Source of the DNA: Thermoflexia bacterium
Lineage (GTDB): Bacteria > Chloroflexota > Anaerolineae > B4-G1
Assembly (NCBI GenBank): GCA_011192155.1
Contig: DUEK01000012.1
Coordinates: 1-64,000, forward strand
Direction of reading: 5' to 3'
Length of the DNA: 64,000 nt
Within the stretch, counting starts at the first letter, position 1, and the number at the start of each line of letters is the position of its first letter. Below, in pieces: positions 1-64,000 of the stretch. A model generated the notes under the pieces. It did not search any database. It was not told the origin of the DNA and saw only the letters and a program-made list of their open reading frames with translations. Made by a program: the position numbers and the translations under genes.

Positions 1-1
1 C

Positions 2-121
2 AAAAAGGGCAAAAGAAAAGCCAAGAAAATAAAAAAGAGCAAGGGAACAAAGAAAGCCAAGAAGAAAAAAGGGAAAGCCAGAAAGAAAAAAGCCAAAAAG
101 GCAAAGAAAACCAAAAAGTAA
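2..121 (+). CDS. C-terminal end of a Lys/Ala-rich basic protein (partial at window start; histone-H1/HU-tail-like)
   Basis: Frame 2 reads KKGKRKAKKIKKSKGTKKAKKKKGKARKKKAKKAKKTKK then TAA at 119-121. Confidence 0.6.
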   Translation, partial: KKGKRKAKKIKKSKGTKKAKKKKGKARKKKAKKAKKTKK

Positions 122-194
122 CCACCCAGTTATTGAGCTGCTGGCAGATAACAGGGCCGCCACCCATTTCTGAGTCATCCCGAGACGTTAAATC

Positions 195-1302
195 GTGAAA
201 CTGGAGGTACACGTGGAAGAACTTGCCAACCGATTGACAACCCTTAACCAAAAACTGGATCACATCCGGGAGCGTCTTTGACCTGGCCAACAAAGAGCGA
301 AAAATCATCAAACTGGAAAAGCGGGCCAGCGCCCCGGACTTTTGGAACGACACCGAGACAGCTCAAGCGGCGATGCGTCGCCTCTCCGGCTTGCAAGAAG
401 AAGTAGAACGTTGGAACCTGTTAGCGCAACAGGTGCAAGATACGTTAGAACTCGTTACGCTGGAAGACGAAAGCCTGGGAGAGGAACTGGCCGCCGAGAC
501 GGACGCGCTGGAGCAGGAAATCGAACGACTTGAGTTCCATCTGCTCCTCTCTGGCCCCCACGATAGAGGCGACGCCATCCTGGCCATTCACGCTGGGGCC
601 GGCGGCACCGACGCCCAGGATTTTTCCGAGATGCTGTTGCGCATGTACCTGCGCTGGGCCGAGTCGCGCGGGTACTCTGCCAAAGTGGTGGACCGGCTGC
701 CCGGCGAGGAAGCCGGCATCAAGCGAGCTATGGTCACTATCTCTGGCGCTTATGCCTACGGCTACGCCCGCGCCGAACGAGGAGTACACCGTTTGGTGCG
801 GCTCTCCCCTTTCGACGCCAACCACCGCCGCCACACCTCCTTTGCCTTGATCGAAGCCTGGCCCGATCTCAGCGACGACATCTCGGTGACAATTGATCCC
901 AACGATCTGCAGGTTGATACCTTCCGCGCCTCGTCGGCCGGCGGTCAGCACATGCAGAAAAACGAGACGGCGGTGCGCATAACCCACATCCCCACCGAAA
1001 TCGTCGTCTCCTGCCAGAACGAGCGCTCGCAGACCCAGAATCGAGAACTGGCGATGCGCGTGTTGCGGGCACGGCTGATCCAACTGGGAGAGGAAAAACG
1101 GCGCGCAGAGATCGCTGAACTGAAGGGGGAGCACATGGACGCCGGCTGGGGCAATCAGATTCGCTCCTACGTGCTGCATCCCTACCAGATGGTCAAAGAC
1201 CACCGCACCAACCACGAGACCGGCAACATACAGGCCGTGCTCGATGGGCGACTGGACGATTTTATAGAAGCCTATTTACGTTTTACGATGAGAGCCGGAT
1301 AA
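195..1302 (+). CDS. prfB: Peptide chain release factor 2, with programmed +1 frameshift at 276-281
   Basis: GTG at 195 opens a short ORF ending CGT CTT TGA C; the +1 frame continues DLANKERKIIKLEKR... into the 373-1302 ORF with SPFDANHRRHTSFA and the GGQ motif (SAGGQHMQKNETAVRI). Confidence 0.93.
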
Positions 1303-1333
1303 TCCGGCGCATAGCCAACTAGGGAGGCAAAAC

Positions 1334-2551
1334 ATGAAAGGCAAAAAATCCTCAAGAAAACCCTCAACGTCTGCGAGAAAGTCATCGACATCACAGCCAA
1401 GAAAATCATCTACCAGGTCACGGAAAAGCAACGTCAGGTCGTCGGCGAAACCCCGCGCTGCCGCCAGCTCAAAAAGGAAAAGTGAAACCCAGACGGCCAG
1501 CAGGCCGGCAGCGTCCAGCTCATCCAGCGAGGAAACTCAGGCCAAACTGGATAGACTCCAGGACCGATTAGGCCGACAGCAAGAGTCATTGCTACTAACC
1601 AGCGTGCAGGATGATCTAGAAGACATCGAGACCGCGCTGGCGGTTCTGCCGGCCGAAATCGAAGAACTGCGCACTCGCGGCTATGTTTTTCGCAGCTTTA
1701 TGGAAAATAAAATCAGCGTGTTGGCGAAAAAGTGGGGAGAGACACGCGACCGCGTATCCCGCGAGGTGGACAAGCGCGTGCGGGAATTGGAACGCGAGAC
1801 CAATGAGGCCGAAAGAGCGATGAGCCAGGCCACGAGTGGCCGCGCCGCCCAGATCGCGCGCGCCGACTCTGCTATTGATACACTCGAGCGCAAGGTGAGC
1901 GCGGCCCACTCGGCGGCCCATGCGATGTACGATACACTCCAGAAAAACGTGCGTCAGACCCAGTCCCAGGTCAAAGAAATCCGCTGGCTGCTCGACCAGG
2001 TGGACGAGGCCAGCTTCCAACTTCACCCAGGCGAGGATCCCGTAGCGGTTTGCAAGGCCCAATATATGGAGAGAGAGGATGAAGGGCCAGAGGGCTTGCT
2101 CTATCTCACCGACGCCCGGCTGCTCTTTGAGCAAAAAGAGGAGATAGCCACCAAAAAGATACTCTTTATCACCACCGAAAAGGAAACCGTACAAGAATTC
2201 ATCTTTGATGTTTCTATTGGCCAGGTAGACGAGGTCAAGGCCAGTGATGAGAAAAAATTCCTGAAGCGCAAAGAGATGTTGAAACTGCTCTTTGCGCCCG
2301 AGGCCGATCTAAGCGGGGCCACGTTGCGCCTGATTGACGCTCAAAACGAAGAATGGGCCAAGCTGATTGGGCGAGTCAAGTCCGGCGAGATTGCCAAGGA
2401 ACGCACGCAGCCGAAGGACGAGGCGGTAGTAGAAGCCGCCCGCACCGCTCCCACCAAGTGCCCAACCTGCGGAGGGACACTCGACGCCGAGATCGTGCGC
2501 GGCATGCAAGAAATCACCTGCGAATACTGCGGATCGGTAATCCGTTTGTAG
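1334..2551 (+). CDS. Coiled-coil protein with basic N-terminus and C-terminal zinc ribbon
   Basis: ORF; Ser/Lys/Arg-rich N-terminus, long heptad-like region, C-terminal CPTCGGTLDAEIVRGMQEITCEYCG. Confidence 0.7.
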   Translation: MKGKKSSRKPSTSARKSSTSQPRKSSTRSRKSNVRSSAKPRAAASSKRKSETQTASRPAASSSSSEETQAKLDRLQDRLGRQQESLLLTSVQDDLEDIETALAVLPAEIEELRTRGYVFRSFMENKISVLAKKWGETRDRVSREVDKRVRELERETNEAERAMSQATSGRAAQIARADSAIDTLERKVSAAHSAAHAMYDTLQKNVRQTQSQVKEIRWLLDQVDEASFQLHPGEDPVAVCKAQYMEREDEGPEGLLYLTDARLLFEQKEEIATKKILFITTEKETVQEFIFDVSIGQVDEVKASDEKKFLKRKEMLKLLFAPEADLSGATLRLIDAQNEEWAKLIGRVKSGEIAKERTQPKDEAVVEAARTAPTKCPTCGGTLDAEIVRGMQEITCEYCGSVIRL

Positions 2552-2572
2552 TGAAAGTGGACAAGTGAGCAA

Positions 2573-4057
2573 GTGACCGATATTCTGAAACGAGTCCGGC
2601 GCATAATTGAGGCCCACGGCCTGCTCGCGCCCGGCGACGGGATAATCGTCGGCGTCTCTGGCGGGCCAGATTCAGTTTGCCTGCTGCACGTGCTGTTGCG
2701 CTTGCGCGAGGAGTACGATCTGCGCTTACACGTAGCCCACCTAAATCACGGCGCGCGCGGAGCCGAGGCCAACGCTGACGCCGACTTTGTGGCCGCGCTC
2801 GCCGCCGAGTGGGGGTTGCCGGTCACAATCGAGAAACAAGACGTACCGGCGCTGGCAGCCAAACAGAAGATGGCCTTTGAGGAAGCAGCCCGGCGCGCGC
2901 GCTACACATTCCTGGCCCAAGCGGCAAAAAAGATCGGCGCATCCAAAATCGCGGTAGGCCACAACGGCGACGACCAGGCCGAGACGGTACTGATGCACTT
3001 TTTGCGTGGCGCGGGCTTGGCCGGCTTGCGCGGTATGCTGCCCGCCACACCCATCACAGACTATCGCTTGCTCGAACCCTTTTCCCCAACCCCAAACTCC
3101 GAACTCGAAACTCTAACAATCATCCGCCCCCTCTTGGCAATCCCCCGCGCCGCCATCGAAGCCTACTGCGCCCGTCAGAATCTCACGCCGCGCTTTGACC
3201 GCTCTAACCTGGACACTGCCTACTTTCGCAACCGCTTACGCCACGAACTGCTGCCGCTGCTGGAGGAGTATAACCCCAACATTCGCGCCCGGCTGCGCCA
3301 CACCGCCAGCGTTGTCGCCGCCGATTACGAATTACTGTCCCAACTGCGAGAGCAGGCGTGGGCCGAGACGGTACGAGAGAAACGAGATGCAGCCATCATC
3401 TTTGATCGAGATGCCTGGCGCGCACTGCCAGTGGCCCTACAACGCGCCGCGCTGCGCCGGGCAGCCTATCGTCTGCGCAGAACGCTGCGCGACGTGAACT
3501 TTGTCCATGTGGAGCACGCCCGACAGGTGGGATTGCGAGGAGAGACCGGCGCCCAGGCCGCGCTGCCGATGGGGTTGGCGCTCACCGTGAGCTACGATAC
3601 ACTGACCATGAGCGACGCCGGCGACGCCGGCCCTCCGCCGGATGAGCCGCTGCTGTGGAGCGAGGAACTTTTGCCAGTGCAATTGCCAGGCGCAACGCCG
3701 CTCCCGCAGTCTCAATGGACGCTGAGAGCTAATAATCTAGAGAAATGGGACGCAGCTCAAATCGCCGCCAACGCTGATCCGTGGACGGCCTACCTCGACG
3801 CGGGCGCGCTGACCGAGCCGCTGGCGCTGCGGCCCCGCCGCCGCGGAGATCGCTTCCGGCCTCTGGGAATGGGCGGGCACAGCGTCAAACTGAGCGCGTT
3901 CCTGACCAATCTCAAAATCCCACGCGCCTGGCGCGACCACGTTCCTCTACTTGTGGCGGGTGATGAAATCGTGTGGGTGTGCGGCCGGCGCATCGGAAAA
4001 GATGTCGCCATCGGGCCAAGCACCCAGCGAGTGGCGCGGCTGCGATTCGGGCAGTAG
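2573..4057 (+). CDS. tilS: tRNA(Ile)-lysidine synthase
   Basis: SGGPDS PP-loop motif, HLNHGARG, GHNGDDQAETVLMHFLRG. Confidence 0.92.
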   Translation: MTDILKRVRRIIEAHGLLAPGDGIIVGVSGGPDSVCLLHVLLRLREEYDLRLHVAHLNHGARGAEANADADFVAALAAEWGLPVTIEKQDVPALAAKQKMAFEEAARRARYTFLAQAAKKIGASKIAVGHNGDDQAETVLMHFLRGAGLAGLRGMLPATPITDYRLLEPFSPTPNSELETLTIIRPLLAIPRAAIEAYCARQNLTPRFDRSNLDTAYFRNRLRHELLPLLEEYNPNIRARLRHTASVVAADYELLSQLREQAWAETVREKRDAAIIFDRDAWRALPVALQRAALRRAAYRLRRTLRDVNFVHVEHARQVGLRGETGAQAALPMGLALTVSYDTLTMSDAGDAGPPPDEPLLWSEELLPVQLPGATPLPQSQWTLRANNLEKWDAAQIAANADPWTAYLDAGALTEPLALRPRRRGDRFRPLGMGGHSVKLSAFLTNLKIPRAWRDHVPLLVAGDEIVWVCGRRIGKDVAIGPSTQRVARLRFGQ

Positions 4058-4131
4058 AGCAAGGGCAAGTTGGCAACTTGCCCTATGCAAGAAAAATCCG
4101 TTGCTTTCTCGATTCGTTCCTTTCTCAATTC

Positions 4132-4379
4132 GTAACTGCTCAGCCAGATAGTCATTACACAGAGTTACACAGAGAAAGCGGATAAACAGCATCCGACAGA
4201 GAATTACAGAGAGATATGTGCTTACGTCCGCCCAGAGGCGGGCGTCCGCCCAGAGGCGGGTAAGCAATGTATTCTGTGCTAAAAATGGATACGACAGGCA
4301 AGCTTTTCTCTTTTTCCTTTGTGAAACTCTGTCTGTTCTCTGTGCATCTCGGTGTTCCTGGTTATGCCTGAGCAGTTAC
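4132..4379 (-). mobile_element. MITE-like element, copy A (GTAACTGCTCAG ends)
   Basis: 12-bp perfect terminal inverted repeat GTAACTGCTCAG/CTGAGCAGTTAC; flanked by 8-bp direct repeat CTCAATTC at 4124-4131 and 4380-4387. Confidence 0.85.
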
Positions 4380-4423
4380 CTCAATTCGTTCCTTTCTCAA
4401 TTCGTTCTAGTGTTGGAGGAAAT

Positions 4424-5464
4424 ATGTTAAATGACAGTGGCTTGAGCAATAGAGCGCGCGCGATCCTATTCTGGTTTACCATCGCTATGATCGTCATCGT
4501 TGCTATCGCGGCGATCGTCACCATCCTGCGGGCCTGTAACAGTGTCTTGTCGCCGCCAGAGATTCCGCTGACCATCAGCCCCGGCGAGATCAGCCTGTGC
4601 CCTGGCGAGCAGCGCCAGTTCACCAGTGGGGATAACGTGGAGGTCACGTGGGGTGCCACGGGAGGCATGATGAGCGATAGCATCTTTACCGCTGGCGACA
4701 CCCCCGGCGACTATACGGTCACAGCGACCGCTGTTGATACAGAACAAAAAGCCGAGGCCATTGTACACGTCGTAGCCTGCACGCCGCCTCCCACGCTCGA
4801 ACCATCTCCCGCGCCCGCCCCAACCGACACGCCGACACCGGAGGCCATTGCCCTGCCGCCCACCGATCCCCAGGGCGACGTGGGCGCTTACGAAAACGGT
4901 GCGCCGGTCGAAGGAGTTCCTGCCGGCTTGGATATCAGCTCTGCCAGCCTCAATCCCGACGCGCGTGTGGCGCTTCAACCTACCGAAGGGACGCCGGCAG
5001 AACTGACCGGCTGGGTCGCCGACGGGGAGATACTGCTGTGGATCGCGCTCCACACACCGATCCCTGATCCGCCGCCAGTGTATATGAACTGGCTCTTTTC
5101 GCTGGATGTGGACGGAAACACAGCCACGGGCCGCCCGGCCGGCAGCCGCCGCATCAACCCCGACCTGGGCGACGAGGCCGTGATAGGCGTCAGTTACGAC
5201 CCCGCCACAGGCTCCTACGAGCCGTACTTTCTCATCTGGGATGCAGGGCAAGGAAACTGGGTCTCTGGGCCTGAGGGTATACGTTACTACTTGAGCGATT
5301 CGCGCACGGTGGTCGCGCTGGCCCTGCCGCTGGAGACGCTCACCCAGTCGGCGGCGCAAACCTCCGGCGTGACGCTTGTGCTCGAAGCTGTAAAAGGCCG
5401 GGCAGCAGCGGATTCTTACGCGGGCGAGCAGCGGGTGATAGACTTTTATCCCGCTTTGCCGTAA
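4424..5464 (+). CDS. Membrane-anchored extracytoplasmic protein (N-terminal TM, Pro/Thr-rich linker)
   Basis: GGAGGAA RBS before ATG 4424; TM segment then PSPAPAPTDTPTP linker. Confidence 0.65.
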   Translation: MLNDSGLSNRARAILFWFTIAMIVIVAIAAIVTILRACNSVLSPPEIPLTISPGEISLCPGEQRQFTSGDNVEVTWGATGGMMSDSIFTAGDTPGDYTVTATAVDTEQKAEAIVHVVACTPPPTLEPSPAPAPTDTPTPEAIALPPTDPQGDVGAYENGAPVEGVPAGLDISSASLNPDARVALQPTEGTPAELTGWVADGEILLWIALHTPIPDPPPVYMNWLFSLDVDGNTATGRPAGSRRINPDLGDEAVIGVSYDPATGSYEPYFLIWDAGQGNWVSGPEGIRYYLSDSRTVVALALPLETLTQSAAQTSGVTLVLEAVKGRAAADSYAGEQRVIDFYPALP

Positions 5465-5469
5465 TTCAA

Positions 5470-5501
5470 GACCTCAAAGGTTTCTGAAAACCTTTGAGGT
5501 C
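5470..5501 (+). terminator. Terminator-like hairpin
   Basis: GACCTCAAAGGTTT-CTG-AAAACCTTTGAGGTC inverted repeat just after a stop codon. Confidence 0.55.
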
Positions 5502-5524
5502 TCCCCAGTGCAAGGAGCAGATCA

Positions 5525-5794
5525 ATGGGACTGATGGACAAACTACGCCAGGGCGTCGTCGAGGTAGCCGAGGAGGCGGAGAAGGCGGCCCGCATCGGGC
5601 GGCTCAGCACCGAGATCATTGGCTTCAAAGAGCAAAAAGGACGCATCTTTCGCGAGATCGGCCAGCGCGTCATAGCTGTCTACGCCGAGGGCGGGCGCAC
5701 CGATCCGGACTTTGCCAGCGAGTGGGAAAATATCCAAGAATTGGACGCCGAGATTGCTCAGCGAGAAGCAGATATCAAGGGGACGAAAGCGTGA
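5525..5794 (+). CDS. Small hypothetical helical protein
   Basis: 89-aa ORF, ATG preceded by AAGGAG. Confidence 0.6.
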   Translation: MGLMDKLRQGVVEVAEEAEKAARIGRLSTEIIGFKEQKGRIFREIGQRVIAVYAEGGRTDPDFASEWENIQELDAEIAQREADIKGTKA

Positions 5795-5797
5795 GCA

Positions 5798-5830
5798 AGG
5801 TGCGACGCACTTTGGAAGTGCGTCGCACCT
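5798..5830. terminator. Bidirectional hairpin between convergent genes
   Basis: 15-bp perfect stem AGGTGCGACGCACTT-TGG-AAGTGCGTCGCACCT. Confidence 0.7.
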
Positions 5831-5836
5831 CAAAGA

Positions 5837-7048
5837 CTAGGCCATCGTCAAGACCTCAGCCACTTGCTCCACCGCCCAGTCAATCTGCTCGCGGGTGATG
5901 ACCAGCGGCGGGGCCAGGCGGATGATATGTTCGTGGGTTTCTTTGGCCAGCACGCCTCGCTCTTGTAGCGCCTCGCAGAAACGGCGCGCGCCGCCGGCCT
6001 CCCGTTTGAGTACGATGCCGACGAACAGCCCCTTGCCACGGACGAGTTTCACGTACTGGCTCTTGATCTCTCTCAGGCGAGCCATCAGGTAATCGCCCAG
6101 TTCGGCCGCGCGCTCGCAGAGGTTTTCGTCCTGGATGACGCGCAGCGATTCCCGCGCCACCGCGCAGGCCAGTGGGTTGCCGCCAAAGGTCGAGCCGTGG
6201 TCGCCGGGGTCAAAGACTCCCAACACTTCTTTCGATGAAACCACCGCCGAGACCGGGTACATGCCGCCCGATAGCGCCTTGCCCAGCATCACCACGTCTG
6301 GCCGCACGCCCTCGTGCTCACAGGCCAGAAGCTTGCCGGTGCGTCCCAGGCCGCTCTGAATTTCGTCGGCCATCATCAATACGTTGTGCTCGCTGCATAG
6401 CTCGCGCACGCGCTTGAGGTAACCCTTTGGCGGGACGACGACGCCGCCCTCTCCCTGTATCGGTTCGACGATAAAGGCCGCCGTGTTGGGCGTGATGGCC
6501 CGCTCCAGCGCTCCAGCGTCACCGTAGGGAATCAGTTTGAATCCGGGGGTGAAAGGTCCAAAGCCATCGCGATACTGCTCCTCCGGCGAAAAGGTGACGA
6601 TAGAGATGGTGCGCCCGTGAAAGTTGCCAGAGCAGGCGATGATCTCGGCCCGCTCATCCGCCACGCCCTTGACCGTGTAGGCCCACTTGCGGGCTGCCTT
6701 GAGGGCGGTCTCTACCGCCTCCGCGCCCGAGTTCATCGGCAGCATCATCTCGTAGCCGGTCAACTCGCATAATTCCTCTGCCAGCAGGGGCAGTTGATCG
6801 TTGCGAAAGGCGCGCGAGGTGAGAGCCAGTTTTGGTGCTTGCTCCAACATCGCCTGCACGATGCGCGGGTGGCAGTGGCCCTGGTTGACGGCCGAGTATG
6901 CCGCGAGGCAATCCATATACTTGCGCCCCTCCACGTCCCACACCCACACCCCCTCCCCGCGCGCCAGAACGACGTCGAGAGGTTTATAATTATGGGCGTT
7001 GTACTGATCTTCCAGCGTGATGTAATCCTGTGTGCCTAGTTTATTCAC
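5837..7048 (-). CDS. rocD: Ornithine--oxo-acid aminotransferase (class III PLP aminotransferase)
   Basis: [55 protein letters not shown]. Confidence 0.85.
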
Positions 7049-7181
7049 TTTGAGCTCCTTTGCGAATTTACGAATGAGTGAATGTTACCACAACTTGGTA
7101 AATTGGTAAACTGGATGTGAAACGCGGCCGTTACACATTACGTTTTACGCATTACGTTCCCTATGGTATAATACATTCCCG

Positions 7182-10100
7182 ATGACAGAGTTTGTCCACC
7201 TCCACGCCCACAGCGAATACTCGCTCCTCGATGGCCTCAGCAGTTGCCAAGAACTGGCCGAGCGCGCCGCCGAACTGGGTATGCCGGCTCTGGCCCTCAC
7301 CGACCACGGCGTGATGTACGGCGCGGTCCAGTTCTACAAGATGTGCCGATCTGCCGGCGTCAAACCCATCATTGGGATGGAGGCTTACGTGGCCCCACGG
7401 GGCCGCCAGAACCGGGACGCCAAGCTCGACCGCAAGGCTCATCACCTGGTGCTTCTGGCCCAGAACGACGCCGGCTACCACAACCTGATGCGCTTGGCGA
7501 CTATCGCACAATTGGAAGGTTTCTACTACAAACCGCGCATTGATAAAGAGAGCCTGGCCGAGCACGCCGATGGGCTTGTCGTCCTCTCCGGTTGCGGCTC
7601 ATCAGAAGTCTCCCGCCTGCTCCGGGATGGGCGGCTCGAAGAAGCGCGCCGCGTCATCGCTTGGTACCGTGATCTCTTTCCGGGCCGCTACTATTTGGAG
7701 ATTCAGGAGCACGATATCCCTGAACTGACGCAAGTCAACCGCCAGATAATCTCCCTGGCCCGCGAGCTTGACTTGCCGTTGGCCGCCACCAACGACTCGC
7801 ACTATACGCGCCGCGAAGAAGCGCCCATCCACGATGTGCTCCTCTGCATCCAGACCGGCAAAACAGTCACTGAACCCAAGCGCATGCGGATGAATGGCGA
7901 CAGCTACTACCTCAGGAGCGGCGAGGAGATGACCGCACTCTTTTCCGAGACGCCGGAGGCGCTGACGAACACGCTGCGCATCGCCGAGATGTGCGAGGTG
8001 GAGCTGGAATTTGGCAACTACCATCTGCCCATCTTTCAGACGCCAGAGGGGTACGACGCCCAGTCCTACCTGCGACACCTGTGCGAGGAAGGGCTGCGCC
8101 GCAAATACACGACCATCGCCTCCAGAGAGCGGGAGCGGCTCGATTACGAGTTGGACATCATCCACAAGATGGGGTTCGACACCTACTTTCTCATTGTCTG
8201 GGACCTGTGCCGCTTCTCGCAGGAGCAAAACATCTGGTGGAACGTGCGTGGGTCAGGGGCCAGTTCCATCGTCGCCTACAGCCTGGGAATCACTAATCTG
8301 GAGCCGTTGCAGCACGGTCTGATTTTCGAACGCTTCCTCAACCTGGGCCGCGTGAGCATGCCGGACATTGATCTGGATTACCCCGACGACCAGCGGGCCG
8401 ACCTGATCCGCTACACGGTCGAAAAGTACGGACACGAGCAAGTGGCCCAGATCATCACCTTTGGCACGATGGGCGCCAAGGCATCCATCCGCGACGTGGG
8501 ACGAGCGCTCGACTATCCACTGTCGGAAGTGGACCGCATCGCCCGGCTGGTACCGTCCGGGCCCAAGGTCAAGCTGAAGAGCGCACTGCGGGAAGTACCC
8601 GAACTGCGAGAGGCCTACGAGAAAGAAGAGCACATCCAGCGCCTGATAGATACAGCGCGGGGCGTGGAGGGGAACATCCGTCACGCCAGCACCCATGCCG
8701 CCGGCGTCATCGTCTCTGACGCGCCGTTGGTCGAGTACGCGCCCCTGAACCGGCCCACGCGCGGCGGCGATAGCGACGAGATTGGCGTCGTCACCCAGTA
8801 CACGATGGAGGAGCTAGAGGAGCTGGGGCTGCTCAAGATCGACTTTCTGGGCCTCTCCACTCTCACCGTCATGCGGCGCGCCTGCGAGCTAATTCGTCAA
8901 CGACACAGCGTGACCCTGAACTTGAACAACATCCCCACCGACGATCCGAGCGCCTACAACCTGCTCTCACGGGGAGACGTGATGGGCGTCTTTCAGGTGG
9001 AAGGAGCCGGGATGCGGCGTATGTTGATGAAAATGCAGCCCGCCAAGTTCGACCACATCATCGCCGCTATCAGTCTTTACCGTCCCGGCCCGATGGAGTA
9101 CATTGACGATTACATTGATCGCTTGCACGGCAAAAAGCCGGTCGAGTACCACCACCCCAGCCTAAAGCCAATTTTGCAAGAGACCTATGCCATCATCGTC
9201 TATCAGGAACAAGTGATTCGCCTTTTGACAGACATCGCTGGCTACACGCCAAGCGAAGCCGACCTGATGAGACGCGCTATCGGAAAAAAGAAAAAGGCGG
9301 CCCTGCTGAAACACAGAGTATCCTTCGTCGAAGGCGCGATAAAACATAGCGGTTTGCAGCGAGAGACGGCCGAGGCGATCTTTGGCGACATCGAATACTT
9401 TGCGCGGTACGGATTCAACAAGAGTCACGCCGCCGACTATGCCGTTCTCACCTGCCAGACCGCCTACCTCAAGGCCAAGTACCCGGTCGAATATATGACT
9501 GCGTTGCTGACCGTCGAGCGGCACAACACCGAAAAAGTCGGCCTGCTCATCGCCGAGTGCCGCCGTATGGGGATCGAGGTGCTGCCCCCAGACATCAATT
9601 GCTCCGGCCTGGATTTCACCATTGAGGAAGAACAACCCAACGGCGCGACCGCGATCCGCTTTGGGATGGGCGCTGTCAAGAACGTGGGCGAAGGCCCGAT
9701 CGAGACGATCCTGGACGCCCGCCAGACAGGCGGCCCCTTCCGCGATTTGGATGACTTTTGCCGCCGGGTAGACTTGCGACAAGTCAACCGGCGGGCATTG
9801 GAAAGCCTGATCAAGGTGGGCACACTACGGCCACTCGGCGCGCGCTCTCAACTCTTGCCCATCGCAGACCGCATCGTCGGCTTGAGCGGCAGCCTGCACC
9901 GCGCGCGAGACGTGGGACAGATGAGCCTGTTTGGCGAGGCGACCGGTGTGCGTTTGGCAGCCGAAGAGTCTCTACTGCCTCCCCTCTCCCAGACGCCGCA
10001 AGTGCCGCAAAAAGAGATACTGGCGTGGGAAAAGGACCTGGTCGGCGTGTACGTCTCTGAGCACCCGCTGACGCAAGTGCAAATCAAGCTCCAAGACACC

Positions 10101-10733
10101 GTGACCGCCTACGCCGGGGCATTGGATGAGGAAACGAACGGGCAACAAGTCGTCATCGCCGGGATGGTGCAGCGGGTACGCCGTCACACGACCAAGAAAG
10201 GGAACGAGATGGCCTTCGTCACCCTGGAGGATTTGCAGGGGACCTGCGACGTTGTTGTCTTTCCAAAGGTATGGGAGCAGACCAAGCACCTGTGGCAGCC
10301 GGAACGCATCCTCGTCATGGGCGGCAAGGTGGACGCCGGACGGCGAGACGAGCCAAACCTGCTGTGCAACTGGGCCAAGCCCCCTGATGAGATAACTATC
10401 GTCGCCGAGTCAACCCGCGCGCCAGCGACCATGCCGTCACCACCCAGGCCCGCGCCTACGCCGCCTCTAGTATCCCAGCCGCGCACCATCCGCGTGACGC
10501 TGGCTCGCAGCGGAGAGCAGCCTCAGGACGTGCAGAAACTACGCCAAATTCACGGTCTGCTAGCGGAGAATCAGGGCCGTGATCGCTTTGTCATCCACCT
10601 GGTCGGCGGCGCGAACGGGGCGATCGAACTGGCGTTCCCCAACGAGACGACGCGCTACAGCACAGAACTGGAGCAAAAGCTGGCCGCCATTGTCGGGGCC
10701 AGGGCAGTGTGGGTAGAGAAGGACGTGGGATGA
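7182..10733 (+). CDS. dnaE: DNA polymerase III subunit alpha
   Basis: PHP domain start FVHLHAHSEYSLLDG; PDIDLDYPDDQR; full 1183-aa length. Confidence 0.96.
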   Translation: MTEFVHLHAHSEYSLLDGLSSCQELAERAAELGMPALALTDHGVMYGAVQFYKMCRSAGVKPIIGMEAYVAPRGRQNRDAKLDRKAHHLVLLAQNDAGYHNLMRLATIAQLEGFYYKPRIDKESLAEHADGLVVLSGCGSSEVSRLLRDGRLEEARRVIAWYRDLFPGRYYLEIQEHDIPELTQVNRQIISLARELDLPLAATNDSHYTRREEAPIHDVLLCIQTGKTVTEPKRMRMNGDSYYLRSGEEMTALFSETPEALTNTLRIAEMCEVELEFGNYHLPIFQTPEGYDAQSYLRHLCEEGLRRKYTTIASRERERLDYELDIIHKMGFDTYFLIVWDLCRFSQEQNIWWNVRGSGASSIVAYSLGITNLEPLQHGLIFERFLNLGRVSMPDIDLDYPDDQRADLIRYTVEKYGHEQVAQIITFGTMGAKASIRDVGRALDYPLSEVDRIARLVPSGPKVKLKSALREVPELREAYEKEEHIQRLIDTARGVEGNIRHASTHAAGVIVSDAPLVEYAPLNRPTRGGDSDEIGVVTQYTMEELEELGLLKIDFLGLSTLTVMRRACELIRQRHSVTLNLNNIPTDDPSAYNLLSRGDVMGVFQVEGAGMRRMLMKMQPAKFDHIIAAISLYRPGPMEYIDDYIDRLHGKKPVEYHHPSLKPILQETYAIIVYQEQVIRLLTDIAGYTPSEADLMRRAIGKKKKAALLKHRVSFVEGAIKHSGLQRETAEAIFGDIEYFARYGFNKSHAADYAVLTCQTAYLKAKYPVEYMTALLTVERHNTEKVGLLIAECRRMGIEVLPPDINCSGLDFTIEEEQPNGATAIRFGMGAVKNVGEGPIETILDARQTGGPFRDLDDFCRRVDLRQVNRRALESLIKVGTLRPLGARSQLLPIADRIVGLSGSLHRARDVGQMSLFGEATGVRLAAEESLLPPLSQTPQVPQKEILAWEKDLVGVYVSEHPLTQVQIKLQDTVTAYAGALDEETNGQQVVIAGMVQRVRRHTTKKGNEMAFVTLEDLQGTCDVVVFPKVWEQTKHLWQPERILVMGGKVDAGRRDEPNLLCNWAKPPDEITIVAESTRAPATMPSPPRPAPTPPLVSQPRTIRVTLARSGEQPQDVQKLRQIHGLLAENQGRDRFVIHLVGGANGAIELAFPNETTRYSTELEQKLAAIVGARAVWVEKDVG

Positions 10734-11197
10734 AAGGGACAGAGCGCGTACAAGGCGCCCTCGAAGCAGCTGGCCTAGAGAGCGCCATCGTAAAACTGGA
10801 AAAGAGCGCCCGCACGGCGCAGTTGGCCGCCGACGCGCTCGGCGCCGCCTTGGGCAGCATCGTCAAATCGCTGATTTTCCTGGCCGATGGGAAGCCGGTG
10901 CTGGTGTTGGTGGCGGGCGACCGGCGAGCCGATCCGGCCAAACTGAAGAGCCTGCTGCAAGCGCGACGGGTGATGATGGCCAACGCCGAGCGCGTGCGCA
11001 GTGAGACCGGCTTTAGCATCGGCGGCGTGCCTCCCGTCGGCCACCGGCAACCACTGCCGGCCTGGATCGACGAATCGCTGGGCCGTTTCGAGACGGTTTA
11101 TGCAGCGGCGGGCCATCCACGCGCCGTGTTTCCCATTTCCTTTGATGAACTAGTGCGCGTGACCAACGGACGTGTGGCCGACGTGACAGAGATCTAG
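10730..11197 (+). CDS. YbaK/EbsC-type aminoacyl-tRNA deacylase
   Basis: SIVKSLIFLADGKPVLVLVAGDRRAD...; ATGA overlap with dnaE stop. Confidence 0.82.
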   Translation: MKGTERVQGALEAAGLESAIVKLEKSARTAQLAADALGAALGSIVKSLIFLADGKPVLVLVAGDRRADPAKLKSLLQARRVMMANAERVRSETGFSIGGVPPVGHRQPLPAWIDESLGRFETVYAAAGHPRAVFPISFDELVRVTNGRVADVTEI

Positions 11198-11231
11198 TTT
11201 AGCCTCTTGTGGGCGTGAGGAGCTACGAACA

Positions 11232-11945
11232 ATGGGTAAATTTCTACGGATCGTCGCCATCATCTCGATGGGATTGACAGCGGTTCAAACATTGCTGGGA
11301 GCGATCGGCTCTGTGTGCATCTCGTGGTTCCCAGAAAAGTACGAGAGCCTGGTCGTCGTTGCCCCCTACAAAAGCGTCTACCAGATCGCCACCGTGTTTA
11401 CCTTTGTAGCCGCTTTTATCGGGATTGCGGCTACTGTTGCCCTGGTACGAGGCAAAAGCTGGGCTTATCGCACTGCCCTGGGCGCTTTGCTCCTAGGAAT
11501 AGCGACAGCCGGGACAAAAATGTACTTTTCCAACATGCTCCGGGGCAGCACCGCGCCGACGAATATGCGCTTTTACTTGACGATATTTACACTGATCGTC
11601 TTCTTGCTGCTCAGGATACCGGGCGTTTGGGAAAAGGCGGGTCTAACTCGGTCAGGAAAAGACGGTTCCTCCTCCGCCGCCGCGGGGACAGCGATGCTCC
11701 TGGGCGGGCTGCTCTCTCTCACCATACCGATCTGGGCCGGGCCTAGCCACATTATGGACGGGTATAACCTGGTGCTGGTTCTAAAGATTCCCCTGTTGCT
11801 CGGCGGCGGCGCACTGGCGCTGATCGGGATCGGGCTGCTGACGAGGGCCGTGTTAAAAAAAACGTCCGCTCCACGCGTATATCAGATGACTGGCTGGCGA
11901 CGGCGCTCACACCGCAGCCGCCAAGTGGGTGAATTTTCCCGATAG
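11232..11945 (+). CDS. Multi-pass membrane protein of unknown function
   Basis: ORF with several hydrophobic segments. Confidence 0.55.
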   Translation: MGKFLRIVAIISMGLTAVQTLLGAIGSVCISWFPEKYESLVVVAPYKSVYQIATVFTFVAAFIGIAATVALVRGKSWAYRTALGALLLGIATAGTKMYFSNMLRGSTAPTNMRFYLTIFTLIVFLLLRIPGVWEKAGLTRSGKDGSSSAAAGTAMLLGGLLSLTIPIWAGPSHIMDGYNLVLVLKIPLLLGGGALALIGIGLLTRAVLKKTSAPRVYQMTGWRRRSHRSRQVGEFSR

Positions 11946-11976
11946 CGCCAAAAACTCCCGGTGTTCTTCATACAGC

Positions 11977-12252
11977 GTAACTGCTCAGGCATAACCGGGA
12001 ACACAGAGAGGCACAGAGGATGCACAGAGTTTCACGGAGGAGAAAGACGCAAGTTTGCTTGTCGTGCCAGTTTTCAGCACAGAATACAGCATTTGCTCGC
12101 CTTTGGGCGGACGCTCGCCTCTGGGCGGACGCTCGCCTCTGGGCGGACGTAAGCACAATATCTCCCTATCCTCTCTGTGATTCTTTGTCGGATGCTGTTT
12201 ATCCGCTTTCTCTGTGTGACTCTGTGTGATGGCTACCTGGTTGAGCAGTTAC
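11977..12252 (+). mobile_element. MITE-like element, copy B (GTAACTGCTCA ends)
   Basis: Terminal inverted repeat GTAACTGCTCA/TGAGCAGTTAC; 8-bp direct repeat CATACAGC at 11969-11976 and 12253-12260; internal similarity to copies A and C. Confidence 0.88.
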
Positions 12253-12332
12253 CATACAGCAAGAAACAGGCATTGATAAGGTTTTGGACTTTTTCCAAAA
12301 GCTGTTTCTTAGCAGATAGACGAGGAAAGCAA

Positions 12333-13304
12333 ATGAAACGCATTGGTGTATTGACAAGCGGCGGAGATAACCCCGGCCTCAACCCCTGCATCCGCGCGGT
12401 GGTGCGTATGGGACTTCACCTGGGGCTGGAAGTGATGGGTATCCATCGCGGATACGCCGGCCTGATAGACGGCGAAATAGACGAGATGGACGCTCGCTCA
12501 GTGGGCGGCATCATCGGACGCGGGGGAACAATTCTGGGCACCGCCCGCTGTCCCGAGTTCTACGATCTTCAAGGCCGAAAAGAAGCATTGCGCACACTTA
12601 ACCGGTTCGGGATAGAGGGCCTGGTAGCCATCGGCGGCAACGGTTCCTTGAGCGGCGCGCTGGAGCTGCACCGTATGGGTTTTCCAACCATAGGCATCCC
12701 CAGCACCATTGATAACGACGTCAACGGTACCAACATCTCTATCGGCGTGGACACGGCGCTGAACACCATTCTGGACGCTATTGACAAGATCAAAGACACG
12801 GCCAGTTCCCACAACCGCGCCTTTCTCATTGAGACGATGGGGCGCGACTCTGGCTACCTGGCGTTGGTGAGCGGCATCACCGGTGGGGCAGAACTAGTAT
12901 TAATTCCAGAGGAAAAGACGGTGATTGATGATGTCTGCCAAACGATTGAGGATGCCTACATTCGAGGTAAAACGCACTGTATCATCATCGTCGCCGAGGG
13001 ATGGGGACCGGGGACGCAAGAATTGGCGAACCAATTGCAGGAGCGGCAGAATGAGCTTGGTTTTTCGGTGCGCGTCACGCAACTGGGCCACGTCCAGCGG
13101 GGCGGTTCTCCCAGCGCTTTCGACCGCTTGCTGGCTACCCGGCTGGGAGCTGCCGCAGCGCGCGAACTGATCGCCGGGAATGAGGGGCATATGGTCGGAT
13201 GGGTCCAGAACGACGTCAGGCTCACTCCGTTGGCAGAGGCGATTGCCTTTGACAAACAAATTGACCGAGATCTGTGCGAGTTGGCAAGGGTGATGGAGAA
13301 ATAG
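12333..13304 (+). CDS. pfkA: 6-phosphofructokinase family protein
   Basis: RIGVLTSGGDNPGLNPCIRAVV, GGNGS, PSTIDNDVNGT, ETMGRDSG, LGHVQRGGSPSAFDR. Confidence 0.85.
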   Translation: MKRIGVLTSGGDNPGLNPCIRAVVRMGLHLGLEVMGIHRGYAGLIDGEIDEMDARSVGGIIGRGGTILGTARCPEFYDLQGRKEALRTLNRFGIEGLVAIGGNGSLSGALELHRMGFPTIGIPSTIDNDVNGTNISIGVDTALNTILDAIDKIKDTASSHNRAFLIETMGRDSGYLALVSGITGGAELVLIPEEKTVIDDVCQTIEDAYIRGKTHCIIIVAEGWGPGTQELANQLQERQNELGFSVRVTQLGHVQRGGSPSAFDRLLATRLGAAAARELIAGNEGHMVGWVQNDVRLTPLAEAIAFDKQIDRDLCELARVMEK

Positions 13305-13310
13305 GGAGTA

Positions 13311-13340
13311 GAGAGCAAGTCTCTCACTTGCTCTCTTTTT
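13311..13340 (+). terminator. Rho-independent terminator after pfkA
   Basis: GAGAGCAAGT-CTCTC-ACTTGCTCTC followed by TTTTT. Confidence 0.8.
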
Positions 13341-13388
13341 CACTGTAGCGGGTTCCGTCTTTTTGAACCCCGGCTTATTGAAACAATC

Positions 13389-14711
13389 TCACTGCACCAG
13401 CCCCAGCCATCCAGCAATCACCCCTCCTGCTCCCACCATATTCAGCGCGATGGGCAGCAGCAGAACGCCCATACAGTTCATCCGGCGCGAACCCCAGAGG
13501 ACGGGGACGAGGCCGATGCCGGTGGCGACCGCACAGATGAGTAGGCCGCCCCAGCCTGTCATCCCGACGACGATGACGAGCAGCACCGCCAGCGTGCCCA
13601 GGCTGATCCAGCGGTAGCTCACTTTGCCCACCAGTTTGATCATCACGCGCGTCATCAGCAGGAGCAGGAAAAACGAGAGCACGCCGGTGAGCACCACCGC
13701 CGCCGTCGCCGTGTAGTAAGACTGCGGCGTGTAGGATGACCACAGACTGCTCAACATCCACGCCATACCGCCCCGCGTCAGGTGCAGCCCCGGCACAAAG
13801 AAGAACAGGAATCCGCCCACGTAATAGACTACCTTGGAGGCCCCTTGCGAGATGATGAACAGCCGGTCGTCCCGCTGGGCGGTGGCGTGCCCGGCGATAA
13901 ATCCGCCCAAGCCCCCGGTCACGACCGGGAAGAAGGCGGCGAATAATCCCCCCAGCGCGCCCGCGAACGTCCCGCGCAGGAACAATCCCAGCGTGCTATC
14001 CACCGTCTCGGCGATGTGCTGCTCTGGCAGCTCGACCCGCGAGAGAATGTTTTGCAGAATCCAGGGCACGGCAAAAAGCCCGACAAAGGCCGGGAGCAGG
14101 TTTTGATAAGCGACCGTCACCGGCACCAGGCTGCGGTAGAGCAGGATGAATCCCAAGAGGCCGGAGAGCGTGAAGGTGACCAAGCCCGCCGTGAGCGATT
14201 TCCAGCCGTCCCACCAGCGGGCCAGGCCCGCCGGAGCGCGGTCGGAGCCCTTGGGCCACTCGGAGATGAGCATAAAGGCGATCACGGTCCACAGGATCCA
14301 GTGCAGATGGGGTTGCAGGATGGCTCGCAGTGCCGGGAAGAGGATCGAGGCGACGGGCGTCAGCAACGCCAGCACCGCGATCCCGCCCAGTCCGCCGATG
14401 CCGGTCAGCGCCACCGCCTCGTACCCGCGCCGCTGGAGCAGATACTTTTGCCCGGGCAGGACGACAAATATGGTCGAATCATCGGGGGCGGAGAGAAAGA
14501 TGCTGGGGATGGTGTTCAGGATGGAGTAGCTGGTGATCAGGCCCAGGAAGAACATTGCCAGCATTTCGGGCGGCATAAATTTGCCCAGCGTGGCCGAAGC
14601 CAGGATGATGAACCCGGCCACGTTATAGATGTGCAGCGCCGGCACCAGCGCCAGCACCGAGGCGACCAGCGCGCCGCAGACAGCGTAGAGCAAGGGTACG
14701 ACTACAGTCAT
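13389..14711 (-). CDS. TctA/DUF112-like membrane permease
   Basis: Hydrophobic multi-TM ORF; ATGA overlap with upstream amidohydrolase stop. Confidence 0.5.
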   Translation of the reverse strand: MTVVVPLLYAVCGALVASVLALVPALHIYNVAGFIILASATLGKFMPPEMLAMFFLGLITSYSILNTIPSIFLSAPDDSTIFVVLPGQKYLLQRRGYEAVALTGIGGLGGIAVLALLTPVASILFPALRAILQPHLHWILWTVIAFMLISEWPKGSDRAPAGLARWWDGWKSLTAGLVTFTLSGLLGFILLYRSLVPVTVAYQNLLPAFVGLFAVPWILQNILSRVELPEQHIAETVDSTLGLFLRGTFAGALGGLFAAFFPVVTGGLGGFIAGHATAQRDDRLFIISQGASKVVYYVGGFLFFFVPGLHLTRGGMAWMLSSLWSSYTPQSYYTATAAVVLTGVLSFFLLLLMTRVMIKLVGKVSYRWISLGTLAVLLVIVVGMTGWGGLLICAVATGIGLVPVLWGSRRMNCMGVLLLPIALNMVGAGGVIAGWLGLVQ

Positions 14712-16393
14712 ATAAGTGTGTGCTCCACTTTTTCTTGGGGGTGATGTTGTTCTCGCTGCCACACCACGTCACCACCCACAATAGTCATATCTACCTGGAT
14801 GTCCTTGATCTCCTCGTCAGGCACGGAAAAGTAGTCGCGATCCAGCACGATGATGTCAGCCAGCTTGCCTACCTCGATTGTGCCCTTGAGGTGCTCCTCG
14901 CGGGTGAGCCACGTGCCGGATACGGTGTATGCTCGCAGAGCTTCCTCGCGGCTGATCGCTTCTTGAGGCGCGATATGTTGGCCCAGCTTGTTCTTGCGTG
15001 TCACCAGGGCGTATAGGGCGATGAAGGGGTTGGCCGATACCGTGCTGGTCACGTCGGAGCTGGCGGTCACCACGATGCCCCGATCCAGGTACGTGCGCGC
15101 GGGCTTGTAGTTCTGCGCTCGTCGTTCGCCAACGTCGCGGAAGAGCAGGTCGCCTTCCCAGTAGATAAAGGTGGGCTGGAGTACTGCGGCGATGTTGTAC
15201 TCGGCCATCTGGTCGAGCGCGCTGGCGGTGGGAAAGTAGCCGTGGACGATGTTGTGGCGCGCATCGGGACTGGGCATCTCGCGGGCGACCTGAGCAAAGG
15301 CGCCCACTGCCATATCCTGGGCGTGGTCGCCGCAGCAGTGAATGCCCACGTCCCAGCCCAGTTCTTGAGCAGTGCGGAGGTGGCGGTACAGTGCGTCCAA
15401 CTCGATGCGGTTGAAAGCGACCAACTTGGCATCGCCTTCGTAAGGCTCGTACATATAGGCCGTGTGCGAGGTGGTGCCGCCGTCAATCGCCATCTTGAGC
15501 CCGCCGATGCGCAGCCACTCGTCGCCGAGGCCGCTGTAGATGCCCGGCTCCCTGGCGCGGTGGCCTAGCACGTCCTCGCTCTCGTCGTCGTGGAAGCCGT
15601 GCCAACTGGGCATCAGGTTGACCCGCAGCGATAGCTCGTTATCCTGGTAAAGAGATTGAAAGGCACGCATCTCCAGTGGACGCAGACCCGGCTCGACGAT
15701 GCTGGTGATGCCAAAACGGTGCATTTCGCGACACGCCAGCCGCAACGATTGCTTCATCTGCTCCAGCGTCGGTTTGGGGATGAGGCGGCGTACCAGGGTC
15801 TTGGCGCTGGCTCGCAGGAGGCCGTTCGGCTCGCCTTTGGCGTCGCGCTCAATCTTGCCGCCCTTGGGGTCTGGCGTGTGACGATCAATGCCGGCTGCGC
15901 GGAGCGCGCGGCTGTTGACCACGTCAATGTTGAAAAAGCGCATCAGAACCACCGGGTGGTCCGACGTGGCCGGATCGAGGTCGTGACGGGTCGGCAGCCG
16001 GCCGTTCCAGTTCCCCTCGTTCCATCCCTGGCCGACGATCCACTCGCCGGGCGGGGTGTCTCGAGCCTGCTGGCGCACCAGCTCCATCATCTCCTCTGGA
16101 GACCGGCACTCGTCCAGGCGGATCGTGGATAGTTTGGCCCCCACTTCCAGCAGGTGGTTGTGGCTATCGAATATGCCGGGGATGGCGGGCCGTCCGCCGA
16201 GGTCAATGTTTCTGGTATGGTCGCCGGCCAGGGTTTTGATCTCGGCATTGCCGCCAACGGCCACGATGCGGCCGTCCTTGATCGCCACGGCCTGGGCGGT
16301 GGCCCCTGCGGCATCCAGGGTAAAGATTTGGCCGTTGAACAGGATTGTGTCTGGAGATAGGTTTTGGATTTTCAACTTGCCCCCCGTCGGCAT
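14708..16393 (-). CDS. YtcJ-like metal-dependent amidohydrolase
   Basis: ILFNGQIFTLD..., GRPAIPGIFDSHNHLLEVG, WIVGQGWNEG, VGKLADIIVLDRD. Confidence 0.82.
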   Translation of the reverse strand: MPTGGKLKIQNLSPDTILFNGQIFTLDAAGATAQAVAIKDGRIVAVGGNAEIKTLAGDHTRNIDLGGRPAIPGIFDSHNHLLEVGAKLSTIRLDECRSPEEMMELVRQQARDTPPGEWIVGQGWNEGNWNGRLPTRHDLDPATSDHPVVLMRFFNIDVVNSRALRAAGIDRHTPDPKGGKIERDAKGEPNGLLRASAKTLVRRLIPKPTLEQMKQSLRLACREMHRFGITSIVEPGLRPLEMRAFQSLYQDNELSLRVNLMPSWHGFHDDESEDVLGHRAREPGIYSGLGDEWLRIGGLKMAIDGGTTSHTAYMYEPYEGDAKLVAFNRIELDALYRHLRTAQELGWDVGIHCCGDHAQDMAVGAFAQVAREMPSPDARHNIVHGYFPTASALDQMAEYNIAAVLQPTFIYWEGDLLFRDVGERRAQNYKPARTYLDRGIVVTASSDVTSTVSANPFIALYALVTRKNKLGQHIAPQEAISREEALRAYTVSGTWLTREEHLKGTIEVGKLADIIVLDRDYFSVPDEEIKDIQVDMTIVGGDVVWQREQHHPQEKVEHTLI

Positions 16394-16445
16394 TACTGGC
16401 GTCAATTTGCCCACTTGCAAACTTGCGACTTGCAGGCTCTCTTGC

Positions 16446-17327
16446 CTACTCCAACACCACCACATCGTACGGCAGCGTCGGCACCACCTCCAGGTTGCCC
16501 TTGTACAGCTCTATCGTGCCGACGACGCGCACGCGACTGCCGGACGTGCCCAGCGCTGTGTTGTTGGGGATGCGGTCGAGAACGTTCTGGTAGATAAAGA
16601 CCATCACCTCGCCGCTTCCATCACCGACGAACACCTTGGCCCAACTTCCTCTGCCCTCCACCCGGATGATCTCTCCCTCGATCATCACCCGTTGCCCCTC
16701 GTCGCCGCCGTAGAGCGAGCCGATCTCGCGCTGCGGGGCGGAAGCGGCCGCGCCCGTGATGGCCTTTACGTCGCCGCCGAAATCCGGCTCGATCTGCAAT
16801 TCCCCCTCGTACTGGCCGATCTCGCCGCTGGCCCGCACCTTTGCGCCCAGATTTATCTCGGCTGCGTCCCAGCAATCGTCATAGACGTTGTGCCACATCA
16901 GGAGCGTGATTTGCCCCGTGCCGTCGTCCAACGTGAACTTGAAGCCGGCCTGGAAACTGGCTGTGCCGACCACCGCGCCTTCTACGGTCACTTCCTCCCC
17001 GGAGCGGTCGGCCGTGATGCTTCCAATGTCCGTCAGCGTTACTTTGGGCGTCGAGGTCGCTGCCGGCGTGGGGGTGAGTGTGGGCGTGGGTGTGTCGACC
17101 GGCGTGGGCGTATCCGCCGTGGTTGGCGCCGGTTCAGATGTGGGTGTGTTGGTGGGCGCTAGTGTCTCGGTCGGTGCGGGCGTATTTGTCGGCGCGGGGG
17201 TTGCAGTATCGGCCAGCACCGGCAGTGGTTTGGTGGTAGCAGTCGCCGCCGGCTGTGACGCGCCTCCGCAACCGGTCACTGTTACTGCCAGTACAATCAT
17301 AATGGTTACAGATATTTTTCTTTGCAT
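16446..17327 (-). CDS. Lipoprotein with Thr/Pro linker and two OB-fold-like domains
   Basis: Lipobox VTGC; TPTPTLTPTP linker; repeated VEGAVVG...FTLDDGTGQITLLMWHNVYD blocks. Confidence 0.7.
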   Translation of the reverse strand: MQRKISVTIMIVLAVTVTGCGGASQPAATATTKPLPVLADTATPAPTNTPAPTETLAPTNTPTSEPAPTTADTPTPVDTPTPTLTPTPAATSTPKVTLTDIGSITADRSGEEVTVEGAVVGTASFQAGFKFTLDDGTGQITLLMWHNVYDDCWDAAEINLGAKVRASGEIGQYEGELQIEPDFGGDVKAITGAAASAPQREIGSLYGGDEGQRVMIEGEIIRVEGRGSWAKVFVGDGSGEVMVFIYQNVLDRIPNNTALGTSGSRVRVVGTIELYKGNLEVVPTLPYDVVVLE

Positions 17328-17342
17328 AGCAATCTCCATTCT

Positions 17343-18761
17343 CTATCTCTGCTCTTCAATCTTTATCCCATCCGCTTCCGGGATGATCTCTAAATTGCCT
17401 TGATACTCTTCGATCTGCCCCACTACCTCGACCCGTGTTCCGGCGACGAGTTGCCCGGCGTCGGGGATGGCGTCGTAGACGTTCTGCCAAAGCAGCAGGA
17501 TGATGGCGCCGCTGCTGTCATCGAGGGTGAATTTGACTCCGGCGGAAAAAGTCTCCATCTCACCCAGCGTGCCCGTCAATCGCAAGGTCTGTTCCACGTC
17601 GGCGAAAGTGACGTCGCCGATGGCGCGCGCCTCGATCTCGTTTTCTTGTGGCTGTGGGGTCTCGGTTGGCGGCGCGATGTTGGATGGAGGAGCGAGCACC
17701 CACACATCGTCGGGTAGATTAGGAATCACCTCTAACTCGCCCCGGTATTCAGAGACTTCTCCCTGCACCTGCACCTCCGCACCGACCCCTGGTCTGGCAT
17801 CGGCGCTGATTCCATCATAGACATCTTGCCACAGGAGCACAGTGATCTCGCCGGTGGTATCATCCAGGGTGAACTTGACGCCGGCGGAAAATGGGTCAAC
17901 TTTGGTGACGGTACCGCGCACGACGACCAGTTGGCCCACGTCCTCATCGGTCAGTTCGCCGATCTGTCTCTCGGCGACGACGAGCACCGGCTGGGCGAGC
18001 GGCACGACGCCGGCGACGGAGGCGGGGACGAGTTGGGGCGTATCGCCGTAGAAAGAGACCGCCGCCACGACCTCGACGGGCTGCCCTTTGGGGAGGAGGG
18101 GCAGGGGGCTACCGCTGAGAGCGACCAGGTCCTCGCTCACGGCGACGGGGATGGAACCGCTCTCGTCGCGGACGGTGATCAGGGTCAATCCATTGTAAGG
18201 CTCGTAGGAGCTCTCTACCTCACCCCGCACCCGTACGCGTAGGTATTGGTCGGTCAGCGTGATAGAGCCGATGGCGCGCTCCACCGGCTCGGCGCGGGTG
18301 ATCGTTAATTGCTCGGGCACGTTTATGGTGAGCGAGAGAAAATCTTCCCGGATGCGTAAGGTTCCGGCCACCTCGACCCAGTCGCCCGGCGCTGGTACGC
18401 GGCCTTCCTCGACGATCTGTTGCGTCTCCGCGCGGTAGGCCGAAACGCGGATCTCGCCTGTCTCATCCTCGATCGAGAAACTGAGATACTCCCCTTCAGG
18501 ATCATACGAGGGAGCGCGGGTGCAACGGCCCTCGATCCGCACGTAGGCCATGTTCATCGTCGCGCTGGCTTGGCCGATTTGGACGAGAGGTACCTCGACG
18601 CGCGTGGCGGCGAACCAGAGCGCGGCGAGCCCCACGGTGGCGAGAATGACCGCGACAATCTTGACGGCGCGGATGGACGCACGTCTCGTCAGGCGAGCGC
18701 CGCAGTAAGGGCAGGCCTCGTGGGGGCCGGTGTAACGTCCGCAACTAGGGCATTGGCTCAT
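17343..18761 (-). CDS. Zinc-ribbon, single TM, then about four tandem OB-fold-like domains
   Basis: MSQCPSCGRYTGPHEACPYCGARL, TM segment, repeated VRGTV..FSAGVKFTLDDTTGEITVLLWQDVYD units. Confidence 0.7.
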   Translation of the reverse strand: MSQCPSCGRYTGPHEACPYCGARLTRRASIRAVKIVAVILATVGLAALWFAATRVEVPLVQIGQASATMNMAYVRIEGRCTRAPSYDPEGEYLSFSIEDETGEIRVSAYRAETQQIVEEGRVPAPGDWVEVAGTLRIREDFLSLTINVPEQLTITRAEPVERAIGSITLTDQYLRVRVRGEVESSYEPYNGLTLITVRDESGSIPVAVSEDLVALSGSPLPLLPKGQPVEVVAAVSFYGDTPQLVPASVAGVVPLAQPVLVVAERQIGELTDEDVGQLVVVRGTVTKVDPFSAGVKFTLDDTTGEITVLLWQDVYDGISADARPGVGAEVQVQGEVSEYRGELEVIPNLPDDVWVLAPPSNIAPPTETPQPQENEIEARAIGDVTFADVEQTLRLTGTLGEMETFSAGVKFTLDDSSGAIILLLWQNVYDAIPDAGQLVAGTRVEVVGQIEEYQGNLEIIPEADGIKIEEQR

Positions 18762-18857
18762 TCTTGTTCTCCAGCGGTTAGAAAAAGGACAGGCTCTGTA
18801 GATCCAAATTTCAGACCTCGGAGGTCTCGGAAGGTGATATTGGCAGCAAAATTGCTT

Positions 18858-19000
18858 TTGGTGATTACCCACATATCCAAATATGACTGCATTGACTCTG
18901 TTTTCTTTCACCGCAGAGGCCGCAAAGCACGCAGCGAGGATCTTTTTGACCATCTCTGCGACCTCTGCGCGCTCGGCGGTGAGATGTGGGTAATCACCAA
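18858..19000. mobile_element. MITE-like element, copy D (TTGGTGATTACCCACAT ends)
   Basis: Perfect terminal inverted repeat TTGGTGATTACCCACAT/ATGTGGGTAATCACCAA; 8-bp direct repeat AATTGCTT at 18850-18857 and 19001-19008. Confidence 0.85.
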
Positions 19001-19152
19001 AATTGCTTAGATTGCGCCCGTTTTTACCGGCAAAGGCGCTCTCGAGAGACCTCCGAGGTCTTGTTGTCGTAACATTTTGGATCTACTGAGACTCAGTGAA
19101 CCATTCCGGAATTGTTGTCATTCTAGTTAGCGCCCAAAACCCCTAAAAGCTG

Positions 19153-20679
19153 TCACTTGGTAGGTGACTGCCAGACTTTGATTCTTGCAGCGGCCTGCCC
19201 GCGCGGGACGGTCTCCTGCTGCTTTAGTTGCAGGTTGCGGATCGCCGCCTGCCCAGCGATCACCTCGTCTGGGCCGAGGATCACTACGTATGGGATGCCT
19301 TTCTTTAGCGCGTAGCGAATTTGCTTACCTAGGGGATCGTTCTCAAAGTACAACTCGACGTTCAGCCCCGCCTGACGCAACTCGCGCGCCATCTTGAGCG
19401 ATTCGGTCACCAGGTCTGGGTTAAACTGCGTGACCAATATCTGGGCCACCGTCTTGCCAACGGCTGGCGGGAACATTTCCAATTCTTTCATCACGTCAAT
19501 GATGCGCTCGATGCCGATGGTGGTGCCGGTGGCCGGATAGCTGTGCTTGGCGAACATGCCGATCAACTCATCGTACCGCCCTCCACCCGTGATGCTGCCG
19601 ATGTTGGGTTCCTCCACGATCGTCTCATAGATCGGCCCGGTATAGTACGCTAGCCCGCGCACCATCGAAGGCACGACTGGGTAATACTCCTCCGGGATGC
19701 CCAGTGCTTTCAGGTAGCGCGTCATCTCTTCCAACTCGGTGACGCCGGCGAGCGCTTCAGGATAGTTGGCCAGCCATTTGCGCAGTTGGGCCAGAATTTC
19801 GTCGTTGCTGCCGCCGATCTGTAGAAATTCGAGCAGGCGTTTGATCACCGCGTCGGGTATCGTCGCTATGCTTTCCAGTTCCAGGGCCGCTAACTGGCTC
19901 ACGAGCATGGCGATTGCCTCATTCTCCAAGTCGGCCTGGCGCAGCCGGGTCTCAATAGCGGTCAGATCGGCTTCCCGGAGAGCTTGTATCAAATCGGTGA
20001 TGACCTTCTTTGTCGCTTGGGCTTTTCTCAGGGCAGAGATCGCGTCTTCCAGCCCCGTCTTGCGCAGTTCGGCCTTGACTCCTTCCAGCCCGATCTTGTC
20101 CAGCTTGTCAATGGAGCGATACAGCCCGCCCAGCAACTCGTCCGGCACGCCAGCCAACTGCCCGATGCCGGCGATGATCTTGCGATTGTTGATGTTGATC
20201 ACAAACTTTTCGAATCCCAGCCGGGTCAGAATTTCGTAGATGACGTTGACGATCTCGGCATCGGCCAACATGCTGTCCGAGCCTACGGTATCGGCATCGC
20301 ATTGGTAGAACTCGCGGTAACGTCCCTTCTGCGGCCGCTCGGCCCGCCAGACCGGCGCGATCTGATACCGTTTGAGCGGCTTGGTCAGTTCTGGATACTG
20401 GGCCGCCACGCGGCACAAGGGCACCGAGAGATCGTAGCGCAACGCGAGATTCTCCTTGCCGCCGCTGTGGCCGACGTCATAGATCAATCGCTCAGCGTCA
20501 CTCCCGTACTTGCCCTTGAGCGTCTCTTCCAGTTCGACGGCCGGGGTTTGCAGCGGCTCAAAGCCAAATTTCTCAAAAACATCTCGGATGACATCCACGA
20601 CGTACTGGCGCAGGATCATCTGCTGTGGCAGAATATCGCGCATGCCTCTCGGCAATCTCGGATCCACTTTTTTCGTCAT
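19153..20679 (-). CDS. hisS: Histidyl-tRNA synthetase
   Basis: LPRGMRDILPQ, LRYDLSVPLCR, YREFYQCDADTVG, SITGGGRYDELIGMF. Confidence 0.93.
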   Translation of the reverse strand: MTKKVDPRLPRGMRDILPQQMILRQYVVDVIRDVFEKFGFEPLQTPAVELEETLKGKYGSDAERLIYDVGHSGGKENLALRYDLSVPLCRVAAQYPELTKPLKRYQIAPVWRAERPQKGRYREFYQCDADTVGSDSMLADAEIVNVIYEILTRLGFEKFVININNRKIIAGIGQLAGVPDELLGGLYRSIDKLDKIGLEGVKAELRKTGLEDAISALRKAQATKKVITDLIQALREADLTAIETRLRQADLENEAIAMLVSQLAALELESIATIPDAVIKRLLEFLQIGGSNDEILAQLRKWLANYPEALAGVTELEEMTRYLKALGIPEEYYPVVPSMVRGLAYYTGPIYETIVEEPNIGSITGGGRYDELIGMFAKHSYPATGTTIGIERIIDVMKELEMFPPAVGKTVAQILVTQFNPDLVTESLKMARELRQAGLNVELYFENDPLGKQIRYALKKGIPYVVILGPDEVIAGQAAIRNLQLKQQETVPRGQAAARIKVWQSPTK

Positions 20680-20740
20680 ATCTTTATACCTCTCAGGAAC
20701 ACCTTTCGTTCCTTTCTCCGTTTGTTGTGGTATTTTTAAA

Positions 20741-20776
20741 GCAAAAAAGCGTGGACGAATCAATCGTCTCACGCTT
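20741..20776 (-). terminator. Intrinsic terminator in the hisS leader (candidate attenuator)
   Basis: Minus strand AAGCGTGAGACGATTGATTCGTCCACGCTTTTTTGC: GCGTG-GACGA stem followed by a T-run, about 60 nt before the hisS ATG. Confidence 0.8.
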
Positions 20777-20808
20777 GAGGAAACTTGTCGTTACGAGAAA
20801 GCCCCGAT

Positions 20809-20901
20809 CTATCCAAGCCCCCTTCGAGCGTGGTTGGTATGGTGATGATGGTGATGCGCATACAGGCCGCGCCGCGCATTGTCGCGGTGGGGGACGGTCA
20901 T
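20809..20901 (-). CDS. His-rich leader peptide (candidate attenuator of hisS)
   Basis: Minus strand reads MTVPHRDNARRGLYAHHHHHHTNHARRGLG*; His codons CAT CAC CAT CAT CAC CAT; followed by terminator and hisS. Confidence 0.78.
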   Translation of the reverse strand: MTVPHRDNARRGLYAHHHHHHTNHARRGLG

Positions 20902-20965
20902 TGAAATGAATGAAGGAAAGCTCTTGTAGGACATTGTTTGACTCGTGTTGTTACTGTATCACAAT

Positions 20966-21042
20966 TGGGGTGGATGACGGGACTTGAACCCGCAACCTCT
21001 GGTTCCACAGGCCAGCGCTCTAACCATTGAGCTACATCCACC
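20966..21042 (-). tRNA. tRNA-His (anticodon GTG)
   Basis: GGTGGATGTAGCTCAATGGTTAGAGCGCTGGCCTGTGGAACCAGAGGTTGCGGGTTCAAGTCCCGTCATCCACCCCA; 8-bp acceptor with G-1:C73, encoded CCA. Confidence 0.93.
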
Positions 21043-21060
21043 ACGAGATAACTGGCGTAT

Positions 21061-21089
21061 AGTATGCCACACAATCGGTGAAATGTCAA
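21061..21089 (-). promoter_or_regulatory. Sigma70-like promoter upstream of tRNA-His
   Basis: Minus strand TTGACA-N17-CATACT. Confidence 0.6.
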
Positions 21090-21190
21090 ACTGCACAGGG
21101 CGCTGGGCGCGCCATGGCGCGCTCAGGAGTGAAAAGTTGGGGGAATGAGTTTCAATTGCCAGTGGTTGGCCGTTGTGCTATAATCTTGTC

Positions 21191-21426
21191 GTAACTGCTC
21201 AGGCATAACCGGGAACACAGAGATGCGCAAAGGATACACAGGGTTTCACGGAGAAGAGAGGAGAAAGTTTGCTTGTTGTACCAATTTTCAGCACAGAATA
21301 CAGTGTTCGCCTGCCTCTGGGCGGACGCCCGCCTCTGGGCGGACGCCCGCCTCTGGGCAGACGTAAGCACATATCTTCCTATCTCTCTGTGATTCTCCTG
21401 ATTCCGACGTTTTCTGTGGTTGAGCA
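21191..21426 (+). mobile_element. MITE-like element, copy C (right end truncated)
   Basis: Starts GTAACTGCTCAGGCATAACCGGGAACACAGAG like copy B; right end stops at GGTTGAGCA where another inverted-repeat element begins. Confidence 0.8.
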
Positions 21427-21559
21427 TCCTGAGTAACGCGAACAGCGTGAGCGCGTATCGAAGCCGAGTCCTGAGCCTGTCGAAGGGGGTGCGATTTTAC
21501 AACGTTTTACGGTATTCTTCGCACCCTTCGATACGGCCTTCGGCCTACTCAGGATGCTC
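21422..21559. repeat. Inverted-repeat element (GAGCATCCTGAGTA ends)
   Basis: 14-bp perfect terminal inverted repeat GAGCATCCTGAGTA/TACTCAGGATGCTC; internal GTATCGAAG / CTTCGATAC. Confidence 0.75.
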
Positions 21560-21729
21560 CGCAGACTTGAACCACAGAATCCGTCAGAACTAGGAATTTT
21601 CTACCCACCAATCGAGATTTGATCTCATTGCGCAGCGTTTCTCAACGCGCAACCATCCATCCTGTGCTGGTCGAATCTTCTTTCTCCGTTTTACCTGGGC
21701 AGGCTAATTTTATTGGTTTGTTGGGCTGG

Positions 21730-22134
21730 CTACGGTCGCATCACCGCCGCCATAATCTCTGCTCGATCCGGCATCCCGACCTGCGTCAGCATCACCTTGC
21801 CCACGCCGTCCAGCAGTACGAAAGTGGGCACGCCGCGCACGCCGTAGCGCATTGCCAACTCACCGCCCACGCTGTTCATCACGTTCAACCGCAACACCTG
21901 TGCCTGGTTCTCCAGTTCTCGTTCTAGCCCGTCCACGACGGGCTTGGCCAACAGGCACGAGCTTCAGGTGTTCGAGTAGAACTCGACCAATGTGGGCGCG
22001 CCGCCGCTTACTTGTGCATCAAAGTCCGCTGTTGAAGCCAGATCGTCGCCCGGCGTGCGCAGGAACAGATAGCCGCCCACCATCACGGCGATTATTAGAA
22101 TCACTGACCAATTCTCTTGCCAGAAACGTTTCAT
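21730..22134 (-). CDS. Membrane-anchored thioredoxin-like protein, candidate selenoprotein (UXXC) with in-frame TGA at 21964-21966
   Basis: Two same-frame ORFs: ...APTLVEFYSNT-[TGA]-SSCLLAKPVVDGLERE...GVRGVPTFVLLDG; hairpin AGCCCGTC-GTG-GACGGGCT downstream. Confidence 0.75.
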
Positions 22135-22144
22135 TGAATTCTCC

Positions 22145-22759
22145 TCACCGAGAGACCTTGTCTTGTACTGTCGCCTCAATCACCCGTACAATACCCATCG
22201 CGTGCCGTTCCACCCGCCGCACCTCGAACCCAACCTGCGCCACCGTCTGAGCCGTCTCACGGTTCAGGTGACACTCCTTGCTCCAGGCTTTCCAGGCTGG
22301 ATGCAGTGTGTCTGTCAGCCAGGCCCCCAGGCCGTTGTTGCCTCGCGTGTGTTCCAGCAGCACCAATTTTCCTTCAGGGCGCAAGACACGGCGCGCTTCC
22401 GCCAGCCCTTGCGCCGGGTCGGTGACTGAGCAGAACACAAATGAAGCCGCCACCACATCGAAACTGCCGTCGGGGAAAGGGAGTCGCTGAACGTCGCTCT
22501 GAGCCAGCGCCGTACCGTTATGCGAGTGACTCTGTGGACGGCGGGCTGCCCACGTCAACATCTCTCTGCTGGCGTCGCTGCCTGTCACGCGCACCTCTGG
22601 CCTGTAGAGCGGCAGGTTGATCCCTGTGCCGACCCCTATCTCTAGCACGTCGCCTCTGAGCAGCGGGAACACCTGCTGGCGCAACCGCCGGAACAATAGC
22701 CACTCTAGCGGCAACATCCCCAGGTCATAGATAGAGGAAAGTCCATCGAATACGCTCAT
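22145..22759 (-). CDS. Class I SAM-dependent methyltransferase
   Basis: VLEIGVGTGINLPLY; LPFPDGSFDVVAASFVFCSV. Confidence 0.85.
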   Translation of the reverse strand: MSVFDGLSSIYDLGMLPLEWLLFRRLRQQVFPLLRGDVLEIGVGTGINLPLYRPEVRVTGSDASREMLTWAARRPQSHSHNGTALAQSDVQRLPFPDGSFDVVAASFVFCSVTDPAQGLAEARRVLRPEGKLVLLEHTRGNNGLGAWLTDTLHPAWKAWSKECHLNRETAQTVAQVGFEVRRVERHAMGIVRVIEATVQDKVSR

Positions 22760-22765
22760 TTAACA

Positions 22766-23614
22766 CTAGCCGACCAATTCTCTCAACACCACCAGGTTTT
22801 CCCGATCCTCGTGCAGATCGTTGCTCTTGGGCGTCTCCAACAACCCCGGCAATCCTTCCAAGCGGGGATCGTTCAATAGGTTGCGGAACCCCTCCAACCC
22901 GATGTACCCCTGGCCGATGTGCTCGTGCCGATCCTTGCGGCTGCCCAGGTCGCCTTTGCTATCGTTCAGGTGGAGCGCTTTGAGCCGCGCCAGACTGATG
23001 ATGCGGTCGAACTTTTCCATCGTGGCCTCGTATCCCTCCGCCGCGCGTAGCTCGTAACCGGCGGCAAAGACGTGGCACGTATCCAGGCAGACCCCCAGTC
23101 GCTCTCCCTCCGGCGCATGCTCGATCAGCCAGGCCAGGTGCTCGAATTTGTAGCCCAGGTTGGTACCCTGTCCGGCGGTGGTTTCCAGGAGAATCCGAGC
23201 GCGAAAGCCCGGTGTGGCGGCTTGAACCTCTCCCAGTGCCTGCGCCACTCGCTTCAGTCCAGCTTCCTCCCCCGATCCCACGTGCGAGCCGGGGTGCAGC
23301 ACCAGATATGGCACGTCCAGCGCCTCGCACCGCTCCAACTCGACGATGAGCGTATCGCGCGATTTCTGCCAAAGATCTTCTTTGGGCGAGGCCAAGTTGA
23401 GCAGGTAGGAGGCGTGGGCCACTACCGGCCGGATGTCAGTCTCTTGGGCCTTTGATTTGAAGTGGGCAATGTCCTCCTCGGTCAGCGGCTTTACAGCCCA
23501 AGATCGATTGGGTTTGACGAATATCTGCACCGCGTCACAGCCCACCGACCGGGCGCGGTCGAATGCCTTGTGCAGTCCGCCACTGATGGATTCGTGAGCG
23601 CCGAGTCGCATCAT
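22766..23614 (-). CDS. nfo: Deoxyribonuclease IV (endonuclease IV)
   Basis: RLGAHESISGGLHKAFDRA, LHPGSHVG, CLDTCHVFAAGY, HLNDSKGDLGSRKDRHEHIGQG. Confidence 0.92.
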   Translation of the reverse strand: MMRLGAHESISGGLHKAFDRARSVGCDAVQIFVKPNRSWAVKPLTEEDIAHFKSKAQETDIRPVVAHASYLLNLASPKEDLWQKSRDTLIVELERCEALDVPYLVLHPGSHVGSGEEAGLKRVAQALGEVQAATPGFRARILLETTAGQGTNLGYKFEHLAWLIEHAPEGERLGVCLDTCHVFAAGYELRAAEGYEATMEKFDRIISLARLKALHLNDSKGDLGSRKDRHEHIGQGYIGLEGFRNLLNDPRLEGLPGLLETPKSNDLHEDRENLVVLRELVG

Positions 23615-24144
23615 TCCCCCAAGGGGATCCATCCCTCCGGGTAGCGCCGCGCCAGATCCACGTATATCTTTTTGAACTCGGTCCACTGGGCCTTGTATTC
23701 CTCGCCCACGGCTTTCGCCAGCACTTTGGCCGGCACCCCCACCGCGATGTGACCCGGCGGAACCTCTTGCCCTTGCCGGACGACGGCTCCTTCACCCACC
23801 ACGGCCCACTCGCCTAGGATCGCCCAGTCGGAGACCACCGCGCCCATACCGACGATGGCGTAATCGTGGATCATCGTCACGTTGTGGATCACCGCACCGT
23901 GGCCGAATGTCACCCAGTCGCCGATAGTCGTCCGCTCGCCGGGCCGGGCGTGGATGACGCAGTTATCCTCCACACTGCAATAATCACCCAGGACGATGGC
24001 GCCATAATCCCCCCGGATGCGCGCGCCAGGGCCGATCCAACACTCCGCGCCGATGGTCACGTCGCCAAAAACGTCGGCCGAGGGGTGAACGTACGCGCCC
24101 GCGCCGATGTGAGGGCTTTTGCCCTCGAATGATGCGATGGTCAT
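23611..24144 (-). CDS. Gamma-carbonic-anhydrase-like hexapeptide-repeat protein
   Basis: Left-handed beta-helix repeats ADVFGDVTIGAECWIGPGARIRGD... Confidence 0.85.
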   Translation of the reverse strand: MTIASFEGKSPHIGAGAYVHPSADVFGDVTIGAECWIGPGARIRGDYGAIVLGDYCSVEDNCVIHARPGERTTIGDWVTFGHGAVIHNVTMIHDYAIVGMGAVVSDWAILGEWAVVGEGAVVRQGQEVPPGHIAVGVPAKVLAKAVGEEYKAQWTEFKKIYVDLARRYPEGWIPLGE

Positions 24145-24299
24145 TGTGTATCCTCCTGCCGCGCTTGTTCCAATTCCTCTTCCAAGTCGTCCAACTCGAT
24201 GAGCATTGATGGAGGAACAGAGTGTTTGGGCAAGCGGGCCTTTAGGTCGTTGATACGTTTTTCCAGTTCTGCTACTCTTGCTGTTGTGTTCTCGCTCAT
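24141..24299 (-). CDS. Small coiled-coil protein
   Basis: MSENTTARVAELEKRINDLKARLPKHSVPPSMLIELDDLEEELEQARQEDTQ; overlaps both neighbours. Confidence 0.6.
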   Translation of the reverse strand: MSENTTARVAELEKRINDLKARLPKHSVPPSMLIELDDLEEELEQARQEDTQ

Positions 24300-24703
24300 T
24301 CTTCCCAGTTTCGCTTGTTGATCATCGCGCAGGCATCGTGGATCACGGCGATACCGTGCTCCTCGCAAAATCGAACGGCTTCTTCCGACTCTGAGCCAGG
24401 CTGCATCCAGACGCGAGGCAGTCCCAGCTCGTGGACTTGGCGGACCACTTTTTCTGTCAACGCTGGCGGCACCACGATGTCTACGACGTCCGGCTTCTCC
24501 GGCAGGTCGGCCAGGCTGGCGTACACTTTCAATTCCTCGATCTCGCCCTCTTTTGGATTGATGGGATAGACGATGTAGCCCGCGTTGTGCAAGTCGCGTG
24601 CGATCTTGTTGCCATATTTGGCAGGATCGTGTGACGCGCCCACGATGGCCCACACGCGCTTGCCTATGAACTCGGTGATGCGATTTTCAGTGCCGTTTTC
24701 CAT
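24296..24703 (-). CDS. CoA-binding domain protein
   Basis: VWAIVGASHDPAKYGNKIARDL...GYIVYPINPK; RVWMQPGSES. Confidence 0.88.
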   Translation of the reverse strand: MENGTENRITEFIGKRVWAIVGASHDPAKYGNKIARDLHNAGYIVYPINPKEGEIEELKVYASLADLPEKPDVVDIVVPPALTEKVVRQVHELGLPRVWMQPGSESEEAVRFCEEHGIAVIHDACAMINKRNWEE

Positions 24704-24721
24704 ATTCTCCCTCTTCCCGTA

Positions 24722-25060
24722 TCATTCTTCTGGGTGCGGAATGACGCAGATAAAGCGCAGCGCCCCCGCCCCGGTGTTCCGATACCCGTGAGGCTCGTCG
24801 GGAGGAACGTAGAGCGCGACGCCAGGCCGCATCTCAACCTCTCCTTCTGTTCCCTCTGCCACTCCTTCACCCTCCAACACAAATATCTCGTGCTCGTAAG
24901 GGTGTTGGTGAGTTTCAAAGACCGCTCCCGGCTGAAACTCGATCACCCGCATAGCAAAGTTGGGCGCGCCTTCCGGCTTTCCGATCACCCAGCGGACAGA
25001 TTTGTCCTCACCGACGGGTTCCTCGGCAACATCCAAATACTTTCGGCTTAACATATTCAC
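24722..25060 (-). CDS. Cupin-domain protein
   Basis: HQHPYEHEIFVLEGEGVAE...YVPPDEPHGYRNTG. Confidence 0.85.
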   Translation of the reverse strand: MNMLSRKYLDVAEEPVGEDKSVRWVIGKPEGAPNFAMRVIEFQPGAVFETHQHPYEHEIFVLEGEGVAEGTEGEVEMRPGVALYVPPDEPHGYRNTGAGALRFICVIPHPEE

Positions 25061-25084
25061 CTCTCTGTTTTCAGAATCCTTATC

Positions 25085-25244
25085 GTAAGCGTTCAGGTAT
25101 ACGTATGATTTTCACCGCAGAGGCCTCTGCTATGCAGAGCACGCAGAGAACGCCGAGTTTTCTCATTTTATCCCTGTGAGATGATATTTTCGCCCGGCTC
25201 TGCGATCTCTGCGGTAAGAAAAACGGCTATGCCTGAACGGTTAC
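25085..25244. mobile_element. MITE-like element with GTAA ends and a CGCAGAG-type core
   Basis: Ends GTAAGCGTTCAGGTATACG / GGCTATGCCTGAACGGTTAC; 8-bp direct repeat TCCTTATC at 25077-25084 and 25245-25252. Confidence 0.85.
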
Positions 25245-25301
25245 TCCTTATCAACGTTCCTTTGTCTTGCGTTTTTTGTCATGCCCCATTATTATCGAAC
25301 T

Positions 25302-25508
25302 TTACACGACGATGGCATCGTACGGGCAGGCCGGCAGGCAAGCCATACAGCCGTAGCAGAGGTTGCCGTCAATGAACGGCGGCTCTCCGGGGTCTATGGC
25401 GACGATGGCCTTGGTCCGGCACGCCTTACGCGCCACGCACTTGCGACACGCCTGGCACAGATTGTCGTCTATGCGGGGAATTTTGGACGGCAGTGGGTGA
25501 TCGGGCAT
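25302..25508 (-). CDS. 4Fe-4S ferredoxin-like protein
   Basis: CQACRKCVARKAC and CYGCMACLPACP. Confidence 0.75.
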   Translation of the reverse strand: MPDHPLPSKIPRIDDNLCQACRKCVARKACRTKAIVAIDPGEPPFIDGNLCYGCMACLPACPYDAIVV

Positions 25509-25523
25509 ATCTCGACCCTTTTT

Positions 25524-26516
25524 CTACGGTTGAGAATGTTGTTCCAAAAACCGCTCCGCCTCTATCGCCGCGACCGCGCCAGAACCGGCCGCTATCACCA
25601 CCTGGCGATAGAGTGGGTCCTGCACATCCCCGGCCACAAAGACGCCCGGCATATTCGTTCGCTGGCGCTGATCCGAGACAATGTACCCCTGCTCATTCAG
25701 CTCCAACTGCCCGGCGAATAGCTCCGTTACTGGCTTCATACCGACGTAGAGGAACACACCGTCGGTCTCAATGACCGAGGTTCCCCCGGTCTTTACGTTA
25801 CGCACCCGCACGCTGTTCACCGTTTGCTCCCCCAGGATTTCCTCCACCACACTGTCCCACACAAAGCGTATCTTGGGGTTCGCCAGCGCATGTTCCCGGT
25901 TGATCTTGGTCGCTCGCAACTCGTCGCGCCGGTGGATGACGATCACCTCGCTGGCAAAGCGGGTGAGAAAGATCGCCTCTGTGATGGCGCTATCGCCCCC
26001 GCCAACCACCACGACCCTTTTGTCCCGATAGAAGAATCCATCGCAGGTGGCGCAGGCAGAGACGCCACGCCCAAAGAACTTTTCCTCGCCGGGCACGCCC
26101 AGCCGGCGCGGCTCTGCGCCGGCGGCGACGATCACTGTTTGCGCCTGGTACGCGGTCCCGTGCGTGAGGACGGTGAAAGGCCTGGTGGAGAAATTCACCT
26201 CCGTCACGTTATCCACCACGATCTGTGCGCCGAAACGCCCGGCCTGCTCCTGAAACTTTTGAGCCAACTCCGGCCCCTCGATCCCTGCGGGGAAGCCAGG
26301 ATAGTTTTCGACGATGTCGGTGTTGGCCGTCTGTCCGCCTGGGAGCGAACCGGTCAGCAACAGCGTTTTGACCCGCGCCCGCCCGGCATAGATAGCGGCG
26401 GTCAGGCCGGCCGGCCCGCCGCCAATGATGATCAGATCGTAGACCTGGTTATCCGGCCCGCTATCCGCGTCCTGTTGCGCTTCCTGTTGGGGCTGCGCCA
26501 ATTTGAAATCGAGCAT
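25524..26516 (-). CDS. trxB: Thioredoxin-disulfide reductase
   Basis: IIGGGPAGLTAAIYAGRA, ACATCDGFFYRDKRVVVVGGGDSA. Confidence 0.92.
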   Translation of the reverse strand: MLDFKLAQPQQEAQQDADSGPDNQVYDLIIIGGGPAGLTAAIYAGRARVKTLLLTGSLPGGQTANTDIVENYPGFPAGIEGPELAQKFQEQAGRFGAQIVVDNVTEVNFSTRPFTVLTHGTAYQAQTVIVAAGAEPRRLGVPGEEKFFGRGVSACATCDGFFYRDKRVVVVGGGDSAITEAIFLTRFASEVIVIHRRDELRATKINREHALANPKIRFVWDSVVEEILGEQTVNSVRVRNVKTGGTSVIETDGVFLYVGMKPVTELFAGQLELNEQGYIVSDQRQRTNMPGVFVAGDVQDPLYRQVVIAAGSGAVAAIEAERFLEQHSQP

Positions 26517-27157
26517 CAAGCCAGCGCCTCCTGCAACTTTTCCAGCACCATCGCTTCCGGCGCGGCCCCTTCGAGGTGCGCCGTCTCGTTGATGACCGTG
26601 CGCGGCACGCCCATCACCTGGTACTTTTGCGAAAGATGAGGGAACTCTTGCGCCTCTACCATATCCGCCCGCACCATCGGGCTGGCGACGGCCATCTGGT
26701 GAGCCAGTATCACGGACTGGGGGCAGTAGGGGCACGTTGGTGTGACAAAAACCTGGAAATGCACCGGTTCATCTAGCCCTGTCAATACCTCCAGCGTATC
26801 CTCGCTCAACTCTGGTTTGCCGGCCGCCACCATCTTGATCGCGTGCAGCAAGGAGGAAAACTCGTAGCCGGATGGAATGCCATAATAGCGCACACCATAG
26901 TCCTCCGCTCCAATGACGGCGATGGCCGGAATCTTGTCTATACTCAATTCCTCGGCCTTTTCCTCATCGGCGACAAAATCGTAGACCTCGACAGTTATTT
27001 GGTCAGAAAGCTCCGCGACTTCCTCGGCCAGTTGCCGAGTCTCGGCGCAAAACTGACACTCGAACTCTTGAGTGAACATCGCCATCTTGACCGGCCCAGC
27101 CAAGTCGGCCAATTCTTGTTTAACCTGCTCTCTAATTTCTTCGTTCAACAAAGACAT
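26516..27157 (-). CDS. Glutaredoxin-like protein disulfide oxidoreductase
   Basis: Two thioredoxin-fold halves with CQFC and CPYC; TGATG overlap with trxB. Confidence 0.85.
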
Positions 27158-27185
27158 TCTTTATCTCCTCAATTTTAATTTAACT

Positions 27186-27318
27186 TTTGCTGCCGTGCAC
27201 TTTTTTGCCAAGCAACCAAGCTTTTATCACGAATTGCACGAATGTTTTTTATCATTTGACGAAATTCGTGTCATTCGTCCATTTGTGACATTTGTGATGA
27301 AAAAGTGTACAGTAGTGA
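27186..27318. mobile_element. MITE-like element with CACGAAT-type core
   Basis: Imperfect terminal inverted repeats TTTGCTGCCGTGCACTTTTTTG / AAAAAGTGTACAGTAGTGA; 9-bp direct repeat AATTTAACT at 27177-27185 and 27319-27327. Confidence 0.6.
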
Positions 27319-27360
27319 AATTTAACTCACAAACTTGCACACTTGCCACTTGCAGACTTC

Positions 27361-27624
27361 TCACGCCAATCGCGATAACGCCATTGCCAGAGCGTCGGCG
27401 ACCTCCTCGGGCGAACTATCAGATAGCACACATTCAGCGGTATAGGCCCGCACCAGCGTTACTGTAGCCTGGTGGGCGGCGGAGCGCACGGCGGCTAATT
27501 GTTGCAAAATATCGTTGCAATCCCGGTCTTGCTCGACCATTTTAGCTACCCCGCGCGCCTGCCCTTCCAACCGCCGGATGCGGTTCAATAGGTCAGCCTT
27601 GACGGATTGATCGCACAATTTCAC
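27361..27624 (-). CDS. CsoR/FrmR-type metal-sensing repressor
   Basis: LLNRIRRLEGQARGVAKMVEQDRDCNDILQQLAAVRSA. Confidence 0.88.
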   Translation of the reverse strand: MKLCDQSVKADLLNRIRRLEGQARGVAKMVEQDRDCNDILQQLAAVRSAAHQATVTLVRAYTAECVLSDSSPEEVADALAMALSRLA

Positions 27625-27666
27625 CTTATTTGCTCCTCAGAGGCTCACGGCCTCTCACTATGTTCC

Positions 27667-27867
27667 TCAAGTAAAGCCCGGGCTGCAGGATGCCGCACTC
27701 GCTCTGCTGCTCCCACTCGCCCCGCCCATCCCAAACAGCGAGATTGCCCTATGCACTTTGGCGCTGTCGCACTTGGGGCAGGTAGGAGCTTGACGCTGCT
27801 TGGATGAGCGCACGAACAACTCGAACTTTTCGTTACATTCGTCACATTGGTACTCGTAGATCGGCAT
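27667..27867 (-). CDS. FmdB-family zinc-ribbon protein
   Basis: MPIYEYQCDECNEKFELFVRSSKQRQAPTCPKCDS. Confidence 0.88.
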   Translation of the reverse strand: MPIYEYQCDECNEKFELFVRSSKQRQAPTCPKCDSAKVHRAISLFGMGGASGSSRASAASCSPGFT

Positions 27868-28019
27868 ATTATCACCTCCTGGATACAATACTAGGGTATA
27901 GTATACCACAAGAACTCTGATTGTCAAGTCACCGTGAACCCCGTCGTTGCCGATCACCGTGTTTGTGGTATAATATAACGAAACGCTATATAATGAAATA
28001 GTACATAACGGAGTATGCT

Positions 28020-28598
28020 ATGGCTAGTGCCGTGAGTATTCGTTGCTTTATCCTGGGCCTGCTGGCCCGACAGCCAATGTCCGGCTACGACATCAAGCGT
28101 TTTCTCAAGAGCCTGAGTTGGCTGATTGATAGTCCGAGTTTCGGCAGTCTCTATCCCGCTTTGCACGCTTTGCTGGAAGGTGGCTTGGTGACCGTAGAGG
28201 TGATTCCGCGCCACGATAAACCACCGCGAAAGATCTACAGTATCACGGAGACAGGCGGGCAAGTGTTGCGGGAGTGGATGGAACAACCGGTATCATCAGG
28301 TATCTCCTTGAAGGCTTTCTTGATGCGCTTGATCTTGGCCAGTAACTTTTCACACGTCGGGTTGCTCGCTCACCTACGGCAACGGCGTGTCGAGGTCGCT
28401 GCTCACCAACTTGCTCTGCAGCAAGCCACCGAGGTGATGGATGAGGGGACGGATTTGGGAGAACGCCTGGCGTTTGATTATGTGCTGGCCGTGGCTACTG
28501 TAGAGTTGTCCTGGCTGGATCGCACACTAGACCGGTTGTCTCAGCCGCCGTCGCCCGTGGAAGCTACCCAGGGCAACTCGGCTACCGTGACAGTTTGA
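28020..28598 (+). CDS. PadR-family transcriptional regulator
   Basis: ILGLLARQPMSGYDIKRFL...FGSLYPALHALLEGGLV...RKIYSITETG. Confidence 0.9.
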   Translation: MASAVSIRCFILGLLARQPMSGYDIKRFLKSLSWLIDSPSFGSLYPALHALLEGGLVTVEVIPRHDKPPRKIYSITETGGQVLREWMEQPVSSGISLKAFLMRLILASNFSHVGLLAHLRQRRVEVAAHQLALQQATEVMDEGTDLGERLAFDYVLAVATVELSWLDRTLDRLSQPPSPVEATQGNSATVTV

Positions 28599-28641
28599 GA
28601 TACGTGCCTGGGGGAATCATTAAATCGAGGAGGGAATTGAT

Positions 28642-29154
28642 ATGTTTGAAGCAGGTGATGCGATCGTTCATCCTGTCCGTGGGGCTGGCGTGGTGGTGTG
28701 TATTGAGAAGCGGCGATGGCGTGGAAGTAGCGAGCGGTACTATAGGATCAAGCTGCTAGGACAGCCGAACACCAGTTTCTTGATGATCCCAGTCAAAGTT
28801 GCAGAGACGGTGGGGATGCGGCGTGCCATTCCACCATCCGAGTTGAAGCGAGTGTGGCGCGTCTTGCGCGCCGATCCCAACAAGCTGCCGAAAGATCACA
28901 ACGAACGTTACAAGGTAGTCGAGGAAAGGCTTCACATAGGAGACATTTTCCAAGTTGCAGAGGCAGTGAGGGATATGGCTTGGCGGAAGCAGCGGGAGGG
29001 CAGGATGACCACACGAGGGAAACAAATGTACGATGAAGGTGTGGACCTCCTGGCAGGGGAGGTCGCCGCCACACAAGACATTGCCCTGGTAGATGCTGAA
29101 GCTCAAATTAGGGAAAGATTGTGGAAAATTGTGTCGCCAACCACCGCGATGTAA
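28642..29154 (+). CDS. CarD-family transcriptional regulator
   Basis: FEAGDAIVHPVRGAGVVVCIEKR...YYRIKLLG...MIPV; C-terminal helical domain. Confidence 0.88.
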   Translation: MFEAGDAIVHPVRGAGVVVCIEKRRWRGSSERYYRIKLLGQPNTSFLMIPVKVAETVGMRRAIPPSELKRVWRVLRADPNKLPKDHNERYKVVEERLHIGDIFQVAEAVRDMAWRKQREGRMTTRGKQMYDEGVDLLAGEVAATQDIALVDAEAQIRERLWKIVSPTTAM

Positions 29155-29196
29155 TTTTTGGCATCCTCCTTGGCCAAAATGACATAGAGGTGGGAG

Positions 29197-30849
29197 ATGA
29201 AGACGGTCGTCGCCAGTTCGTTGGGTGAGTGTGTCCACGTAGCTGGCGTGTTGAACTTTTTGCGGTTGGCCGAGTTGGCCGGCTGGCGGACCGTCTTTCT
29301 CGGCCCAGCAACGTCAGTCAACGCGGTGCTGGAGGCAGCGCGGCGCGAGAAGGCCGATCTAGTGGGCGTCTCCTACCGGCTGACGCCGGAGACGGGCGAG
29401 CGGTTGCTGGCCCGGTTCGCGGAGGAGGCGGACGACTTGCGCGCCTCTGGGGTGCGCTTTGCCTTCGGCGGGACGCCACCCGTAGCTGAGCGGGCGCGAG
29501 CCATCGGCTTTTTCGAGCGCGTCTTTGACGGCAGCGAGCCGGCTGAGGTGGTGCTGGCCTACCTGAAGGGCCAGCGCCACAGCGATCTTGCCGAGACTGA
29601 CTTTCCCCAGGCCACGGTGGAGCGTATTGACTGGAAGGCTCCCTTCCCCATCATCCGCCACCACTTTGGCTTGCCGACGGTAAAGGCCACCCGGGCTGGG
29701 ATAGCCCGCATCGCTGAGGCTCGGGCGCTGGATGTCATCTCGTTGGGAATTGACCAGGACGCCCAGGCCAACTTTTTCCACCCGGAGCGGCAGGACCCCC
29801 GCCGCCGTGGAGCGGGCGGCGTGCCGGTGCGCAGCCCCGCCGATTACCGCGCCCTCTACTCCGCCAGCCGGTGCGGGAACTTTCCTCTCCTGCGCACCTA
29901 TTCCGGCAGCGACGACTTTATCCGCCTGGCCGAGATGTACGTGGAGACCATCCACATTGCCTTTTGTGCCATTCCCATCTTCTGGTTCAACCGGATGGAC
30001 GGGCGCGGTCCCTGGGACCTGGAGGGCTCCATCCGCGAGCATCAGAGAGTGATGGCCTGGTACGGCGAGCGGGACATCCCGGTCGAATTGAATGAGCCAC
30101 ACCAGTGGGGGTTGCGCGACGCTCCCGACGTGATTTTCGTCGTCTCGGCCTACCTTTCGGCCTACAACGCCCGCGCCTTTGGTGTGCGTGACTATATCGC
30201 CCAGATGATGTTCAACAGCCCGCCGGGCCTCTCCGATGCGATGGACCTGGCCAAGATGCTGGCCTGCCTGGAGATGATCGCGCCACTGGAAGGCCCCGAC
30301 TTTTGCGTCCGGCGGCAGACGCGCACGGGGTTGCTCAGCTACCCGCTGGACCCGGACGCGGCCCGCGCTCACCTGGCCTCCAGCGTCTACCTGCAGATGG
30401 CGCTGCGCCCTCACATCCTCCACGTCGTCGGCCATACCGAGGCCCACCACGCCGCGGACGCCCGCGACGTGATCGAGGCCTGTAAACTGGCCCGCCGGGC
30501 TATCGAGAACGCGCTGCGTGGACAGCCGGATATGACGGCCGACCCCACCGTCCAGCAGCGTAAGGAGGAGTTGGTGCGGCAGGCCCGGGTGACCCTGGAA
30601 ACTATCCTCGCTCTGGCTGGGCCGGATGCGCCTGACCCGCTGACTGACCCAGTCACCCTAGCGCGGGCAGTGACGACGGGGGTGCTGGATGCCCCTCACT
30701 TGCGCAACAATCCGTTCGCCCGTGGGCAGATCGTCAGCCGCATAGACCAGCGCGGGGCCTGCGTGGCGGTTGATCCGGCCACGGGACGGGCGCTCTTGGA
30801 GGAGGAACGGATCGCCGGTTTGGATGTTGGGGGCGATGGGAGGTTTTAG
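29197..30849 (+). CDS. Candidate B12-binding domain fused to a mutase-like catalytic domain
   Basis: N-terminal VVASSLGECVHVAGVLNFLRLAELAGWRTVFLG...ADLVGVSYRLTPET...FAFGG resembles a B12-binding Rossmann domain (His-x-x-Gly retained). Confidence 0.55.
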   Translation: MKTVVASSLGECVHVAGVLNFLRLAELAGWRTVFLGPATSVNAVLEAARREKADLVGVSYRLTPETGERLLARFAEEADDLRASGVRFAFGGTPPVAERARAIGFFERVFDGSEPAEVVLAYLKGQRHSDLAETDFPQATVERIDWKAPFPIIRHHFGLPTVKATRAGIARIAEARALDVISLGIDQDAQANFFHPERQDPRRRGAGGVPVRSPADYRALYSASRCGNFPLLRTYSGSDDFIRLAEMYVETIHIAFCAIPIFWFNRMDGRGPWDLEGSIREHQRVMAWYGERDIPVELNEPHQWGLRDAPDVIFVVSAYLSAYNARAFGVRDYIAQMMFNSPPGLSDAMDLAKMLACLEMIAPLEGPDFCVRRQTRTGLLSYPLDPDAARAHLASSVYLQMALRPHILHVVGHTEAHHAADARDVIEACKLARRAIENALRGQPDMTADPTVQQRKEELVRQARVTLETILALAGPDAPDPLTDPVTLARAVTTGVLDAPHLRNNPFARGQIVSRIDQRGACVAVDPATGRALLEEERIAGLDVGGDGRF

Positions 30850-30866
30850 ATGGAAGGAGAGAATGT

Positions 30867-32000
30867 ATGACACGTTACACAGTTATCGGCGCCGGTCACG
30901 GCGGCAAGGCGATGGCGGCCGATTTGGCTGTCAGAGGCTTTACGGTAAAGCTCTACAACCGCACCATCGAGCACATCAGTGAGATCGCCTTGCGCGGCGA
31001 GATTGATCTGGGATACGAGAATGGCGCCTCTCGCCTCGGCCGCCTGGCGGGGGTCACCTCTGACATTGCCGAGGCGCTCGACGACGCCGACGTCATCATG
31101 GTCGTCGTGCCTGCTTCGGGTCACCGGGACGTTGCCCGCAGTTGCGCCCCCCATCTGCGCGACGGCCAGGTCGTGGTGCTCAACCCAGGCCGCACGGGCG
31201 GGGCGCTGGAATTTCGCCAAATCCTCAATCGTGAGGGCTGCGCCGCCGGCGTCGTCGTGGCCGAGGCTGGCACTTTTGTCTTTGCCAGCCGTAGCACCGG
31301 TCCGGCTCAGGCCCGTATCTTTCGGCACAAGAACGCCGTGCCCCTGGCCGCCCTGCCGGCCACACGCACCGGTCACGTGCTGGAAGCGGTATGTGAAGCG
31401 TATCCTCAGTTCATCCCTGCCCCTAACGTGCTCCACACCAGTCTGGATAATATGGGGGCGATCTTTCACCCGGCGCTGACGCTGCTCAACGCCGGGTGGA
31501 TCGAGCACACCAAGGGGAATTTTCAGTTCTACATAGACGGTGTGACCCGCTCCACCGCTCACGTGTTAGAGGTATTGGACCGGGAGCGGGTGACCATCGC
31601 GGCCGCATTGGGGGTGCGCGCCCGGCCGGCCCTGAGGTGGTTAAAGGATGCTTACTCGGCGAAGGGCGACACCCTGTACGAAGCGATCCAGGCCAACCCG
31701 GGTTATCAGGGGATCAAAGCGCCGCGCAACCTGCGCCACCGTTACATCTTTGAGGAGGTGCCCTTCAGCCTGGTGCCCCTGGCCTCGTTAGGCAAACAAT
31801 TCGGCGTGAAAACCTGGGCAATTGACGCGATGATTCGGCTGGCGTGCGTGATTCACGGCACCAACTATTATGAGCGCGGGCGCACGGTAGCGGACATGAG
31901 GTTGAAAGGATTGCGCGTCGGTGAAGTGATGCGCTACGTGGAGGAGGGCCAGATTGCCCCTGTACGAGCCTCGGCCGAGACGCAGAATGGCGGCTCGTGA
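30867..32000 (+). CDS. Octopine/nopaline (opine)-dehydrogenase-family NAD(P)-dependent oxidoreductase
   Basis: YTVIGAGHGGKAMAADLAVRGFTVKLYNR; HTSLDNMGAIFHPALTLLNAGWIE. Confidence 0.82.
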   Translation: MTRYTVIGAGHGGKAMAADLAVRGFTVKLYNRTIEHISEIALRGEIDLGYENGASRLGRLAGVTSDIAEALDDADVIMVVVPASGHRDVARSCAPHLRDGQVVVLNPGRTGGALEFRQILNREGCAAGVVVAEAGTFVFASRSTGPAQARIFRHKNAVPLAALPATRTGHVLEAVCEAYPQFIPAPNVLHTSLDNMGAIFHPALTLLNAGWIEHTKGNFQFYIDGVTRSTAHVLEVLDRERVTIAAALGVRARPALRWLKDAYSAKGDTLYEAIQANPGYQGIKAPRNLRHRYIFEEVPFSLVPLASLGKQFGVKTWAIDAMIRLACVIHGTNYYERGRTVADMRLKGLRVGEVMRYVEEGQIAPVRASAETQNGGS

Positions 32001-32018
32001 CCGGGCGCAGCGAGGTTC

Positions 32019-32047
32019 TTGACATCATACAGAATTTGTGGTATCAT
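32019..32047 (+). promoter_or_regulatory. Sigma70-type promoter of groESL
   Basis: TTGACA-N17-TATCAT. Confidence 0.8.
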
Positions 32048-32056
32048 ATTGCCTGG

Positions 32057-32083
32057 TTAGCACTCGCAGTGTGAGAGTGCTAA
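32057..32083 (+). promoter_or_regulatory. CIRCE operator (HrcA site)
   Basis: Perfect TTAGCACTC-N9-GAGTGCTAA just downstream of the promoter. Confidence 0.95.
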
Positions 32084-32127
32084 TACGACAGGTAAATTTC
32101 AACATATTTCAAATAGGAGGTAATGAG

Positions 32128-32430
32128 ATGGCATTGAACATCAAGCCGTTAGGCGACCGTGTAGTAGTAGAACCGCTGGAGAAGGACGTGGAAACCTTCG
32201 CCGGGGGTGAGTTGGTGTTGCCTGATACGGCGAAAGAAAAACCCCAGCAGGGCAAGATTCTGGCCGTTGGGGCAGGCCGCTTGGACGAGGACGGCGACCG
32301 CATTCCGATGGAGGTCAAGGTCGGGGATACGGTCGTGTATGCCAAGTACGCCGGCACGTCGTTCAAGGGGGAGGGCGGCAAGGAGATTCTCTTTCTGAAA
32401 GAGAGCGACATCCTGGCCGTCTTGGGATAG
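32128..32430 (+). CDS. groES: Co-chaperonin GroES
   Basis: [14 protein letters not shown]...[19 protein letters not shown]. Confidence 0.96.
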
Positions 32431-32437
32431 TTAATAA

Positions 32438-34099
<1,662 letters not shown>

Positions 34100-34137
34100 G
34101 CCGACGCAGCCGGTTTGGTAAGTGAATGTACGTAACG

Positions 34138-34177
34138 AAAACCCTTAGGGTCTCGGAAGACCCTAAGGGTTTTTTTG
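34138..34177 (+). terminator. Terminator after groEL
   Basis: AAACCCTTAGGGTCT-CGGA-AGACCCTAAGGGTTT followed by T-run. Confidence 0.85.
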
Positions 34178-34239
34178 TACCTTTTTCAATATTCCGGGGT
34201 AATTTGCCAAACCCTAAAATCTGGCTAGTCTCCCTCTTG

Positions 34240-34354
34240 AGTGTTGTTGACAAAGGCAGTGATCGTTCTGCACCGCAGAGTACGCTGAGAGCGCTGAGAA
34301 ATAGAAAAAGCTCTGCGAACTCTGCGTTCTCGGCGGTAAAACGCCAACAACACT
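34240..34354. repeat. Inverted-repeat element with CGCAGAG-type core
   Basis: AGTGTTGTTG/CAACAACACT ends enclosing CACCGCAGAGTACGCTGAGA...CTCTGCGAACTCTGCGTTCTCGGCGGT. Confidence 0.6.
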
Positions 34355-34400
34355 TTACGAGAAGACTGCCGAAACCTGCGTTGCCCCGGTTTTCTTCAAG

Positions 34401-34940
34401 TTATTGAAAAAGACACTTTTCCCGTTCCAGCATCCCCAGGAGCGTGACGGGCAACCCGCCTCGGTTCTGGTTCGTCACGGTGAGGACGGTCATCGCGCTC
34501 TTGGGGAGTTTGAGTTGCGCCTGCGCCACTAGTTCGGGACGGACGACGACGAGGGCTAGCGCGAACTTGGCTTTGTGCAGCACAGAAAAGGCCCGCTGCC
34601 AGCCCCAGCCTTGTTCTATCTCCAGCGGCCCCAGTTCATCCACCACGAGCAGATCGCAAGGCGCGGCGCGGGCAAGCACGTTGTTTCCCCAGGCCAGGGT
34701 TCCAGGGCTGAAGCGGAATCGCCCCTGGATCACGGCCGGGCTGTCACCGGGATCGAGCGTCAGCCGGCGTGTGGAACCGTCGCGCGCGTCGAGTACGTCC
34801 AGATCGTCTCCGGGGCAACGGAGGGTGATGAGGCCGCCGCATACGTATCCTTGTGCCTGCGCCAGGGAGACGGTCTTGCGGCAGACGGTGCTCTTGCCCG
34901 CGCCGCGCTCGCCGGATAGGATGATGATACAGGCGGTCAC
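34401..34940 (-). CDS. THEP1-like nucleoside-triphosphatase
   Basis: IIILSGERGAGKSTVCRKTV; LLVVDELGPLEI. Confidence 0.82.
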   Translation of the reverse strand: MTACIIILSGERGAGKSTVCRKTVSLAQAQGYVCGGLITLRCPGDDLDVLDARDGSTRRLTLDPGDSPAVIQGRFRFSPGTLAWGNNVLARAAPCDLLVVDELGPLEIEQGWGWQRAFSVLHKAKFALALVVVRPELVAQAQLKLPKSAMTVLTVTNQNRGGLPVTLLGMLEREKCLFQ

Positions 34941-36956
34941 TTAATCCTCATACCCTGGAATCGGCCCGAAGGCATCCTCGATCTCGTCCTGCTCAAAGAC
35001 CTCTAGCATACAGTCCCACCAGGTCAGGCCGTCGGTCTTGCGGAATCTCCACCAGCGGATGTCGGGCCAAAAGTAGCGCCAGCGCCACAGAGAGGGTGTT
35101 CTCTCCCAGCCATAGTCGGCGGCTAGGGTGGTAAAGTCCACGTAATAGCCCGATGGGATGCGCTTTTTGAGTTCGCCTCCCTCTACCATAGCGCGCCCGT
35201 CTTCCTGGCGGGCGGTCAGGTCCCAGGTCGCTTCACGCAGAGGCTCTCCCATACTTCCATCTTGTTTGGCGGCGCGGATAAAGACGCGCCAGTAGGTGGT
35301 GTTGCCCACGTCCTCTCGCACCAGTTCGATCTGCGATGGAGTATCTTTATATGGCTCCTGATCCAGGCCGATGGCCCGGCCGCAGACGTGCCAGCTCATG
35401 CGCGAGTGGCCCGAGTAGGGGGTATAGTCCATCGGCAACTGGACGATGCCGAGCCGGGCCAAATAGTCCCATCCCACCTCATCAATCATGCGTTGGCGCA
35501 GACCATTAAAGCTCTCATTCACTCGGTCGGAGAGGCGGGCTTGGCTTTCATTTTCGCCCTCTTCATCTTGGCTGACTTGAACGCCGGGAAGCGGAGCCAG
35601 TTTGTAGGGCGGGCCGGCGGCGGGGGTCGGTTGCACCAGTTCTACGTAGAGTGAGATATCCCTAGTTGGTACGTCGGCCTGAGCGCGGGCCACGACGCGG
35701 GACGAAAGCGCCTGGCTGGTCCACATCAGGTCGTCCAGGGGGCCGTCGGTGCTATAGACCTCGTGGAAGAGCGCCCAGCCCGTCATACTGGCAGCGATGA
35801 GATGGCTGCGCCCGCTCCGCTCGTAGGCGTAGACGAGGCTCTGGCCGTCCGGCGCCCAGGCCGGGGATGCGCCAGCGCCGAAAAGCTCGGTCTCCGCCTG
35901 GTCAGCCTCCAGCGTGTCCCAATCAAAGCTGCTGACCTGAACGTAGGGATTGCCGCGCGGCCCGCTGACGTAGGCCAGTTGCGTTCCGTCGGGCGACCAG
36001 GCCGGTTCGCCTTCATCCAGGTCGGGTGTGTTGGTGACGTTGACGGTTTTCTCTTCCTCGACCAGGTAGAGGTAGATGTCCTTGTTCCCCTCGCGGAAGG
36101 ATGTGAAGGCGATGGCGCGGCTGTCGGGCGACCAAACCGGCTCGTAGTCGGGCGCGCGGTTGGTGGTGATGCGCCGTACTTCTCCCGCGGTGGTGCTCAT
36201 GACGTAGATATCCAGGCTGCCGGTAACCGAATGTTGCCTGCGGTATGATTCAAAGGCGATGTACTCGCCGTCGGGCGACCAACTGGGGTTGGCGTCAAAT
36301 CCGGGATCGTGTGTCAGACGGATCAGCGCGCCGCCGACCAGGTCCAAGAGGTAAATGTCCCAGTTATCGGCGCGGTTCGAGGTGAAGGCGATATAGTTGC
36401 CGTCGGGCGACCAGGCCGGGTCGCGCTCCTCGGCCGGGTCGTAGGTCAGCCGCACCAGCTGCCGGTCGGTCTGGTTGAGTGCGTAGATGTCGGCGTTGCC
36501 GTTGCGCCGCAAGGTGAAGGCGATGGCCCCGCCGCTGCCAAAGGGAGTCGGCGTGGGGCCGGGGATAGGGGAGAGGCTGGGGTTCGTGATGGCGCCCGGT
36601 TGGAGCAACTCGATGCTGACCGGCAGCGAGGCCGCCTGGTACAGCGCGACGACCAGCAGCGCGAGGACAATCAGGTTGCCCAAAATCAGCAGGACGAGCA
36701 GTCGCACGCCGCGCGGTCGCAGCGTGAGAGGTTTCCCAACCTCATCTGGCCGGCGCAGCCAGGAGAGGGCGCGCGCGAAGGGGTTCCAGATTCTGGCTAC
36801 CAGCTCACTGAGTTTTCGGAGCAGTTTTTGTAGACGCTTTCGTAGACGCTTTCGTTGACGTGCCCAACGCTCCCGTCGCGTACTCTCCGGCGTTTCTGTT
36901 TCTTCCGAGGGTTCTGGTTCCGCCCAGATTTTCTCTGGTTGTGGTTCGTCGGCCAT
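34941..36956 (-). CDS. Membrane-anchored TolB/PD40-like beta-propeller protein
   Basis: TM segment then repeats of DPAWSPDGNYIAFTSNRADNWDIYLLD. Confidence 0.82.
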   Translation of the reverse strand: MADEPQPEKIWAEPEPSEETETPESTRRERWARQRKRLRKRLQKLLRKLSELVARIWNPFARALSWLRRPDEVGKPLTLRPRGVRLLVLLILGNLIVLALLVVALYQAASLPVSIELLQPGAITNPSLSPIPGPTPTPFGSGGAIAFTLRRNGNADIYALNQTDRQLVRLTYDPAEERDPAWSPDGNYIAFTSNRADNWDIYLLDLVGGALIRLTHDPGFDANPSWSPDGEYIAFESYRRQHSVTGSLDIYVMSTTAGEVRRITTNRAPDYEPVWSPDSRAIAFTSFREGNKDIYLYLVEEEKTVNVTNTPDLDEGEPAWSPDGTQLAYVSGPRGNPYVQVSSFDWDTLEADQAETELFGAGASPAWAPDGQSLVYAYERSGRSHLIAASMTGWALFHEVYSTDGPLDDLMWTSQALSSRVVARAQADVPTRDISLYVELVQPTPAAGPPYKLAPLPGVQVSQDEEGENESQARLSDRVNESFNGLRQRMIDEVGWDYLARLGIVQLPMDYTPYSGHSRMSWHVCGRAIGLDQEPYKDTPSQIELVREDVGNTTYWRVFIRAAKQDGSMGEPLREATWDLTARQEDGRAMVEGGELKKRIPSGYYVDFTTLAADYGWERTPSLWRWRYFWPDIRWWRFRKTDGLTWWDCMLEVFEQDEIEDAFGPIPGYED

Positions 36957-36989
36957 AGCGAATCAAGTATACGCTGACTGGAGGGCTTG

Positions 36990-39830
36990 TCAAGCCTGCT
37001 TTTGGGAGAGCGGGCCTTGAGATAGCCACTCGGCGGCAGCCTCCGGCAGCAGCGCCACTGGTCCCTGGCGCACGGTGGGGTCGGGCAGTGAATCGAGGAA
37101 TAGCTGGCCGTAGCTCTTGGTCAGCAGCCGCTTGTCAAACACGGCCACGACGCCTCGGTCGGTGCGGGTGCGAATCAAGCGCCCGAACCCTTGCAGAAAG
37201 CGCAGGATGGTCTCTGGCACGGCGTACTCGAAGAAGGGCTGCTCAAAGGTCTCGGAGCGGGCGGCAAAGACGGGGTCGCTGGGGACGCTGAAAGGCAGCT
37301 TGGCAATGGCCAAGCAACTGAGCGGGTCGCCGGGCACGTCCACCCCCTCCCAAAAGCTGCGCGTGCCCAGAAGCACCCGCCGCTTGCCCGTTCGCAGGTT
37401 CTCCAGCAGTTGCGCCCGCGAGACGCCCTCGCCCTGGGCCTGGGTGGTGATGCCGGCTTGGGCCAACGGCGCTTTGATGGCCCGCAGAGTGGCTCGCAGT
37501 TGGTTGTAGGAGGTAAAGAGCGCCAGCGCCCGCCCCCCGGTCGCCTTGAAAAGCGCGGCCATTCCCCGCTCCACCGCCTTCTGGTAGCCCTGCTGTTGGG
37601 GTTCGGGAATATCGTCCACCAGATAGAGCAGTGTCGAGTTGCGATAGTCGAAAGGGGAACCGACCGCTAACTCGTCGGCCTCCCAGGCATTCAGCCGCTC
37701 GCGCACAAAGTCGAAGGTGAAATTGGTACGCAGCGTGGCCGAGGTCAGTATCACCGCTTCCTTTTCGTGGAAGAGATGCTCCTCCACCAACGGCCCGACG
37801 TGCAGGGGGGCGGTGTGCAGGCTCAAGCGGTCGTGGTTGGAATCCGACTCTAGCCAGTAGATGAGGGACAGCTCAGGCTGTGTGATCATCCGGCTCGCTT
37901 GCCTCACGGTATCCCCCAGCCGTCGCCCTGCACCTAGTATCTGCGCCTGCAAGTCCTCGACGTCGGGGATGTCGAACTCGGACAGATTGTCCAGCCCCCC
38001 GACCAGCCGTTCCAGGCCAGCGGAGACGGCAACCAGCGGCGCGTTGGCATTGTCCCATGCGATCTCGACCCCGTCCCAGGATGGTTGCACGCGCGTTCCC
38101 GAGGTGATACGCAGGCGGAACGTATATTGGCTGCGCCGTCCCGCCTTTTGCTCCTCGACGAACTCTTCCAGGCGGTCGAAGAAAGCGTTCAGTTGGCGCA
38201 TGGCCTGGTTGGACGCCAGCCCGACCTTGCCGACGGATAGTTCTATCTGCTCCATGACCTCGCTGGGCAGATTGGCTTTCTGGCAGTGGGCGATTACTTC
38301 AGATAGCAGCCCGCTCACGCGGCCCGAGCGTTTCACCCGTCCGACCTCGTTCAACATCCGGCGCAGGCGGGCGCGGTCGGCGGCAAAGCCAAGCCCGCTG
38401 GTGGTGGCTGCCTCCAAGTGATGGGCCTCGTCCACGATGAGATAATTGTACTCGGGCAGGGCGCGATTTTGCACGGCGACGTCGGCCAGGAGCAGGGCGT
38501 GGTTGACGATGATAAGGTGGGCGGATTCGGCGGCGTGGCGGGCGTTGTAAAAGTGGCATTGGCCCTGGTGAAAGCTGCGGCAACGTTCGGGGTTACAGCC
38601 CTCGTGCTCGGCCGAGAGTTGTCGCCATGTGGTCTGCTCGACCGGATTGGGCAGGAAGAGCGCGTCCCCGTCACCGTCGGTCGTTTCCGGCAGCCAGACG
38701 AGAATTTTCGCCAGCACGCGGGCCTGGTCGGGCGAGTTAGCGCCCCGGCGGCGCAGGGCCTGCAGGCGAGCCGGGCAGAGGTAGTGGGAGCGACCCTTGA
38801 GCACGCTGGCGCGAAATTCGAGCGGCAGGGCGCGGGACAGGTCGGGCAAGTCTTTGCGATATAGTTGTTCCTGCAAGTTGATGGTGTTGGTAGAGATGAC
38901 GACTCGCTCGCCGCTCTGCACCGCCCAGTGGGCGGCCGGGATGAGGTAGGCCAGTGACTTGCCGACGCCGGTGGGGGCCTCGGCTAGCAGGTGCTGGCCC
39001 TGGTTGAGCGCGCGCGCCACGCCGCGCAGCATCGCTACTTGCTGGGGGCGGTGCTCGTAGCCGGGAAAGTGGGCCTCAAAGGGGCCGCCTTTTTCCAGGA
39101 GCGCGGCCAGTTGGTCCAGGTCTAGGGGTGTTCTCTCGTCGGCGGGTTGCAATGGGCGGGCTTTTGCCTCCACAGCGAATAGCGGACCGGCTGGGATTTC
39201 TTCTGCTCTGAGCATGGCGCGCCGTTCGCCTGGACGGCGCGCCGCTTCTTCCAGCGCGTGGTGGAAAAAGCTGACAGCGGGCCAAGCGGCTCGCTCGCCG
39301 TGCCCTATGATCTCTTTCAGCACGCGGGGGGGCAGTTCGGCCGCGCGAACGAGAAGGGCGCGGAAGAGGCGATAGGAAGCCTGGGCGTCGTCCAGCGCGC
39401 GGTGTGCGTGTTCCAGTTCGATTCCCAGCAGTCGCGTCAGCGCCGTCAGGCTGTACCGTTCGGCGCGCGGGACGAGCACGCTGGCCAACTCGAACGTGTC
39501 GAGCGATTCGTTCTCAAGCAGCAAGGAGTGGCGGCGCAGAAAGCTCAGGTCAAACCCCACACTGTGGCCGACGATGGGCCACTGACCGGCGAAGCGGCTC
39601 AGGCGGGGCAGTACGTCGTGCAGGCCGGGCGCGCCCTCTACGTCGGAGTCGCGGATACCGGTCAGATCGGTGATTTGGCGCGGGATGCGCCGGCCGGGGT
39701 TGACAAAGGTGGAGAATGTTCCCAGCGCCTCATCGTCGCAGAATTTGACTGCGCCGATTTCGATGATGGCGTCACGGTCAGCGTCGAGTCCGGTGGTTTC
39801 CAGATCGAGCGCTACGTAGGTTTGGGGCAT
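36990..39830 (-). CDS. DinG-family helicase with N-terminal DnaQ-like exonuclease domain
   Basis: TYVALDLETTGLDADRDAIIEIGAV; EAPTGVGKSLAYLIPA; IVDEAHHLE; GTRSFWEGVDVPGD. Confidence 0.92.
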   Translation of the reverse strand: MPQTYVALDLETTGLDADRDAIIEIGAVKFCDDEALGTFSTFVNPGRRIPRQITDLTGIRDSDVEGAPGLHDVLPRLSRFAGQWPIVGHSVGFDLSFLRRHSLLLENESLDTFELASVLVPRAERYSLTALTRLLGIELEHAHRALDDAQASYRLFRALLVRAAELPPRVLKEIIGHGERAAWPAVSFFHHALEEAARRPGERRAMLRAEEIPAGPLFAVEAKARPLQPADERTPLDLDQLAALLEKGGPFEAHFPGYEHRPQQVAMLRGVARALNQGQHLLAEAPTGVGKSLAYLIPAAHWAVQSGERVVISTNTINLQEQLYRKDLPDLSRALPLEFRASVLKGRSHYLCPARLQALRRRGANSPDQARVLAKILVWLPETTDGDGDALFLPNPVEQTTWRQLSAEHEGCNPERCRSFHQGQCHFYNARHAAESAHLIIVNHALLLADVAVQNRALPEYNYLIVDEAHHLEAATTSGLGFAADRARLRRMLNEVGRVKRSGRVSGLLSEVIAHCQKANLPSEVMEQIELSVGKVGLASNQAMRQLNAFFDRLEEFVEEQKAGRRSQYTFRLRITSGTRVQPSWDGVEIAWDNANAPLVAVSAGLERLVGGLDNLSEFDIPDVEDLQAQILGAGRRLGDTVRQASRMITQPELSLIYWLESDSNHDRLSLHTAPLHVGPLVEEHLFHEKEAVILTSATLRTNFTFDFVRERLNAWEADELAVGSPFDYRNSTLLYLVDDIPEPQQQGYQKAVERGMAALFKATGGRALALFTSYNQLRATLRAIKAPLAQAGITTQAQGEGVSRAQLLENLRTGKRRVLLGTRSFWEGVDVPGDPLSCLAIAKLPFSVPSDPVFAARSETFEQPFFEYAVPETILRFLQGFGRLIRTRTDRGVVAVFDKRLLTKSYGQLFLDSLPDPTVRQGPVALLPEAAAEWLSQGPLSQKQA

Positions 39831-39929
39831 ATGACCTCATTTCTAATCTAGGCCGCGCGCGCAGCGGTGAGGGGATTATACCTCAGGGGGGAGGGAGGGG
39901 CAAGAGACGTGTTCTCACGTCCCATAGCG

Positions 39930-40745
39930 CGCCATCAGAATGGCCGTTTCAAAAAGTCAATAGCGCACTGCGAGTTCCCGCGCTCGTTGTACACCCTTTT
40001 CCGTCGCTGGTGTGCCCGATAATAGGCATCAAAATGGCCTTCCACTGCCCATTTGCATACACCAATTCAGTAAAATCGGTGTAAACCACCTGGAAAAGGT
40101 CAATTTCTTCCATCTGAGCCACCAAATTGGCCAGCCCCCCGCCTCGGTGATGGCCCGTTGGATACCGCTCGGCCTGGGACGGTGGGTGCTGCGCAAGATG
40201 GACAAGTCCCACGTACCCAGCAGTCGTTCCACGACTTTGTGATTGACGGTGGTTTTGTACTCGTCGCGCAGCAGTTCGGGCATGATCCGAGGCACACCGT
40301 ATTCTGGATGGTATCGGGTAATTTCCTCCAAGGTAGGGCGCAGGTGAGTGAACTTCTCCTCGTAGTCCACTTTGTGCTTCTTGCGATAGTACCAGGTCGA
40401 CTTGGGCAGTTCCACGACGTCCAATACGAAATTCAGGCCATACGTATCTTTAACTGATTCCACCAGAGCCACTTTGTGCTCCGTCGTCATGTGGCCCGCC
40501 CCAAGAAGTTTTTTAAAAGCGCGATTTCCACCTCTTTCTTGCCGATCAATCGTTCCAGATCAGCGATACGTCGCTCGTATTCGGCCACTCGGGGCCTTTC
40601 TCGAAGAACGCTTCCTTCCAAGCACCGACCGTATTGGAATGGATGCCATACACTTTCACTACTTGCCCCGTACTCTTGTCGCCCGTCAGTAATTCGGTGA
40701 CCACCTGGGACTCTAGTTCTGTCGAGTATCTCTTTGCCATATTGG
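39930..40745 (-). pseudogene. Degraded IS3-family transposase (orfA and orfB remnants)
   Basis: orfA-like MAKRYSTELESQVVTELLTGDKSTGQVVKVYGIHSNTVGAWKEAF; orfB-like LPKSTWYYRKK...HPEYGVPRI and YTDFTELVYANGQWK in disrupted frames. Confidence 0.8.
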
Positions 40746-40784
40746 CCTCCTCTTCTATCCTTTATCCTGGAGTCTGGCGTTTTT

Positions 40785-40847
40785 GTTCGTAGTGACGGCT
40801 TCAGCCGTCCAAAAGGCTCAAAAGCGGCTAAAGCCGCTACTACGAAC
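40785..40847. repeat. Small inverted-repeat element
   Basis: GTTCGTAGT...ACTACGAAC ends with internal GACGGCTTCAGCCGTC and AGCGGCTAAAGCCGCT palindromes. Confidence 0.65.
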
Positions 40848-40978
40848 CCCCATATCTAGCGCCTTTATTGTTGCCTACCCCAAGATATGGGCATTCTGAA
40901 AATTTGCCAGACTCGAGCTTTATCATCTCACACTTGCCAGAGGAGGTCAACATATAACCACTACCGCGCCAGGAAACT

Positions 40979-41095
40979 GTCTGGCTACCGGGCATCTTTT
41001 ACGACCGCGATCACTGCCTCGCCTACGAGCGCTGTGGGGACATGCTCGTCCTGCGCAACGTGGGCCGCCACGACGAGACGCTCAAACACCCCTAA
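40979..41095 (+). pseudogene. Possible C-terminal gene remnant
   Basis: Frame reads WLPGIFYDRDHCLAYERCGDMLVLRNVGRHDETLKHP*, no start or upstream domain. Confidence 0.3.
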
Positions 41096-41099
41096 TTCT

Positions 41100-43226
41100 C
41101 TACCGTTTTGAAACTTTCCCCTCTTCCCGGCGCTGTTTAATGACCCGTTCAGCAATGGAATCCGGCACAAAATCGTAGCGGCGGAACTCGAGCGTGAATG
41201 TGCCCCGGCCCTGAGTAAGGCTGCGCAGATCAGTGGCATAGCCCCGGGCCTCGGCCAGTGGAACCTCGCCATTCACGTTGCGTAATTGACCGCGCACGTT
41301 CATCGCACTCACGCTGCCGCGCCGCCGGCCGATGTCGGCCACGACCACCCCCAGGTGATCCTCACCGACGTTGATGTCGGCGTGCATCACCGGTTCGAGC
41401 AAGGCGGGATTGGCCTGTCGCACCACCTGCCGCACTGCCATTGAGCCGGCGATCTGAAAGTCCATCGAGGCCGAGTCCACCTCGTGGAACTTGCCGCCCA
41501 GCAGCGTCACGCGCACATCAGTGACCGGGTAGCCAGCGATGACGCCCTTCTCCAGCGCATTGCGCACGCCCAATTCGGTTGGGCGCACAAACTCTTCGGG
41601 AAATTCAGAACGAGGGGCCTCGTCCTCGAAAACTACGCCCTCTCCACGCTCCAGCGGTTCGATGCGCAGATCAACCTCGGCAAAGTGCCCGTGCCCGCCG
41701 CTCTGTTTCTTGTACGCCTTTGTTATCTCGAGCGCGCGGCGCACCGTCTCACGGTAAGAGACCTGGGGGGGGCTGACGTGCAGCGACAGGCCATACTCCC
41801 GTCGCAACCGTTCCACGGCGACTTCCAAGTGCAGTTCACCCATCCCGGAGAGCACCTCCTCTTCCGTCTCTGGGTCAAAGTGCTCGATCAACGTGGGGTC
41901 TTCATCGCACAATCGCCTCACGGCCTGACGCAGTTTCTCCTGTTCTTTGCTGGAAGCCGCCTTCAACGCCACAGCAATGACCGGATCGGGGAACTTGAAC
42001 GTCTCCAGGGCAATGGGGTGGTCTGGGTCGCAGAGCGTGTCGCCGGTGATGGCCGACTTGACGCCCACCAGAGCCACCACGTCGCTGGCCGCCATGTGAT
42101 CCACCTGCTCGCGCCGATTGGCGTGCATACGGTAGATACGACCCACCCGCTCCTCCACGTCGGCGCGCGGGTTGTAGACTGTCTGTCCCACCTTCAGTTG
42201 GCCGGAAAAGACACGCACCCAGGTCAAGTGCCCCACGTGGGGATCGGTGACGATCTTGAAGGCCGCGGCGCACAAGGGGGCATCGGCGTCATCGGCCCGC
42301 TCAGTGATTTCCTCCGCGCTGCCCGGCACGACGCCCAGGATAGGAGCCATATCCACCGGCGCCGGCAGATAAGACACGATACTATCAAGTAAGGGTTGCA
42401 CGCCAATGCGGTTGCGTGAAGCGCCGCACAGAACCGGCGTCAGTTCACCGGCGATGGTGGCCCGCCGCAGCGCGGACTGGAGGGCTGCCATATCCGGTTC
42501 ATCCCCCGCCAGTCGTTGCTTCAGCAATACATCGTCCGTCTCGCAGATGGCGTCCAGCAACGCCGCCCGCGCCACGGCGGCTCGCTCTTGCATCGCGGGC
42601 GGGATCGGTTTCACCACCGGATCGTCTACCAGATTGCCAGTGGGCGATCCGACGCCGTCCCGCCAGACCAACGCCTGCTGACTGAGCAGATCCACGACAC
42701 CGGTGAACTCGCCTTCGCGGCCAATCGGGAGCTGTAACGGAATCGCGTTTGGCGTGAGCCGTTCGCGCGCCTCTCCAGCTACGCGCTCGAAATCGGCCCC
42801 CAGCCGGTCGAGCTTGTTGATATAGATGATGCGCGCCAGGTTCTCGCGGTTGGCGTGCATCCAGACCGACTCGGTCTGCGGTTCGACGCCGCCCACAGCG
42901 CACAACACGATCACGGCCCCATCAATGACGCGAATGGAGCGCACGACTTCGGCGGTGAAGTCAATGTGACCGGGCGTATCAATCAGGTTAATGCGATGAC
43001 CCTGCCAGTGGCAAGCGGTCGCGGCAGACATAATCGTGATGCCGCGCTCTCGCTCCTGATCCATCCAGTCCAGTTGCGTGTCGCCGTCATCAATGTTCCC
43101 GGTGCGATGGATGCGCCCCGTGTAATATAAAATCGCCTCCGACGTGGTCGTCTTGCCGGCATCCACGTGGGCAAAGATACCGATGATGCGTACTTTTTTG
43201 ATTGGTGACTCTTTCTTCTTGGCCAT
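41100..43226 (-). CDS. fusA: Elongation factor G (EF-G or EF-G-like paralogue)
   Basis: FAHVDAGKTTTSEAILYYTG, DTPGHIDFTAEV, NKLD, 708 aa. Confidence 0.9.
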   Translation of the reverse strand: MAKKKESPIKKVRIIGIFAHVDAGKTTTSEAILYYTGRIHRTGNIDDGDTQLDWMDQERERGITIMSAATACHWQGHRINLIDTPGHIDFTAEVVRSIRVIDGAVIVLCAVGGVEPQTESVWMHANRENLARIIYINKLDRLGADFERVAGEARERLTPNAIPLQLPIGREGEFTGVVDLLSQQALVWRDGVGSPTGNLVDDPVVKPIPPAMQERAAVARAALLDAICETDDVLLKQRLAGDEPDMAALQSALRRATIAGELTPVLCGASRNRIGVQPLLDSIVSYLPAPVDMAPILGVVPGSAEEITERADDADAPLCAAAFKIVTDPHVGHLTWVRVFSGQLKVGQTVYNPRADVEERVGRIYRMHANRREQVDHMAASDVVALVGVKSAITGDTLCDPDHPIALETFKFPDPVIAVALKAASSKEQEKLRQAVRRLCDEDPTLIEHFDPETEEEVLSGMGELHLEVAVERLRREYGLSLHVSPPQVSYRETVRRALEITKAYKKQSGGHGHFAEVDLRIEPLERGEGVVFEDEAPRSEFPEEFVRPTELGVRNALEKGVIAGYPVTDVRVTLLGGKFHEVDSASMDFQIAGSMAVRQVVRQANPALLEPVMHADINVGEDHLGVVVADIGRRRGSVSAMNVRGQLRNVNGEVPLAEARGYATDLRSLTQGRGTFTLEFRRYDFVPDSIAERVIKQRREEGKVSKR

Positions 43227-43366
43227 ACTTCTTACCTCACATTTTCTTTAGCAAAACCGTACAAAAAAACGCCCAGCCGCCAACGTGCATGATGGCTGAA
43301 CGCCCATTTCACACAAGCAAGTGCAACATTATACCAGAAAATCAGCAATTGACCAGGTATGCGGAA

Positions 43367-43509
43367 TTGGTGATTACCCACATGTTCAAATGTGACTGCA
43401 TTGATCCTGTTTTCTTTCACCGCAGAGGCCGCAAAGCACGCAGAGAAGGCCTTTTTGACTATCTCTGCGACCTCTGCGCGCTCAGCGGTGAGATGTGGGT
43501 AATCACCAG
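43367..43509. mobile_element. MITE-like element, copy E (TTGGTGATTACCCACAT ends)
   Basis: TGGTGATTACCCACAT/ATGTGGGTAATCACCA; same 143-bp length and near-identical core as copy D. Confidence 0.85.
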
Positions 43510-43604
43510 ACATTTTTCACTGGACAAATCTTTCAAAATCGTGTATCATTCTAAAGTTGTGCTAATGTAAATAGACTTTTGCTATATAAATGGAGAGGTA
43601 GGCG

Positions 43605-45167
43605 ATGGCTGAGATTCAAACCCGTGATATCCTGCAAGACCTGGCAACCACGTTGCATGAACAGATCGAAGAGTTCCAGCCGACTGTCGAGGCGGTGGAT
43701 GTTGGTACCGTCATTGAGGTTGGCGACGGGATCGCCCGGGCTTCGGGGCTTGCCAACGTGTTGATGAGCGAGTTGGTCGAGTTCGAGGGCGGCGTTCCTG
43801 GTATTGCCTTCAACCTAGAGGTGGATAACGTTGGTATCATCATCACCGGTGACTATACGGAAATTGAGGAGGGCCAGACCGTGAGGGGCACGGGGCGCAT
43901 CGTCTCCGTTCCTGTGGGAGATGGGCTTCTGGGCCGCGTGGTAGACGCGCTGGGCCAGCCGGTGGATGGGAAAGGGCCTATCGCTGCCGACCGTCGCCGT
44001 CCCATTGAGCGCGCCGCGCCGGGCGTGATCGAGCGCCAGAACGTGGATACCCCTGTGCAGACTGGCATCAAGGCGATAGACGCAATGACGCCCATCGGAC
44101 GGGGTCAGCGAGAGCTCATTATCGGCGACCGCCAGATTGGCAAGACGGCCATCGCGCTGGACGCCATCATCAACCAGCGCGACAAAGATCTGATCTGCAT
44201 CTATGTGGCGATTGGGCAGAAAAGGTCCCAGGTTGCCCAGGTGGTGGCGACATTGGAGCAGTATGGGGCGCTGGATCACACCGTCGTCGTCGTTGCTTCC
44301 GCCTCGGAACCGGCGGCGCTCCAGTACATCGCCCCTTACGCCGGGTGCGCGATGGGCGAGGAGTTTATGGCGCAGGGCAAAGACGCCCTCATTATTTACG
44401 ACGACTTGACCAAGCACGCCTGGGCCTATCGGCAAGTCAGCCTCCTCCTCCGCCGCCCTCCTGGGCGCGAGGCCTACCCCGGCGACATCTTTTACCTGCA
44501 CTCGCGACTGTTGGAGCGAGCGGCCCGCATGCACGATGACCTGGGCGGCGGCAGCTTGACCGCGCTACCCATCGTCGAGACCCAGTTGGGCGACATTGCT
44601 ACCTACATTCCCACCAACGTTATCTCTATCACCGATGGCCAGATTTTCCTGGAAGCCGATATGTTCAACGCCGGCATCCGCCCGGCAATGAATGTGGGCG
44701 TCTCCGTCTCCCGCGTGGGAGGCGACGCGCAGACCAAGGCGATCTCGCAAGTGGCGGGACGGCTGCGGATGGACATGGCCCAGTTCCGCGAACTGGCCGC
44801 ATTTGCCCAGTTTGGCTCCGACCTAGACGAGTCCACGCTGCGCCGCTTGGAGCGTGGTCGCCGCCTGACGGAAATTCTCAAGCAGCCCCAGTACGAACCG
44901 GCGCCGTTGGAAGAAGAGGTCATCATCATATATGCGGGCACGCACGGCTATTGCGACGCTGTGCCCCTGGAGCGGATGCGCCAGTACGAAGTGGCCCTGC
45001 TAACCTTTATGCGCGCGCAACACCCCGACGTCGGCGCCGACATCGTCGCACAGACCAAGATCACAGAAGAGAACGAGGTCAAGCTACAAGCCGCGCTGGA
45101 AGAGTTCAATCAGACGTGGGTTACGCCAGACAGCGCAGTGGAGACGAGCAGTGGCGACAGCGCGTGA
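43605..45167 (+). CDS. atpA: F1 ATP synthase subunit alpha
   Basis: [58 protein letters not shown]. Confidence 0.97.
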
Positions 45168-46053
45168 AATCAAGCGACGCATCCAGAGTATCCGCAACCT
45201 GGGCCAGGTGACGCGGGCGTTGCAGGCTGTAGCCGCGTCCAACGTGCGCAAAGCGCAGGCTGCCGCGCTGGCGACGCGCGCTTACTCCAATGCTGCCTGG
45301 GAAGTCATTGCTCGCCTGGGCGCGGCCAGCGACGAGGCGCTGCATCCCCTGCTAACCCGCCGCGCGCCGGTAGAGAACGTTCTCATCGTACTCGTGTCCG
45401 GCGACCGGGGGTTGTGTGGCGCATACAATCAAAACATTGTGCGGGTCGCGCAGAATTTTGTCAAGAGGCGGGATCTGCCAATTCGCTACATCACTGTCGG
45501 ACGACGGGGCCGAGATATGATCTGGCGCGCAGGCGCCGAGATCGTAGCCGAGTTTCATGGCCTGCCGGCAGTGCCCAGCCTGGTTGATGTCTCTGCCATC
45601 GCCCGCGCCGCCATTGACGAGTTCCTGGAGGGCCGGGCCGACGAGGTCTACCTGGCGCGCACAGACTTTATCAACCTATTGAGGCAAAACCCCGTCATTC
45701 AACGCCTGCTTCCGCTGCACACTGCTGAACTCGGCGGACTGGAAGAAACGCAGGCTATGGCGGAGTATATCGTGGATGTACGGCCCACGCAGGTAGCAGA
45801 GTATATCTATGAACCCGATGCCGCCACCGTGTTGAACGAAATCCTGCCACGCTTCACCGAGCTACAGGTTTACCAGGCCATGCTTGAAGCGCACGCCAGC
45901 GAGTATGCAGCGCGTATGGTCGCCATGCGTAACGCGACGGATAATGCAGCCGTGCTGGTTGATGATCTGACGTTGGATTATAACAAAGCCCGTCAGAGCA
46001 TCATCACCAGCGAGTTGTTGGACATTGTGGGCGGGGCGGTGGTCCCGGCGTGA
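45151..46053 (+). CDS. atpG: F1 ATP synthase subunit gamma
   Basis: [46 protein letters not shown]. Confidence 0.95.
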
Positions 46054-47520
<1,467 letters not shown>

Positions 47521-47528
47521 GAGGACAC

Positions 47529-47975
47529 GTGACTGGCTTAAAATTGACCATCGTCTCTCCAGAGCAAGAGCTGTACAGCGGCAAAGTGGACATCGTCCTT
47601 GCGCCGGGCATTGATGGGCAGTTGGGCATCCTGCCCAATCACGCGTCGCTGATCACAAAGTTGGCAGAGGGAGAACTGTGCGCCAGGATAGGGGCGGAGG
47701 AGTACTACTTTGCTATTCACGGTGGCTTTATGCACGTCTTGCCCGATGAAGTGATCGTTCTGGCCGATGTGGCCGAACGGGCCGGCGAGATTGACGCTGC
47801 GCGAGCGGAAAAAGCCCGCCAGCGCGCGTTGGGATTGTTGACCAAGTCTCCGCCCGAAGAACGACGCTTGACCGAGGTGGCTCTGCGACGCTCACAAGTG
47901 CGACTCAAGGTGGCGCGCCGCCGGCGACGCCGGCACACCACACTGTCATACCCTGGGGTGGACGACGGTGTGTAG
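47529..47975 (+). CDS. atpC: F1 ATP synthase subunit epsilon
   Basis: KLTIVSPEQELYSGKVDIVLAPGIDGQLGILPNHASLIT. Confidence 0.93.
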   Translation: MTGLKLTIVSPEQELYSGKVDIVLAPGIDGQLGILPNHASLITKLAEGELCARIGAEEYYFAIHGGFMHVLPDEVIVLADVAERAGEIDAARAEKARQRALGLLTKSPPEERRLTEVALRRSQVRLKVARRRRRRHTTLSYPGVDDGV

Positions 47976-47991
47976 AGCGAGAGGAGACTGA

Positions 47992-48996
47992 ATGTTTGGC
48001 AAGAAACTCGGGATTGACTTGGGCACAGTCAACGTATTGGTACACGTGCAAGGGCGGGGGATCGTTTTGCAGGAACCTTCGGTTGTCGCTATCTCGGTAG
48101 ATGAATACGCGATCAGAGCTGTGGGTGAGGAGGCTAAAGCTATGCTCGGCCGCACGCCGGACGTAATTGAGGTGGTGCGACCGTTGCGCGACGGCGTTAT
48201 TGCGGACTATCAGGTGACCAGGCGAATGTTAGAGTACTTTATTCGCAAGGCTGTTGGTGGTTTGGGCTTGTTCAAACCGCGTGTGATGATCAGTGTGCCG
48301 TATGGGGTGACGAGTGTAGAAAAGCGAGCGGTGCGCAAGGCGGCGATGGAAGCGGGCGCCAGCCGGGCGCATCTGATACCGGAACCTTTGGCCGGCGCGC
48401 TGGGAGCTGACTTACCGATCGGCACGCCGGCGGGCACCATGGTCGTAGACCTGGGGGGCGGCGCGACCGAGGCGGCCGTCTTTGCGATGAACGGGATCGT
48501 GGTGGCAAATTCGGTCCGCGTTGGCGGCCTACGTATGGATGAGGCGATTGCGGCCTACGTCCGTCGCAAGTTCAACCTGATGATCGGCCAGCCGACGGCG
48601 GAGGCGATCAAGATCGGCATCGGCTCGGCGCTGTCATTGGATGAGGAGTTGGAGATGGAGGTGCAGGGCCGCGATCAGGTAGCCGGATTGCCCCGCGTCA
48701 TCACGATCAACTCGGAAGAAGTAACCGAGGCGCTCTCTGAACCTCTAGCGGCGGTGCTCTCTGTGATTCGGTCTGTGTTGGAGAGAACGCCGCCGGAGCT
48801 ATCGGCAGACATTATGAATCGAGGCATGGTACTGCTCGGCGGCGGGGCGCTGTTGCGCCGGTTGGATGAATTGATCGCGCGCGAGACGGGTGTACCCACT
48901 TATGCGGCCAACGCCCCCATCGCCTGCGTGGCGCTGGGGGCAGGACAGGCACTGGAGCAGTATGATATTCTCCGGCGCAGTGTGCCTGGATTGTAG
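47992..48996 (+). CDS. mreB: Rod-shape-determining protein MreB
   Basis: [47 protein letters not shown]. Confidence 0.93.
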
Positions 48997-49019
48997 CGCA
49001 TCACCGCCGCCAACGATGG

Positions 49020-49056
49020 AACCCTAAAGGTTTTCCGAAACCTTTAGGGTTTTTTC
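49020..49056 (+). terminator. Terminator after mreB
   Basis: AACCCTAAAGGTTT-TCCG-AAACCTTTAGGGTT followed by T-run. Confidence 0.85.
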
Positions 49057-49234
49057 CAGCTATCGGGTCTACTCAGACTTGTGGAGTAAGCACTCGTGTC
49101 TAGTCATCCATTTTCAACTGTCCCCCGCATTTGTTGCAGGCAATCTTCTGGTTGCGGTTCACCTGAATTGGCGCGAGACATTTCCTTTCTCCATTGTGTT
49201 GTGAGACCGACTTCCTGATGGTATAATCCCCCTC

Positions 49235-50218
49235 ATGAAACGACAATGGAAACTATGGCTTGGATTGATCATCAGCGCGGCGGCGCTGGTTTTGGCGCTA
49301 CGGGGCATCAATGACCCGCGCCAGGTGGCGGCGGCGTTGGCCCAGGCGGAATACGTTTACCTTGTCCCGGCCACTGTGGGGATTTTTTGTTTTTTGTTTA
49401 CCCGCTCCGTCCGCTGGCGATTGTTGCTGGGGCCGCAGGTGAGCGTTTCTCGCTCCTTCTGGGTCACCAACATCGGCTACCTGGTGAGCAACGTACTCCC
49501 CTTCCGCTTGGGCGACCCGGCCCGGGCGGTGGTGATTGCGCGAGGCGGCGAAATATCAACCGCCGCCGCCTTCTCCACCGTCGTCGTGGAGCGGGTGCTG
49601 GATATGCTGATGGTGGTCGCTCTCTTGGCGGGCGTGGCCCCTTTTGTGAGCGGGACCGGCAGCGCGGTGAGCGCCGGCTTGATCGCGGGGGGCGCGGTGC
49701 TGGCTGCTTTGGCAGTGTTGCTGCTTCTGGCGTTCCGACCGGATTGGGGGCGGCGGGCGACGCGATGCGCGCTGGGCTGGATTCCCCGCCTGGACGGAGA
49801 GCGCTGGGCGCAGGCGTTCGATGGCCTGTTCGATGGCCTCGCTCCCCTGCGCTCCGGTCGGCGCGCGCTGGCGTTGTTGGCCTGGTCGGTGGTGACTTGG
49901 GCCTGTGTGGTTGCCTATTACGGGGCATTTCTACGGGCATTTTTGCCTCAACCCCCGGCCCTGGCCGCCCCTTTCCTCGTCTGCACCGTGGGGTTGGGGA
50001 TGGCGATACCCTCCTCGCCCGGCGCGATGGGCGTCTTTCACGCTGTCGCCCGCTACGGGCTGACTATTCCCTTTGGCGTGCCGGTGGATCAGGCGGTCAC
50101 TATCGCTTTTGCTATGCACACCTTCCAGTACGTGTTGGGCTGTCTGTTGGGATTGGTTGGGTTGTGGCAGGAGAGTCTCTCGCTAAGCTGGGTGCGGGAT
50201 CAGGCGACTAACGCATAA
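49235..50218 (+). CDS. Lysylphosphatidylglycerol-synthase-TM / UPF0104 family membrane protein
   Basis: RSVRWRLLLGP..., GYLVSNVLPFRLGDPARAVVIAR, IPSSPGAMGVFHAVARYGL. Confidence 0.82.
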   Translation: MKRQWKLWLGLIISAAALVLALRGINDPRQVAAALAQAEYVYLVPATVGIFCFLFTRSVRWRLLLGPQVSVSRSFWVTNIGYLVSNVLPFRLGDPARAVVIARGGEISTAAAFSTVVVERVLDMLMVVALLAGVAPFVSGTGSAVSAGLIAGGAVLAALAVLLLLAFRPDWGRRATRCALGWIPRLDGERWAQAFDGLFDGLAPLRSGRRALALLAWSVVTWACVVAYYGAFLRAFLPQPPALAAPFLVCTVGLGMAIPSSPGAMGVFHAVARYGLTIPFGVPVDQAVTIAFAMHTFQYVLGCLLGLVGLWQESLSLSWVRDQATNA

Positions 50219-50314
50219 AGACCCTGCCGACGGTTTTGTTTGTGCGACTGTTGGCGTTGGGCTATAATAGACTGGTCGCTTGGTGCGCAGAATCTGTATA
50301 CAAAAGGAGACTGA

Positions 50315-51340
50315 ATGACGAAACAATATCTGGTCACCGGTGGAGCAGGCTTTATCGGTTCCAATTACGTTCATCGCCTGCTGGGCCGGGGCGAGAGAGT
50401 GACGGTGTACGATAACCTATCTCGCCGGGGGACGGATGCCAACGTGGACTGGCTGCGCCAGCAGCACCCTGAATCCTTCCAACTGGTTATGGCCGACCTG
50501 CGCGATTACGATACCCTGGCCCAGGCGGCGCGGGACGTCGATGTCGTCGTCCACCTGGCCGGGCAGACGGCCGTCACCACCTCCGTGACCGACCCCCGCT
50601 CCGACTTTGAGGATAACGCCCTCGGCACCTTCAACGCGCTGGAGGCCGCCCGGCGCGCCCCCAGCAACCCCATCTTTCTCTACTCCTCCACCAACAAAGT
50701 CTACGGCGGGATGGAGGATGTGGCCGTGGTCGAGCAAGAGACCCGCTACGCCTACCGCGACTTTCCGCTCGGCATCCCAGAAACTCAGCCGCTCGACTTC
50801 CACTCGCCCTACGGCTGTTCCAAGGGCGCTGGCGACCAGTATGTGCGCGACTATGCCCGCATCTATGGCCTGCCGACGGTGGTCTTTCGTCAGTCGTGCA
50901 TCTACGGCCCGCGCCAGATGGGCGTCGAGGATCAGGGCTGGGTGGCATGGTTCATCATCGCCGCTCTCACCGGCCAGCCCATCACCATCTATGGCGACGG
51001 CAAGCAGGTGCGTGACGTGCTCTTTGTGGACGATTTGTTGAACGCCTACGACGCTGCCATCGCCCGCATTGATGTCACCGCCGGGCAGGTCTATAACGTC
51101 GGCGGGGGGCCATCACACACCATGTCTGTCTGGGCCGAGTTCGGCCCCATTCTGGAGCGCATCATTGGCCATCCCATCTCCACCTCCGACAGCGACTGGC
51201 GACCGGGCGACCAACCCATCTACATCTCTGACGTCCGCAAGGCCGGGCGCGATCTGGGCTGGCGGCCCATCGTCGGCGTAGAAGCAGGCATCCGCCGCCT
51301 GTACGATTGGGTCGTCGCCCGTCAACATCTTTTCGTGTAA
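50315..51340 (+). CDS. NAD-dependent epimerase/dehydratase (CDP-paratose 2-epimerase-like)
   Basis: YLVTGGAGFIGSNYVHRLL; SSTNKVYGG; SPYGCSKGAGDQYVRDYARIYGLPTVVFRQSCIYGPRQ. Confidence 0.88.
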   Translation: MTKQYLVTGGAGFIGSNYVHRLLGRGERVTVYDNLSRRGTDANVDWLRQQHPESFQLVMADLRDYDTLAQAARDVDVVVHLAGQTAVTTSVTDPRSDFEDNALGTFNALEAARRAPSNPIFLYSSTNKVYGGMEDVAVVEQETRYAYRDFPLGIPETQPLDFHSPYGCSKGAGDQYVRDYARIYGLPTVVFRQSCIYGPRQMGVEDQGWVAWFIIAALTGQPITIYGDGKQVRDVLFVDDLLNAYDAAIARIDVTAGQVYNVGGGPSHTMSVWAEFGPILERIIGHPISTSDSDWRPGDQPIYISDVRKAGRDLGWRPIVGVEAGIRRLYDWVVARQHLFV

Positions 51341-51366
51341 CTTGCAACTTGCCCGCTTGCACGCTT

Positions 51367-52542
51367 ATGAAAATACTCATCATGCTCACCTACTACCGCC
51401 CTCACACCAGCGGCCTTACTATCTACGCCGAGCGGTTGGCGCGGGGGCTGGCGGCGCGCGGCCACACCGTCACCGTGCTGACCTCCCACACCCACGTCCC
51501 CCGCTCCCATCCCCAAGAGACGATGGAGGATGGTGTGCGGGTCGTGCGCGCGCCGGTGCTGTTTCGCATCAGCAAGGGCGTCATCATGCCCACCATCGGT
51601 CTTTTGGCTACCAGGGAGGTGCTGCGGCACGACGTCGTCTGCCTCCACTTGCCGCAATTCGACGCGGCCGGCGTGGCGCTGCGCGGTCGCCTGCTCGGCA
51701 AACCCACCACGCTGACCTACCACTGCGACCTGAAACTCCCGCCGGGCCTGTTCAACGTCGCCGTCAACCAGGTCGTTCACGTGATGAACCGGCTGGCCGG
51801 TATCTTTTCTGACCGGGTGATCGCCTACACGCAGGATTTTGCCGGCCATTCTCCCTTCTTGCACGCTTTTCGCCGCAAAGTGGACATCATCCCCCCGCCG
51901 GTGGAACTGCCGCAGGTGGGGCCGGACGCGGCGGCCGCTTTTGCCAAAATGCACGATCTGGACGGGAGCGGCCCCGTGATCGGCATGGCGACGCGGCTGG
52001 CGTCTGAAAAGGGAGTCGAGATTTTGCTGAACGCGCTGCCGCGCGTGTTGGAAGTCTACCCCAAAGCACGCGTGCTCTTTGCCGGCCAGCACCAGGACGT
52101 GATGGGCGAGGAGGCTTACGCCCGGCGGCTGGCCCCGCTCTTCCGCCGCTACGAGGACGAGGGCCGCTGGAAGTTCCTGGGCGTTCTCAATCCGGCGCAA
52201 ATGGCGGCCTTTTACCCCAACTTGGACGTGATCCTCATCCCCAGCCTCAACTCGACCGAGTCGTTCGGCCTGGTGCAGGCAGAGGCTATGTTGTGCGGCA
52301 CGCCTTCCATTGCCAGCGACCTGCCGGGCGTGCGTCAGCCCGTGCTCCAATCGGGAATGGGCGAGGTCGCGCCGGTGGGCGATAGCGCTGGGTTAGCTAA
52401 AGCCATCATCAAAGTGATCGGCAACAAATCGAACTATGTGCGGCCCAGGCAAGAGATCGCCGGCCGCTGGTCCACCGAACGCACGGCGGCGGGGTACGAA
52501 GCCCTCTTTGAGCGATTGTTGAAGGAGAAGCGGAGTGAGTGA
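51367..52542 (+). CDS. Family 4 (GT-B) glycosyltransferase
   Basis: ILIMLTYYRPHTSGLTIYAERLARGLAARGHTVTVLT; ESFGLVQAEAMLCGTPSIASDLPGVRQPV. Confidence 0.9.
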   Translation: MKILIMLTYYRPHTSGLTIYAERLARGLAARGHTVTVLTSHTHVPRSHPQETMEDGVRVVRAPVLFRISKGVIMPTIGLLATREVLRHDVVCLHLPQFDAAGVALRGRLLGKPTTLTYHCDLKLPPGLFNVAVNQVVHVMNRLAGIFSDRVIAYTQDFAGHSPFLHAFRRKVDIIPPPVELPQVGPDAAAAFAKMHDLDGSGPVIGMATRLASEKGVEILLNALPRVLEVYPKARVLFAGQHQDVMGEEAYARRLAPLFRRYEDEGRWKFLGVLNPAQMAAFYPNLDVILIPSLNSTESFGLVQAEAMLCGTPSIASDLPGVRQPVLQSGMGEVAPVGDSAGLAKAIIKVIGNKSNYVRPRQEIAGRWSTERTAAGYEALFERLLKEKRSE

Positions 52543-52843
52543 GGATCGGCTGCCCGAGTTCACCCATCGCTACTTTTGGGACATTGACCCGGCGGAGCTG
52601 GACGTCGGCGAGTACCCGCGTTACGTCATTGAGCGATTGTTAGAGTACGGCGACCTGCCCTCAGTGCGCTGGATGGAACGCCGCTTTTCCCGCGAGGAGA
52701 TCGTGGAGGTGTTAAAGAGCAGCCGCGCGCTCTCTCGCAAAAGCGCCAATTTCTGGCTGGGCGTACTGAATGTGCCGCGTGAGGAAGTGAGATGTATGTC
52801 GAGAGTATTTCAGCAAAAGTACAGGCAAATCTGGAACTGGTAG
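52535..52843 (+). CDS. DUF6922-like small protein, possible antitoxin partner
   Basis: DRLPEFTHRYFWDIDPAELDVGEYPRYVIERLLEYGDLPSVRWM; overlaps the next ORF. Confidence 0.65.
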   Translation: MSEDRLPEFTHRYFWDIDPAELDVGEYPRYVIERLLEYGDLPSVRWMERRFSREEIVEVLKSSRALSRKSANFWLGVLNVPREEVRCMSRVFQQKYRQIWNW

Positions 52844-53418
52844 GTCAGACCCCGCTGGTGGATTGCTTCTATCTGGCCGGCGGCACGGCGATTGCTTTGC
52901 ACCTGGGACATCGCCATTCTCACGACTTGGATTTCTTTTCGCCCGCGCTGTTTGACAAGGGTGATCCTCGGCGATTTTTGGGTTCGCTGGGCCAGCTAAC
53001 TGTGGAGCAGGAGGACGAGGGTACTTTTCTTGGCGCCCTCAACGATGTCCGCATCAGCTTTTTTATCTATCCCTATCCTCTTTTGGTTTCACCGGTGCTA
53101 TTTGGTGCAGTGCGTATAGCGGCGCCCGAGGATCTGATAGTGATGAAATTGGATGCAATTGCCGCCAGGGGCAAAAAGCGAGACTTTATTGACCTGTACT
53201 TTATGTGTCGAGAATCCCTTCCTTTGTACGAGATGCTTCCGCTCGTAGAGCAAAAGTACGAGGGGGTAAAGTATAATTTCACTCACCTCCTAAAGAGCCT
53301 GACTTACTTTGAGGACGCCGAAGCCGACCCTATGCCCCAAATGCTCAAGCCGGTATCCTGGCACGACGTGCGCTGCTTTTTTGAACAAGAGGCCCAGTCG
53401 CTGCTCCGCCAACTGTGA
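52792..53418 (+). CDS. AbiEii/AbiGii-type nucleotidyltransferase toxin family protein
   Basis: FYLAGGTAIALHLGHRHSHDLDFFSP; DLIVMKLDAIAARGKKRDFIDLYFM. Confidence 0.85.
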   Translation: MYVESISAKVQANLELVGQTPLVDCFYLAGGTAIALHLGHRHSHDLDFFSPALFDKGDPRRFLGSLGQLTVEQEDEGTFLGALNDVRISFFIYPYPLLVSPVLFGAVRIAAPEDLIVMKLDAIAARGKKRDFIDLYFMCRESLPLYEMLPLVEQKYEGVKYNFTHLLKSLTYFEDAEADPMPQMLKPVSWHDVRCFFEQEAQSLLRQL

Positions 53419-53435
53419 GCGCCGGAGGACGGTGG

Positions 53436-55538
53436 ATGGACATTGAGATCTCGGCGACTCACTCCAGGCGCTACGCGCTGCTCGTCGTAGGATGGCTGCT
53501 CCTGGCAGGGGGCATGGCGATCCTGGCGCTGGATAACGTCCCCTCTCCCCTGGAACCGTTCGACATCTGGCTGCAACTCCGCCTGGCTGCCCTCCACGTA
53601 GATGCACCAATGGGGCCGGGCGTGTGGCTGCCCGGACTCCTCTCACTGCTGATCGGGATGATCCTCATCGCTTGGGCGGGGAGAGGGTCGCTCAGGCTGC
53701 CGGGCGCGCCTGTCTTCTCCATTCAGCCGCCGCCCGCTATGGCCCGCGCGCTCCTTTCATACCGCCGGGTTGGGTTGTTGCTGTTGAGCGTCCTGTTCTG
53801 GGAATTGGTAATGTTCGCCGTGATAACGGATTCGACCCACCGGGCCGTTCTTCCGCTGTGGCTGGCGGCGATCACGGCCCAGGCGGTTTGCTGGCGGCTG
53901 GCGGACCGCGATCGGGAAGTGTCGTTCCCCTCCGCTCGCTGGAGCCGTTCTATATGGCCGCTGCTGCTGGCATTGTCGCTCGCCTTTGGCGTGACGCTCT
54001 ATCGCCTGGGCGACGTGCCGAACAACATGTGGCGGGACGAACGGGCCTTTTGGACCTGGGCGCGCGATTTGGCGTATGGCCTGCCCGCCAACCCATTCGA
54101 CCTGGGCGTGTACGGCGCGTTTCCCGTGACCAGTTCGCTCTTTCAGAGTTTGTGGATCAGGCTGTTCGGCCCCACCGTGTGGAGTTGGCGCCTGGGATCG
54201 GTGGTGGCTGGGACGCTCACCATCGTGCCGCTCTTCTTTCTGACGCGCAGATTATTGGGCCGCCGCGTGGCTTGGTCGGCGGTAGTGTTGATGGTCAGTA
54301 TGCCGTTTTTCCTGGCCTATGCCCGCATTGGCTACAACAGCATTCAACCTCTGCTGCCCCTCACCGCCGGACTGTGGTTGTTGGTCGAATCGCTGCGCAA
54401 ACAGAGCCGCCTGCTGGCCTATCTCTCTGGCGTGGCCTGCGGAATGGCATCTCTTACTTATATGAATGGGCATATTGGGCTGATACTGGCAGTATTGACC
54501 GTGCTGTTCTTCTTTTTTACCCGCCCGCCGCTGCGCCGCTCGCTGCTTCCGTTGACCGCCTGTCTCTTGATGGGCTGGCTGTTGACGGCCGGCCCGCTCG
54601 TGCTCGGCTCTGTGCTGGGCGGCAAACCGGTGGCAATGAAAGTGTGGGAGAGCTTTTTTGGCAGCGCCTTTTACGGCGAGCGCGTCTTTTCGGCGGACGC
54701 ACTGACGCGGCTATATCCCCTGTGGCGGATCGGCCCGCACCAGATTTTCTTTGAACCTCGCTTGTATGGGCTGCTGCTCGGACGCGGCCTGCTGCGCACC
54801 GCGTTGAGCCTGGTCGCCGATGGATTTTTCACCAAGCACTACCTCGTCGGGCCGTTCGCGGGACCGGGAGCGATCTTTTGCCTGGCGGGGCTGGCCTGGA
54901 CCTTGAGCCGCTGTCGCCGCTGGCCGGCCGCGCTGTGGGCGACGTGGACGTTATCCTGCCTGCTCCTATTCAGCGCGCTCAACACCTTTCCCCCGCGCGG
55001 CGCCCATCTGACGCCCATCATCCCAGTTCTGGCCGTGCTATCAGCGATTGGCGTTTGGTTGTTGAGCGGTTCGCTACGCTGGGTCACGTCCGCGCGCAGG
55101 GCCGATTGGGTCGGCGTCGCGCTGACCGTCATCCTGGCGCTGCTGGGATTGCGCTCCTATTTCGTCGTCATGCCCCGCCGGTACCCGCCAAACCTGGAGG
55201 ACGTGATCTTTTGGCGGGCGCAGGAGATGGAGACTGGCTCCAACTTGGTGTTTGTGGAGGGGGACTCCTCGCCGGGATTTAGCGTGTGGGGCATAGAGCA
55301 CTTTGACCTGGGCGTGACCTACCACAGCGTGCCGGCTGAGAGAGTGCAGAGCGCCGATTTCCGCGCCCTGTGCGGCTCAGACTGCCACGTGTTTTGCCTG
55401 CCGGAGGATGCGCAAGTTGTGCTGGAGCGATTGCGCGCCCAGTTGGGCGCCGGCGCGGTGCGGGCGCATTTTGGCCCTGGCGGGCGAGTTGTCGGAGTAG
55501 AGTTCGCGCCGCAGCCGGCGGGAGGAAACCCGCCGTGA
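53436..55538 (+). CDS. GT39-like membrane glycosyltransferase
   Basis: Multi-TM; DVPNNMWRDERAFWTWARDL; RRLLGRRVAWSAVVLMVSMPFFLAYARIGYNS. Confidence 0.8.
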   Translation: MDIEISATHSRRYALLVVGWLLLAGGMAILALDNVPSPLEPFDIWLQLRLAALHVDAPMGPGVWLPGLLSLLIGMILIAWAGRGSLRLPGAPVFSIQPPPAMARALLSYRRVGLLLLSVLFWELVMFAVITDSTHRAVLPLWLAAITAQAVCWRLADRDREVSFPSARWSRSIWPLLLALSLAFGVTLYRLGDVPNNMWRDERAFWTWARDLAYGLPANPFDLGVYGAFPVTSSLFQSLWIRLFGPTVWSWRLGSVVAGTLTIVPLFFLTRRLLGRRVAWSAVVLMVSMPFFLAYARIGYNSIQPLLPLTAGLWLLVESLRKQSRLLAYLSGVACGMASLTYMNGHIGLILAVLTVLFFFFTRPPLRRSLLPLTACLLMGWLLTAGPLVLGSVLGGKPVAMKVWESFFGSAFYGERVFSADALTRLYPLWRIGPHQIFFEPRLYGLLLGRGLLRTALSLVADGFFTKHYLVGPFAGPGAIFCLAGLAWTLSRCRRWPAALWATWTLSCLLLFSALNTFPPRGAHLTPIIPVLAVLSAIGVWLLSGSLRWVTSARRADWVGVALTVILALLGLRSYFVVMPRRYPPNLEDVIFWRAQEMETGSNLVFVEGDSSPGFSVWGIEHFDLGVTYHSVPAERVQSADFRALCGSDCHVFCLPEDAQVVLERLRAQLGAGAVRAHFGPGGRVVGVEFAPQPAGGNPP

Positions 55539-57469
55539 AACGCGACCGCGTGACCTCTGGCCTGCTGCTGCTCGCTGGCGTGGGATTCGCGCTCCTGGGC
55601 CAGTTCTACTTTACCTACCGACGAGAGTACGCACAGGACGGCGTTTTCTTCTGGTGCGCCGCTATCCTCTCGTTCGGGCTGCTCCTGTGGCGGACGAGGT
55701 GGCAGAGGAGCAGCCGCTCCGCCCGACGATTCCTGATTCTGGTACGCGAGCACCCCTGGCGCGCGCTGCTTGGACTGGCCTGCGCGTCGTTCGCATTACT
55801 GGCCGGGTATCTGGCCCGCCAGCGGCTCGAAACAGCGGGCTTTGCCGATCTTCTCTGGCTGTGGCTGGCCGGCGTAACCGGATTTCTGCTGGCTCTCGCG
55901 CTGCCTTTCTCATTTGGCAAGGCGAGGGGGCGCTTTTTTCGTTGGCTCCGTGGAAATCGAGTTGAGCTGGCGTGGCTGGCCGCGTTGCTGCTGGTCTCGT
56001 TGCTCGCGCGCGCCTTTGATCTGGAGCACATCCCCGCCAACCTGGGCGGCGACGAGGGCACTCAGGGGATGGCGGCGCTGGAACTCTTGGGGCCGCCGTT
56101 GGGCAACCCCTTCTCGACCGGTTGGTTTGCCGTGCCCACCATGTCCTTCCTGTGGTATGGGCTGGGAATGAAACTGTTCGGCGTGACCGTAGCCGGGCTG
56201 CGGGCCGCTTCTGCGCTGACCGGTACGCTCACTGTGCTGACCACCTTCCTGCTGGCGCGAGAGCTGTGGGGCCGGCGAGTGGCGTGGTTGGCGGCGCTAT
56301 TGCTTGCCTGCTCGCACTTTCATATCCACTTTAGCCGCCTCGGCTCCAACCAGATCGGCGACGGGCTGTTCGTCACGCTCGCTCTGTGGCTGCTCGCGCG
56401 CGGCTTGCGCTCCAAGAACCCGCTTTACTTTGCTCTATCTGGCGCGGTGACGGGGTTGGGCTGGTACGGCTACTTTGGGGCGCGCCTGGTCGGCATCATC
56501 CTGGCGCTCTATCTCGTCTGGCGGCTGATGGTGGAGCACCGCTTCCTGACCCGTTATGGAGGATTGCTGTTCCTTTTGCTCGTTGCTGCCGTGATCGTCG
56601 CTGCGCCGCTCCTGCTCCACTTTTTCCAACATCCCGATAGAATGACGTCTCGGCTCCAGCAGGTCAGTATCTTTACCTCCGGCTGGTTGGAGCGGGAGCA
56701 AGAGATCACCGGGCGCAGCGCCGCCAGCCTGCTCCTGGAACAGTTCTGGAAATCGCTCTCCGCTTTTAACTACACACTCGACCCTACTTTTTGGTACCGT
56801 CCCTCCATTCCCCTGCTCGATTTTGTCAGCGGCGTGTTGTTCGTGCTGGGGCTGGTGTGGGTGACGGTCAAATATCGTTGGCCCGCCAATGGTCTGCTGC
56901 TCGTCTGGTTCTGGCTGGCCCTGATTCTGGGCTGGGTGCTGACCGAGAATCCGCCCAGCAGTATGCGCATGACGGGCATTGCCCCGGCCCTCTCGATTTT
57001 CGTCGCCCTGGGCCTAGACTGGCTGGCGCGCCTCACGCCTCACGCCTCACGCCTCACGCCTTACGCATTATGTCTCATCGCCACCCTCAACCTCCACTAC
57101 TACTTTGCCATCTATACCCCCACCCGCATCTATGGCAACCCGACCGCCGAGATCGGCACTGAACTAGGCCGCTACCTGGCGCTGCAGGATGACGATTATG
57201 TGGTATACTTTCACGCGCCGCCGCGCATGTACTGGGGCTTTGGCGCGTTGCGCTTCATAGCGCGGGGTGTCAAAGGAATGGATGTGGCGGAGGGCGCTCT
57301 CCCGCAGCCCGATTCGGCGCGTGGCGCGCGCTTTATCTTTCTTCCCAGCCGGCTGGACGAACTATCCGTCATCCGCGCTCGTTACCCCGGTGGCATGGAG
57401 CGGCCCATTTACTCTGACGCCGACGGCCGCTTGTTGTATGTACTCTATGAGGTGAGAGAAACAGAATGA
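55535..57469 (+). CDS. GT39-like membrane glycosyltransferase
   Basis: GTG start overlapping previous stop; NLGGDEGTQGMAALELLG; RVAWLAALLLACSHFHIHFSRLGSNQ. Confidence 0.8.
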   Translation: MKRDRVTSGLLLLAGVGFALLGQFYFTYRREYAQDGVFFWCAAILSFGLLLWRTRWQRSSRSARRFLILVREHPWRALLGLACASFALLAGYLARQRLETAGFADLLWLWLAGVTGFLLALALPFSFGKARGRFFRWLRGNRVELAWLAALLLVSLLARAFDLEHIPANLGGDEGTQGMAALELLGPPLGNPFSTGWFAVPTMSFLWYGLGMKLFGVTVAGLRAASALTGTLTVLTTFLLARELWGRRVAWLAALLLACSHFHIHFSRLGSNQIGDGLFVTLALWLLARGLRSKNPLYFALSGAVTGLGWYGYFGARLVGIILALYLVWRLMVEHRFLTRYGGLLFLLLVAAVIVAAPLLLHFFQHPDRMTSRLQQVSIFTSGWLEREQEITGRSAASLLLEQFWKSLSAFNYTLDPTFWYRPSIPLLDFVSGVLFVLGLVWVTVKYRWPANGLLLVWFWLALILGWVLTENPPSSMRMTGIAPALSIFVALGLDWLARLTPHASRLTPYALCLIATLNLHYYFAIYTPTRIYGNPTAEIGTELGRYLALQDDDYVVYFHAPPRMYWGFGALRFIARGVKGMDVAEGALPQPDSARGARFIFLPSRLDELSVIRARYPGGMERPIYSDADGRLLYVLYEVRETE

Positions 57470-60400
57470 CCTCACGCAACACGAATCACGTTTCACTGCT
57501 TATCCTGACCGCTATTCTTCTCGTGGGAGGCTATCTCCGCTTCACCAACCTGCACTGGGACGAGGGGTTGTGGATCCATCCAGACGAGGCGCACATGCAG
57601 AACACCCTGGGGGCCATCCACACGCCAGATAGCGCGTCGCTCTACTTTGACACGCATAACTCGCCCCTCAACGTGCGCAACAACCAGGATCGGCGCTACA
57701 GTTACGGCACCTTGCCGCTCTTTCTGACGCGCATAACGGCCGAGTGGCTCGACCTGGCCTGCGCCGAATCTCCCTCTAGCTTGAGCGCGGCCGCGGCGAT
57801 GCTGTTCGTGGGGCCGCCTGACCCAGACTCGAACACCATCTGCAACCCCGGTACGTTCACGGGCGCGCGCAGCAAGCAGGTAGGGCGGACGCTTTCGGCG
57901 CTGGCCGACCTGGGTACTTTAGTGCTCGTCTACTTGATCGGACGGCGGCTGTACAGAGAGGGCGTCGGGCTGCTGGCAGCGGGCTTGGGCGCGCTGATGG
58001 CGTTCCCCATTCAGCAATCTCACTTTTTCACCGTGGATAGCATGGCCTGTTTCTTCACCCTGCTGACCGCCTACTTTTCCGTCCGCGCGGGCCAAACAGG
58101 GCGTTGGGCCAATTTTGCTCTGGCGGGTCTGGCGACCGGTCTGTCCGCTGCCTGCAAAGTCAGTGCGGCTCCAGCCGCCCTCCTCGTCGTTCTGGCCGCC
58201 GTATGGCGATGGACGCAGTCGTTCCCTCGCTCCTCTGCTCCTCCGCTCCTTCGCTCCTTCACTCCTTTGCTCCTTCGCCTTCTCCTCACCGGCCTCCTTG
58301 CCTTCCTCGCCTTCCGCATTGCCCAACCCTACGCTTTCGAGGGGCCGGGCTTTTTCGGTCTGCGCCCCAGCCCGGAGTGGTTTGAGCGGTTGGGCCAAAT
58401 CGCCCACGAGCAGAGCGGCGAGGTTGACTTTCCCTCCGGCCGGCAGTGGGCCGATCGCGCTCCCATCCTTTTTCCTCTGAAGGACATACTGTTCTGGGGC
58501 ATGGGGTTGCCTTTGGGGCTGGCCGCTTGCGCCGGCTGGGCACTGGCGGGGTTCGAGTTGTGGCGCGGCGAGCGCGCTCACCTGATCCTGTGGGGCTGGG
58601 GGACGCTCACTTTCCTCTATCACGCTACCCGTTGGGTCAAGACCATGCGCACATTCCTCCCGCTGTATCCCATACTCGCCATCCTGGCCGCTTATCTGTT
58701 GATTCGCCTGATTCGTCTCCCTCGCCTGTCATTGGGCATTGGGCATTGGACATTGAACATTGGACGTTGGATATTGGCTATTTGCCTCGCCGGTACGCTT
58801 CTTTGGGCGCTCGCTTTCTTCTCTATCTACCTGCGGCCCCACACACGCCTGGCATCCTCGCGCTGGATCATTGCCAACATCCCGCCTGGCTCCACGCTGG
58901 CTAACGAACACTGGGACTGGGGGCCGCCGCTGCGGGTGGACGGCCTCGACCCCATGGGCGGCATGTTCAGCGGTTTTGAAATGCAGCACTATAACGAGGA
59001 CGACCTGAACAAGCGCGCACAACTGTTCGACTGGCTCGACCGGGCCGATTACGTTATCATCGGCAGCAACCGGGTTTACGCCTCCATCGCCCGCCTCCCG
59101 GCCCGCTACCCGCTGACGACCGCGTACTATCGCGCCCTCTTTGCCGGGGAACTGGGCTTTGAACTGCTGGCCGATTTCAGCTCCTACCCGGCGTTGGGGC
59201 CGTTCCGGTTCCCCGATCAGGAGGAGCCCTATCCCCTGAAAACATCGAAAACCCCTGAGGTTTTCCGAAACCCCTGGGGTTTGAATCCCATCGAAATTCA
59301 CCTCCCCCCGCCCGACGAAGCCTTTAGTGTTTACGACCATCCCCGCGTGCTCATCTTTCAAAAAACAGACGCCTACTCTGCCCAACTCGTGCAAGATGTG
59401 CTGGGCGGCATTGACGTGGAGCGCGCGCTGCACGGACTCACGCCCCTCGAAGTCAGCGCCGCCCCCGACATGCTAGAGTTCGACCCCCAGACCTGGGCCG
59501 AGCAACAGGCCGGCGGTACCTGGTCGGAGATGTTCGATAGAGATAGCCTCCTCAACCGCTACCCGGCGCTGGCGGCCGTCGCTTGGTGGCTCGTCGTCGC
59601 CATACTGGGCTGGCTGGCCTTTCCGCTTCTATTCGCTGCGCTCCCCCGCCTGCGCGACCGGGGCTACGGGCTGGCGCGGGTGCTGGGCCTGCTGCTGATA
59701 GCTTATCTCACTTGGCTAGTGGCCAGCCTGCGCATCCTGCCGAACACACGCGGCACGATTCTGCGGATGGCGCTGCTCCTGGCGCTGGTCGGCGGCGGGG
59801 TGGGGTGGTTCAAGCGACAGCGATTGCGCCGCTTCCTGCTCGTTCGCTGGCGGCTGCTTTTGCTGGTCGAGGCGCTATTCGCGCTGCTCTACGCGGCCTG
59901 GATCGGCGTGCGGCTCCTCCAACCCGACCTGTGGCACCCCATCGTCGGCGGCGAGAAGCCAATGGACTTTGCCTATCTCAACGCGGTGATGAAATCCACC
60001 TGGTTCCCGCCCTACAACCCCTGGTTCTCTGGCAGTTGGATCAATTACTATTATTTCGGCTTTGTCATCATCGGCTCGCTGATCAAGCTGATTGGCACGG
60101 TTCCCGCCATCGCTTACAACCTGGCGGTGCCCTTGCTATTTGCGCTGACCGGTGTGGGCGCTTTCTCCGTTGCCTACAACCTCTTTGGCGGACGCAAACG
60201 AGGACGCCTCCTGGCGGGGCTGATGGCGCTCGCCTTCACCGTCCTGCTGGGCAACCTGGGCGTGGTGCACCTCATCCGCGCCAAGTTGATCGAGTTGGGC
60301 GGCGAACTGTTCCCTAGCACCATCCCCGCCCTGCCAGAAACGGTCGCCATGTTTCGTGGGTTGTGGGAGGTGATCGCCCACGGCGTAAAGCTGCCGCTGC

Positions 60401-61977
60401 GCACCGAATCCTGGTATTGGCATCCCACCCGCATCATCCCTCCCGGGCCGGGCGAGGTGGGGCCTATCACTGAGTTCCCGGCTTTTACTTTCCTCTACGG
60501 TGATCTGCACGCCCACATGATCGCCTTCCCGCTCACGCTCCTGGCGCTGGCCCTGGCTGTCTACTGGGCGCGCGCCTCGCGCCCGCGCTGGCTTAGTTTG
60601 GTTCTGGGTGGCTTGGTCATCGGTGCGCTCTATCCGACCAACACCTGGGATTACCCCACCTATCTGCTGTTGGGACTGGCCGCGCTGGCGGTGGGCGCAG
60701 TACGTAACAAGTTTCAAGTTGCAAGTTTCAAGTCGTTGATCTGGCGCTTGACCTTGCTCATTGGCCTGACTTTGTTCTTCTACTTGCCCTACATTCAACA
60801 CTATGCAACCGGTTACACTTCGTTCCAGAAATGGAATGGCTCCCACACGCCGCTAGATATCTATTTTTGGATTCATGCCATCTTGCTCTTTCCGTTGCTC
60901 ACGCGCACGTTGATCGAGGGGTATCGGAGTATAGTGAGCAATCAGGTTTCTTGGAGAAATCTGGTTGCTGGCGGACTATCGGCTGTGGGCCTGTTGCTCC
61001 TCGTGCTGGCGTTCGCGGCTCTGGACTATGCGGTGGCGCTGGCGGCGGTACCGGTGGGTGTGCTCGCTGCGCTGCTGGCCTTTACGCCAGAGATACCGTC
61101 GCCTCAAAGGCTGCTCTGGCTGATGGTCGGCGGGGCGATGGCGCTCTCTCTCGCCGTCGAGATAATCGTGCTCGATGGCGACATTGGGCGTATGAACACC
61201 GTCTTCAAGTTCTACCTGCAAGTGTGGACGCTGCTCTCGGTCGCGGCGGCCGTCAGCCTGGCCTGGGTGCGCGAGCGCGCCCAAGTCTGGCAGCCGGAAC
61301 CGCGCCAACTCTGGTGGGCCGTGATGGCAGCCCTCATCTTGGGCGGCGCGCTGTTCCTCCCCTACGGCATCCGCGCCCGCGCGACTGACCGCATGTCGTC
61401 ACAGGTCGGCCCGACCCTGGATGGGATGGCCTTTATGGAACACGCCGCTATATTTGACGGCGCTCCCGAACGAGGCAGTCAGGAAATTTCGCTAGCTGGC
61501 GACTATGCCGCCATTCGCTGGATACAGGATACCGTTCAAGGCTCGCCCGTGATCCTGGAGGGCCGGGGCTACCGCGAGTATCTGTGGGGCAGCCGGGTCT
61601 CTATCTACACCGGCCTGCCGGCGGTGCTGGGCTGGCGTTGGCACCAGGTACAGCAATATGCGGCCTTGCCAGAGACGGTGGTGAGCTGGCGGCAGGATGA
61701 CGTGAGCGATTGTTACAACACGACCGACGCCTCTCGTGCTCTGAGCATCCTGGCCCGCTACGACGTGCGCTACGTCTACGTAGGCGCGTACGAGCGGGCC
61801 TATTACGACCCGGCCGGCCTGGCCAAGTTCGACGACCTGGCCGACCAGGGATTGCTGCGAGTGGTCTATAACGCGCAGGGGGTCATGATATACGAGGTGG
61901 TTGCTGATCTCTCGGCTTATGCGCGCCATCCATCTCACAATTCCTCCGCTGACCGTGTATATGGATTAGAAGAGTAA
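57466..61977 (+). CDS. 1503-aa membrane protein: GT39-like N-terminal half fused to DUF2298 (Chlor_Arch_YYY) C-terminal half
   Basis: HWDEGLWIHPDEAHMQNTLGAI early; WFSGSWINYYYFGFVIIGSLIKLIGTVPAIAYNLAVPLLFAL later. Confidence 0.82.
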   Translation: MTSRNTNHVSLLILTAILLVGGYLRFTNLHWDEGLWIHPDEAHMQNTLGAIHTPDSASLYFDTHNSPLNVRNNQDRRYSYGTLPLFLTRITAEWLDLACAESPSSLSAAAAMLFVGPPDPDSNTICNPGTFTGARSKQVGRTLSALADLGTLVLVYLIGRRLYREGVGLLAAGLGALMAFPIQQSHFFTVDSMACFFTLLTAYFSVRAGQTGRWANFALAGLATGLSAACKVSAAPAALLVVLAAVWRWTQSFPRSSAPPLLRSFTPLLLRLLLTGLLAFLAFRIAQPYAFEGPGFFGLRPSPEWFERLGQIAHEQSGEVDFPSGRQWADRAPILFPLKDILFWGMGLPLGLAACAGWALAGFELWRGERAHLILWGWGTLTFLYHATRWVKTMRTFLPLYPILAILAAYLLIRLIRLPRLSLGIGHWTLNIGRWILAICLAGTLLWALAFFSIYLRPHTRLASSRWIIANIPPGSTLANEHWDWGPPLRVDGLDPMGGMFSGFEMQHYNEDDLNKRAQLFDWLDRADYVIIGSNRVYASIARLPARYPLTTAYYRALFAGELGFELLADFSSYPALGPFRFPDQEEPYPLKTSKTPEVFRNPWGLNPIEIHLPPPDEAFSVYDHPRVLIFQKTDAYSAQLVQDVLGGIDVERALHGLTPLEVSAAPDMLEFDPQTWAEQQAGGTWSEMFDRDSLLNRYPALAAVAWWLVVAILGWLAFPLLFAALPRLRDRGYGLARVLGLLLIAYLTWLVASLRILPNTRGTILRMALLLALVGGGVGWFKRQRLRRFLLVRWRLLLLVEALFALLYAAWIGVRLLQPDLWHPIVGGEKPMDFAYLNAVMKSTWFPPYNPWFSGSWINYYYFGFVIIGSLIKLIGTVPAIAYNLAVPLLFALTGVGAFSVAYNLFGGRKRGRLLAGLMALAFTVLLGNLGVVHLIRAKLIELGGELFPSTIPALPETVAMFRGLWEVIAHGVKLPLRTESWYWHPTRIIPPGPGEVGPITEFPAFTFLYGDLHAHMIAFPLTLLALALAVYWARASRPRWLSLVLGGLVIGALYPTNTWDYPTYLLLGLAALAVGAVRNKFQVASFKSLIWRLTLLIGLTLFFYLPYIQHYATGYTSFQKWNGSHTPLDIYFWIHAILLFPLLTRTLIEGYRSIVSNQVSWRNLVAGGLSAVGLLLLVLAFAALDYAVALAAVPVGVLAALLAFTPEIPSPQRLLWLMVGGAMALSLAVEIIVLDGDIGRMNTVFKFYLQVWTLLSVAAAVSLAWVRERAQVWQPEPRQLWWAVMAALILGGALFLPYGIRARATDRMSSQVGPTLDGMAFMEHAAIFDGAPERGSQEISLAGDYAAIRWIQDTVQGSPVILEGRGYREYLWGSRVSIYTGLPAVLGWRWHQVQQYAALPETVVSWRQDDVSDCYNTTDASRALSILARYDVRYVYVGAYERAYYDPAGLAKFDDLADQGLLRVVYNAQGVMIYEVVADLSAYARHPSHNSSADRVYGLEE

Positions 61978-61981
61978 ACCG

Positions 61982-62593
61982 ATGACCGATACCGAGACTA
62001 TCACGCGCGCCATAGATGGCGACCAAGCGGCCCAGCGCACGCTCTACGAAACCCACCACGCCGCCGCTTTCCGCCTGGCCTGTCTCCTCCTGCGAGACAT
62101 CTGCGACGCCGAGGAGGTAGTGCAGGATGGATTCGTCTACCTGTTCCGCAACCTGCGCCGCTACGATCCTGAGCGTGGCTCCTTTTGGGCCTGGCTGCGC
62201 GTGATCTTGGTGAGCCGCTGTCGCAACAAGCGCCGCCGTAAGCGGCTGGCCTGCATCTCCCTGGAAACACTCGCCGCTGCCGGCCAGCCGGTGGCCGATC
62301 CAGAACCGGGCGGCAATCCGGCGATCATGCTGGATAAACTGGGGACACGCCGCGTGGTGTGGGAAGCGTTACAGCAGGTGAGCGCAGGCGCTCAAGATGC
62401 ACTGATCTTGCGCTACTATGAAAGCCTGCCCTATGCAGAGATCGCCGACATCTTGGGCTGCTCGAACGACGCCGCTCGCGCGCGGGTGGCCCACGGCAAG
62501 ACTCAACTCAGGCGCTTGCTCGCAGCGCCGGAGGATGAAGCGACCCGCAAACTTGTTCCTTTCTCGATCCGTTGTGAAGGTGGTGTGAGATGA
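61982..62593 (+). CDS. ECF-type RNA polymerase sigma factor
   Basis: RDICDAEEVVQDGFVYLFRNLRRYDPERGSFWAWLRVI; sigma4 LILRYYESLPYAEIADILGCSNDAARARVAHGKTQLR. Confidence 0.92.
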   Translation: MTDTETITRAIDGDQAAQRTLYETHHAAAFRLACLLLRDICDAEEVVQDGFVYLFRNLRRYDPERGSFWAWLRVILVSRCRNKRRRKRLACISLETLAAAGQPVADPEPGGNPAIMLDKLGTRRVVWEALQQVSAGAQDALILRYYESLPYAEIADILGCSNDAARARVAHGKTQLRRLLAAPEDEATRKLVPFSIRCEGGVR

Positions 62594-63087
62594 GCGTTCA
62601 CCTTTCGGAAACAGACTTGGCTTCCTTGAGTGATGGCGGCCCCGATGAGGGCGCTGCCGAGCACCTGCGCTGGTGTACGCGCTGTCGTAGCGCGGCCGCC
62701 GACTACCGCTGGCTGCAAGGGGAGATCGAGGGCGCGTTGGCAGGGGCGGCGGACGCGCTCCCTGTGCCCAGGTCAAAGTGGCGGGCGGTGCAAGCTGGCG
62801 TGCGCGCTGGCCGGCGAAGGCAAGTCGTGGGGGGGCGCATCTCTGTCTTTGCCAGCGCTTGTGCGGCGGTTTGCCTCGTGCTTTTCGTCCCCGGTTTCTC
62901 AGGTTTGGCTGTCGCGGTACAGGCGAATCAGCCAGAGTTGGCGGCTGTCCCCGCTCCGATCACGGTTCCCGTCGAACACGCGCTGCCTGTGACCACTCCT
63001 ACCCCGGCTATGTCTTGTGAAGAGGCGACGGCGTCGCCAACGCCCGCCTTTGTGCTGCCCCCCACAGCGCCGAAAGTTGAGCTATGA
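62590..63087 (+). CDS. Zinc-type anti-sigma factor with one TM
   Basis: H-x3-C-x2-C motif HLRWCTRC, TM segment, periplasmic Pro/Thr tail; ATGA overlap with sigma gene. Confidence 0.82.
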   Translation: MSVHLSETDLASLSDGGPDEGAAEHLRWCTRCRSAAADYRWLQGEIEGALAGAADALPVPRSKWRAVQAGVRAGRRRQVVGGRISVFASACAAVCLVLFVPGFSGLAVAVQANQPELAAVPAPITVPVEHALPVTTPTPAMSCEEATASPTPAFVLPPTAPKVEL

Positions 63088-64000
63088 ATCAAGCCCTTTT
63101 AGCGTTTCGTTGGTACATTGTCGCCCAACTCTTTGGTCTGGCGGCGCTGCCGCTCTGCTTGCGCCTCTTCCGCCATCTGCCGGATCGTGGATACGGCGTA
63201 TCCAAGCCGCTGGGTCTCTTGTTGACCGGCTGGTTTTTTTGGCTATTGACCACCTTCGGCTGGCTGCACAACACGCCGGGCAGCATCGTCGTCGCCCTGG
63301 TGCTCATCGCTGCCGTTGGCATCGCCCTTTATCTGATCAACCAACCAACCAATCAACTTCCCTGGCGCACCGTTCTGATTACTGAAGCAGTGTTTACTCT
63401 CACCTTTACTGCCTGGTGCCTGGTCCGCGCCCACATGCCGCGCATCCAGACGGCCGGCGGCGAAAAGTGGATGGAAATCGCCTTCCTGCGCGCCATTTTG
63501 CGTTCCGACACCTTCCCGCCGCACGATCCCTGGCTCTCTGGTTTTGCTATTTCCTACTACTACTTTGGCTATGTCATCGTCGCCATGCTCACCCGCTTGG
63601 CCGCTGTCCCGCCTTCCATCGCCTTCAACTTGGGGCTAGCCACCCTTTTCGCCCTCACTTGCACGGGCGCTTTTAGCCTGGTCTACAACCTCATCAGAAA
63701 CCAGATTTCTGCCGCAAAACCTGGTTTCTCCACCATCTTGAGCGCCCTGCTCGGCCCACTGCTGCTAGCCGTGATGGGTAACCTGGAAGGGTTGTTGGAG
63801 GCGCTCCACGCGCGCGGCATCGGTCCGGCCCTCTTTTGGCAATGGCTCGACATTCGCGCGCTTGACGCTGCGCCTCCCGCTTTCGCTGAGGGCAGTTGGG
63901 CGCCCACGCGCTTTTTTTGGTGGTGGCAGGCCTCCCGCGTGTTGCAGGACTATACCCCCACAGGAGCGGAGCAGCACGTCATTGACGAGTTCCCTGCCTT
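63084..64000 (+). CDS. DUF2298 (YYY) membrane protein, partial at window end
   Basis: MNQALLAFRWYIVAQLFGLAALPL...GEKWMEIAFLRAILRSDTFPPHDPWLSGFAISYYYFGYVIVAM; ATGA overlap with anti-sigma; absent from ORF track because it runs off the end. Confidence 0.85.
   Translation, partial: MNQALLAFRWYIVAQLFGLAALPLCLRLFRHLPDRGYGVSKPLGLLLTGWFFWLLTTFGWLHNTPGSIVVALVLIAAVGIALYLINQPTNQLPWRTVLITEAVFTLTFTAWCLVRAHMPRIQTAGGEKWMEIAFLRAILRSDTFPPHDPWLSGFAISYYYFGYVIVAMLTRLAAVPPSIAFNLGLATLFALTCTGAFSLVYNLIRNQISAAKPGFSTILSALLGPLLLAVMGNLEGLLEALHARGIGPALFWQWLDIRALDAAPPAFAEGSWAPTRFFWWWQASRVLQDYTPTGAEQHVIDEFPA

Follow-up and report, generated by a model that had tools for sequence, protein, structure and literature searches.

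The gene on the minus strand at 22134-21730 of the window (the whole 64,000-nucleotide stretch of Thermoflexia bacterium DNA that was analysed) almost certainly codes for a selenoprotein: a thiol-disulfide oxidoreductase of thioredoxin fold that a single N-terminal helix anchors in the cytoplasmic membrane and in which selenocysteine 57 (Sec57) is the attacking and Cys60 the resolving residue. Its reading as a selenoprotein had been put forward in an initial annotation of the sequence and is supported here by a conserved in-frame TGA, a covarying bSECIS hairpin and the co-occurrence of the TGA form with the Sec machinery, from which we infer that Sec is inserted at the UGA. The features of the locus are as follows.

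22145..22759, minus strand: upstream gene of a SAM-dependent methyltransferase, with a terminal TGA that serves as a genuine stop (Pfam Methyltransf_11, 9e-23; 10-nt gap)
22141..22146, minus strand: ribosome binding site GAGGAG (Shine-Dalgarno), 6 nt 5' of the ATG and overlapping the TGA stop of the upstream gene (sequence reading)
21730..22134, minus strand: gene of the predicted membrane-anchored thioredoxin-like selenoprotein, 134 aa with Sec57 (translation with TGA = U, Pfam match across the TGA, AF2 model, orthologues in 41 of 80 genomes)
22060..22110, minus strand: codons of the N-terminal hydrophobic helix, residues 9-25, a membrane anchor of predicted N-in/C-out orientation (DSSP of the model; positive-inside rule, flank charge)
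21964..21966, minus strand: in-frame TGA, the predicted Sec57 codon, position 1 of UxxC (TGA or a Cys codon in all homologues read)
21955..21957, minus strand: codon of Cys60, the predicted resolving cysteine of UxxC (column invariant in alignment A1)
21926..21944, minus strand: bSECIS hairpin with an 8-bp stem and the 3-nt loop GUG at 21936-21934 (fold; covariation, seen in 62 TGA homologues but not in 17 Cys homologues)
21826..21828, minus strand: codon of cis-Pro103 in the VPT motif (P103 invariant in alignment A1)

Gene layout, membrane topology and electron supply

The gene is a single frame of 134 codons plus a stop, with one internal TGA at 21966-21964. In the ORF track it is split into ORFs 22179-21964 and 21951-21730 (minus strand), which share a common frame with the TGA between them, and the match to Pfam Thioredoxin (PF00085) runs unbroken across the TGA (residues 34-130, 6e-12; 45.9 bits against a gathering score of 23.5). 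Read through with TGA as U, the frame yields a 134-aa protein, MKRFWQENW-(membrane helix)-RTPGDD...VEFYSNT-U-SSCLLAKPVVDGLERE...GVRGVPTFVLLDG, in which U57 marks the TGA position. The single frame, the placement of the TGA at the attacking Cys to give UxxC and the intact VPT motif with its cis-Pro downstream had all been proposed in the initial annotation and hold good. The active site needs one correction, as it reads NT-U-SSC and the Trp of the usual WCGPC is absent. The methyltransferase gene at 22145..22759 and the selenoprotein gene are probably carried on one transcript.

Just downstream of the gene lie nested inverted repeats (26-nt arms at 21396-21595, 21-nt arms at 21422-21559) and an 18-nt unit repeated three times in direct orientation at 21308-21363; the repeats at 21308-21595 are possibly a small mobile or REP-like element.

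An AF2 model was built with the family alignment and with Cys in place of Sec (pLDDT 93.5). It comprises a helix at residues 9-25 and, after it, a thioredoxin fold in which position 57 immediately precedes helix 58-73, and its top Foldseek matches in the PDB were thioredoxins. The N-terminal membrane helix was absent from the earlier account. Positive charge is greater on the N-terminal than on the C-terminal side of the hydrophobic helix in 76 of 80 sequences, and by the positive-inside rule the thioredoxin domain therefore probably faces outward from the cytoplasm.

A run of genes on the same strand of the window encodes TrxB, a PDO-like protein, a ferredoxin, a cupin, a CoA-binding protein, a hexapeptide-repeat protein and an AP-endonuclease. 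TrxB lies within 26735-25524 (minus strand), a few kb from the selenoprotein gene; its true start is probably ~75 codons into the ORF, since the Pfam match begins at ORF residue 99. The PDO-like protein (27157-26516, minus strand), named from its sequence motifs alone (CQFC and CPYC), overlaps the TrxB ORF upstream. At other loci, where neighbours were recognised by eye from sequence, a similar methyltransferase gene is found immediately upstream (L056, L057, L067, L069, L070, L079 and L082), or the gene stands directly behind a canonical WCGPC thioredoxin (L066, L093, L094, L097, L100, L104, L105 (with WCGPC), L108 and L119). TrxB occurs in the flank of ~15 loci, in L132 the gene directly precedes it, and in part of the Cys lineage the gene is located directly behind a TlpA/ResA-like lipoprotein gene. 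Neighbours of the thioredoxin, TrxB and TlpA types thus tie the gene to thiol-disulfide electron flow.

The host genome, G000, is a MAG of 178 contigs that is 83% complete. Within it no recognisable match to CcdA/DsbD (PF02683, PF13386) and no match to VKOR (PF07884) was obtained, and therefore no electron route to an extracytoplasmic domain is visible there. Among the genomes with a TGA-containing orthologue, 16 of 25 have a DsbD-type protein. VKOR was rejected as a partner of the Sec form because it occurs in only 1 of these 25 genomes (and not in G000), against 9 of 16 genomes with the Cys form (G000-G079); this skew toward Cys genomes is perhaps an oxygen-lifestyle signal, and it is confounded by phylogeny.

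A selenoprotein of the opposite orientation (N-out/C-in), with a cytoplasmic thioredoxin domain acting as a membrane-tethered substrate of TrxB, is unlikely but deserves to be weighed. It would suit the TrxB and PDO-like genes in the same-strand run, the presence of TrxB near other members, including the one directly upstream of it, and the failure to find CcdA/DsbD in G000. However, the charge distribution around the helix predicts a C-out arrangement, and the TlpA/ResA-like lipoprotein encoded directly upstream in part of the Cys lineage is an extracytoplasmic protein. For the favoured outward-facing domain, the chemistry of the thioredoxin family suggests that the Sec57 selenolate would attack a disulfide or another oxidised target and that Cys60 would resolve the intermediate to give a selenenyl-sulfide. 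The latter may be re-reduced by a thiol donor linked to the thioredoxin/TrxB system, as the thioredoxin-system genes nearby would suggest.

The hairpin behind the TGA

The hairpin AGCCCGUC-GUG-GACGGGCU occupies 21944-21926 and has an MFE of -13.2 kcal/mol (z = -4.0). Its geometry is that described in the initial annotation: the stem starts 19 nt and the loop 27 nt past the UGA, and the loop opens with G-U. The GUG loop, the 8 bp, the distance of 27 nt and the energy of -13.2 kcal/mol all fall within the published bSECIS criteria (PMC13188914). An Rfam scan of the window returned tRNA-His only. Taken alone the hairpin is suggestive only, because 1.1% of the 1,805 TGA triplets of the window are followed by an equal or stabler hairpin at that position.

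The comparative data make the hairpin evidence decisive. In 62 distinct TGA homologues, 92.5% of the pair cells hold standard pairs, compared to 22-43% in slid controls, and compensatory changes were found at five pairs (53 cells). The covariation score of this set was 0.307 as against 0.141 for shuffled alignments, and 0 of 500 shuffles reached it. In the Cys homologues (n = 17) the same columns are 49% paired and carry no excess of covariation. An uninterrupted stem of <= -7.5 kcal/mol was present in 43 of the 64 TGA forms, in 2 of 16 Cys forms and behind 6.8% of background TGA triplets; the other 21 TGA forms have no such stem at this threshold. An extra 3-bp helix proposed by RNAalifold for the TGA set (columns 11-13/18-20) showed no compensatory change and was discarded.

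The pairing is also apparent at the level of codons. The wobble base of the Pro codon in the hairpin pairs with the first base of the Arg/Gly codon four positions on in 62 of 62 TGA forms (42 expected), in the combinations CCC-GGG, CCT-AGG and CCG-CGG, with two cases of CCT-GGG paired by wobble, versus 9 of 15 Cys forms (7 expected). The codon following Pro has C at its third position in 58 of the 62 TGA sequences, while the adjacent Val codon does so in 12; the residue following the Pro is mainly Val in TGA forms and mainly Lys in Cys forms. A SECIS element inside the coding region thus constrains the protein, the third base of Pro being matched to the Arg/Gly codon in every TGA form.

Homologues, Sec machinery and decoding of the TGA

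Homologues were gathered in two sets, which overlap and are not independent: 80 genomes (that of the window and its relatives) and 80 loci from a scan of GTDB species genomes. Orthologues were identified in 41 of the 80 genomes; 25 contain a single TGA, the other 16 no stop. The initial annotation had predicted Cys or Sec at this column in homologues, and wherever DNA was read only TGA or Cys was encountered. This applies to the 29 homologues read from the search of the own genome and relatives, with TGA at exactly this codon or Cys, and to the GTDB scan, in which this codon is TGA at 64 loci and encodes Cys at 16. In the 64 TGA homologues, which come from many assemblies, the frames are intact on both sides of the codon.

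The TGA form co-occurs with the Sec machinery. The selA or selB gene was present in 25 of 25 TGA genomes and in 2 of 16 Cys genomes (Fisher p = 3e-9, with no phylogeny correction; because related genomes are non-independent, this value is more a description than a probability). A tRNA-Sec scoring > 60 bits was found in 21 of 25 and 2 of 16, respectively. An 80-row tree calculated without the U/C column, for which few columns were available and in which many forks are unresolved, requires at least four exchanges between Sec and Cys. Hairpin remnants persist in isolated Cys forms within TGA clades (L077, L105), suggesting that the change from Sec to Cys is recent there. Two genomes (G006 and G023) possess the Sec machinery yet use the Cys form, and Sec is therefore dispensable.

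The host genome encodes a tRNA-Sec (66.9 bits, anticodon TCA), SelB (340 bits) and SelD (371 bits; L016:1501-2433, G000:C155). Of the four components for which a search had been proposed, these three were thus recovered, while selA gave no match in this 83%-complete MAG. As selA was found in 7 of 10 genomes of the same family, its absence most likely reflects incomplete assembly. SelB with Sec-tRNA(Sec) would bind the hairpin, whose loop lies 27 nt past the UGA, and the UGA would then be decoded as Sec. The SelD gene of G000 has one in-frame TGA of its own in the context TSAAG-TGA-AAKRGP (GUAAK motif), which we take to be the Sec site of SelD, and this SelD would itself be a selenoprotein.

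Decoding of the TGA as another amino acid (Cys, Trp or Gly), through a changed code or a suppressor, is very improbable. In its favour, homologues without the TGA have Cys at this site, and in other systems Cys is known to be inserted at Sec codons; against it stand the dedicated tRNA-Sec and SelB of the genome, the restriction of the SECIS-like hairpin to TGA forms and the use of TGA as a stop by the upstream gene. The methyltransferase stop (22147-22145) is an ordinary TGA, so that no genome-wide reassignment has taken place.

Smaller still is the chance that a CxxC thioredoxin gene has become a pseudogene through a nonsense mutation, or that the TGA stems from a sequencing or assembly error. 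Mechanical ORF calling does yield two ORFs, and the genome is a MAG in which selA was not found, but 64 of 80 homologues, taken from many assemblies, have the TGA at this very codon and an intact frame on either side, the TGA is conserved between genera and between phyla, the covarying hairpin is confined to TGA forms and the TGA state follows selA/selB. A nonsense mutation or a sequencing error is therefore excluded by the conservation of the TGA, by the covariation of the bSECIS and its decay where Cys replaces Sec, and by the link between the TGA form and the Sec machinery. Just as negligible is the production of two proteins, an anchor peptide and a truncated C-terminal part of thioredoxin, by termination and re-initiation at TTG 21951: this would reproduce exactly the split of the ORF calls, but the second ORF lacks the first beta strand and the attacking residue, the 16 Cys homologues encode one continuous protein, and the TTG lies inside a conserved CLxAKP motif and is not kept as a start codon.

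Relation to known selenoproteins and distribution

Thioredoxins with Sec (PF00085, UxxC) already appear as a family in selenoprotein inventories, for example with WP_010956703.1 (PMC13188914, PMC9312934). The window group shares with them the thioredoxin family, Sec as the first residue of UxxC and a UGA followed by a bSECIS, and differs from them in its motif NTUxxCLxxKPVVD, the lack of the WCGPC Trp and its occurrence mostly in Chloroflexota. The N-terminal anchor of the window group may be a further difference. The group is a membrane-anchored, Trp-less branch of this known kind of Sec-thioredoxin. The thiol:disulfide interchange selenoprotein of PF13098 (Thioredoxin_2; PMC13188914) also has UxxC, and the window protein matches PF13098 with 30.7 bits (cut-off 27), less strongly than PF00085 (45.9 bits); here, too, the anchor may be a difference.

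SaoT (NF040730), the HUIPC-motif protein (NF047660) and TsoB (NF045694) have a thioredoxin-like fold with Sec in common with the window protein. The SaoT and NF047660 models gave no match to it at E <= 0.1, and the match to TsoB was weak (18 of the 805 bits needed). Across the family only generic thioredoxin-type NCBIfam models match widely, and TsoB is the one selenoprotein model that gave matches. The window protein falls short of every NCBIfam cut-off, including those of all NCBIfam thioredoxin models; for the classical thioredoxin equivalog TIGR01068 it scores 50.9 bits against a cut-off of 96.8. The TlpA/ResA/CcmG reductases share the single N-terminal anchor and, presumably, an extracytoplasmic thioredoxin domain. 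However, the fold of the window protein is closest to classical thioredoxin, and the DsbE and ResA models give weak matches or none. From the classical, soluble thioredoxins (WCxxC) it is set apart by NTUSSC and the hydrophobic N-terminal helix.

The gene group is widespread, mainly in Chloroflexota, and MAGs of Acidobacteriota and Myxococcota also carry copies. No description of it in Anaerolineae or Chloroflexota was found in the literature searched, the scope of which was papers outside subscription. As ORF calling cuts genes at TGA, a common Chloroflexota redox protein is probably missing or fragmentary in databases. We tentatively raise the possibility, which at present seems doubtful, that these proteins form an unnamed subfamily of membrane-anchored extracytoplasmic seleno-thioredoxins, widespread in Chloroflexota and with copies in Acidobacteriota/Myxococcota MAGs, that would belong to a reducing pathway outside the cytoplasm; in some members, that of G000 among them, the usual CcdA/DsbD carrier of this pathway would be lacking or substituted. 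The group amounts to a natural experiment, with the same protein present as Sec with a SECIS hairpin or as Cys without one in neighbouring lineages that have kept or lost selA/selB.

The closest homologue (76%) is L056 (NZ_JAIFKJ010000009.1, 2215 bp), located in a MAG named Thiohalocapsa. It shares the upstream methyltransferase and the AP-endonuclease with the window and is probably a misbinned Chloroflexota contig rather than a case of gene transfer. In some genomes of the same family as the host, a second TGA-containing paralogue lies beside another thioredoxin-like gene (G009:C353:1565-1945 and G003:C400:6241-6636), and in G009 a tRNA-Sec gene (C353:525-619) is located ~1 kb from this paralogue.
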